Part shown: in pieces, positions 1-42,552 of the stretch
Layout of the letters: every line of letters begins with the position of its first letter
How positions within the stretch are numbered: the stretch's first letter is position 1
Assembly: GCA_030431515.1 (NCBI GenBank)
Contig: JAUIIX010000024.1
Span: 1-42,552 of the forward strand
DNA length: 42,552 bases
Source of the DNA: a bacterium
GTDB lineage: Bacteria; Bacteroidota; Ignavibacteria; Kapaibacteriales; UBA2268
Reading direction: 5' to 3'
Made by a program: the position numbers and the translations under genes
Notes under the pieces: model-generated
Database searches by the model: none
Told to the model about the DNA's origin: nothing
Seen by the model: the letters and a program-made list of their open reading frames with translations, nothing else

Positions 1-1497
1 GCTACTGATGCAAATAATAACAACTTAGCTTCTAACTCATTTACATTAGTACATGATGGAACTGCTGGTGGATCTATTAATTACATCGGTGGAACAACTT
101 CAAGTGCAACTGTTTCTGTTACTGGTTTAACTGGTGATGGCTCAACAAGTATTACAATGCTTGCAAATGCATTTACTGATAATGTAAATAATGGAAGTTT
201 AGCAGTAACAAGTGAAGGTGTTAATGTAGATAATACAGCACCAACTGTTACAATCAATAATCCTAATCCAAATGTAGTTAATCAAACTGGTACTACTACC
301 TTTACGATTACTGCAAATGGCGCAGATAACAATAATATAACTGACAATACAAGCTTTGGTTTGGTTTATAATGGTACTGCCGGTGCTGGTGTAATTACTT
401 ATGAAGGTGGAGATGCTTCATCTGCTACAGTAACTGTAACTGGTCTAACTGGTGATGGTTCAGCAAGTCTAACAATGAATGCAAATGCATTTACAGATTT
501 AGCTGGTAATGGTAATGCTTCTTCTACATCTACTAATGGTGTTGAAGTTGATAATACTAAACCAACAATCACATTTATAAGTGCAATGCCTAACTTAATT
601 AATTCAAATGGTACAGCAACATTTACTTATACAGTGAATGGAGCAAGTGCTAATACAGCAATGAGCTCAAGCTTTACAGTGGAAAACAATGATGGTGATG
701 GAAATGTTGTGAATGTATCTACTTCAGGAAATGGAAGTGGTACAGTAACAGTAACTGGATTGACTGGAGATGGTCAAGCTGGAATTGATATGCTTGCAGG
801 AGTTTATACTGATGCAGCTGGAAATTCTAACGACTTAACTTCAAGTTCTACAATAAGTGTAGATAATACAAAACCAACTGTTACAATTAACGCTCCTTCA
901 ATAGTTGATGCAAATAGTTCATCAACATTTACATATACAATTGATTATGCTGATGCAAATGGAATTAATAATGTTTCATTAACAGGTGGAGATATTAATT
1001 TTGACGGTATTACTCCTAATAATCACATGGTAGCAAATGGTGCTAATACATCAACTGTTACAATTTGGGGTGCGATGGGAGATGGTCATTTAGCTATTTC
1101 ACTTGATGCTGATATTGTTGAAGACAATGCTGGAAACACAAACGATGCTACTGGAAATAGTGCAACTGTTACAATAGATAACACTGCTCCAGTAATTACA
1201 TTTAATCCTGTAATGCCATCGGCTGTTAATAGTGCTGGAACTGCAACATTTACGTATGATGTAACTGGAGCTGATAACTTCAATGTTAACTCTTCAAGCT
1301 TTACAGTGAACTATGGTTCAGGTTCAGCAACTTTAGTTGGTTCTGATGTCAATAGCGGAACTGTAATAGTAACTGGCTTAAATGGTGATGGTTCAGCAAG
1401 CATTACTATAGCTGCAAATGCTTACACAGATAACGCTGGTAATATGAGTGTTGCTTTAACTTCAGGTGGAGTTATAGTTGACAATACAGCTCCTATG
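1..1497 (+). repeat. Tandem coding repeats, about 105 codons per unit
   Basis: The codons for VTGLTGDG or its diverged equivalents begin at 118, 436, 751, 1063 and 1369, giving periods of 318, 315, 312 and 306 bases. Each unit ends with a (V/I)DNT(A/K)P motif. The fourth copy has diverged to IWGAMGDGH. Later units in the same gene keep only the xDxxAP hallmark. Unit lengths vary by whole codons, as expected for an array evolving under coding constraint. Confidence 0.85.
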
Positions 1498-4400
1498 ATA
1501 TCTGACGTATCTATTTATACTGATAATTTATCAATGAATAGAGCTAAAGTAGGCGACTTAGTATCAGTAACATTTACTTCTGATGAAAGTTTAAATAGTG
1601 GAAATGGTGCTTTAGCTGGTAGAACTGGTTTAGGAATCAATAACATTGGTGGAATGAACTACTCAACTTCTATTTCAGTTCTTGGAACTGATACTGAAGG
1701 TAGTGCGACATTTAACATTACTGTAACTGATATGGCAAATAACAACACAATGATTAACTTAGTTGATGATGCAAGTGTAGTAACAATTGACTATACTGCT
1801 CCAACTGGTACAATTACTGTTGTTAATAATACAACACTTAACTTAGCAAATAGTTCATTAACTGTAACAGTTAACTATGATGATAATATGTTAAATACAA
1901 CTACTCCTGATATTTCAATCGGAGCTGGTGCAACTTATACATCTACTAGTGCGAACTGGACTGCTAACAATGAATATACAGCAATATATAACGTAACTGG
2001 AAATGTTGAAGTAAATAACATTAATGTTACTTTAGATGGTAAAAATGCAACTGACATTGCAGGTAATCAAGAAAATGAGGAAACTACATTTAACAATACG
2101 TTTAATGTTGATAGAATTGCACCAAATGGTGTAATATCTTCTAACTCTGGTACATTATCAAGTGATGAATCTTATTCAGCAACTATTACTTTCAATGAAG
2201 CAATCACTGGATTAGCTGTAACTGATGCTTTAATGGCAACAAATGCAACTGCTACAGTAACTTCAGTAATTACTGCTGGTGAGGAATTTGAAATTACAGT
2301 ACATGCAAGTTCAGAAGGAACTGTAAACGTTTGGTTAGCTGCAAATGATGTATTTGATGCAGTTAATAATCCGAATGCTAATTCTAATACATTAACTTAT
2401 GAATTTGATAACGGAAATCCTGATTTAACTTCTTTAACAATGTATTCTGATAATATGGTTGGTGGAACTCCTTATAATAACTATGCAACAGATGGTGGAG
2501 TAGTGACATTTGATTTTGAAGCAGCTGAAGAACTTCAAAATGTATCAATGACAATTACTTCAAGTACTAATGATAGAGTTATTATTCCAACTAATCCTTC
2601 AGCTGATAAGATTAACTGGTCTGCTTCATTTACAGTTGATAATAATGATCCAGAAGGACTTGTTTCTTTTGATCTATATTTTGAAGACTTAAATGGTAAT
2701 TTCAGTAATACAATGACTACAACTGATATGTCATCTGTAACAGTTGATAGAACTGCACCAAGTGCAAGTATAACAATTAGTACAGTAGAAATATCTAATA
2801 CATTTACTTCTATGACTGTTACATTAACTACAGATGATGAAAGAGTTAAACCAGGTGAGATACTTAACTTTATCAACCCTTCTGCTAACTTTACATCTGC
2901 AACAGTTTCTGAACCAAGTCCAACATTGACAAGATATATTCTTACTCATAATGGAACTCAAGAAAGTGTATCTGGTGACTTTAAAGTAGCTAATACATCT
3001 GTTATAACTAACAAAGTTGGCTTAACATCAAGCACAACTTCTGAATTGTTTACATTACATGTAGATACAGACTATCCAGAAGCTTCATTTACAGCTGTAA
3101 GTGGTGCTAGTCAAGACCCTATAGTTTATTATAACATTAACTGGGATCAAGATGTTGATGGATTTGAAGTAGGTGATATAACAATTGGAGCTGGTGGAAC
3201 TGGTACTTTGTCAAGTACTTTAACACAACATTCTTCTAGTTCTTATTCATTAGCTATTTCTGGCATGACAGCAAGTGGCAATATATCTGCTACTATAACT
3301 GCTAATTCAGTATTAGATAATACATTAACTGCACCTAGAAGAAATGCTAACTTAGCTATCGCATCAGACGCAATTAACTACACTTTTGTTCAAGCATACA
3401 CAAGTATTGCTTTAAACAATAATAGTGCATCTAGTACTGTTTCTATGGGAACTACACATAGAGCATTAACAGCTGAATTTACTGATGATAATGAAGGTTC
3501 AGGTCAAGACTTGTTCCCAACTAAATTCACAGGATTATACATTGGTAAAACTGGTGGATATGACTTAAACGATGTAATTAGCTCTGCTACATTCTTTAAT
3601 AGTTCTAATACAAACTTAGGTACAGCTACAATTGGTTCTAATACAATGAGCTTTACTTTTGCTGAACAAACTATTGCAGATAATGCAAGTGCTACTTATT
3701 ATGTAAATTATACTTTGAAAAATACTTCAACTTATGATATTGACAATACAGAATTAGTATTTACTTTAGATGGTGATGACTTTGTTACTTCTAACAATTC
3801 AACTCCATTTGAAACAGCTACTAAATCTACTGATGACTTTAATGTAAATACAGTAAAAGTTAATAGTACTAAATTAATCTTTAGTTCTCAACCACAAGAT
3901 CATTCAGTTGGTAATGGTGCTACATTTACTGTAAAAGCAACAGATGCTAATAATAATTTAGACAAAGACTTTACAGGTGAAATTAGAATTGTAAGTACAT
4001 TTGGTAAAGCTACGGCTACTGATAGTACTGAAAACGCTGTAAGTGGTGCTTTCGCATTTAATTCTTATAAATTTAATGATTGGAAAGCTAACGCTACTAT
4101 TTCAGCTCAAGCTACTGGTTTAACTAGTGCGACATCTAATGCATTTAACATTAGAGCAAATGCTCCTGCAGCTGCTACTGGTGTTTCCATTGCTAAAGTT
4201 AATAATAATAAATTTAATGTTTCTTGGACTCCATCATCTAAAAATGGAGTACACAACAAAGCATTAGTATTTGTTAAAATAAATACATATACATCTAATT
4301 TAGGTTTAAATGATGAGTCTGCAATGAATTCAACTGCATTTAGTATTAGTTCTAATTATGGTACAAGTACTGGTTATTTGTCTAATCATAATGCAGAAAA

Positions 4401-4905
4401 CGGATTCTTTGTTTTATCTGGCCAAGGTGACCCTGATGGAACAACAAGAAGAAAAGTTACAGTAACTTATTCGTCTTCTGTTGTTGGTATTGTTTGGGGA
4501 GCTGGTGTTTATATGTATGATGGTGATGCAAGTAATTTAAATACTGTATCGTACAATACATCTCAAGATTCTTACAAACGTTATTTATCTAAAGAAATCT
4601 TTGGTGATGATAAAGAAGTTGTTTCGAAGAGTAACTTATTCAGCGTTGGAAGTATCAATCCTAACCCTGTTAAAGATGAATTCAACATTAACATGACATT
4701 AAATGAGACAATGGATGTTACTATTGACTTATATTCTACAGCTGGTGAATTAATTGGTTCATTATATAATGCTAATTCATTAGATGCTGGACAAAATATA
4801 ATATTTATGAACATGAGTAATTTTAATATTTCTCAAGGTACATATATGTTACAAGTAAAAGCTGGTGATGAAGTGGTAATGTTACCATTTGTATATCAGA
4901 AATAA
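1..4905 (+). CDS. Giant secreted Ig-like repeat protein with T9SS sorting domain (5' truncated)
   Basis: The frame is open from base 1, so the gene begins upstream of the window; about 1634 codons are visible and end in TAA at 4903-4905. The first 1.5 kb encodes tandem units of about 105 residues marked by VTGLTGDGS and VDNTAPTVTI-like motifs, as in bacterial Ig-like surface repeats. More divergent units with VDRTAPS-like starts follow. Near the end come an invasin-like stretch (about 3880-4160), a fibronectin-III-like stretch (about 4170-4300), and a C-terminal domain of about 85 residues containing INPNPVKDEFNI and a final GTYMLQVKAGDEVV-like strand, typical of type IX secretion substrates. 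Composition is rich in Asn, Thr, Ser and Asp and poor in Cys. I infer an exported, surface-attached or released adhesin-like protein; the ligand is unknown. A strong terminator follows directly. Confidence 0.9.
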   Translation, partial: ATDANNNNLASNSFTLVHDGTAGGSINYIGGTTSSATVSVTGLTGDGSTSITMLANAFTDNVNNGSLAVTSEGVNVDNTAPTVTINNPNPNVVNQTGTTTFTITANGADNNNITDNTSFGLVYNGTAGAGVITYEGGDASSATVTVTGLTGDGSASLTMNANAFTDLAGNGNASSTSTNGVEVDNTKPTITFISAMPNLINSNGTATFTYTVNGASANTAMSSSFTVENNDGDGNVVNVSTSGNGSGTVTVTGLTGDGQAGIDMLAGVYTDAAGNSNDLTSSSTISVDNTKPTVTINAPSIVDANSSSTFTYTIDYADANGINNVSLTGGDINFDGITPNNHMVANGANTSTVTIWGAMGDGHLAISLDADIVEDNAGNTNDATGNSATVTIDNTAPVITFNPVMPSAVNSAGTATFTYDVTGADNFNVNSSSFTVNYGSGSATLVGSDVNSGTVIVTGLNGDGSASITIAANAYTDNAGNMSVALTSGGVIVDNTAPMISDVSIYTDNLSMNRAKVGDLVSVTFTSDESLNSGNGALAGRTGLGINNIGGMNYSTSISVLGTDTEGSATFNITVTDMANNNTMINLVDDASVVTIDYTAPTGTITVVNNTTLNLANSSLTVTVNYDDNMLNTTTPDISIGAGATYTSTSANWTANNEYTAIYNVTGNVEVNNINVTLDGKNATDIAGNQENEETTFNNTFNVDRIAPNGVISSNSGTLSSDESYSATITFNEAITGLAVTDALMATNATATVTSVITAGEEFEITVHASSEGTVNVWLAANDVFDAVNNPNANSNTLTYEFDNGNPDLTSLTMYSDNMVGGTPYNNYATDGGVVTFDFEAAEELQNVSMTITSSTNDRVIIPTNPSADKINWSASFTVDNNDPEGLVSFDLYFEDLNGNFSNTMTTTDMSSVTVDRTAPSASITISTVEISNTFTSMTVTLTTDDERVKPGEILNFINPSANFTSATVSEPSPTLTRYILTHNGTQESVSGDFKVANTSVITNKVGLTSSTTSELFTLHVDTDYPEASFTAVSGASQDPIVYYNINWDQDVDGFEVGDITIGAGGTGTLSSTLTQHSSSSYSLAISGMTASGNISATITANSVLDNTLTAPRRNANLAIASDAINYTFVQAYTSIALNNNSASSTVSMGTTHRALTAEFTDDNEGSGQDLFPTKFTGLYIGKTGGYDLNDVISSATFFNSSNTNLGTATIGSNTMSFTFAEQTIADNASATYYVNYTLKNTSTYDIDNTELVFTLDGDDFVTSNNSTPFETATKSTDDFNVNTVKVNSTKLIFSSQPQDHSVGNGATFTVKATDANNNLDKDFTGEIRIVSTFGKATATDSTENAVSGAFAFNSYKFNDWKANATISAQATGLTSATSNAFNIRANAPAAATGVSIAKVNNNKFNVSWTPSSKNGVHNKALVFVKINTYTSNLGLNDESAMNSTAFSISSNYGTSTGYLSNHNAENGFFVLSGQGDPDGTTRRKVTVTYSSSVVGIVWGAGVYMYDGDASNLNTVSYNTSQDSYKRYLSKEIFGDDKEVVSKSNLFSVGSINPNPVKDEFNINMTLNETMDVTIDLYSTAGELIGSLYNANSLDAGQNIIFMNMSNFNISQGTYMLQVKAGDEVVMLPFVYQK

Positions 4906-4927
4906 TTGACGCGACATACAAATATAA

Positions 4928-4955
4928 AGCAGGACATTAGTCCTGCTTTTTTTTT
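4928..4955 (+). terminator. Rho-independent terminator of the repeat protein gene
   Basis: A perfect 8-bp stem, AGCAGGAC / GTCCTGCT, with an ATTA loop is followed by a run of nine T. It starts 22 bases after the stop codon. Confidence 0.92.
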
Positions 4956-5002
4956 ATTATGAATTTAAAATAATATTACGTAATTTTATTTTTTAAAAAA
5001 TG

Positions 5003-5010
5003 TAAATTTG
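5003..5010 (+). promoter_or_regulatory. Bacteroidota -7 box four bases before the GT-C/TPR gene start
   Basis: TAAATTTG matches the Bacteroidota -7 consensus TAnnTTTG exactly and ends four bases before the ATG at 5015. In that group transcription begins several bases after the box, so the mRNA would be leaderless or nearly so. No clear -33 TTG element is visible at the usual distance. Confidence 0.5.
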
Positions 5011-5014
5011 AAAA

Positions 5015-7087
5015 ATGAGCAAAAGAAAAAGACAACATAAAAATATTGAGAAAGTGAAAGTTATAGATTCAAAGTTTGATGTTATTGATGATCAAAATGA
5101 ATCTGACTCACCAATAATGACCTGGATTAATAATAATAGAAGACTTACATATACATTAATGGCTCTATTTGTGGGTTTAGTATCATTCTTCTTGTATTAT
5201 AATACCATCGATTATGATTTGGTATATTGTGATGATAATATCTTCGTTATGGACTTCCAGGAGTTTAATAAAGACATTGATAATATATGGGAGAGTTTTA
5301 ATAGAACTTTTGGGACATCATATTATAGGCCTATATTAGGAATGTCATTTTTAATTGATGCAAACATCGGTATTTGGCTTGACTTAGAAAATACTTTTAC
5401 CAACCCAATGCCATTTCAATTATCCAACAATATATATCATATTATAGGATCAATTTTAGTATTTATATTCTTAATTCAATTAAGATATAATATTATTGCA
5501 GTATTTTTCTTCTCCCTACTATTTTCGGTGCATCCAATACTCACCCCTGCAGTCTCGTGGATATCTGGAAGAAACGATAGTTTGATTACTATCTTCATTC
5601 TCTTATCCTTTATGACTAATATCTCCTATTATCGTGCAAAGAAACCAGGCTTAAAATATTCTATGCTATTACTGCACCTGTTCTTTTTTACAATTGCTTT
5701 ATTTACAAAAGAGATTGCTACTATGTACACTCTTCTTGTAGTAGGTTATAACTTATTCTTTAGAGAAGGGATTCTTGAAAAAGTTAATAATAAATATAAA
5801 ATAAATTTTGCGAATTTCTTTAGTAAAGAAAATTTAATTTTAGCAGGTGGTTGGATAGTTGTTACATTAATATGGAATAATTTAAGATCAAAAGCATTCG
5901 AAGGTATTACAAATCCAGATGAGATTGGTATTTCTGCATTTTTTGCAAATATACAAACTCCTTTTGCAATGATTGGTAAAATATTTTTACCAATTAAAAT
6001 GATTGCACTTTCTACTTTTGAAAACTTTTCAGTTATTTCTGGAGCAATTATTATAGTAGCTCTTATTGCACTTGCTTTTAAAATTGCAGATGTTAGAAAA
6101 AGACATATCCTTTTTGGATTAACTTGGTTTTTGATATTTTTAGGACCTACATTATTTATCAGAATTTTAAATGTAGATGACTTCTTCGATTATGCAGAAC
6201 ACAGAGCATATTTGATAATGGTTGGTATCTTTGTAATTGTTCTTGAAATAATGAAAGGATTAAAAATAAACTATTCCAAACCGCAAACGATTCTCGCTTT
6301 GACATTAATTGTTTTAATATTTGGATACAAATCCTATAATTATAAATTTGAATTTGACGGGCGTAAAAATTTCTGGTCACACATGACCGAGATGTATCCA
6401 TATAAAGCAAGAGGTTACTTAGATCTTGGGAAAGCATATTTAGTAAAAGGTGAACTTAATGAAGCCGACAGTTTATATAATCTTGGAATTGAAAGAAACC
6501 CAGAAAACGTTAATTTCTATATAGATTTGAGTGTTGTTAAAATTCAAAAAAGAGAATTTGCTGAAGCAGAAAGACTTGCCAAAATTGCAGTTGATTTAAA
6601 TGCAAAAGATGGTAGATCTAGTAATGGAGATAAATTAGCATTCACTTATTTAGGTACAGCACAATTATCTCAAAATAAATTCCAAGAAGCAATGCCTAAT
6701 CTTCTACAAGCTATCAATCTTGGTGGAGGAAAAGACTGGGATGTTCTTCATAAATATGCTGTTTGTTTACATAACACAGGAAATTACGAAGAAGCTATTA
6801 AATATTATTCTGCAGCACTTAGAATAAACCCTAAAGATTTTCAAGCAATGACAAACTATGGAGTTGCTTTATCTCACACTGGGAACGGAGATTCTGAAAA
6901 AATATTAAGACATGCAGTTACTTTGAACCCTAAGGCAGAAGTTTCGTATATTAACTTAATTAATCATTTAATTAAAGTTCAAAAAATAGGGGAAATACAA
7001 AGTGTAGTTAATATTGCTAAACAAAACGGTGTTGCTCTCCGTGACAATGTTCAGGCACAACTCAAATCACTTGGTATTCAAGTATAA
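5015..7087 (+). CDS. GT-C-fold membrane protein with C-terminal TPR repeats (TMTC-like)
   Basis: The protein has 690 residues. A basic, polar N-terminus (1-45) leads into many hydrophobic segments (about 45-440), followed by soluble TPR repeats (about 463-690; for example EAIKYYSAALRINPKDFQA). Family hallmarks of membrane O-mannosyltransferase-like TMTC/PMT proteins are visible: YCDDN in the first extracytoplasmic loop (Asp73-Asp74), HPILTPAVSWISGRND (173-188) and AEHRAYL (394-400). By family it would transfer a sugar from a lipid carrier to exported protein, with the TPRs binding the acceptor or a partner; substrate and sugar are unknown. Its TAA overlaps the ATG of the protease gene by one base (TAATG), so the two are probably translationally coupled. 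With the glycosyltransferase at 8717 it forms an envelope-modification block. Confidence 0.8.
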   Translation: MSKRKRQHKNIEKVKVIDSKFDVIDDQNESDSPIMTWINNNRRLTYTLMALFVGLVSFFLYYNTIDYDLVYCDDNIFVMDFQEFNKDIDNIWESFNRTFGTSYYRPILGMSFLIDANIGIWLDLENTFTNPMPFQLSNNIYHIIGSILVFIFLIQLRYNIIAVFFFSLLFSVHPILTPAVSWISGRNDSLITIFILLSFMTNISYYRAKKPGLKYSMLLLHLFFFTIALFTKEIATMYTLLVVGYNLFFREGILEKVNNKYKINFANFFSKENLILAGGWIVVTLIWNNLRSKAFEGITNPDEIGISAFFANIQTPFAMIGKIFLPIKMIALSTFENFSVISGAIIIVALIALAFKIADVRKRHILFGLTWFLIFLGPTLFIRILNVDDFFDYAEHRAYLIMVGIFVIVLEIMKGLKINYSKPQTILALTLIVLIFGYKSYNYKFEFDGRKNFWSHMTEMYPYKARGYLDLGKAYLVKGELNEADSLYNLGIERNPENVNFYIDLSVVKIQKREFAEAERLAKIAVDLNAKDGRSSNGDKLAFTYLGTAQLSQNKFQEAMPNLLQAINLGGGKDWDVLHKYAVCLHNTGNYEEAIKYYSAALRINPKDFQAMTNYGVALSHTGNGDSEKILRHAVTLNPKAEVSYINLINHLIKVQKIGEIQSVVNIAKQNGVALRDNVQAQLKSLGIQV

Positions 7088-8673
7088 TGAAAATAATTTT
7101 TCTATTCACATTTTTAAATTTAGCTCTATTTAGTCAAGGAATTGATTCAAGTAGAGCTAAAATTATTAATAGTCAAGTCTTAAAATTCCAAAATCTACTT
7201 CAAACAATTGAAACTCAGTTTGTTGATACTGTTGATTTACAAAAAGCATCTGAAGCCGCATTTAGAACATTACTTAGTGAAGTAGATAATCAATCATATT
7301 ACTTCACTGAAGAAGAATATAAAAATATTGTTCGCCAACAAAAAGGCGAATCAACTTATGGAATTGGAATTGAAATAAAAACATTTCAAGACACAGTTTA
7401 TGTAACCAAAGTTCTCAAAAATAGTAGTGCTGACTCTAATGATATACAAATAGGTGATATTATCCTTTTTGCAGATGATGAAAAAGTTAGTGGAACTGCT
7501 TCATCTAAAGCTGCAAATATTATTAACGGTAAAAAAGACACAAAGCTCTCATTAATTATTAAAAGAAATACTGAAGTTGGTTTAATAGAAGTTACTGCAA
7601 ATAGGGGAGTATATCCTATTTCAAGTATTGAATCTAATTTCATGATTCCAAATTCAAATATTGGCTATTTAAAAATCTCAACATTTACGCAATCGACTTA
7701 TGATGATATAATAAAAACTATTAATAAGCTTAAAGATAATGGCTTAGAAAGATTAATAATTGATTTAAGAAATAACCCAGGCGGATTGTTCGAAGAAGCT
7801 GTAAGAGTTGCTGGATTATTTTTAGACTCAAATTCATTAATCACTAATCTAACTGCTAAAAATAAAGCATTTGAAAAAGAATATAGATCAAATGTTAAAC
7901 CTATTTTTAGAAATTTACCTTTAAGTATAATAATTAACAAAGAAACTGCTTCCGCTGCAGAGATTTTAGCTGGCTCAATGCAAGATTACGATAGGGGATT
8001 AGTCCTCGGAGAAAAATCTTTTGGCAAAGGAACAGTTCAAAATGCCTGGGTTTTCGGTGATAGTTCTGCCTTTAGAATGACTATTTCTAAATATACAACT
8101 CCATCTGGACGACCTGTCGAAAAAATTACTAAAAATGAAAAAGTTAACATTGATACACAATTTATGAGTGAAGAAATTAAAAACAGCATAGAAAAATCAA
8201 TGGCTTTATTAGGTGGTTCCAAAAATGTAAAAATATTCAAATCAAATGCTGGTAGAATAATCCTTGCTACAGGTGGTATCTTCCCAGATAAATTAATCGA
8301 AGAAGATACACTTACTTTACTAACTCGAGTTTACATAGAAAGAGATTATATCACAGAGTTTGCATTAAAATACTTCACAACTAATAAAAATAAACTCAAA
8401 GAAAAATATAAAGATAATTACATAGACTTTATTCAAAACTTCCAAATCTCCAACGAAATGATAAATGAATTTGCTGTATCATTAGATAAATACAAAGTAT
8501 TTAACAAGGAAATGTATGAAAAAGATAAGATATACATATTGAATTATCTAAAAGCCAAATTAGCATACTTTATTTGGGGTCAAAACGCTTACTCCTACGC
8601 TTTAATCAATATAGATAAGTTAGTAATCGAATCTGTTAGGAATATGCCTCAGAAATCATTTATCGAAGAATAA
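7087..8673 (+). CDS. S41 family C-terminal processing protease (CtpA-like) with PDZ domain
   Basis: 528 residues with a signal peptide (about 1-18, ending in LFSQG). A PDZ domain (about 85-175, with YGIGIEIK and QIGDIILFADDEKV) precedes the S41 core. The core has LIIDLRNNPGG (223-233), the catalytic serine in ETASAAE (Ser289) and the catalytic lysine in SFGKGTVQ (Lys314), so the Ser-Lys dyad is intact. A helical C-terminal extension of about 130 residues follows. Family members cut exported proteins near their C-termini in the periplasm. The start overlaps the preceding TPR gene by one base. There is no obvious hairpin after the stop and the next gene starts 43 bases later. Confidence 0.93.
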   Translation: MKIIFLFTFLNLALFSQGIDSSRAKIINSQVLKFQNLLQTIETQFVDTVDLQKASEAAFRTLLSEVDNQSYYFTEEEYKNIVRQQKGESTYGIGIEIKTFQDTVYVTKVLKNSSADSNDIQIGDIILFADDEKVSGTASSKAANIINGKKDTKLSLIIKRNTEVGLIEVTANRGVYPISSIESNFMIPNSNIGYLKISTFTQSTYDDIIKTINKLKDNGLERLIIDLRNNPGGLFEEAVRVAGLFLDSNSLITNLTAKNKAFEKEYRSNVKPIFRNLPLSIIINKETASAAEILAGSMQDYDRGLVLGEKSFGKGTVQNAWVFGDSSAFRMTISKYTTPSGRPVEKITKNEKVNIDTQFMSEEIKNSIEKSMALLGGSKNVKIFKSNAGRIILATGGIFPDKLIEEDTLTLLTRVYIERDYITEFALKYFTTNKNKLKEKYKDNYIDFIQNFQISNEMINEFAVSLDKYKVFNKEMYEKDKIYILNYLKAKLAYFIWGQNAYSYALINIDKLVIESVRNMPQKSFIEE

Positions 8674-8704
8674 TACATTTCTAAATTATTATCTCTTTTT
8701 TCCC

Positions 8705-8712
8705 TAATTTTG
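8705..8712 (+). promoter_or_regulatory. Bacteroidota -7 box four bases before the 8717 start
   Basis: TAATTTTG fits TAnnTTTG and ends four bases before the ATG at 8717, the same geometry as at 5003-5010. It suggests independent, leaderless transcription of the glycosyltransferase gene. A -33 element is not obvious. Confidence 0.5.
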
Positions 8713-8716
8713 CTTT

Positions 8717-10321
8717 ATGCCAAATAAAAATAAATATATTTATATAATTGTATTCTTATCTCTTATCTTATTTATTCCTTTTTTAGGGCATGTACATTTA
8801 TTCGATTGGGACGAGATAAACTTTGCAGAGTCCGCTCGTGAAATGATAGTTTCTAAATCATACTCTCAAGTAATGATTAATTTTGAAGCATTCCACGAAA
8901 AGCCACCTCTATTTATCTGGATGCAAGTTATATCAATGAAAATATTTGGTGTAAATGAATTTGCAGCTCGTTTTCCTAATGCAATTGTAGGTCTAATCAG
9001 TCTATTGTTTATTTTCACTATAGGAAAAAAAATAAAAGATGAAAAGTTTGCATTTATTTGGGTTATATCATACATTGGCTCACTACTGCCATTCTTTTAT
9101 TTCAAATCTGGTATCATCGATCCAACTTTTAACCTATTTATATTCTCTTCAATCTTCTATTTTTATGAGTTCATACAATCAAATAAACGCCAATCTTTCA
9201 TAATATCAATTATATTAATTTCATTAGCTATATTAACAAAAGGTCCAGTAGGACTTCTAATGTTCTTGATTTCTACAACAATATTTGTTCTTATTAATAA
9301 AAACTATAAACGAATTTTAAATATATTTGTTTTGTCAGTTATTTCAATAATTCCTTATTTATTATGGTATTATATTGCCTTCGGGGATAGTCCTGAGCTA
9401 CTTGAAAAATTCTTACATTACCATATTAAACTTCTCACTACAGGTGACTCAGGACATTCAGGACCATTTTATTATCATTTTTTAGTTGTATTATTTGCTG
9501 CTTTCCCAGCATCATTTTTTGCAATTCCAACTATTAAGAACTTTAAAAAATATGACAAACGTTCATTTCTAATATTAAATATCATCTTACTATTTGCTGT
9601 TCTTATTGTATTTGGAATTGTAAAAACAAAGATATTACATTACTCATCTTTAGCTTACTTTCCTTTAACATTCATAGCTGCGAATTATGTCTATACATTA
9701 ATAAAATCAAATAATAGAATTAACAAAGTGCTAAATGTATTAGTAATCATCTATGCATTTATACTAGCAATTGCATTTATTGCTTTTCCTTTAGTTTTAT
9801 CAAATATCGACCAATTTATTCATCTTGTTAAAGATAAATTCACAAAAGAAATACTTCAAGCAGAAATTAACTGGACAGGATTTGAAATATTACCTGGGCT
9901 GATACTTTTACTTGGTTTGATATTATATATTTACTTACAAAAGAAAAATACATATAGAGCAATTTTAACATTATTTTTATTTGTATCACTAACTATTTTT
10001 ACATTTATGTTTTTTCTTGCTCCAAAAATAGAAGGATATACACAAAATGCTGTTGTTGAGTTTTGCGAGTCACACTCGCAAGAAAATGCCATAATTCAAC
10101 CAATTGGATTTAAAAGCTATTCCAATTATTTTTATGGAAAAGTGAAAATGGAAATTAAATTAAAGAATGTTCCAAATAGTGAGCAATCAAAATACCTACT
10201 CGAAAATAAAGTTGATTTCCCTGTTTATTTTATTGTCAAGAGAAATAAATTGAAAAAATATGAAGAATACAATCTCACAACCCTTTACGAGAAAAATGGC
10301 TTTGTCTTTTTAAAGAAATAA
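8717..10321 (+). CDS. ArnT/PMT-like GT-C glycosyltransferase, polytopic membrane protein
   Basis: 534 residues with about a dozen hydrophobic segments and a soluble C-terminal part from about residue 440. The first extracytoplasmic loop carries DWDEINFAESAREM (Asp30, Asp32, Glu33) and HEKPPLFIWMQ (60-70), the signature of the GT39/GT83 dolichyl- or undecaprenyl-phosphate sugar transferases, which include ArnT. KGPVGLL in a later loop also fits that family. The expected role is moving a sugar from a polyprenyl-phosphate carrier onto lipid A or a protein on the outer face of the inner membrane; the acceptor cannot be read. It lies 43 bases after the S41 protease gene and has its own -7 box. Confidence 0.87.
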   Translation: MPNKNKYIYIIVFLSLILFIPFLGHVHLFDWDEINFAESAREMIVSKSYSQVMINFEAFHEKPPLFIWMQVISMKIFGVNEFAARFPNAIVGLISLLFIFTIGKKIKDEKFAFIWVISYIGSLLPFFYFKSGIIDPTFNLFIFSSIFYFYEFIQSNKRQSFIISIILISLAILTKGPVGLLMFLISTTIFVLINKNYKRILNIFVLSVISIIPYLLWYYIAFGDSPELLEKFLHYHIKLLTTGDSGHSGPFYYHFLVVLFAAFPASFFAIPTIKNFKKYDKRSFLILNIILLFAVLIVFGIVKTKILHYSSLAYFPLTFIAANYVYTLIKSNNRINKVLNVLVIIYAFILAIAFIAFPLVLSNIDQFIHLVKDKFTKEILQAEINWTGFEILPGLILLLGLILYIYLQKKNTYRAILTLFLFVSLTIFTFMFFLAPKIEGYTQNAVVEFCESHSQENAIIQPIGFKSYSNYFYGKVKMEIKLKNVPNSEQSKYLLENKVDFPVYFIVKRNKLKKYEEYNLTTLYEKNGFVFLKK

Positions 10322-10636
10322 TTTTATTAGGACAATTTGAACTTTTTTCAGATTCAATTTTTCCAAATGAAATGAACGCAAATTTGCATTCACTACTTTT
10401 TTTCTGGATATTTTGCTTTGCTCAATGACCTTAAAATTTGCAGTTTTTGCAGAAAATTGCAGTTTTTTGCAGTGGTTTTATTGTGTATTTATTAGTTTTT
10501 ATCCTTTTTTTCGATTGTAATTGTTTGATTATTTGAGATTTATATCATTTATGCAGTTTTTGCAGTAAAAATGGTGTTTTTTTTGGTTTTTGTAGGGGAA
10601 ATTCATGAATTTCCCTTACGGTTACAATTTTTTTAT
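10322..10636. other. Non-coding region with TTGCAG repeats and a long palindrome
   Basis: 315 bases between the convergent glycosyltransferase and small-terminase-like genes. No gene is visible. It contains most of the TTGCAG repeat series and a 20-bp perfect palindrome, listed separately. No clear rho-independent terminator of the 8717 gene was found. Confidence 0.7.
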
Positions 10637-10678
10637 TTACAGTATTTGCAGTTTTTGCAGTAAAAATGGTGTTTTTTT
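10438..10678. repeat. TTGCAG iteron-like repeats in clusters about 95 bp apart
   Basis: TTGCAG (once ATGCAG) starts at 10438, 10447, 10457, 10467, 10551, 10560, 10646 and 10655. Within clusters the spacing is 9-10 bases, close to one helical turn, and clusters recur about 95 bases apart. The last two clusters belong to a 32-bp exact direct repeat, 10552-10583 and 10647-10678, which begins with TGCAGTTTTTGCAG. The second copy lies inside the 3' end of the minus-strand gene 10637-11248 and encodes its last residues. Confidence 0.8.
10592..10619. repeat. 28-bp palindrome (REP-like)
   Basis: The core GGGAAATTCATGAATTTCCC (10596-10615) is a perfect 20-bp palindrome. It extends outward to GTA...TAC with one G/T mismatched pair, giving 28 bases. 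Short palindromes of the form GTAGGGG...CCCnTAC are dispersed in many environmental bacterial genomes. It lies between the two 32-bp repeat copies. There is no T-run, so a terminator role is unlikely. Confidence 0.75.
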
Positions 10679-11248
10679 GTTTTCTTGTTGTAATTTATTT
10701 GGTGATTTGTTTGATTGATTACTTAATTTAGTTAGATTGTTTGTTAGTTTTTCTGTTTTTGGTAATAGATTCTCACTTTGGTTGATATTTTCAAATTCTG
10801 CTTCTTCGAGTTTTTCGTAAAGTTTTAGATATTGTAGGTATGATTGCATTAGTTTGTTCATTTTTTGAACTGTTAGGAATTTGTCTTCTTCTTCTTTGAT
10901 GATTTCATCAGGGTTTATTGTGCTTAATATACTCATTGCATTAATGATATTTTGTTTCATTCTTAATATGTTTTGAGAATGCTCTTTTCCTACTATTGCT
11001 TCTTGTTCAATTTCATTTTTGAAAAGTGTTTCTTTTAATATTTGGTCAAAATCTGCAGCTCTTTCTTTCCAAAAATATTTATTTGATAGGTCGTATAGAC
11101 TTCTTTCACTTTTGTTGCTTTCTTTTGTGAAGTTTTTAATGCTTCTATTTTTACCTGTGTTCAAATACCATTTAAAAAGTGAATAGTATGAATTATTTTC
11201 GTTTGGTAGTTGCTCTGGGTATGCGTTTTCTAATGCTTGCTCTATCAT
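10637..11248 (-). CDS. Phage terminase small-subunit-like DNA-binding protein (orphan)
   Basis: 203 residues. Residues about 20-70 contain YSLFKWYLNTGKNRS, an HTH-like segment (SIKNFTKESNKSERSLYDLS) and FWKERAADFD, the pattern I associate with phage small-terminase-like or phage-derived HTH proteins. The middle (80-160) is charged and helical, and the tail is rich in Asn, Lys and Leu. The last dozen residues (KKTPFLLQKLQIL) are encoded by one copy of a 32-bp repeat. An AAAGGA Shine-Dalgarno lies 7-8 bases before the ATG. No large terminase, portal or capsid gene is nearby, so this is an isolated remnant or domesticated gene. The family call is by eye and moderate. Confidence 0.6.
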   Translation of the reverse strand: MIEQALENAYPEQLPNENNSYYSLFKWYLNTGKNRSIKNFTKESNKSERSLYDLSNKYFWKERAADFDQILKETLFKNEIEQEAIVGKEHSQNILRMKQNIINAMSILSTINPDEIIKEEEDKFLTVQKMNKLMQSYLQYLKLYEKLEEAEFENINQSENLLPKTEKLTNNLTKLSNQSNKSPNKLQQENKKTPFLLQKLQIL

Positions 11249-11405
11249 TTTTTTTCCTTTTATTTGTAAGATTTTTTACAAATTTAGGGTTGTGGATTGC
11301 AAATATAAAGGAATTTATTGTAAATATATTTTAAAATATTTTTAATTTATTTTTAAAAATACGTGATTGGTGTTTTTTGATTTTATAACAATTTTTATGA
11401 ATTAT

Positions 11406-11609
11406 CTAAGATAATAACCCTAATTTCGCCTTTAAATTTTCATTTGAAATTAATCTGTTGTTTTTAATATCATATTCTGCTTCTAAAATTTCAATTTTAT
11501 ATTCTTCAATTGAATATGGAGTATAATGGTTATTAAAAATAATTTGCAATTCGTTGAAGACTTCATAGTTATCAATTTTTAATAAATTTTCAATTATATT
11601 GATTTTCAT
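11406..11609 (-). CDS. Small acidic protein, antitoxin-like C-terminus
   Basis: 67 residues starting with ATG. The C-terminal half, EILEAEYDIKNNRLISNENL, resembles the end of small addiction-module components (pattern: acidic helix, D-I-x-x-G/N-x-x-I-S-x-E). The N-terminal half is helical. No RelE/ParE-like toxin ORF is found in the 157 bases downstream or next door, so pairing is unproven. It lies 57 bases downstream of the 589-aa gene on the same strand and may be co-transcribed. Confidence 0.5.
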   Translation of the reverse strand: MKINIIENLLKIDNYEVFNELQIIFNNHYTPYSIEEYKIEILEAEYDIKNNRLISNENLKAKLGLLS

Positions 11610-11666
11610 TTCTTAATAATTTATATTTCGAAGTTCCATTTTTCACCTTTTTTATAGTCAATTTAG

Positions 11667-13436
11667 CTATTTTTCTTTTTTAATTTCATCCCAATTATTT
11701 ATTATAAAAAGTATATTATGTAAGTTGTCAACACAAGCATATATCATTTGATAACCTTGTATTATAGTAGGTAAAGATCTATCTATTCTAATCAGTTCAA
11801 ATGACTTTTCAATATCGCTACTTGGTAAATGTGCATCTCCATGTCTTAATTCATACACTCCAACAAAAGGACTGGTTATTTTTTTTGCTTCTTCTTGTGG
11901 AATTTTTTTTGCCAATAGATTTTCAATAATTTTTATTGATCCTATTTTATTACTTTTAGAAATACTTGCAATTTTCTTTAGTGATTCGACATCAACGTCA
12001 TCAACAATTATTCTAGCAATATCTTTAGCCAGTGATAATAATCCATTTTCATCGACAGCTCTAAATCTATGAATTGAGTTCATTAATTCATTTACAATTT
12101 CATGACCTCTAAAGAATGGTAAATTAAATTGACTTTTTGATGCAATATTTATTTCATTTATGATACTTTCGAGAAATGCTTCTGGTGATTTTGTTGATGC
12201 TGGATTGGCCTTAACTTGAGAGTCATGTAATTCTTTTGAAATGCCACCTTCTGGTGATATATTATGTCCAACCCATATTTGTTGTTGCCATAAAGGTAAT
12301 TTTCCTATATCTTTAGCATATACTGAAATTAATCCCAATTCATTTACGCCAAAATGAACTCCTGAAGAGGGTCCACATGAAATACTTCCAGTGTCTTTAG
12401 TGAACCATTTTATAAAACTACCCCTCATAGAAAGCAAATTATTAACCAAACTTGGTTTAAACCATAGCCACTTTCCACCTTTAATCAACTCATTTCCACT
12501 TTCTTTGTTTCCTGCTGCATCTACTATATAAAATATGTCAATATTTTCTTTTTGTCCCAAAGTGATTATACTAGTTTTGGTTGGATTAATCCATTCATAT
12601 TTCCAAAGTTCAGCTATTATTTCATACAGTTTTTTTCCTTTAAAGCTTTTTTCTTTAGATACAGTTATTGTATTTTCGTCATCAGGAAAAGAAGTCATAT
12701 CAGGTATATCATCATCTTCATCAACGTCTATACGACTAACATGTGTAAATGATATATTTTGACCATATGGAAAACCACCTTCATGCACCTCTAACACTCT
12801 GCATTCCCAATAATCTTTCTCTTCTTTTGAACTTTTAACATCTTCTTTCCATGTTAAAATTGATTTGTTATTAAATAATTTATTTCTACTAAAATATGAA
12901 GTTACATATATTCCACAACCTCTTGCACACAAATAGTCTTTAAGGTATTGGTTCTTTATTTTAAGAATATTTGGACTTCCATCTTGTTCTCTCTCAAGTT
13001 TTGCAACTTCTACATACCCTTTCCTTGGACAGACCCAAATATCTCCTTCCCTCTTAAGCCCTAAATTAATTACTAAGTCTTGATGTAAGTGCCATTCATC
13101 AATGTCATAATTATTATCAAAACTTTGATTCAGAACCAAATGTGTTCCTTGAAACTCATCTGCTTTTAATATATCTGATTGTGAATATTCTCCAAAGACA
13201 AAATTTAGACCTTTAGGATTATCAAACTCAATATTATTAATATCTAAATTTTCGATAACACTTCTTTTTTCAACTGGAATCATCAAAGAACTATGTCTTA
13301 AAAATTCTTCTTGATATCCGATTTTACCATAGCCAATATTATTTTTTATTAATTTTTCTGCATAAAGAGGAACCCAAACCGAATTATTCAGTTTGTGTTT
13401 TTTCAAGTCTTGCATTTCAAACCATGATTGATTCAT
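11667..13436 (-). CDS. Unrecognised 589-aa protein, possible C-terminal HEPN-like domain
   Basis: Not confidently assigned to a family. The N-terminal two thirds (1-410) is mixed alpha/beta, with an acidic segment DVDEDDDIPD (237-246) and a block WLWFKPSLVNNLL...DTGSISC (about 323-354) followed by PLWQQQIWVGHNISPEGGIS (381-400). That block recalls a hypothetical-protein family seen in defence-like contexts (recollection, not a search). The C-terminal part (about 440-589) looks all-helical and contains RHGDAH (531-536), which satisfies the Rx4-6H motif of HEPN RNases. There are no membrane segments or signal peptide. It lies 118 bases downstream of the RES-domain gene on the same strand. I infer a two-gene toxin or defence module, but function is open. 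Confidence 0.75.
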   Translation of the reverse strand: MNQSWFEMQDLKKHKLNNSVWVPLYAEKLIKNNIGYGKIGYQEEFLRHSSLMIPVEKRSVIENLDINNIEFDNPKGLNFVFGEYSQSDILKADEFQGTHLVLNQSFDNNYDIDEWHLHQDLVINLGLKREGDIWVCPRKGYVEVAKLEREQDGSPNILKIKNQYLKDYLCARGCGIYVTSYFSRNKLFNNKSILTWKEDVKSSKEEKDYWECRVLEVHEGGFPYGQNISFTHVSRIDVDEDDDIPDMTSFPDDENTITVSKEKSFKGKKLYEIIAELWKYEWINPTKTSIITLGQKENIDIFYIVDAAGNKESGNELIKGGKWLWFKPSLVNNLLSMRGSFIKWFTKDTGSISCGPSSGVHFGVNELGLISVYAKDIGKLPLWQQQIWVGHNISPEGGISKELHDSQVKANPASTKSPEAFLESIINEINIASKSQFNLPFFRGHEIVNELMNSIHRFRAVDENGLLSLAKDIARIIVDDVDVESLKKIASISKSNKIGSIKIIENLLAKKIPQEEAKKITSPFVGVYELRHGDAHLPSSDIEKSFELIRIDRSLPTIIQGYQMIYACVDNLHNILFIINNWDEIKKEK

Positions 13437-13554
13437 ATATTTATCATTTATATATTAAACAAAAACCTAAAAAATTATCTAAAAAATAATTTAGTCATTC
13501 AGACTTCATAAATATTCTTTTATTATCTACATTTTTTATTTTTATTCAAAATTT

Positions 13555-14847
13555 TCACATCAAGTAATAATTTCTCACTGTCAATAAATTATGATATAAT
13601 AAATAATAATGAACCTGACCGGTTGGATGTTCAGAATATTGAATATAGTTATCACTACTAAATTCTTTTACCAATAAATTTTTAAGTGAGATATCTGTTG
13701 AAATCCCTGAAAATTCCGCTAAACTTCCTAAAGTATTAAATTTTGGATTATTATTTTCAGATTGAATAATGTAATTTTTCAATTTTTCAATTTCCTTAAA
13801 ATCTATTTTGTAGGCATCCCTTAATTTGATAGGTTTAGAAACTTCAAACTTTGAAATAAGATCTAAGTCATATTTTAATTCGGGATTATATTTTGTAAAA
13901 AGTGCCAAATTTAATTTGTGTCTGTTTACATAAAAAGGTTCTTCTGAATATGCTAATGAATTATTAATTCTTGTTGATGTAAAAAGTATGCCTTCATATT
14001 CATCATTTCTAATAATTTCAGTTATAAGTTGAGGCAATACGTATTCTTCACAAAATGACCAACTTTCAGATTCCTTTTTTCTTTTGAATGAACAAATTGA
14101 AATTAGAATTGTTTTGTAAAATATTCTGTTAGTGTCATCGTAATAGGTAAATTGAGGGTCATCAAATTTAATGTTACCACCACTATTAGCAATATTATCA
14201 ATTGTTTTTAGTAAAGATTCAAACTCACTTGTGAAATCTAGTACTTTCAATGTTTGATTTGGTTTAAGAAGAAAAGAAGAAAAATTAATATCAACGAAAT
14301 CTGCATTTTGAAGTTTTAGCTCTGCAAAAATATCTAATATTGAAAGTCCTAAATAGATTAAAGGTTGACCAGATATACTATATCTTTGATTAGAAATTAA
14401 ATAACGTTTGTCAAAAGGTATATGCAAAAGCTCATCTGTGTCTAAATATTTTTTTGAAAACCGACCTCTGAAAAAAAACCTATTATCAAATTTATAAGTT
14501 TGATTTAAAAGTTTATAATTCTTAACTAAAATAGAGAGTTCATCAATGGATTCTTTAATTCGTCCATTTATCCATTTCAGATAAACATTTTTTATTTCTT
14601 CAAAAAAAGAACCAATATCTGATAGTTTACATAATGATTCATGTAAATCAAAAGCCCACTTTTTAGTTTGATTATTACAAATTTTATGCTTTTCACATAG
14701 ATACACAATTTCTAGATTATTAAACTCGAAAATAAAATTTGTTTTATATTCTGATATAGTATCTTCAAATTTAAGAGTTCGCTGTTGAGAAATATTTCTT
14801 AGTTTTTCTTGAAAGTCATCTTCGAAAAAGCAAATTATGCAAGCCAT
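13555..14847 (-). CDS. RES-domain protein with N-terminal zinc-finger-like motif
   Basis: 430 residues. C3-x2-C6 and C51-x2-H54 (plus C57) could form a zinc site. The central region (about 122-340) matches the RES fold: FFFRGRF (124-130), HIPFDKR (142-148), QRYSISGQPLIYLG (154-167) and FAELKL with Glu176. The HIPF..R...QRYS.xGxPxxYL string is typical of long stand-alone RES proteins. Characterised RES toxins (MbcT, ParT) act on NAD+ or ADP-ribosylate a target, but are far shorter and sit beside an Xre-type antitoxin. None is visible here; the neighbour is the 589-aa protein. A C-terminal region of about 90 residues is unassigned. Candidate catalytic residues are Arg127 or Arg129, Tyr165 and Glu176, assigned by position only. 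Confidence 0.72.
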   Translation of the reverse strand: MACIICFFEDDFQEKLRNISQQRTLKFEDTISEYKTNFIFEFNNLEIVYLCEKHKICNNQTKKWAFDLHESLCKLSDIGSFFEEIKNVYLKWINGRIKESIDELSILVKNYKLLNQTYKFDNRFFFRGRFSKKYLDTDELLHIPFDKRYLISNQRYSISGQPLIYLGLSILDIFAELKLQNADFVDINFSSFLLKPNQTLKVLDFTSEFESLLKTIDNIANSGGNIKFDDPQFTYYDDTNRIFYKTILISICSFKRKKESESWSFCEEYVLPQLITEIIRNDEYEGILFTSTRINNSLAYSEEPFYVNRHKLNLALFTKYNPELKYDLDLISKFEVSKPIKLRDAYKIDFKEIEKLKNYIIQSENNNPKFNTLGSLAEFSGISTDISLKNLLVKEFSSDNYIQYSEHPTGQVHYYLLYHNLLTVRNYYLM

Positions 14848-14941
14848 AAAGTTTATTATATATTATGTAAGTTTTCAAGTCCGGTTTAAAATAATACTCA
14901 CATTGTCGTTTTTGTGTTAATATTATTGTATTTCTCCCCCT

Positions 14942-15328
14942 TCACCTTCTCCACTTTGGAATTGGTATGTTTGGTTTTTCTATGTAGATCCAATTGTCTT
15001 TTTCTATTACATCAAATGTTTCTAAAGAACGTAGTCCTTGCTTTGGATTCTTGTTTAGTCCGTCTTTTAGATTGTAGCTCCAACCGTGGAGAGGACAGGT
15101 AACTACACAATCTTTGACAAGTCCGTTGAATATTTCTGGTGCGTGTTGATGTGGACAGTGGTTTTGAACGCAGTAAAGAAGCCCCTCTATACGAAAGATT
15201 GCGACTTCATATACTTCGTCGCTATCGTCATAATGTACTTTCATACCCTTGCCAATTAGCAATTCGGAGGATTTACATATTTTGAGATATTCTTTATTAT
15301 CGAAATTAACTATCGGATATTTAATCAT
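14942..15328 (-). CDS. Rieske-type [2Fe-2S] ferredoxin
   Basis: 128 residues with both Rieske boxes: C58-P-H60 in NHCPHQHAPEIF and C78-x2-H81 in TCPLHGWSYNLKDG. There is no signal or membrane segment, so it looks like a soluble NirD/ferredoxin-component type rather than the bc-complex subunit. The ATG lies inside the end of the upstream MBL-fold gene (8-base overlap), so the two are co-translated. It probably supplies electrons to an oxygenase or partner enzyme; no oxygenase is encoded nearby. Confidence 0.93.
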   Translation of the reverse strand: MIKYPIVNFDNKEYLKICKSSELLIGKGMKVHYDDSDEVYEVAIFRIEGLLYCVQNHCPHQHAPEIFNGLVKDCVVTCPLHGWSYNLKDGLNKNPKQGLRSLETFDVIEKDNWIYIEKPNIPIPKWRR

Positions 15329-16172
15329 TTATATTAAATCTTTCTTTGATTTGAAATCCATGCTTTACTGCTTCGATTTTTGCAGCTTGTGTAATTGCAT
15401 CATGCTCGAAAAATATTGTCCAATTATCTTCATAAGCCATTGGTAGATATTTCTGTTTTTCTTCAAGCACTGTTAATGGGAAGTTGTCATATCCCATAAA
15501 GTAAGGAGCTAATATATGTGCTGAAGTCGGACATAAGTCTGTGATATATAACAAGGTTTCTTTATCATCATAAATTTTAACCATTTGCATTCCTTTTGTG
15601 TGTCCATCAATTGGAATTACGTCAATATTTGGAAATAGTGTACCTTCTCCGCCAATTAAATTCAAACGGTTGTGATTTAGTAAGGGCATGTAATTATCTG
15701 GTATAAAAGAAGCTCTGTCTTTAGGAGTTGGATTCATAGCCCATTTATATTGCTCTTCTTGAACATAATATTCTGCATTTTTGAAAGTTGGAACTAACTC
15801 TCCATTTTCAAGTTTTGTTGCTCCACCAACGTGGTCAAAGTGTAAATGAGTTAAAATTACGTCTGTAATATCATCAGTTTTATATCCATAACTATTAAGA
15901 GTTACTTCGATATTGGATAAATTTCTTTCAATTTTATAAATATCGGCGAATTTATCGTCAAACTTTGTTCCTATTCCAGTATCAATTAATATCTTTTTAT
16001 CTTCGCTTTCTAATAAAAGTAAACGGGTTGTCATTTCAATTCTATTTCTTTCGTCAGCAGATTGATATGTTCTTTCCCATAATGGTTTTGGAATAACCCC
16101 GAACATAGCCCCACCATCTAAAGAGAAATTTGTCGTTTCAATAACTTTAATTTTATAATTTCCAATCTTCAT
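15321..16172 (-). CDS. MBL-fold metallo-hydrolase (lactonase/YtnP-like)
   Basis: 283 residues, probably cytoplasmic. Metal ligands are in place: LTHLHFDHVGG (His109, His111, Asp113, His114), DGHTKGM (His191), ITDLCP (Asp212) and FEHD (His257). The arrangement resembles YtnP/AttM-type MBL hydrolases, which include N-acyl-homoserine-lactone lactonases, but substrate cannot be read from this. The ATG has an AGGA Shine-Dalgarno about seven bases upstream, and a TAnnTTTG box on the minus strand lies at 16233-16240. It overlaps the Rieske gene downstream, suggesting a shared redox or hydrolytic step. Confidence 0.88.
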   Translation of the reverse strand: MKIGNYKIKVIETTNFSLDGGAMFGVIPKPLWERTYQSADERNRIEMTTRLLLLESEDKKILIDTGIGTKFDDKFADIYKIERNLSNIEVTLNSYGYKTDDITDVILTHLHFDHVGGATKLENGELVPTFKNAEYYVQEEQYKWAMNPTPKDRASFIPDNYMPLLNHNRLNLIGGEGTLFPNIDVIPIDGHTKGMQMVKIYDDKETLLYITDLCPTSAHILAPYFMGYDNFPLTVLEEKQKYLPMAYEDNWTIFFEHDAITQAAKIEAVKHGFQIKERFNIND

Positions 16173-16232
16173 ATTTTTCCTATAATTTCCAATTTCTTTC
16201 TAATAAAAACGTAATTTGCATATTAATATTAA

Positions 16233-16240
16233 CAAAAATA
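16233..16240 (-). promoter_or_regulatory. -7 box for the MBL-Rieske pair
   Basis: On the minus strand this reads TATTTTTG, an exact TAnnTTTG match, about 60 bases before the MBL start at 16172. A -33 TTG was not found at the expected distance, so confidence is moderate. Confidence 0.4.
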
Positions 16241-16263
16241 AAAAAACTTTTGGATTAAAATAT

Positions 16264-17385
16264 ATGTCAAGGAAAAGCACAGTTGTTATTATCTCGTTAA
16301 TTGTTTTAGTTGCAACGATATTGATAGCATTAGCAATTTCTCAGAACTCTAACGGGACTAAAAAGAAATCAACAAATAATATTAAAGCAAAATATGTAAG
16401 TACGATTACTGCTAAATATGCAAGTTTTGATACACATGTAAACGCACTTGGTAGAGTAAACTCTTTTGAGAAAGTAGATTTATATTCTGAAGTTCAAGGT
16501 ACATTGAATGACAATGCTAAAAATTTCAAAATAGGTAATAAGTTCAAAAAAGGTGAGATTATTATCTCTATAAATAGTGATAAAACTGAATTGGATTTAA
16601 AATCTGTTAAGAGTAAATTTCATAGTCTGTTAACTTCATTAATGCCTGATATTAAAAACGATTACTCGAAGCATTTTGACAATTGGATTAAATATTTGAA
16701 TAATTTTCAAATTGATAAAGATATACAAGAATTGCCAGAGTTTGATGATAAATTGAAATTTTATTTATCAAATAAAAATGTATTTAATAGTTTTTATGAA
16801 ATCAAAAATTTAGAATTATTATTAAATAAACATAGTTTAATTGCTCCATTTGATGGAGTTATAACTGAAAGCATGATTGATAAAGGTGGACTTGTAAGAC
16901 CAAGTCAGAAGTTAGGACAAATTTCTTCAATTAATAATTTTGAATTAGAATTATCAGTTGATGCAAATGATTTGGATTTAGTTAAGATTGGCAGCAAGGT
17001 TGATGTATTTAATGAAATGGATGCTAAAATAACTGAAGGAAGAGTATCAAGAATTGCTGGGAATATTGATTTGAATACACAAACAATCAAGGTATTTATT
17101 TCAATTAACTCGAGTAATATCAAAGATGGAATGTATCTAAAAGGTAAAATACCGGGAGCCAAATTAGAAAAAGTAGTTAAAATAGAAAGATCTGCATTAG
17201 TTAATAATACTTCAGTTTATTTCATCAAAAATGGTAAGTTAGATAGAGCTGAAATCGAAGTTATAAGACTTGATAATTCTGTGGCATACATTAGAGGAAT
17301 TAATGAAGGAACTGAAATAGTAAACGAAGCATTAGCAAATGTGCAAATAGGTGCTAATATTAAATCAAGCAAAGAGTTGAAGTAA
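16264..17385 (+). CDS. RND/HlyD-family periplasmic adaptor (membrane fusion protein)
   Basis: The start was set at ATG 16264 (MSRKSTVVIISLIVL), giving 373 residues; the longer frame begins at an unsupported TTG at 16216. One N-terminal membrane segment (about 6-26) is followed by a lipoyl half-motif (VDLYSEVQGTL), a short coiled region, the second lipoyl half (LIAPFDGVITESMIDKGGLV) and a beta-barrel/MP domain with VSRIAGNIDLNTQTIKVFI. Lipoyl halves separated by a helical insert define adaptors of tripartite efflux pumps, linking the RND pump to TolC. The matching RND gene is at 22234, separated by a TonB receptor and a restriction-like gene, and a TolC-like gene is at 31806-33101. Confidence 0.88.
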   Translation: MSRKSTVVIISLIVLVATILIALAISQNSNGTKKKSTNNIKAKYVSTITAKYASFDTHVNALGRVNSFEKVDLYSEVQGTLNDNAKNFKIGNKFKKGEIIISINSDKTELDLKSVKSKFHSLLTSLMPDIKNDYSKHFDNWIKYLNNFQIDKDIQELPEFDDKLKFYLSNKNVFNSFYEIKNLELLLNKHSLIAPFDGVITESMIDKGGLVRPSQKLGQISSINNFELELSVDANDLDLVKIGSKVDVFNEMDAKITEGRVSRIAGNIDLNTQTIKVFISINSSNIKDGMYLKGKIPGAKLEKVVKIERSALVNNTSVYFIKNGKLDRAEIEVIRLDNSVAYIRGINEGTEIVNEALANVQIGANIKSSKELK

Positions 17386-17444
17386 AAGTCGTATCGATTT
17401 AAATAATTCTTTTAAAATTATAAAAGCATTTCCGTCTTTTTCTT

Positions 17445-17452
17445 TATTTTTG
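17445..17452 (+). promoter_or_regulatory. -7 box of the TonB receptor gene
   Basis: TATTTTTG matches TAnnTTTG 29 bases before the ATG at 17482. No clear -33 TTG is seen. An AGGGA-like element (about 17472-17476) precedes the ATG. Confidence 0.45.
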
Positions 17453-17481
17453 CATTTTTAAAAATAGAGTATAGGGAATTG

Positions 17482-19401
17482 ATGTTTTTATATCGAATGC
17501 TTTTTTTTGTATTTTTTCTTTCTTTTTTTAGCGTTAAAGCTAAGTTAGATTCTATTTCTACGGATGAAGTTGTAATCACAGCAAAAAAAATTCCAATAGA
17601 TTTATATTCGGCTCCATTTTCTTTTGATATTTACGAAAAAGAGCAAATTAATAATATGCCAGTTCAAAGTATCTCAGATATTTTAGAAAATTCGAGTAGT
17701 TTGGATATTCGTAATCGTGGTAAAAGTGGTATGCAATCCGACATTTCTTTGCGTGGCTCGTCTTTTAATCAAACTCTGATTATGCTTGATGGTATTCCAA
17801 TCAACGACCCTCACACTGGTCATCATAGCATGAATATGACTATTTCACCAGATCTTATTGAAAGAGTAGAAATCATTAAAGCTGGCTCATCTAAAAGTTT
17901 AGGGATTAACTCATTTTCTGGTGCTATAAATTTTGTTACTAAGAAAGATACAGAAAATAGTGTTAATATTGATATTCAAGGTGGTGAGTTTGGTTACTAT
18001 AATCTTGGATTAAATGCTGCTTATAATTATAAGAATTTGAATAATTTGATTTTTATTAATAAAAATGGCTCAGACGGATTTACAAATAATACCGATCATC
18101 AGTCTTATCAATTTGGGCTTCTTTCAAATTATAAAGGCGAAAATTCTAAATTAAGTTTGAATGCTTCATTTGCAAATAGAATGTTTGGTGCTAATAGTTT
18201 TTATACTCCTGCTTACCCAAATCAATACGAGCAAACAATTACTCAAAATATTAGTTTGACTGGTGAATTTGGCAGTAAATTTAAAAATAAAAGTTCAGTT
18301 TTTTATAGAAGTAACTATGATAGATTTGAATTGTATCGTGATTTTAAAGATGCTGCTTCGTGGTATGCTGACCATAATTATCATTTATCAGAGCAATATG
18401 GTGTTTCGAGTAATTTCTCTTTTAATAGTGATTATGGGATTACATCATTTGGTTTTGACTTGAGAAATGAGGAAATTTTTAGTACAGTTTTAGGCAATCC
18501 AATTAAAAAAATCAGAGATAATCCTTATGATGATACTAAATTTAATAAGTATGCAAATAGATTGAACTCAAATATTTTTGTAGAGCAGAACTATAAAACT
18601 GATAAGTTTAATTTTGTTTTGGGAACTTCTGTATTCAATAATTCAGATTATGGTACTTATATAAATCCTGGTTTTGAAATGTCTTATAGATTTAATAGTA
18701 ACAAGTTTTTTACAAACTTAAATCAGAATGTAAGAATACCAACATTTACGGAGTTATATTATTCTGGTCCTACTAATTTAGGTAATCCTAACTTAAATCC
18801 TGAAAAATCAATTTCTTTAGAGTTAGGTCATAATTACTTTAGCGAAAATATAAATATAAATTCAACTCTATTTTATAGAATTGGTGAAAATATGATTGAT
18901 TGGAATAGAAGCTCTGACACTGTCAAATGGCAAACCAACAACCTAACTAATATTGATTTTTATGGTTTAGATGTAGATTTTACATATAATTTTCATTCAA
19001 AAAATGAAATCATAAATATTAAAAATGTAAAATTAAACGGTATGTTATTACAATCTAATAAAAAAGAAGAAGGAAATGTTGATTCATATTATGTATTAGA
19101 TTACTTGAATTACAAAGTTGGCTTTAGCACACTAATCGAGATAATTGACGATTTAATAATATACTATAGTGTTAATCTTCAAAAGCGAAATGGTAATTTT
19201 TTAAATTTTACATTTTCTCCTGAAATAATTACAGATTACAAAGAAATATTTTTAAGCGACTTAAAGATCAATTATTCATACAAAAATGCAAACTTTTATA
19301 TTGATATTAATAATTTATTCGATGAAAAATACTTTGATATAGCCAATGTTCCACTTGCTGGTAGATGGACTTCTTTCGGTGTTAGATATAGTTTGAAGTA
19401 A
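17482..19401 (+). CDS. TonB-dependent outer-membrane receptor
   Basis: The start is placed at ATG 17482 rather than the TTG one codon upstream, giving 639 residues. A signal peptide (MFLYRMLFFVFFLSFFSVKA) is followed by a plug domain (about 25-150) with SDISLRGSSFNQTLIMLDGI and LIERVEIIKAGSSKSLGINS, then a beta-barrel ending in a predicted final strand (WTSFGVRYSLK). Length fits BtuB-like cobalamin or siderophore receptors, but the ligand is unknown. There is no SusD, TonB or ExbBD neighbour. A strong terminator follows. A partial copy of the same 3' end with the same terminator lies 265 bases downstream. Confidence 0.9.
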   Translation: MFLYRMLFFVFFLSFFSVKAKLDSISTDEVVITAKKIPIDLYSAPFSFDIYEKEQINNMPVQSISDILENSSSLDIRNRGKSGMQSDISLRGSSFNQTLIMLDGIPINDPHTGHHSMNMTISPDLIERVEIIKAGSSKSLGINSFSGAINFVTKKDTENSVNIDIQGGEFGYYNLGLNAAYNYKNLNNLIFINKNGSDGFTNNTDHQSYQFGLLSNYKGENSKLSLNASFANRMFGANSFYTPAYPNQYEQTITQNISLTGEFGSKFKNKSSVFYRSNYDRFELYRDFKDAASWYADHNYHLSEQYGVSSNFSFNSDYGITSFGFDLRNEEIFSTVLGNPIKKIRDNPYDDTKFNKYANRLNSNIFVEQNYKTDKFNFVLGTSVFNNSDYGTYINPGFEMSYRFNSNKFFTNLNQNVRIPTFTELYYSGPTNLGNPNLNPEKSISLELGHNYFSENININSTLFYRIGENMIDWNRSSDTVKWQTNNLTNIDFYGLDVDFTYNFHSKNEIINIKNVKLNGMLLQSNKKEEGNVDSYYVLDYLNYKVGFSTLIEIIDDLIIYYSVNLQKRNGNFLNFTFSPEIITDYKEIFLSDLKINYSYKNANFYIDINNLFDEKYFDIANVPLAGRWTSFGVRYSLK

Positions 19402-19403
19402 AG

Positions 19404-19429
19404 AAAAAGGAGGGTTAGCCCTCCTTTTT
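19404..19429 (+). terminator. Terminator of the TonB receptor gene
   Basis: An 11-bp stem, AAAAAGGAGGG / CCCTCCTTTTT with a TTAG loop, lies immediately after the stop codon. The flanking A and T runs could make it bidirectional. Confidence 0.9.
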
Positions 19430-19576
19430 GGTTTTAATGTTTTTCTATTCAACTTCTCCGAGGTTTAATAGAATAAAAGACTATTCAGAATCTCCGACAT
19501 TGTGGGTTATTAAGGTTAGTTTTTCTACAAAATTTTGCTCTTCCGAACCAAAGAAAATAGAAATTTATACTTTTTT

Positions 19577-19666
19577 AATTTATTCGATGAAAAATACTTT
19601 GATATAGCCAATGTACCTTTGGCTGGTAGATGGACTTCAATTGGAATAAAATATAGTTTGAAGTAA
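19577..19666 (+). pseudogene. Remnant of a paralogous TonB receptor: last 29 codons
   Basis: It encodes NLFDEKYFDIANVPLAGRWT followed by SIGIKYSLK and a stop. It aligns without indels to the last 29 codons of the intact receptor (19312-19401). The first 38 bases are identical, and differences fall in two clusters that change FGVR to IGIK. No upstream part of a receptor gene remains. It continues into a copy of the same terminator. It could come from a tandem receptor deleted by recombination, or from a partial duplication that later diverged. Confidence 0.85.
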
Positions 19667-19672
19667 AGAAAA

Positions 19673-19690
19673 AGGAGGGTTAGCCCTCCT
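19673..19690 (+). terminator. Duplicated copy of the receptor terminator
   Basis: AGGAGGG-TTAG-CCCTCCT repeats the hairpin of 19404-19429, but its T-run is lost (followed by ATAATG), so it is probably weaker. The 30 bases from the last codon (AAG) to the end of the stem are identical in the two copies. Confidence 0.7.
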
Positions 19691-19843
19691 ATAATGATTT
19701 TTCTTAATTAGTAAAAAAAATTGTGATTATTTAGAGTTTAAAAAATTAAATTAAAAACATAAATTAATAAAAATACTTTTCTAAAATCATAATCTTAAAA
19801 CTTCTATTAATAAAAATATTAATTGATTTTATGTTTTATACTA

Positions 19844-22045
19844 CTATTTTAATTTAATTTTAATTGAATCGTTTAGAAAAAATAATTTATTCATTACACT
19901 TGCAATTCTAGTGATACAATTTGATGCTGAAATGTTTATATGAATAAACAACAAGTCGTCATTTAATTCTTTAACCTTGTCCCAAACCTTACCGTCAAAT
20001 GTTTTATACCTACTTGTCAAATCAATATTCGAGTCTATTAATTCCTTTAAGGAACTCCACTTTAAGATAGTTTCATCACGTCTAAACATATCAAGTTGAT
20101 TGTCTAAAATATAATCAAAATCATATTCAGGCTTATCCTTCAAATATTTTAAAAACTTGATAAATACGTCTTGCCACGAATTAACTTTTATAATGTCGTT
20201 TAAAATTTGTAGCTCTAAAGGTTTATTGCCTTCTGCAATATCTCCTGCATCAGAATCTAGTGGAGAGAATTGAGTACTTTCAATTATTTGGGTATTCCAA
20301 TTTGCTTTATCCTTGTAATGGTCGGGTAATGGGAAAGTTTCTAAAAACCAATTTACCATATTAGATTGGTGTTCCTTGATGCTTTGCTCATTCCAAATAT
20401 TTCGATTTATAATGTCAAGCCTATAATTGAGTGATGAAGTATTGAGTTTTCTTTTCTTTTCTTCGAATGATTTATTACCTATTTCGCTGTTAAACTCTGT
20501 AAGAATTAGATTACCTATGTTATGTAAGTAATTCTTGTGGATTTCTAAAAAGTTTTCATCTAATTCGACTTTCCAACTATCCTCTAATTTTTGGGGCATT
20601 ATATGCTCAATTGTGATTTTAGGATTACGGAAGTCCACTGATACCTTAGAGTTGTGTTCTTCAATCTTTCCTAAGATAAGTTTTGAATATTGTTTTAGAC
20701 TTTCATAAAAATTCATTGAAATAAGTGCCGAACTCATTTCTGAGTTATTCGGTAATCTTAATCTATAAAACATATTAGTAAGGAGTTCTATCATTGAAAT
20801 GTTGCCTTTGGCAATACCTTCTATCTTTTTGCTTAAAAGGACAATGTTTTTGTTCTCGCCTTGGGTTAAACCTAATATTCTACGTCTTATCAAATAAGTT
20901 CTAATTGATTTGAGAGTTGAAATCAAGATTTCATCGCTAAGTCTTATGCCATCAATTGTGTATTGATGGTATTCCAAAAGTCCTAATACAAAAGGTTTAA
21001 ATGCTTCAGCTTTTATGTCGTGGAAAATGTTTCTTATCAACTCCTTTATTTCTTTGTCTTTGTAGTTGTCATTTGAAATAATATCGTTATTAATTTCAGA
21101 CATAATCCACTTATAGCATTTCACATATCTTACAATGTCATTAATAAAAGCATTATGATTTTCAAACCCTGAATCAACAAAGTCCTTAAATTGCTGATAA
21201 AGTTCTTTTGTATTATTGTCGCTAACCACCTTAAGGGAACTTACAGTTTTATATTGTAAATAATCTCTAAAAAACTTTGATGTGTTCTCAAATAGTACTT
21301 CTTCAATTTTTGGATGCCATATTTTTTCATAAATATCAGACTGATTTTTACTTTCCATATTTAGGAGTACAAAGTTTCTAACAAGGTCTGATAATGTTAG
21401 AGGTTTTCCTAATGAGTTTAAAGTTTCAAATATTATTTGAGGGTCTTCACCCTTGAATGGTCTTTCATCAAGAAAAATCACAGCTACATTCATTCGTTGA
21501 ATTGCAATTACATAATGCTCAAAATCAATTTCTGGTTTAAGTCGTTTCTTTTCGTTTATAAACTTTTTCAGTAATTCATATGCATTGCTTATCACTCCTG
21601 GATTTGGTTGTGTTTTATTTACAAGTGCCTTGTAAGAATCCCAATCTTTGGTTACTTGTTTAAGTTTAATTTTATCTTGAAAAGATGAAGAATTGTTTGT
21701 TAAATAATTTTGATTTATAAAATCTTGTTTTACTGGGTCGGTTTCAGTATCTCTTAGTGCAATTAAAAATATTAGTGTTGTAGTAAGTCTTTGTTGTCCA
21801 TCTACAACTACAGACTTGTTTGCGAATCCTGCTTTTTCTTCTTTGATAACTACTGTTCCAAAAAAGTGTTCTAATTTATCGTGTTGTTTAGCATCTAAGT
21901 GCGATTCAATAATTCTTGACACATCACTAAAGTATCTTTCGATTTCGGGCTTTCCCCAAGCATAGGCTCTTTGAAAAGGAGGAATAAAAAATGATGTTGC
22001 ATTTTTTGCTAAAACGTCATTTATTGAATGGCTTTCTGTTTTCAT
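19844..22045 (-). CDS. GmrSD-like DUF262/DUF1524 protein (type IV restriction-like)
   Basis: 733 residues. The N-terminal DUF262 (ParB/Srx-like) domain has FFIPPFQRAYAWG (19-31) and VVDGQQRLTTT (80-90), the motif associated with NTP-dependent activity. A long helical middle (about 150-460) leads to a C-terminal DUF1524 His-Me-finger nuclease-like region with TIEHIMPQKLEDSW (His481) and HNIGNLILTEFNSEIGN (508-524). About 130 extra residues follow (600-733) and are unassigned. Fused GmrS/GmrD-type proteins cleave modified phage DNA, so a defence role is likely, though the specificity is unknown. The gene stands alone between receptor and efflux genes, with no methyltransferase nearby. Confidence 0.9.
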   Translation of the reverse strand: MKTESHSINDVLAKNATSFFIPPFQRAYAWGKPEIERYFSDVSRIIESHLDAKQHDKLEHFFGTVVIKEEKAGFANKSVVVDGQQRLTTTLIFLIALRDTETDPVKQDFINQNYLTNNSSSFQDKIKLKQVTKDWDSYKALVNKTQPNPGVISNAYELLKKFINEKKRLKPEIDFEHYVIAIQRMNVAVIFLDERPFKGEDPQIIFETLNSLGKPLTLSDLVRNFVLLNMESKNQSDIYEKIWHPKIEEVLFENTSKFFRDYLQYKTVSSLKVVSDNNTKELYQQFKDFVDSGFENHNAFINDIVRYVKCYKWIMSEINNDIISNDNYKDKEIKELIRNIFHDIKAEAFKPFVLGLLEYHQYTIDGIRLSDEILISTLKSIRTYLIRRRILGLTQGENKNIVLLSKKIEGIAKGNISMIELLTNMFYRLRLPNNSEMSSALISMNFYESLKQYSKLILGKIEEHNSKVSVDFRNPKITIEHIMPQKLEDSWKVELDENFLEIHKNYLHNIGNLILTEFNSEIGNKSFEEKKRKLNTSSLNYRLDIINRNIWNEQSIKEHQSNMVNWFLETFPLPDHYKDKANWNTQIIESTQFSPLDSDAGDIAEGNKPLELQILNDIIKVNSWQDVFIKFLKYLKDKPEYDFDYILDNQLDMFRRDETILKWSSLKELIDSNIDLTSRYKTFDGKVWDKVKELNDDLLFIHINISASNCITRIASVMNKLFFLNDSIKIKLK

Positions 22046-22083
22046 AAAATTCTCTTATATTTATCTTAGAATCACTTTCCCAA

Positions 22084-22130
22084 TTCACAAAAATAATAAA
22101 AAATCTACTTACTATAGCACTTTTTGTGAA
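22084..22130. promoter_or_regulatory. Inverted repeat between the GmrSD-like and RND genes, with a minus-strand -7 box
   Basis: TTCACAAAAA (22084-22093) and TTTTTGTGAA (22121-22130) are perfect 10-bp inverted arms 27 bases apart. On the minus strand the left arm overlaps TATTTTTG (22088-22095), an exact TAnnTTTG box 42 bases before the GmrSD-like start at 22045. It may be an operator for that gene or for both divergent genes. A chance AT-rich match is possible. Confidence 0.45.
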
Positions 22131-22233
22131 CAAACATCTAAAATTCCTATAATAATCCCCAACTTAAAATATTATCAGTAAAAATCGTCATTAGAGTTTA
22201 TTTCAAAATTCAGAAAAAAAATTAAATACATTA

Positions 22234-25200
22234 ATGAGAAGTTTTATAAGATTTTTTATAAAGTATCCTATTTGGACTTGGGCAATCAAAATAATGATAA
22301 TTGGCTTTGGTATCTTAGCTGTTCTTAATATCAAAAGTTCATTTTTCCCCGAAAGAGAAAGTAAATCTATAAATGTTAATTTAGTTTACCCTGGTGCATC
22401 TCCAGAAGAAATTGAACGTGGGGTAATTCAAAAAATTGAAGATAACTTAAAGGGTGTTCAAGGAATTGAGAAGTACGAATCTACTTCGAAAGAAAATTTA
22501 GGTGCAGTGAATATCGAAGTTTTTGAGGGGTATAATACTGATGAAGTACTTCAAGATGTGAAAAATGCTGTTGATAGAATAAATTCCTTCCCAATTGGAC
22601 TTGAGCCACCAGTAGTAGCCAAAAGACCTCAAATCGAGTTTGCTTTTAGCTTTGCTATTTATGGTGATGTGGACTTAAAAACACTTAAATTAGCTGCTCA
22701 AGATATTGAAGATGACTTGAGAGAAGTTCCTGAAATTTCTCAAGTAGAACTGTCTGGTTTCCCTGCAGAAGAGATTGTACTTTATGTAAAAGAAGAAAAT
22801 TTATTAAGATATAATCTTACATTTGATAAAATAGTAGAAGCACTAAGAAAAGCAAATATTGATATTTCGGCTGGAGCAATTAAAACCGAAAAAGAAGAAA
22901 TATTAATTAGATTAGAAAATAAAGTTTATTATGCTGAAAAACTTGAAGATGTAGTTGTTTTTGCTGCTAAAGATGGTAGAGAAATACGAGTTAGGGATAT
23001 AGGGGAAATCAGAAATACTTGGGCAGAAACACCACAAAGATCATTCGTAAATAACCTTCCAGCTGCTTATATTATAGTGAATAAGTTGTTTGGTGAAAAT
23101 ATTCTTGATATAACTGAAAAAGCAAGAGAATATGTAGAAAATTATAACTCAAAAAGTGGTAGAACTTTAACAGCTGAAGTAATAAATGATGCATCAGAAA
23201 GTCTTAGAGGCAGGATTGATATGCTTGTTGCTAATGGGTTGATAGGGTCTTTGTTAGTAATTCTTACTTTAACTTTGTTTATCAATTGGAGATTAGCGCT
23301 TTGGGTGGCTTTCTCGATACCATTTTGTTTTCTGGGAATGTTTGGAGTTGCATATTTAACTGGCTTAACTATTAATGTAATGTCACTATTTGGCTGTATT
23401 GTCGTGGTGGGTATCTTGGTAGATGATGGTATTGTTGTTGCCGAGCAGATTTATCAGAAATATGAAGAAGGAATATCCCCTTATAAAGCAGCAATTGAAG
23501 GAACTTTACAAGTATTAAAATCAGTATTTTTTGCAGTGATGACTACTATTGTTGCTTTCTTACCTTTTTACTTTATGGATACACCTGGTCCAAAAATATC
23601 TGATATGTCATTTGTAGTTATCTTTACTTTATTATTTTCTTTATTAGAAGTATTATTTATTTTACCAACACACTTATCTCATTCTAAAGCATTAGGTAAA
23701 AGAGATAAGAAAGTATTTATATTAAGAGAAAAATTTGATAATGGTTTTAAATATGTTAAAAATGAAATATATGGTAAAACATTAGATTTATTTTTAAATC
23801 ATAAGATTATTCCAATAGTAATGACAATAGCATTTACAATTCTAACATTTGCAGCTATTTCTGGTGGAATTATCAAATTCACTTTATTTCCAAGTATCGA
23901 CAGAGATAATTTTGAAATAAATATAGAATTAACTGCTGGTAGCAGAGAAACTGAAACTTTAGAAGTATTAAATAAAGTAGAAGCCGCTATAAGAACAGTA
24001 AATGAAAGAATTAAAGAAGAAAGAGGAATTGAGGACGATATAATTATTAGAGTAGTGAAAAACTTAGCATCTACTCGTGGTAATTGGGGAACAACTGAAG
24101 GAAGTGGATCTAATGCAGGATATATTCAAGTTCAATTAGCAGATGAAAAAATTAGAAACAAACCTTCGCTTGAAATTGCAACAATGATACAGGAGGAAGT
24201 TGGACCAATTAAAAATATTCAAAAAGCTGAATTTGGGGCAACTACATTTTTTGGTAAACCAATATCTTTCACTTTAGTTGGTAGAAATCTTAAAGAATTA
24301 TCAAAAGCAAAAGAAGAAATAAAGCAAAAGATGTCCGAATTTTCTGAACTTAGAGATATTACAGATAATGACCCACAAGGATATAGAGAAATTCAAATTG
24401 AGTTAAAAGAAAAAGCATATTTACTTGGATTTACTTCAAATGAGATTGCAAGGCAAATCAGACAGGCATTTTTTGGAGAAGAAGTCCAAAGACTTCAACG
24501 TGGTCAAGATGAAGTAAAGATTTGGGTAAAATATGATTTAGAAGGACGATCAAGTATTGATGATTTTGAGCAAATGAGAATCAAAAGAAATAATGAAGAA
24601 ACATACCCGGTAAAAGAACTAATATCTTATGAAATAAAAAGAGGACCTGTTCAGATAAATCATACTGATGGAATGAGACAGATTGCAGTAGAATCTGAAA
24701 TAGTAGATCCTAAAATTGCTATACCTGGCTTAATAACTAAAATCAGAACTGAAGTAATTGACAAAGTTTTATCAAAATACCCAAGTGTTAAAACAATAGT
24801 ATCTGGTCAAGAATATAGGGCAAAGAAATTTCAAGCAGGAAGAATATACATATTTATAGCACTTGCAATTATGTTTTTCCTAATTTCTTTATCATTTCAC
24901 TCATTTATCCAAGCATTTTTAGTATTGGCTTTAGTTCCTTTAGGAGTTTTTGGTGCAATGTGGGGGCATGTTATGCAAGGGCATTTGATGAGTATAATGT
25001 CGTGGTATGGAGTAATTGCTCTTACGGGTATTATTGTTAATGATTCAATTGTACTTGTTAATCAAGTTAATGATAACATTAGAAATGGTTTTGATTTTTT
25101 TGAAGCAGTAAAAGATGCTGCTATCTCAAGATTTAGACCAATTATATTAACAACATTGACTACTGTATTAGGGCTATTGCCTTTATTAGCGGAAACATCA

Positions 25201-25419
25201 GTTCAGGCACAGTTCCTAATCCCAATGGCAGTATCTGTAGCATTCGGATTAATGTTTGCTTCTATTTTTGTTTTATTCTTATTACCATCGCTGTTGATTA
25301 TTATTAATAGTATAAAATTAACAATAAAATGGATATTGACAGGAGAACGACTTTCGCCACTCGCAGTAGAGCCAGCGTTTATAGAAAAACAAAATATTGA
25401 AAAATATTTAAATGAGTAA
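22234..25419 (+). CDS. RND-family efflux pump (AcrB/MexB-like inner-membrane transporter)
   Basis: 1061 residues, the usual RND length. It has a first membrane segment (about 12-34), a long periplasmic loop with the PGASPEEIE motif, six clustered membrane segments including the proton-relay motif VGILVDDGIVVAEQ (the Asp-Asp pair of AcrB), a second periplasmic loop, and a second cluster with ALTGIIVNDSIVLVNQV. By family it exports drugs, solutes or envelope components across the outer membrane with an adaptor and TolC. The adaptor candidate is at 16264 and the outer-membrane factor candidate at 31806-33101; neither is adjacent. The promoter is not clear, and the upstream inverted repeat at 22084-22130 may regulate it. 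Confidence 0.93.
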   Translation: MRSFIRFFIKYPIWTWAIKIMIIGFGILAVLNIKSSFFPERESKSINVNLVYPGASPEEIERGVIQKIEDNLKGVQGIEKYESTSKENLGAVNIEVFEGYNTDEVLQDVKNAVDRINSFPIGLEPPVVAKRPQIEFAFSFAIYGDVDLKTLKLAAQDIEDDLREVPEISQVELSGFPAEEIVLYVKEENLLRYNLTFDKIVEALRKANIDISAGAIKTEKEEILIRLENKVYYAEKLEDVVVFAAKDGREIRVRDIGEIRNTWAETPQRSFVNNLPAAYIIVNKLFGENILDITEKAREYVENYNSKSGRTLTAEVINDASESLRGRIDMLVANGLIGSLLVILTLTLFINWRLALWVAFSIPFCFLGMFGVAYLTGLTINVMSLFGCIVVVGILVDDGIVVAEQIYQKYEEGISPYKAAIEGTLQVLKSVFFAVMTTIVAFLPFYFMDTPGPKISDMSFVVIFTLLFSLLEVLFILPTHLSHSKALGKRDKKVFILREKFDNGFKYVKNEIYGKTLDLFLNHKIIPIVMTIAFTILTFAAISGGIIKFTLFPSIDRDNFEINIELTAGSRETETLEVLNKVEAAIRTVNERIKEERGIEDDIIIRVVKNLASTRGNWGTTEGSGSNAGYIQVQLADEKIRNKPSLEIATMIQEEVGPIKNIQKAEFGATTFFGKPISFTLVGRNLKELSKAKEEIKQKMSEFSELRDITDNDPQGYREIQIELKEKAYLLGFTSNEIARQIRQAFFGEEVQRLQRGQDEVKIWVKYDLEGRSSIDDFEQMRIKRNNEETYPVKELISYEIKRGPVQINHTDGMRQIAVESEIVDPKIAIPGLITKIRTEVIDKVLSKYPSVKTIVSGQEYRAKKFQAGRIYIFIALAIMFFLISLSFHSFIQAFLVLALVPLGVFGAMWGHVMQGHLMSIMSWYGVIALTGIIVNDSIVLVNQVNDNIRNGFDFFEAVKDAAISRFRPIILTTLTTVLGLLPLLAETSVQAQFLIPMAVSVAFGLMFASIFVLFLLPSLLIIINSIKLTIKWILTGERLSPLAVEPAFIEKQNIEKYLNE

Positions 25420-25489
25420 TTAAGGTCTTTATAATTATTGAATTAAAATTATTTATTTGTTAAAATCATATATTTAAATATTTATTCCT

Positions 25490-25497
25490 TAATTTTG
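25490..25497 (+). promoter_or_regulatory. -7 box of typA
   Basis: TAATTTTG, an exact TAnnTTTG match, lies 27 bases before the typA ATG at 25525. A TTTG 30 bases upstream (25456-25459) is too far for a standard -33 element. Confidence 0.5.
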
Positions 25498-25524
25498 TGA
25501 AATTTTATAAACGAAATCAATTTT

Positions 25525-27330
25525 ATGAGAAAAGACAATTTCAGAAATATTGCTATCATTGCACACGTTGACCATGGAAAAACTACTTTGGTTGATGCAA
25601 TGCTTCAGCAATCAGGAACATATAGAGACAATCAAGCTGTTGTAGAAAGAGTAATGGATTCTATGGATCTTGAAAAAGAGAGAGGAATTACTATATCAGC
25701 TAAAAATACTGCTGTAAATTACAAAGGTATTAAAATAAATATAATGGATACACCTGGTCACGCCGATTTTGGTGGTGAGGTAGAGCGTTCATTATCTATT
25801 GTAGATGGTGCTATTTTATTAGTAGATGCCTCAGAAGGACCACTTCCACAAACAAGATTTGTGGTTAAAAAAGCTCTTTCTAAAAAGATGCCTATTATAT
25901 TAGTAATTAATAAAATAGATAGATCTGATGCCAGAGTTGACGAAGTAATCAACGAGGTTTATGATTTATTTATTGACTTAGATGCTGATGAAAAACAAAT
26001 CGAATTCCCTGTTCTTTATACAATTGGAAAAGATGGTATCTCGAAATTATCATTAGATGATGATAATACAGATTTAGTTCCACTTTTTGAAACAATTATC
26101 AATTATATTCCTGGTCCAATTGGTGACGATAACCATGAATTGCAATTCCTAGCCGCATCACTTGATTACGATCATTATGTTGGTCAAATTGCACTTGGTA
26201 GAGTTATAAATGGTACGATGGAATTAAATAAGCAATACACTTTAGCAAGAGAAACTACAAATACTCGTAATATTAAATTATCTGCTTTATATACATTTAA
26301 TGGATTAACTCGTCAGCAAGTTCAATCAGTAGAAGCTGGTGATATTGTTGCGATTGCTGGTATTGATGATATTAAAATTGGTGATACACTTACAGATAAT
26401 GAAAATCCAAAACCATTAGAAAGAATCACAGTTGATGAACCTACTGTATCTATGTTGTTCTATGTAAATAACTCTCCTTTCGCAGGAACTGAAGGTAAAT
26501 TTTTAACTTCAAGACACATTAAAGCTCGTTTAGAAAAAGAAACAAGAATTAACGTATCTTTAAGAGTTAGAGATACTGACAGACCTGATGCTTTTGATGT
26601 AGCAGGTAGAGGTGAACTTCAATTAGGAGTTTTAATCGAAACAATGCGTAGAGAAGGTTATGAATTAATGGTTTCTAAACCACAAGTTATCACAAAAGAA
26701 GAAGATGGTAAAAAAATGGAACCAGTAGAAAGAGTATTTATTGATGTCCCTGATGAAAATACTGGTATCGTTACAGAAAAATTACAAATCCGTAAAGGTC
26801 AGTTAATCAATATGATGGCTCATGGTCACGGAAGAACTGATATGGAGTTTTTAATTCCATCAAGAGGTCTTATTGGATATAGAAGCCAGTTTATGACAGA
26901 CACTAAAGGTGCTGGGATATTAAATACTTTATTCGAAGGTTATCAAGAATGGGCTGGTCCTATTCCTCAAAGACAAGCTGGTGCTTTGGTAGCTGATAGA
27001 GCTGGAAAAATTACTCCTTATGCAGCTATTGGTATGGTTGATAGAGGTGAATTATTCCACCCTCCTGGGACTAAAGTTTATATGGGTATGATAATCGGAG
27101 AGAGAAATAAGCAAGGTGATATGAACTTAAATATTACTCGTGAGAAGCAATTAACTAATATGAGAGCTTCTTCATCAGATAATACTATTCCTATTAGACC
27201 TCCTAAATTATTATCTCTTGATGCTTGTATTGAATATATAGCTGAAGATGAATTAGTTGAAATAACTCCTGAGAATATTAGAATGAGAAAAGCTGAGTTA
27301 GATCCTAACCGTAGAAAAAAACAAGTTTAA
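25525..27330 (+). CDS. typA: Ribosome-associated GTPase TypA/BipA
   Basis: 601 residues, the family's normal size. The G1 loop AHVDHGKTT (13-21), G2/switch RGIT, G3 DTPGHADF and G4 NKID are all intact. The C-terminal half has the BipA-specific HGHGRTDMEFLIPSRGLIG (shared in outline with EF-G domain V) and the DNTIPIRPPK segment near the end. It binds 70S ribosomes and supports ribosome assembly and stress or low-temperature growth. The start is fixed by conservation of MRKDNFRNIAIIAHVDHG. It has its own -7 box and a perfect-palindrome terminator. Confidence 0.98.
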   Translation: MRKDNFRNIAIIAHVDHGKTTLVDAMLQQSGTYRDNQAVVERVMDSMDLEKERGITISAKNTAVNYKGIKINIMDTPGHADFGGEVERSLSIVDGAILLVDASEGPLPQTRFVVKKALSKKMPIILVINKIDRSDARVDEVINEVYDLFIDLDADEKQIEFPVLYTIGKDGISKLSLDDDNTDLVPLFETIINYIPGPIGDDNHELQFLAASLDYDHYVGQIALGRVINGTMELNKQYTLARETTNTRNIKLSALYTFNGLTRQQVQSVEAGDIVAIAGIDDIKIGDTLTDNENPKPLERITVDEPTVSMLFYVNNSPFAGTEGKFLTSRHIKARLEKETRINVSLRVRDTDRPDAFDVAGRGELQLGVLIETMRREGYELMVSKPQVITKEEDGKKMEPVERVFIDVPDENTGIVTEKLQIRKGQLINMMAHGHGRTDMEFLIPSRGLIGYRSQFMTDTKGAGILNTLFEGYQEWAGPIPQRQAGALVADRAGKITPYAAIGMVDRGELFHPPGTKVYMGMIIGERNKQGDMNLNITREKQLTNMRASSSDNTIPIRPPKLLSLDACIEYIAEDELVEITPENIRMRKAELDPNRRKKQV

Positions 27331-27338
27331 TTATTACA

Positions 27339-27366
27339 AAGCACTTCAATTGAAGTGCTTTTTTTT
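27339..27366 (+). terminator. typA terminator
   Basis: AAGCACTTCAATTGAAGTGCTT is a 22-bp perfect palindrome followed by six more T. It begins nine bases after the typA stop. Confidence 0.92.
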
Positions 27367-27389
27367 AGATTTTAAGTAAGGATGATAAA

Positions 27390-28661
27390 ATGCAATTATC
27401 GAAACCAAGAATAGTGATTATTGGAGCTGGATTTGGTGGGTTAAAATTAGCAAAATCACTAAGAAACACCAAATTCGAAGTAATCCTGATAGATAAAAAT
27501 AACCACCATCTATTCCAACCATTACTCTATCAAGTAGCAACTGCTGGTTTATCACCTGGAGATATAGCACAAGCAATAAGAACAGAACTAAGAAGCAACA
27601 AAAATATACAAGTAATCAAAGATGAAGTAATTTCAATTGATAAAATCAATAAAACTATTTCTTTGAAGAAAGGACAATTAGATTTTGACTATCTTGTATT
27701 AGCACCTGGGAATCAACCTTTTTATTTTAAAAAAGAATGGGAAGAATATGCCCCAGGTTTAAAAAATTTATATGATGCCGTGAAAATGAGGGAAAAAATA
27801 TTAAACTCATTTGATTTAGCAGAAAGAAATTATAAGAATACAGAATTATACAAAAAATATACTCGTTTTGTTATCGTTGGGGGAGGCCCAACTGGCGTAG
27901 AACTAGCAGGAGCAATATCAGAAATAGCAAGAAAAACAATTTTAAAAGATTATCCTTTAATTAATGAAAAAGATATTGAAATATATCTTATAGAAGGTGC
28001 AGCACATTTATTAAATTCTTATGATGATAGTTTATCAGAATATACAAAAGATACTCTGGAGTCAATGGGAGTACAAGTCTTAACTAATACTTTTGTGAAG
28101 AATATAAATGAAAATGGTGTTGAAATAGAAGGTAAAATAATTAATGCTGCTAATGTCATCTGGGCTGCAGGTAATATTGCTTCACCACTCTTAAAAACCT
28201 TAGATATAGAACTTGATAAATTAGGTAGAGCAATCATCAATAAAGACTTATCAATTCCTAACTACGAAAATATATTTGTTATTGGCGATGCTGCAGCATA
28301 TCAAGATAAAGAAGGAAGGTATTTACCGGGTATTGCCCAAGTAGCAATTCAAATGGGAGTATTTTTATCCAAACAATTTAAAAATATAAATGATAGTGAA
28401 AAAAGGAAAAAAGCTAAGTTTGAATATAATGACAAAGGAAATATGGCAACAATCGGAAGAGCAAAAGCTATATTCCAAAAAAACAATTTTAAATTAAAGG
28501 GCTTTTCAGCTTGGTTTTTATGGGGAATAATACACATATTCTTTTTAATAGATTTTAGGAATAGACTAAAAGTAATGTTAGAGTGGTTTTGGTATTATGT
28601 TACATTCAAGCCCGGAGCAAACATTATATTCCATAATTTAGAAAATGAGAAAAAGAAATAA
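27390..28661 (+). CDS. Type II NADH dehydrogenase-like FAD oxidoreductase
   Basis: 423 residues. An FAD-binding Rossmann motif IIGAGFGGLKLAKSL (10-24), the NDH-2 hallmark LFQPLLYQVATAGLSPGDIA (about 41-60), an NAD(P)-binding motif FVIVGGGPTGVELAGAI in the middle, and IFVIGDAA near residue 295 are visible. A hydrophobic C-terminal segment (FSAWFLWGIIHIFFLIDF) probably anchors it to the inner membrane. It would oxidise NADH and reduce quinone without pumping protons. A Shine-Dalgarno AAGGA sits seven bases before the ATG. It follows the typA terminator, but its own promoter is not clear. Confidence 0.92.
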   Translation: MQLSKPRIVIIGAGFGGLKLAKSLRNTKFEVILIDKNNHHLFQPLLYQVATAGLSPGDIAQAIRTELRSNKNIQVIKDEVISIDKINKTISLKKGQLDFDYLVLAPGNQPFYFKKEWEEYAPGLKNLYDAVKMREKILNSFDLAERNYKNTELYKKYTRFVIVGGGPTGVELAGAISEIARKTILKDYPLINEKDIEIYLIEGAAHLLNSYDDSLSEYTKDTLESMGVQVLTNTFVKNINENGVEIEGKIINAANVIWAAGNIASPLLKTLDIELDKLGRAIINKDLSIPNYENIFVIGDAAAYQDKEGRYLPGIAQVAIQMGVFLSKQFKNINDSEKRKKAKFEYNDKGNMATIGRAKAIFQKNNFKLKGFSAWFLWGIIHIFFLIDFRNRLKVMLEWFWYYVTFKPGANIIFHNLENEKKK

Positions 28662-28668
28662 TTTAAAC

Positions 28669-28694
28669 AAAGCACTTCAATTGAGGTGCTTTTT
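28669..28694 (+). terminator. Terminator of the NDH-2 gene
   Basis: AAAGCACTTCAATTGAGGTGCTTTTT forms a hairpin with one wobble pair. It is the same sequence as the typA terminator except for one base in the stem (A to G). Confidence 0.9.
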
Positions 28695-28787
28695 AAATAG
28701 GTTTATTGAACAATCAAAATTAATATAATAACATTAATGGTTTCTTTTTCGTATAAAAATTAACTTAAATTATTTTGATTTACCACT

Positions 28788-29978
28788 ATGATAAATATAT
28801 TCCTATTGTTTTTAATATCATCAACCTTATACTGTCAAACCTATAAACATAATATTAACCAGTTTATTAATACACAAAAAAGGATTAGTGTTTCAGAAAG
28901 AATTGTTGAATTTGATATTGGTTATAAATTTGAAGAAAAAATTTTATTTGAAACAGATGAGAAAAATCTTTATTACACTTATAATAATATTATTAACTGC
29001 AAATTAGATTTTATTAAATATAATTATGCAAATAAATTATCAGATACAATTTCGATAAATATCCCAGAAGTTGGCAAACTGAATTGTGTAAATTCCGATA
29101 AACAAATTGATGATTACTACATATCCAATGATACTTTGTTTGTAAAATACAGATACTCAATTTTTATTTATAAAATTGAATCTACAGTTACAAAATTAGT
29201 TAAAAGTATCTATTTAGACCAAATAATTAGAAGAGGAAGTAATGATAATAGAGTTGGTTATAAATTCCAAAAATATAACAATAAAATTATTGGGTATCTT
29301 GATATATATATTGAACATAGCTTAGTGAATAATAATCTTTTTATTTGGAGCTATGATTTTGAAAATAATAAATTAGATACTATTTCAATACCTCAACCAG
29401 TAGGTTATAGATGGACTCAAATACAAGCTAAAAACATAGTTGATTATAAGTTTGGTAAATTAGTAACCTGTGATTTAGAACAAGATAATTTATATTTAAT
29501 AAATTCGAAAGATTCTATTGAAAAAATAAAATTGGGTATTTTTAAAAATAATTGGACAATTGAAAATCAATTAGAAATTAATCATCCACAAGAATTTTTC
29601 AATTTGAATCATAAAATTTTGGATTCAATGTATTTAATTCACAGTGTAAACTTTTTAGATAAAGATAACATACTTGTAAAATACTCAATTCCAAAAACTT
29701 TTGAAACTGACTTATTCTCAATATTTAATTTTTGTATTTTATCTAAAATTAATAATAAATGGATTATAAAAAATCCAGTAAATCCAGAATTGATATTTGG
29801 TGATAATAGAATTGAGGATAAAAGAATTTATGGATATTACTATTTAGTATCTCATGGGAAGTTAATATCCAAACATTTCTCTTCTTTTTATGACAGAAAT
29901 GAAAAAAGTTTTATTCGTGTAGAAAATACTCAAGATGTTTTAGATAGGATAAAATCATCAGTTAAATATTTGAAATAG
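28788..29978 (+). CDS. Unrecognised secreted protein
   Basis: 396 residues. MINIFLLFLISSTLYCQT looks like a Sec signal peptide; the Cys is preceded by Leu-Tyr and is a poor lipobox. The mature part is beta-rich in appearance, with many Tyr, Asn, Asp and Ile, and several phrases of the type YYTYNNII and FIYKIE recur at intervals suggestive of a propeller or other repeated beta fold. No catalytic motif is seen. No family was recognised. It is followed by a 423-base region without a gene. Confidence 0.75.
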   Translation: MINIFLLFLISSTLYCQTYKHNINQFINTQKRISVSERIVEFDIGYKFEEKILFETDEKNLYYTYNNIINCKLDFIKYNYANKLSDTISINIPEVGKLNCVNSDKQIDDYYISNDTLFVKYRYSIFIYKIESTVTKLVKSIYLDQIIRRGSNDNRVGYKFQKYNNKIIGYLDIYIEHSLVNNNLFIWSYDFENNKLDTISIPQPVGYRWTQIQAKNIVDYKFGKLVTCDLEQDNLYLINSKDSIEKIKLGIFKNNWTIENQLEINHPQEFFNLNHKILDSMYLIHSVNFLDKDNILVKYSIPKTFETDLFSIFNFCILSKINNKWIIKNPVNPELIFGDNRIEDKRIYGYYYLVSHGKLISKHFSSFYDRNEKSFIRVENTQDVLDRIKSSVKYLK

Positions 29979-30280
29979 ATTTTGCAATTAGAAGTTTAAA
30001 TCTTCATTGCTTAAAGAAGCCAAGATAAGTAGCATAATAAATTTTAATTTAGCTATGTTTATTCTACTTGATATTTTCTTTCGCTTAATATATCGGTATA
30101 GTTAATATAGATAATATAAATTTAAAGGATTATTTAATTAGCAAAAAAATTATATTATACATATTTAACGAAAGGGCTGAAACCAGTTCATATTTGTATT
30201 TAGTTAATTCAATTATACATTATTTGAAGTTTTTATGGTGCAAATTTCGATTATTTTAGTATTACATTGTTAATTTCTGG

Positions 30281-30310
30281 GAGATTCTTCGGCTACGCCT
30301 TAGAATGAAG
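30281..30310. repeat. REP-like element GAGATTCTTCGGCTACGCC...
   Basis: The sequence has ATTCT and AGAAT arms around a GC-richer core GGCTACGCC. The pattern AGATTCTTCG-core-AGAATGA is seen dispersed in many environmental genomes, and a diverged relative seems present at about 36157-36190 in the opposite orientation. Its higher GC stands out from its surroundings. Confidence 0.5.
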
Positions 30311-30342
30311 TAGATATTTTCAAGGATTTTTCTTTTAGTTAT

Positions 30343-30377
30343 AAAAAAGCAACTCTAAAAATTAGGGTTGCTTTTTT
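30343..30377. terminator. Bidirectional terminator after the M28 peptidase gene
   Basis: AAAAAAGCAACTCTAA pairs with TTAGGGTTGCTTTTTT around a short A-rich loop (one wobble pair), with A and T runs on both sides. It lies 25 bases beyond the stop of the minus-strand peptidase gene. Confidence 0.9.
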
Positions 30378-30401
30378 CGGATGAATTTCTATTTTTTTAG
30401 A

Positions 30402-31745
30402 TTATTCGATTATATCTAAGTCGGCATAAATGTATAATGCTAATGCTGTTGCTGCGATACAATCGTTTAATATTTTTTTGTCAACTTTGTCAACTGTGTC
30501 GTTAGCTGAGTGGTGGTATCTCCAATATTCTTGTTCTGAATCTACTACAAGTCCCATTCCTGTATAGCCAAGTTTCATCATTGGTCCGATGTCTGCTCCG
30601 CCACCACCTTGTTTTATCTGAAACTTTGGATTTATTAAACTGAATACTGATTCGTATTTTTTGAATGCTTCGAAATACCCCTCATTTCCTGAATAGCCAA
30701 CTGCTACTGGATTGAATACTCCTGAATCAAATTCTAATAAGCCGTGATGTGGTTCATCTTTATGTTTTTCAGCGTATTGTGTTCCACCCTGTAAACCACT
30801 TTCTTCATTTGTCCAAAATACTACTCTGATTGTTCTTTTTGGTACTAAGTTTAATTCTTTTAATAATTTAACTGCTTCCCAGACTGCAACACATGGCCCT
30901 GCATCATCATGTGCACCTTGCCCTACGTCCCAACTATCTATATGTCCACCAGCGGCTACAATATCTTTTGGTAATTCTTTACCAACTAACTCTCCCATTA
31001 CATTATGTGATAACATATCTTCTCCATAATGTGATGTTAATTTCATATAAATTTTGATTTTTTTACCTTGGTCTGTCAATCTTTGAAGTATATCAATTGC
31101 TTCTAATGAAATTGCAGCATGTGGTATTTTTTCTATTTCATCGTCATAGTATGAAATTCCTGTATGCGGATTTGCATCGTAGAATGGAGTTACTGATCTG
31201 ATTAATGATGCTACTGCACCGTGTTTGGCTGCACGAGCAGCCCCGTGAAGTCTGTATTGGACTGTTTGCCCGTAATTAGTAAATGCTCTGTTGTAAACGA
31301 CTATCTTGCCTTTTACTTCTTTGCTTTTCTTTTCTAAATCATCAAAATCTTTAACCATAATGATTTCTGCTTCGATACCATTTTCAGGAGTTGAAACTGA
31401 AGCTCCAAGTGCTAATATTGGAATTTCATATTCCCATGGCGAAGTCATTTTACAATCGGCTTCCCCTCTTATCCAATTTGGAACCATAACTGGTTCTTTT
31501 ACTACATTTTGAAAACCATCTTTAATTAACTCTTTTTCAATATGTGCGATTGCATTTTCAAGATGCTTTGAGCCAGAAATTCTGTGCCCATAATTATCGC
31601 AAATATATGCCATTCTATCCCACGCACTTGAATCTTTGTGGGCATGTTTGAATATTTTTTTAGCGATTTCTTCGTATTTTGATAAATTGTCTTTTGCATT
31701 TATATTGAAGACTACAAGAGCGGTAAGAAGTAAAATTTTTAACAT
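30402..31745 (-). CDS. M28 family zinc peptidase (carboxypeptidase Q-like), exported
   Basis: 447 residues with a signal peptide (about 1-17, LLTALVVFNINA). A PA-like inserted domain (about 100-235) precedes the M28 catalytic core: AGGHIDSWD (His268, Asp270), AHDDAG (Asp280 or Asp281), FWTNEESG (Glu314, Glu315), EFDSG (Asp340) and RYHHSANDT (His411 or His412). These are the expected zinc ligands and catalytic glutamate. Members of this family release N- or C-terminal amino acids from peptides outside the cytoplasm. The ATG has an AAGGA-type Shine-Dalgarno. It is downstream of the TolC gene on the same strand. Confidence 0.93.
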   Translation of the reverse strand: MLKILLLTALVVFNINAKDNLSKYEEIAKKIFKHAHKDSSAWDRMAYICDNYGHRISGSKHLENAIAHIEKELIKDGFQNVVKEPVMVPNWIRGEADCKMTSPWEYEIPILALGASVSTPENGIEAEIIMVKDFDDLEKKSKEVKGKIVVYNRAFTNYGQTVQYRLHGAARAAKHGAVASLIRSVTPFYDANPHTGISYYDDEIEKIPHAAISLEAIDILQRLTDQGKKIKIYMKLTSHYGEDMLSHNVMGELVGKELPKDIVAAGGHIDSWDVGQGAHDDAGPCVAVWEAVKLLKELNLVPKRTIRVVFWTNEESGLQGGTQYAEKHKDEPHHGLLEFDSGVFNPVAVGYSGNEGYFEAFKKYESVFSLINPKFQIKQGGGGADIGPMMKLGYTGMGLVVDSEQEYWRYHHSANDTVDKVDKKILNDCIAATALALYIYADLDIIE

Positions 31746-31805
31746 TTAATTTCCTTTTAAATTTTTAAGAATACTAATTTAAAAATATTTTAGTTTATAA
31801 TAAAA

Positions 31806-33101
31806 TTAATTAGGCATTTCGCCCATTAATAAGAATATTTGGCTTTCTATATTTTTTAAGTTATTTTTTGCAGTTATTATTTTATTTTCAGATAAAACTA
31901 AGTTTAATTGTGCTTGTCTTAGTTCTAATGATGTAATTCTTGAGAATTTGAATTCTTCGATTGCTCTATAGAAATTCTCATCTGCAATTTTGGAGTTACT
32001 TTCTTCTAATTCTAATATTTGTTTTTGACGATTGTAAGAATCCCAAAGACTAATTAAGCTTAACTCTATAGATTGTTTAATATTATTTATTTCTAATTCG
32101 CTTTTTTCTTGTAGTATTTTATTGTTTTGGGCTTGGATACTATTTTTATTTCCATTGTATAAATTCCAAGAAGCATTTAATGAAATTGACGGTCCATTAT
32201 TAGAAATCAATGTTGTAAAATTTGCATCATCTGTATTTCTGCTATACGAATAATCGCCTGTTAAATTTACTCTTGGATAGAAATTTGATAAAATTATTTC
32301 ATAATCAAGTATGCTGATTTCTTTACTTTTTAACGCTAAGTTAATATTCGAATTTTTAGAAAATACTTTTTCTTTTACTTCTTCATAAGTTTCTAAATCT
32401 ATGAACTTTATATTGTTTTCAAGTTTATACTTTTTATCTACTTTTATACCCATTGTATAATTAAGTGATCTAATTGCATTTGCATAATTTAGTTCTGATT
32501 TTAAATATTCTGATGAGTCAGAATTAAAATCAACTTGTGCTTGAAGTAACTGAGATTTATTAATAACTCCAAATTCAATTTGGTCATTAATTTTATTAAT
32601 CCTATCTCTTGATAATTCTAAAGATTGTTTGCTGATTTTGATATTTTCTTGAATTGTTAGTGCGTTTAAGTAGGAGTTTATTAGTTCTTTGACTTTATTT
32701 TCTACCATTATTTGAAGTTGAATTTCTGATAAATCTTTAAGAGATTCTAATTTATCATAATTAGAAAACATTGCGAAGCCATCAAATAAAGTCCAGTTTA
32801 ACTCAACTGATGCAGATATATTTTCTACATTTGCTCCATCAGTTTCGATTGGTGGCTGAGCATTCCCAGCAAATTCAATCAATTTTTGTGGATTTGAGTA
32901 ACGATAAGCACTTCTTGCATCGATAGTAGGTAACATTCCTGCATTGCCTTTATTGATATTGTTTTCAGAGATTTCCAGATCTTTTTTTACAATATTAATT
33001 TGGTAATTGTTAGCAAGACAATTTTTAATAGCATCTTCTAATGTTAATTTTTCTTGCGAAAAAACATTTGTAGAAATAAAAAATAAAAGAAGAAAAAGCA
33101 T
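31806..33101 (-). CDS. TolC-family outer-membrane efflux protein
   Basis: The start was moved from TTG at 33110 to ATG at 33101, giving 431 residues with signal peptide MLFLLLFFISTNVFS. The mature part carries two TolC/OEP halves: LTLEDAIKNCLANNYQINIV at the N-terminus and long coiled-coil helices, with NLTGDYSYSRNTDD and SLNASWNLYNGNKNS marking the second barrel repeat. It would form the outer-membrane exit duct for an RND or type I exporter. It lies between lepB and the M28 peptidase on the minus strand, far from its likely partners at 16264 and 22234. Confidence 0.9.
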   Translation of the reverse strand: MLFLLLFFISTNVFSQEKLTLEDAIKNCLANNYQINIVKKDLEISENNINKGNAGMLPTIDARSAYRYSNPQKLIEFAGNAQPPIETDGANVENISASVELNWTLFDGFAMFSNYDKLESLKDLSEIQLQIMVENKVKELINSYLNALTIQENIKISKQSLELSRDRINKINDQIEFGVINKSQLLQAQVDFNSDSSEYLKSELNYANAIRSLNYTMGIKVDKKYKLENNIKFIDLETYEEVKEKVFSKNSNINLALKSKEISILDYEIILSNFYPRVNLTGDYSYSRNTDDANFTTLISNNGPSISLNASWNLYNGNKNSIQAQNNKILQEKSELEINNIKQSIELSLISLWDSYNRQKQILELEESNSKIADENFYRAIEEFKFSRITSLELRQAQLNLVLSENKIITAKNNLKNIESQIFLLMGEMPN

Positions 33102-33144
33102 ATTTATCAACTTAATTTTAAAAGAAATAATAGGATTTATAAAA

Positions 33145-34038
33145 TTAATCGATTAAAGTACCGATTCTATCAAATCTTGTTGTTGCTAATTTTGAAATTA
33201 TATTTGCTAATGGTTGGTTTGTATCCCAAGACCAGTAAACTACAATAGGTGTACCAACTACATTGTCATAAGGAATAAATCCCCATGCACGAGAGTCTTC
33301 ACTATTATCACGGTTATCACCCATTCCAAAGCAATAATCTCTTTCAACAGTATATGATTTTGCGATATTACCATCAATGATAACATTTTGAGAATCATAA
33401 CTTACATCGTGTCCTTCTCTTCTGATAAAAGTATCCCATTGTCTAATATTTTCTAAACTTACAGGAATCTCATCTCCAATTTTAGGAATGTATAATGGTC
33501 CATAATTGTTTGATGTCCAAGAAGTACCGAAAGGGAATCCTGCTCTTCGGTTTCCAATTTCAGGAATAAATTTACCATTTTCTGGTAAAGGGTATTCTTT
33601 TCCATTGACATAAACAACTTTGTCTATAATCTGTAAAGTATCTCCAGCAGTAGCAATACATCTTTTCAGATAATATTGAAATTGAGATGCTTCTACTTCA
33701 TCTCTATCGCCTGGGTAGATAAATACAATGACGTCTTGCTTTTCAGGTTCCCAAAAGCCCGGAAATTTATAGAAGGGTAAGGGTTTATTAATAAGCGGAA
33801 TAACTTGTGGTGTTGTAGGTCCGTATTTGAATTTATTTACAAATAGGAAATCTCCAGTCATCACTTCATTTTCCATAGAGCCAGTAGGTACAACGAAAGA
33901 TGCAATGGCAATACCGTTAATAATCATCACAAATAAAATTGCTTGAGGCAAAATTTTAATCGTATTAATTATACTTTGTCCAAAGCTTTCTTCTTTTTCT
34001 TTAGCTTTGATATTCTTTTTTAATCTCATTTTCGACAT
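33145..34038 (-). CDS. lepB: Signal peptidase I
   Basis: 297 residues. A basic N-terminus, one membrane segment (about 29-48), the catalytic serine in PTGSMENE (Ser54) and the lysine in YLKRCIATAGD (Lys125). The later box FGMGDNRDNSEDSRAWGFIP is complete. It cleaves Sec signal peptides at the outer face of the inner membrane. The ATG lies ten bases after the lepA stop, so the two are in one operon, a common arrangement. Confidence 0.97.
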   Translation of the reverse strand: MSKMRLKKNIKAKEKEESFGQSIINTIKILPQAILFVMIINGIAIASFVVPTGSMENEVMTGDFLFVNKFKYGPTTPQVIPLINKPLPFYKFPGFWEPEKQDVIVFIYPGDRDEVEASQFQYYLKRCIATAGDTLQIIDKVVYVNGKEYPLPENGKFIPEIGNRRAGFPFGTSWTSNNYGPLYIPKIGDEIPVSLENIRQWDTFIRREGHDVSYDSQNVIIDGNIAKSYTVERDYCFGMGDNRDNSEDSRAWGFIPYDNVVGTPIVVYWSWDTNQPLANIISKLATTRFDRIGTLID

Positions 34039-34048
34039 ATTAATCTCA

Positions 34049-35851
34049 TTAATTATCTATACTTAAAACTGCGTGAAAAGCTTCTTGAGGAACTTCCACA
34101 GATCCAATCTGTTTCATACGTTTTTTACCCTCTTTTTGTTTATCTAATAATTTTCTTTTACGAGAAATATCACCACCATAACATTTCGCTGTTACGTTCT
34201 TTCTCATCGCCCTAACAGTAGTTCTTGAAATAATTTTATGCCCAATAGCTGCTTGTATAACAACTTCAAACATTTGTTGAGGGATTAAATCTTTTAATTT
34301 TTCACAAATCCTTTTACCCCAATCATACGCTTTATCTCTATGTACTATTGAAGATAAGGCATCTACTGGATCGCCATTTAATAACATATCCAATTTTACT
34401 AAAGAGCCAGGTTTTTCTTCTGAAAATTCATAATCTAAAGAAGCATAACCACGTGTAGTAGATTTTAATTTATCATAGAAATCAAATACAATTTCTGCTA
34501 AAGGTAAGTCAAAAACTAATTCTACTCTGCTTGTTGTAATATAATTTTGAGCTAAGATCTGCCCTCTTCTATCCATACAAAGCTTCATGATATTGCCAAT
34601 ATACTCTGCTGGGGTAATTATTTGTGCTTTTATATATGGCTCAAATACTTCTTCAATCTCACCAGGGTCGGGTAATTCAGATGGGTTAGAAACAAAAACT
34701 GAGCCTCTGTGTCTTGTTTCTACTCTGTATCTTACACTGGGAACTGTAGTTACGATTGTCTGTTTAAATTCTCTATCAAGTCTTTCTTGTACAATATCCA
34801 TGTGAAGCATTCCTAAGAATCCACATCTAAACCCAAAACCAAGTGCTTTTGAAGTTTCTGGTTCGTAAGAAAGAGCTGCATCATTAAGTGATAATTTTGC
34901 TAATGCTTCTCTTAAATCTTCAAAATCAGCACTATCTGCTGGATAAATTCCACTAAATACCATTGGTTTAACTTCTTTAAATCCACCAATTGGTTCAGGA
35001 GTTGGATTTTTTACTGTTGTGATAGTATCCCCAACTTTTACATCTCCCAAGGCACGAATTGATGCAGTCATATAACCTGCATTTCCAACACTAAGTTCAT
35101 TAGTTCTATGACGTTTCATGTGAAAAACGCCAACTTCTTCTATTATGTATTCTTTTTCGGTTCTCATAAATTTAACTTTTTCACCTTCACGGATAACACC
35201 GTCGAAGACTCTAAAGTTAATAATAACACCACGGTAGGGGTCATATAAAGAATCATAAATCAATGCTTTAAGTGGCGCGTCAGGGTTTCCAGATGGAGCA
35301 GGGATTCTTGCTACAACAGCATCTAATATTTCTTTAATTCCAATTCCATTTTTGGCAGAAGCTAAAATAATTTCTTCATCTTTACAGCCAATCATATCAA
35401 TTACTTCTTGCTTAACCCCTTCTAAAGTAGTTGCTGCAGAAGGTAAATCAATTTTATTTAAAACTGGAATGATTTCTAAATTATGTTCAATTGCTAAGTA
35501 TAAATTTGAAATAGTTTGAGCTTCAATACCTTGAGTTGCATCTACTACTAATATAGCACCTTCGCAAGCAGCAAGTGATCTTGAAACTTCATAAGTAAAA
35601 TCAACGTGACCAGGTGTATCAATCAAATTTAGGAAATAGGATTCACCATCATCTGTTTTGTATTCCATCTGAATAGCGTGAAGTTTGATAGTAATACCAC
35701 GTTCCTGCTCTAATGGATTGTCATCTAAAATTTGAGCATTAGTCATCTCACGAGCAGTGATAGTACCTGTTAGTTCAAGCATTCTATCAGCAAGTGTTGA
35801 CTTACCGTGATCTATGTGAGCAATTATACAAAAGTTTCTAATATTTTTCAT
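34049..35851 (-). CDS. lepA: Elongation factor 4 (LepA), ribosomal back-translocase GTPase
   Basis: 600 residues, as normal. AHIDHGKST (11-19), [14 protein letters not shown] and NKID mark the GTPase domain. The LepA-specific C-terminus is present, with [16 protein letters not shown]-like basic residues near 570-585 ([19 protein letters not shown]). It acts on stalled or mis-translocated ribosomes. A TAGGAATAA sequence precedes the ATG. tRNA-Ser lies 33 bases upstream on the same strand, so the tRNA and lepA may share a transcript. Confidence 0.98.
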
Positions 35852-35884
35852 TTATTCCTAAAGAATTAAACACATTTAATAATG

Positions 35885-35971
35885 CGGATAGAGAGGGATT
35901 CGAACCCTCGGTACCGTTACCAGTACACACGCTTTCCAGGCGTGCCAATTCAACCACTCTTGCACCTATCC
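35885..35971 (-). tRNA. tRNA-Ser (anticodon GGA)
   Basis: 87 bases. On the minus strand the acceptor stem GGATAGG pairs with TCTATCC (one wobble), the anticodon stem CACGC/GCGTG holds loop CTGGAAA with anticodon GGA, the long variable arm is of class II type, and the T-arm is GAGGG-TTCGAAT-CCCTC. The discriminator is G, as expected for serine. CCA is not encoded (CAT follows). Confidence 0.96.
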
Positions 35972-36363
35972 AAAAAGATTACAAAATTACGAAATTTTTT
36001 TAACATTATAATTTCTATATAATAAATTTAGAAAAAATACATTTACCTTATAATGTAAAAACTTCAAAATATATTAGAATTTAGTAAGAATAATTAGAAA
36101 AACAAGGAAAACCAATAAGTTCATTGAATAATTTAATTATAACTTTAAAAGGTTGTCAACCTAAGCGAAGCTAGGAATCTATGTGTTACGCTGAAATAGG
36201 TTGTCATAAAATATTAAAAAAAACACTGACCTCTGTTCTAAAACTTAATGATTGTGGAACTCTTTCAGATTTTTATTTATTTACAAATTCAATTTTTGTT
36301 TTATCAAAGTTGAAAGGTGATACTATGACAAAAGAGTTTATTTGATATAATAATTTTTTTATT
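35972..36363. other. Intergenic region with a REP-like remnant
   Basis: 392 bases between tRNA-Ser and mtgA. No gene seen. At 36151-36207 the direct repeat AGGTTGTCA (36151-36159 and 36199-36207) flanks a 39-base GC-richer insert containing AAGCGAAGCTAGGAATCT, a possible diverged relative of the element at 30281-30310 in reverse orientation. The rest is AT-rich. Confidence 0.6.
36151..36207. repeat. REP-like insert flanked by 9-bp direct repeats
   Basis: AGGTTGTCA at both ends surrounds 39 bases. The inner part, read on the minus strand, contains AGATTCCTAGCTTCGCTT, similar to the AGATTCTTCG...-type element at 30281. The direct repeats may be a target-site duplication or part of the repeat itself. 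Confidence 0.45.
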
Positions 36364-37032
36364 CTATTCTAACTCTTTTAATGAAACTTGATTCATTCGT
36401 GCTTGGATTGTTGATGCTCTTCCATTTATATATGCTGTTGGTTTGGATGGTGACCATTTTATTGGATTCGGTAGCACTGTTGCAATTAAAGCGGCTTCTC
36501 TTTTTGTTAGCTTTAATGCTGGTTTATTAAAGTACTTTTGTGAAGCGGCTTCGACTCCGTAAATTCCTTCGCCAAGTTCGATTACGTTTAGGTAAACTTC
36601 GAGTATTCGCTTTTTGCCCCAAATTGCTTCAATCAGAACTGTGAAATAAAGTTCTAAGCCCTTACGGATGAAGTTTCTACTATGCCACAAGAAAGTATTC
36701 TTTGCTGTTTGCATTGTTATTGTAGATGCACCACGCATTCTACCTTTTTTATTTCTTGCGTTATATTTTTTTGCGTCTTCTACTGCGTTCCAATCTATTC
36801 CTTTGTGGTTTAAAAAATTTGCATCTTCTGCAGCAATAACGGCTTTCAATATATTGGGGGACATATTATCTATACTTTCCCAGTCTTTAGTTAAACCATT
36901 GCCTTTAAATACATTAAAGACTTGGTAGGGTGTTAGATATGGATTGATAACAAGGTATAGACAAACCCATAAAACTGAAATAATTACGGAATAAAAAATA
37001 AATTTCCAGATGAATGTGAATATTCTTTTCAT
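36364..37032 (-). CDS. mtgA: Monofunctional peptidoglycan glycosyltransferase
   Basis: 222 residues, a GT51 domain alone without a transpeptidase. One membrane segment (about 10-30) is followed by AVIAAEDANFLNHKGIDW with catalytic Glu69, GASTITMQTAKNTFLW, and a second region EVYLNVIELGEGIYGVEAAS containing the second conserved glutamate. It polymerises lipid II glycan strands at the inner membrane. It starts one base after the stop of the upstream MBL-fold gene, so the mutS-MBL-mtgA trio is one operon. Confidence 0.96.
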   Translation of the reverse strand: MKRIFTFIWKFIFYSVIISVLWVCLYLVINPYLTPYQVFNVFKGNGLTKDWESIDNMSPNILKAVIAAEDANFLNHKGIDWNAVEDAKKYNARNKKGRMRGASTITMQTAKNTFLWHSRNFIRKGLELYFTVLIEAIWGKKRILEVYLNVIELGEGIYGVEAASQKYFNKPALKLTKREAALIATVLPNPIKWSPSKPTAYINGRASTIQARMNQVSLKELE

Positions 37033-37033
37033 T

Positions 37034-38101
37034 TTATTTTAAATTAAAGATTGTAGTTTTGCCAACTTCGAGAGTAATAAATTTATCACTTTCAACTTTA
37101 TATTTTTTTAGAGCAAGTTTGAGGTCATAAATTGGTTCATTAATAGATTCATCTGTTAATTGAAATGTACCAAAGTGCATACCGATTGACATTTGAGAAT
37201 TCAAATCAAGATGTGCTTGAACAGCATCATCTGGATTAACATGGACATCCCGCATAAAGTATCTTGGTTCGTAAGCACCAATAGGTATGAATGATAAATT
37301 TATTGTTTTAAAATGCTTAGCAATTTTCTTGAAGTGAGGGGAATAGCCAGTATCTCCACCGAAGTAGATATTTTGATTATTGTAATTAATCATATATGAG
37401 CCCCATTGGCTTTTATCTCTGTCAAAAAGTCCTCGATTTGAGAAATGCTGAGCAGGAGTAAAAGTAATTTTAAATTCTGAATTTAGTATTGCTGTTTGCC
37501 ACCAATGCAATTCAACATAATTTGTAATATTTTTATTTTTTAATATTTTTCCATCACCGATTGGTATAAGAAATAAAGGATTAAACTTTTCTTTTAAAAT
37601 TACAAGTGAATTAATATCAAGGTGGTCATAATGATTATGGCTAATAATTACGATGTCGATATATGGAAGTGAGTCAATATCAATTCCGGATTTTCTTACT
37701 CTTTTGGGACCAGCCCAAGAAATAGGACTAACTCTTTTAGAAAAAACTGGGTCGGTGAGTATATTAAATTTATCGAGTTGTAATAAAAAAGAAGAATGAT
37801 TAATAAAAGTAACCGCAACTTGATTTGAATCAATTTTCTCGGGATTATTATAATGAAATTGATTTGGCACATTCTCAGGCCATTCCGCAGATTTGCTATT
37901 CATTTTCCATTTGATTACATCAAAGAAAGTTTTAGAATCTATAACTTTAGTATTTACAAATTTTTTAGATTTCTTATCATAAAAATCTTCAATTTCAATT
38001 TCTTCTTGTATTATTTTCACATTTTTAATATTAAATTTCCCAATAATTTCTACTTTTGAATTTAGAGATAAAAGCAAAATAATATAAAATATTTTAATCA
38101 T
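37034..38101 (-). CDS. NAPE-PLD-like MBL-fold hydrolase, exported
   Basis: 355 residues. A short hydrophobic N-terminus (MIKIFYIILLLSLNS) looks like a signal peptide or anchor. The MBL core has TFINHSSFLLQLDKFNILTD (98-117), SHNHYDHLD (His155, His157, Asp159, His160), TPAQHFSNRG and GGDTGYS, plus MHFGTFQL near the end. The order and the INHSSFLLQ..LTDP opening match the NAPE-PLD/UlaG-like branch, which hydrolyses lipid phosphodiesters in characterised members; substrate here is unknown. Its ATG shares a base with the mutS TAA (TAATG), indicating translational coupling. Confidence 0.87.
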   Translation of the reverse strand: MIKIFYIILLLSLNSKVEIIGKFNIKNVKIIQEEIEIEDFYDKKSKKFVNTKVIDSKTFFDVIKWKMNSKSAEWPENVPNQFHYNNPEKIDSNQVAVTFINHSSFLLQLDKFNILTDPVFSKRVSPISWAGPKRVRKSGIDIDSLPYIDIVIISHNHYDHLDINSLVILKEKFNPLFLIPIGDGKILKNKNITNYVELHWWQTAILNSEFKITFTPAQHFSNRGLFDRDKSQWGSYMINYNNQNIYFGGDTGYSPHFKKIAKHFKTINLSFIPIGAYEPRYFMRDVHVNPDDAVQAHLDLNSQMSIGMHFGTFQLTDESINEPIYDLKLALKKYKVESDKFITLEVGKTTIFNLK

Positions 38102-40734
38102 TATTTTACTTCGTTAACGAGTTCAGATAGAATTTCAAATGCTTTTAATGGAGTTATTTCTTCGATTCTGATATTCTTGATTTTAGAACGTAATACATCA
38201 TCTTCAAAAGTAAATATTGCAAGTTGACTATCATTTGAGTTGGCTTTACTCTTTATGCTTCTAATATCAGCTTTGATTTTTTTATCTGCTATTATCTGAG
38301 TTTGCTCTCCATCTACTTCAAATGTTTTAAGAATTTCATTAGCTCTTTCGGTTACGTCAACAGGAAGACCAGCCATTTTAGCTACGTGTACTCCGAAACT
38401 TAAATCGGTTCCACCAGATTTTAGTTTATGAGAAAAAATTATTTTATTTTTGGTCTCAATTATTTCAATATGAAAGTTATGAATTTTATCGTATTTTTCT
38501 TGAAGTTCATTTAATTCGTGATAGTGGGTAGCAAAGAGAGTTTTTGCATTGGTAACATTATGGATATGCTCTGCTATTGACCAGGCGATAGCAAGTCCGT
38601 CATAAGTAGCAGTTCCTCTGCCGACTTCATCTAATAAAATAAAACTTTTGTCTGTTGCATTATTTAATATATTTGCCATTTCTTGCATTTCGACTAAGAA
38701 AGTTGATTCGCCGCTGGTGATATTGTCTTGAGCACCAACTCGAGTGAATATTCTATCAACAATACCAATTTCAGCAGATGCTGCCGGAACAAATGAGCCA
38801 ATTTGAGCCATTAAAATAATTAAAGCATTTTGTCTTAAATATGAAGATTTACCAGACATATTAGGACCAGTTATAATATGAATCATTGAGTTTTCGGTGT
38901 CAATATTCATATCATTGTCGGCATAAGTTACTCCGATTTCTAGTAATTTCTCTACAACTGGGTGTCGTCCTTTTTTAATTAATATTTTATCTTCATTATT
39001 TAAACTTGGCTTGTTATAATTATTAGAAATAGCAAGTAAAGCAAATGATTGTAATACGTCTAATTCTGAGATTTGAGATGCAATTTGAGTTATTTCAAGT
39101 GCATACTTAGCAACTTCATTGCTTAATTGCTGAAACAAAATATTTTCAAGACGAGTAATGTTTTCCTCTGCACCGAGTATTTTAGATTCAATTTCTTTCA
39201 ATTCATCTGTTATATATCTTTCAGCATTAGTTAAAGTTTGTTTTCGAGTATAATTTTCTGGGACTTTGTGTTTGTGTGTATTAGTTATCTCTATATAATA
39301 ACCAAATACATTATTGAAACCAACTTTTAGACTTGGAATATCAGATCGTAGCCGTTCTTCTTCTTTGAATTTTTCAACCCAATTTTTACCTGAGTATTTT
39401 GCTTCTAAGTATGAGTCAAGTTCAGCATTAAAACCAGTTTTGAAGACATTTCCATTACCAATTTGAGCAGGTGCTTCCTCGTTAATTGCATTTTCAAGAA
39501 TTATTATTAATTCATTTAGTTCATTAATCTCTGATGAATTAAAAACGTTTTCTTTATCAATTTCAACAAGTAATTCTTTTATTTTAGGAATTAAAAGCAA
39601 ACTACTTTTTAATTGATTCAAATCACGTGGGTTGATTCTATTATTTTCAATCCTAACTGATAATCTTTCCAAGTCAGAAATTTCTTTTAAATAAGTTCTA
39701 AGAACTTGTAATGGTTGGTAATTATTATATAATAATTCAACTTTATTTAAGCGACTGTTTATTCTTTCGAGGTCGATTAGTGGTCTTACAATCCAATTTT
39801 TTAATTTTCGGCTACCCATCGAAGTAGAAGTTTTATCCATTAATTTGAATAAACTTCCTTCGCTACTACCTTCTGAATCAAATGTGATTTCAAGATTTCT
39901 TCTTGTAGGGAAATCTAAAGTCATAAAATCAGATGTGTTGAATGTTTTGATACTTCTAAGATGAGGAAGTTTAGATTTTTGAGTTTCGCTAATATAATGA
40001 AGAATAGCACCAGCCGCAATTTTACCATTAGTGTAATGTTCTATCCCAAAGCCTTTAAGACTTTTAGTATTAAATTGTTCAATTAATAAGTTAGATGTAA
40101 AGTTTTCTTCAAATATCCAATCCTCTAATTTTGATAAAGCAGGAGTATAAGATAACTTTTTAATTACTGGTTCAAAATTGTTCTTATCAGATTTATTTAA
40201 TACAATTTCAGTTGGATTTATTGTTTCTATTATGCTAACTACTTTTTTAATATGTACTTCAGAGATGAAAAATTCTCCAGTAGAAACATCTGCATAACTT
40301 AATCCAACAAAATTAGGATTTTTAGCATCGAAGGCTAAACTTAGAATAAAGTTATTGGACTTTGCATTTAAAATTTTATCATATAGAGCAACGCCCGGTG
40401 TAACTACTTCTACGACTCCTCTTTTTACAATACCTTGTGCTTGTTTTGGGTCTTCGAGCTGTTCACAAACAGCAACTCTAAATCCTGCTTTAACAAGTTT
40501 AGGTAAATAGTTGTCAAGTTGGTGATGTGGAAAACCAGCAAGAGGCATTTCCTCAGCCGAATTTTTGTTTCTTTGAGTTAATGTTATACCAAGAGCAGTA
40601 GCAGTTTTAACAGCATCATCAAAAAAAGTTTCAAAAAAATCTCCGAGTCGAAATAATAAAATAGTATTAGGGTATTGTGACTTAATCCTATTATATTGCT
40701 TCATTAAGGGAGTTTCTTTTTTCTCTGTTTTCAT
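38101..40734 (-). CDS. mutS: DNA mismatch repair protein MutS
   Basis: 877 residues, full length. Domain I contains NTILLFRLGDFFETFFDDA, with the mismatch-contacting Phe-x-Glu region (GDFFE). The clamp and lever helices occupy the middle. The ATPase has Walker A GPNMSGKSSYLRQ (about 618-630), Walker B FILLDEVGRGTATYDGLA and FATHYHELNEL. A C-terminal extension follows. It recognises mismatches and recruits MutL. First gene of the mutS-MBL-mtgA operon; a TAnnTTTG box on the minus strand lies 31 bases before the ATG. Confidence 0.98.
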   Translation of the reverse strand: MKTEKKETPLMKQYNRIKSQYPNTILLFRLGDFFETFFDDAVKTATALGITLTQRNKNSAEEMPLAGFPHHQLDNYLPKLVKAGFRVAVCEQLEDPKQAQGIVKRGVVEVVTPGVALYDKILNAKSNNFILSLAFDAKNPNFVGLSYADVSTGEFFISEVHIKKVVSIIETINPTEIVLNKSDKNNFEPVIKKLSYTPALSKLEDWIFEENFTSNLLIEQFNTKSLKGFGIEHYTNGKIAAGAILHYISETQKSKLPHLRSIKTFNTSDFMTLDFPTRRNLEITFDSEGSSEGSLFKLMDKTSTSMGSRKLKNWIVRPLIDLERINSRLNKVELLYNNYQPLQVLRTYLKEISDLERLSVRIENNRINPRDLNQLKSSLLLIPKIKELLVEIDKENVFNSSEINELNELIIILENAINEEAPAQIGNGNVFKTGFNAELDSYLEAKYSGKNWVEKFKEEERLRSDIPSLKVGFNNVFGYYIEITNTHKHKVPENYTRKQTLTNAERYITDELKEIESKILGAEENITRLENILFQQLSNEVAKYALEITQIASQISELDVLQSFALLAISNNYNKPSLNNEDKILIKKGRHPVVEKLLEIGVTYADNDMNIDTENSMIHIITGPNMSGKSSYLRQNALIILMAQIGSFVPAASAEIGIVDRIFTRVGAQDNITSGESTFLVEMQEMANILNNATDKSFILLDEVGRGTATYDGLAIAWSIAEHIHNVTNAKTLFATHYHELNELQEKYDKIHNFHIEIIETKNKIIFSHKLKSGGTDLSFGVHVAKMAGLPVDVTERANEILKTFEVDGEQTQIIADKKIKADIRSIKSKANSNDSQLAIFTFEDDVLRSKIKNIRIEEITPLKAFEILSELVNEVK

Positions 40735-40765
40735 TGGATTTGATTATTAAATAAAATTATTTTTA

Positions 40766-40773
40766 CAAAATTA
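40766..40773 (-). promoter_or_regulatory. -7 box of the mutS operon
   Basis: On the minus strand this reads TAATTTTG, matching TAnnTTTG, 31 bases before the mutS ATG. A TTTG 14 bases upstream is nearer than the usual -33 spacing. Confidence 0.45.
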
Positions 40774-40853
40774 AAAAAAAAGTGTAACAAAATAGGTGTT
40801 TGATGTGTCTATTAAATAGAAACAAGAACAAAAATAAATATTTATTTCCTACT

Positions 40854-40885
40854 TTTGTATAATAATGTTTATTTTCGTATATTTG
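40854..40885 (+). promoter_or_regulatory. Bacteroidota sigma promoter of the last gene
   Basis: TTTG (40854-40857) and TATATTTG (40878-40885) are separated by 20 bases, matching the Bacteroidota -33 TTTG / -7 TAnnTTTG consensus including spacing. The start site would lie near 40890, giving a leader of about 50 bases before the ATG at 40942. A second -7-like box, TACTTTTG, ends at 40857. Confidence 0.65.
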
Positions 40886-40941
40886 GAAGTTTAAAAAATG
40901 AAAACAAAAATTTTATGTTAATTTAATATTTGGGGCTTATT

Positions 40942-42552
40942 ATGAAAAAAGTAATTTACTTACTAACCGCATTGATTATTTCAGGTGGTTCAGTATTTGG
41001 TAATTCAATTTACCAAGGGCAAAACAAATCGATTCATCAAAAAGTGAATCCAGCAAAAACTAATCAATTTAATATTGATAACGTTTTAGAAGGACCAAAA
41101 GTTTCAAATTATGTTGAAACTAAAAGTCAAAATAGATTGTTGAATGTTGGTGACAACAGATATACTAACTTAGTAACATCATTAGGGAATTCAATATTCA
41201 ACTGGAATTACGAACAAACTATAGCTACTCCAATATCTTATGATCCTACATTTGGAGATAAAGGTATGGTTGCAATTATGAATATGGAGCCAGATTATAG
41301 AATCCCTCGTGGTGATGGAGGAGGAGGACCTTCTCAATTAACTCTATCAATGTATTACTCATTAGATGGTGGTATGAATTGGACATCAAGAGACTCTATT
41401 GGGTACTATGATACTGAATCGTATTATTATACTTCTCCAGCACTTGGTATTGTTAATACTAATCAAAGCCAAACTGCAGGTGGATTAACTTCTGGTCAAA
41501 AAGAAACTTTTGATTATGTTATTTATTCAAGAAAATTCTTAGTTAATGGTGGTACCTATGATGGAATGGGTCTTTATATAAACTTAGATTTATATGATGA
41601 AGCTTATGTAACTGATTTAACTAAGCCATCAACTAATCAATCACCAGATCAACAAATGTGGGGTTTTGCAGCAGCAACTTCTTCAAATGCTGTTGGTAAC
41701 TCTGGTGTTTATTTTGTATCTCAATTATCTCCAAACCCATTTGACCAATATCAATTTGGTTATTATGGAAGTATTGGGGTGAATACTTCAGACGAAGGTA
41801 ACTTCACTGGTGACAATGTTCCTCCTCAATTTTGGGCAGACAAATTTAGACCTTCTCCAGCTTTAGGTTCTTCTTACCAAACAAGACCTTTAATTAGTGC
41901 TGATGCAACGGGGAATATTTATGTTGCTGCTAATAATATTATGGCTGATGACATTGAAGTTAGAACTCCAGTTGTATGGAAATCTACAAATGGTGGAACT
42001 ACATGGGCAGAACCTAACAAATGTCCAAAAGCTGTTATGGATGAAATTGGAAATAGTTTAAATTCTGAAAACTCTCCTGAAGGTTACCAATCTCTTGGTT
42101 ATTCTCAAGAATCTTTCGTAGCTTATGGAGATGATAAATATAGTTATATTATGAGAGTTGGTACTTATGCTAATGACATTTATATTGGAATTCACGTAAT
42201 TGAATTAAACTATGAAAATGGTGTTTGGTCTGGTAGAAAAGTGGCTGATATTGCTGAAACTATGGAAGGTAGTTATGCTATTCCAAGTTGGTTAACTTAT
42301 ACTACAAGAATTGGAGAAAGATTTGGATTTGGAGATACTACACAATTACCTCTAATGTTGGAAGAAAATACAAGAGGTCATGAATTAGAAGCGGCAGTAA
42401 CTGCTGATGGTAATTCATTAGTTGTTAAATATTTAGATTGGGACGGCTCAAGAACTGTAACATACAAAAACCCAGTATCTGGTAATGACTCTACATATAT
42501 ATTTTATGCTGAGGGTACAAATGAATTCGGATTAAAAGATACTATTCCAGTA
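40942..42552 (+). CDS. Large secreted protein with Asp-box (BNR-like) motifs (3' truncated)
   Basis: 537 codons are open from ATG 40942 to the window end with no stop. MKKVIYLLTALIISGGSVFG is a Sec signal peptide. Two Asp-box motifs, SLDGGMNWTS and STNGGTTWAE, fit BNR/sialidase-type beta-propellers; between and after them are repeated phrases on dates-and-values style loops rich in Gly, Asn, Tyr and Thr. No catalytic sialidase residues were assigned. Members with this start in Bacteroidota are often T9SS-exported, but the C-terminus is outside the window, so that is inference. It has the clearest promoter in the window and is divergent from mutS. Confidence 0.88.
   Translation, partial: MKKVIYLLTALIISGGSVFGNSIYQGQNKSIHQKVNPAKTNQFNIDNVLEGPKVSNYVETKSQNRLLNVGDNRYTNLVTSLGNSIFNWNYEQTIATPISYDPTFGDKGMVAIMNMEPDYRIPRGDGGGGPSQLTLSMYYSLDGGMNWTSRDSIGYYDTESYYYTSPALGIVNTNQSQTAGGLTSGQKETFDYVIYSRKFLVNGGTYDGMGLYINLDLYDEAYVTDLTKPSTNQSPDQQMWGFAAATSSNAVGNSGVYFVSQLSPNPFDQYQFGYYGSIGVNTSDEGNFTGDNVPPQFWADKFRPSPALGSSYQTRPLISADATGNIYVAANNIMADDIEVRTPVVWKSTNGGTTWAEPNKCPKAVMDEIGNSLNSENSPEGYQSLGYSQESFVAYGDDKYSYIMRVGTYANDIYIGIHVIELNYENGVWSGRKVADIAETMEGSYAIPSWLTYTTRIGERFGFGDTTQLPLMLEENTRGHELEAAVTADGNSLVVKYLDWDGSRTVTYKNPVSGNDSTYIFYAEGTNEFGLKDTIPV

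Follow-up and report, generated by a model that had tools for sequence, protein, structure and literature searches.

A gene resembling that of a phage small terminase, with groups of short direct repeats at its 3′ end, raises the question of what kind of unit the two form in a bacterial chromosome. The gene occupies 10637-11248 on the minus strand of the window (the whole 42,552-nt stretch of DNA that was analysed) and encodes an orphan small-terminase (TerS)-like protein of 203 aa, with an N-terminal HTH at residues 19-57 followed by long helices.

The repeats were mapped between 10438 and 10660. On the plus strand, TGCAG occurs at 10439, 10448, 10458 and 10468 (cluster 1), at 10552 and 10561 (cluster 2), and at 10647 and 10656 (cluster 2′), with a period of 9-10 bp within clusters. 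The eight TTGCAG-type hexamers at 9-10 bases described in the initial annotation were all recovered, seven as full TTGCAG and the one at 10552 as ATGCAG. The spacing of about 95 bases given there for the clusters holds for clusters 2 and 2′ (95 bp), whereas the starts of clusters 1 and 2 are separated by 113 bp, and its description of repeats that flank and enter the 3′ end of the gene was accurate, cluster 2′ lying inside and clusters 1 and 2 outside. Every other 230-bp stretch of the window held at most two TTGCAG on the plus strand, 300 shuffles of the region gave a maximum of three repeats on either strand, and a chain of four repeats at 9-10 bp was never reached in 40 shuffles. The pattern is far beyond chance.

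Cluster 1 (10438-10472, plus strand) contains four TTGCAG hexamers 9-10 bp apart and is followed by a spacer (10473-10551, plus strand) that gives a cluster-to-cluster distance of 84 bp, like most copies elsewhere in the genome. Cluster 2 (10551-10584, plus strand) consists of two TGCAG spanning 10551-10565 and a conserved tail, TAAAAATGGTGTTTTTT. A palindromic repeat, GTAGGGGAAATTCATGAATTTCCCTTAC, is nested within the module at 10592-10619, and the composite containing it recurs elsewhere in the genome at 92-95% identity. Cluster 2′ (10646-10688, plus strand) is a partial duplication of cluster 2 (42 nt, 90% identical; repeat family D2), with its repeat pair at 10646-10660, and the sole cluster inside the gene, where it encodes the C-terminal residues ...LQKLQIL and abuts the stop codon. 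Unlike an iteron plasmid origin, the window has a protein that matches TerS rather than Rep, and repeats with a period of 9-10 bp rather than iterons of ~20 bp.

The resemblance of the protein to phage small terminases, also put forward in the initial annotation, was borne out by a profile search and by the predicted fold. Residues 12-191 matched PHROG 6299 'terminase small subunit' (E = 5.4e-11), and the same profile was matched by 17 of 17 aligned relatives. The AlphaFold2 model (mean pLDDT 83.5) comprises an N-terminal HTH and two long helices. Among the VIA fold matches, the G20C and P74-26 small terminases were near the top for the helical part, with Z of 7.4-7.5, which is weak for helical models; phBC6A51 was among the weak fold matches to the HTH part, and several phage terminase small subunits were among the weak matches from a viral structure library. 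Foldseek with the model gave no match at E ≤ 0.001 (best PDB match E 0.96), Pfam gave no match to the protein, and neither did searches of phage, viral-contig and genome-contig sequences with the window protein or A1. Judged by profile and model, the resemblance is real but weak. Only E17, W60 and R63 are invariant across the 17 relatives, all in or beside the HTH region, and as aligned they give no hint of a catalytic site; no recognisable catalytic domain was found in the protein. Nor was TerL or any other packaging gene found near the window gene, the neighbours of which are ordinary bacterial genes or unassigned ORFs, in agreement with its earlier description as an orphan.

The repeat module was then sought across the 3.55-Mb genome to which the window belongs (G000). 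The pattern TGCAGTTTTTGCAG occurs 39 times and its reversed control pattern not at all, and BLAST of the module gave 80 matches, of which 40 regions were inspected. The recurring unit, designated LE, is a TGCAG cluster with a 9-10 bp period, a spacer, and a second TGCAG pair followed by TAAAATCGGTGTTTTTT; the genome holds ~31 such modules, with the second repeat cluster 84 bp on from the first. When 31 modules were aligned, the four inner TGCAG pentamers were 88-99% identical (95-99% for the two belonging to cluster 1), compared with 71.5% in the remaining columns, or 58% if only G/C columns outside the pentamers are counted. In 19 of the 28 copies where it could be measured, the cluster-to-cluster distance was precisely 84 bp, and it fell within 83-85 bp in 24; in two copies (L060 and L087) the spacer was of largely different sequence and nearly unchanged length. 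Eighty-four base pairs correspond to about eight helical turns, a spacing that a rigid protein-DNA complex would select.

A few hundred bp after most LE modules, and in the same orientation, comes a conserved stretch, TTTTTATAAAGATTTTTATTTTAAAATATTTGTAATTTATTTTTAAAGATACGTG, designated RE. In the window, RE forms the upstream end of the element (11315-11366), is A/T-rich, ends in TTTATTTTTAAAAATACGTG and lies just upstream of the start codon, so that the gene sits between LE and RE, read towards LE, in an element of ~0.93 kb. The only ORF found between the element ends was TerS-like, with no transposase, integrase or nuclease, and no integrase, regulatory or replication genes of the satellite kind were present within the element. 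A search against Rfam for structured RNA gave no credible family.

The RE motif also follows LE where the gene is missing. About 20 further copies in the genome keep both LE and RE in the same orientation without the gene; among the fetched LE-RE copies of the window subfamily, only that in the window has an intact TerS ORF, the remainder holding unrelated nested palindromic repeats. Since both ends are retained and the gene is absent, these copies are read as derivatives of a two-ended element by internal deletion, and in sequence they look like MITE-like derivatives that keep both cis ends. The likeness to MITEs and other non-autonomous derivatives lies in the many short dispersed copies that carry both parental ends and lack the gene. 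Unlike MITEs, the element has no terminal inverted repeats or detectable target duplication, and its parent encodes a TerS-like protein rather than a transposase. The intergenic DNA of this genome contains many nested palindromes in and around elements, including GTAGGGGAAATTCATGAATTTCCC, CATTCTGAGCGAAGCG... and GTTTACAAACATTTTGCATCTAAAGATGCAA (window 10592-10619; L064, L084).

A second set of gene-bearing copies was found in the same genome. Four intact related genes, with a 235-codon open frame ~25% identical to the window protein, lie at four unrelated loci and share ~1.1 kb that runs from a different LE, devoid of TGCAG, to an RE of the same kind as that of the window, a similar motif being present upstream of the gene in all four. 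Three extra pieces of this sister subfamily stop at contig ends and are probably copies broken by the assembly; reading three fragments (C24, C55 and C44) as internal deletions was rejected, the copies being cut by contig ends. Values of dN/dS among the four sister copies were 0.07-0.24, and pairs from other genomes of the family gave 0.08-0.27. Because of the values among the four copies, the TerS-like protein is judged, in these paralogues, to be under purifying selection, i.e. in use.

The same design was apparent in another genus. In one genome (G076), a single orphan gene is bounded by an LE in which GGTGCAGATTTGTGCATCCGGAGCAGATTTG occurs and by an RE made up of one to four 11-bp ATGGTTTTAAA units; LE has more than 30 matches there, and 19 of 20 fetched gene-less copies consist of LE then RE, 235-490 bp apart. 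A second genome (G075) has a design resembling this one, gene-less copies included. Species differ in whether a given orthologous locus carries a copy, and at lpxD the two genomes have theirs in opposite orientations; taken together, these differences suggest repeated, independent insertions. The gene-bearing copies of G075 and of a third genome (G022) carry four or five GTGACAA/GGACAAA-type repeats within the 3′ end of the gene and a second cluster of three or four repeats ~70-100 bp beyond the first; this is the architecture seen in the window with a different repeat word. The stop codon falls in or at the iterons both in the window gene and in L106/L159. Nested low-complexity intergenic repeats, e.g. 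TAGGCTGTAGACTGTAGG and TGTCTGAACTGTGATTTAACTGATTAATCTGATTTC, flank elements in G076 (L203-L222) and G075 (L249-L264).

Matches to PHROG 6299 were found in 27 of 54 genomes of the bacterial family, and two named genomes with the gene are 'Ignavibacteria bacterium RIFOXYC2_FULL_35_21' and 'Bacteroidetes bacterium FW215_bin.12'. True phage genes, beside TerL and Mu-like head genes, exist in the family (L168-L174, L177 and L178), but most family members of the TerS gene are orphans with no phage genes around them. A sample of 294 genomes drawn from the whole class gave only three matches outside the family, all of them beside a TerL-like gene; within the class as sampled, the orphan form is seen in this family only. 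Both the gene and the LE sites are patchy among related species. A search of viral sequences with the repeat pattern gave no matches. Nine related phages were also inspected for repeats, and two of them had strong, phage-specific 12-bp iterons, (TGCAAAAACGCA)n in L170 and (GATTTAGCATGC)n in L178, both in the divergent region of the terS operon, with a weaker set in L174. In these two phages or prophages, the stronger sets, 9-13 tandem units in the divergent promoter region (L170 4235-4400, L178 3740-3840), are candidate pac or replication-control sites.

To these findings we give an even chance of being explained by a short chromosomal element that gives rise to repeats and derives from a phage packaging module, the window containing one gene-bearing copy of it. 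This reading builds on a two-ended element with gene-less derivatives, on repeats of conserved geometry and on the selection seen in the paralogous proteins, together with the recurrence of the design in another genus and the signs of repeated insertion. The TerS-like protein would assemble as an oligomer on the hexamers of its LE, in the manner proposed for phage small terminases at pac, and LE and RE would be the cis ends needed for spreading; that gene-less copies have kept RE argues for a cis requirement for both. Gene-less copies would be moved in trans, MITE-fashion. Since the protein has no recognisable catalytic domain, the catalytic step would probably come from outside, from TerL of a related phage or from another nuclease or recombinase; our guess as to the leading candidate enzyme is a phage TerL or other nuclease acting in trans. 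Whether this amounts to a previously undescribed class of mobile element, with a small-terminase homologue as its sole gene, in which copying or insertion is guided by the protein and its pac-like end (perhaps via phage TerL) and MITE-like gene-less copies arise across the family, is a more tentative proposition, and one we regard as rather doubtful at present. The sister subfamily without TGCAG, in the same genome, is a counterpoint to the element reading, as are the absence of terminal inverted repeats, of a target-duplication signal and of an encoded transposase, integrase or nuclease, and the weakness of the structural matches.

The pac site of P1 spans ~160 bp, with groups of hexanucleotides flanking the cut. 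In SPP1, direct repeats in three sets extend across the beginning of the small terminase gene, and cutting takes place in pacC, between pacL and pacR (PMC4737164). Like these headful packaging sites, the element has groups of short direct repeats around a central region, in or next to a TerS gene; unlike them, it is chromosomal, is present in dozens of copies per genome, has no TerL nearby and possesses a linked second end, RE. The window protein likewise resembles PHROG 6299 phage small terminases in its profile match and its HTH and long helices, and its gene differs from theirs in having no adjoining TerL or capsid genes, in being multi-copy and in carrying the element ends. Phage TerS is not invariably adjacent to TerL, and DNA recognition by small terminases has been called elusive and controversial (PMC9611059). 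In vitro, the DNA-binding domain of SF6 TerS favoured pac repeats only slightly (PMC4737164), so that repeats beside terS need not be binding sites.

The proposal in the initial annotation that the repeats are pac or cos recognition sites nevertheless seems the most plausible reading of them, given the TerS-like profile and fold, the lack of a nearby TerL and the pac-like layout, and it gains support from the conserved geometry of LE. The gene-plus-repeat unit expected in relatives was found in the G022 and G075 orphans, where the first of two clusters falls within the 3′-terminal part of the gene. Homologues without repeats nearby had also been envisaged, and these exist as well: about half of the orphan genes tested had no significant iterons nearby and only two or three of the nine phages had any, which counts against the element reading. 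The earlier suggestion that the pair may be a domesticated or satellite-like remnant is not supported. The repeats do occur genome-wide apart from the gene, as the 39 occurrences of TGCAGTTTTTGCAG indicate, which is an outcome that the initial annotation had named as a refutation; the gene-less sites, however, resemble copies of one two-ended element that have lost their interior, and the gene is more aptly called a component of a repeat element that spreads.

The means of movement was sought in several ways. No terminal inverted repeats were found, LE and RE being different sequences, and in 20 G076 copies examined for a target-site duplication the identity of the flanks was not above that of permuted pairs (best z 1.9); some types of element produce no such duplication. 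At orthologous loci the intergenic regions are too diverged for a clean empty site to be read. Mu-like transposition was considered, as related phages have Mu-like head genes, but was rejected, a MuA-type transposase (PF09299) being absent from 11 of 12 genomes, G000 and G076 among them. A tyrosine integrase was rejected as the mover, occurring beside two related loci only and giving no match in G000, and a preference for convergent gene pairs was dismissed as suggestive in G075 and absent in G000. A different TerS-like gene (192-197 aa) lies beside a tyrosine recombinase at L164 5213-7189 (G022) and L166 3927-5933 (G076), a locus that looks conserved in one genus.

Some PICI/SaPI encode their own TerS, and TerS-redirected packaging is established for these satellites. 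The element might accordingly be a minimal phage satellite whose TerS and pac pirate a helper phage, so that LE-adjacent DNA is packaged and gene-less copies serve as extra pac sites. TerS homologues accompanied by TerL in phages of the same bacterial family, and the likeness of the LE layout to the pac sites of P1 and SPP1, fit such an arrangement, which we nonetheless judge unlikely: all other satellite genes are absent, RE is kept in gene-less copies although a pure pac function would not need it, and packaging by itself leaves the insertions at many loci unexplained. The element also differs from PICI/SaPI in being ~1 kb long, in having no integrase, replication or regulatory genes, and in its presence in many places.

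Distinctly less probable is domestication, in which a captured TerS would serve the host as a chromosome-organising or regulatory protein, with LE modules as operator or parS-like sites. Purifying selection, conserved pentamers in an 84-bp geometry and numerous sites per genome would all be expected of such a protein; a host function sits poorly, however, with a gene and sites that are patchy across related species and differ at orthologous loci, with a gene that is multi-copy at unrelated loci, and with gene-less sites that retain RE, the upstream sequence of the gene, which operators would not need. Chance juxtaposition, in which an unrelated intergenic repeat family landed by a decaying prophage terS, is very improbable: other nested repeats do abound between the genes of these genomes and certain orphan genes lack iterons, but in two genera the gene is enclosed by LE and RE in one and the same polarity, its stop codon falls in or at the iterons in the window and L106/L159, and it is under purifying selection in multi-copy paralogues. 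A prophage remnant of the ordinary kind that has kept its pac site, akin to the remnant first suggested, would account for a protein resembling phage TerS; it is hardly credible for a gene that is multi-copy, under selection and furnished with two defined ends, at orphan loci which, where examined in the family, have no other packaging gene alongside.

Searches of the open-access literature found no description of such an element or of an 'orphan terminase small subunit', which is limited evidence of novelty. If the element reading is correct, a phage packaging initiator and its recognition site would have been turned into a self-spreading chromosomal element, a new route to mobility for phage genes. 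Ordinary bacterial chromosomes would then carry dozens of sites resembling packaging starts, which would have consequences for transduction, and the natural sets of co-evolved TerS-repeat pairs could make DNA recognition by small terminases directly testable.

Elsewhere in the window, three ORFs without a PADLOC assignment (11667-13436, 13555-14847 and 22234-25419) lie near a gene at 19847-22045 for a GmrSD-type restriction enzyme (PF03235 and PF07510; PADLOC Orf5/HEC-06/SspE-like), and the region around this gene is possibly rich in defence functions.
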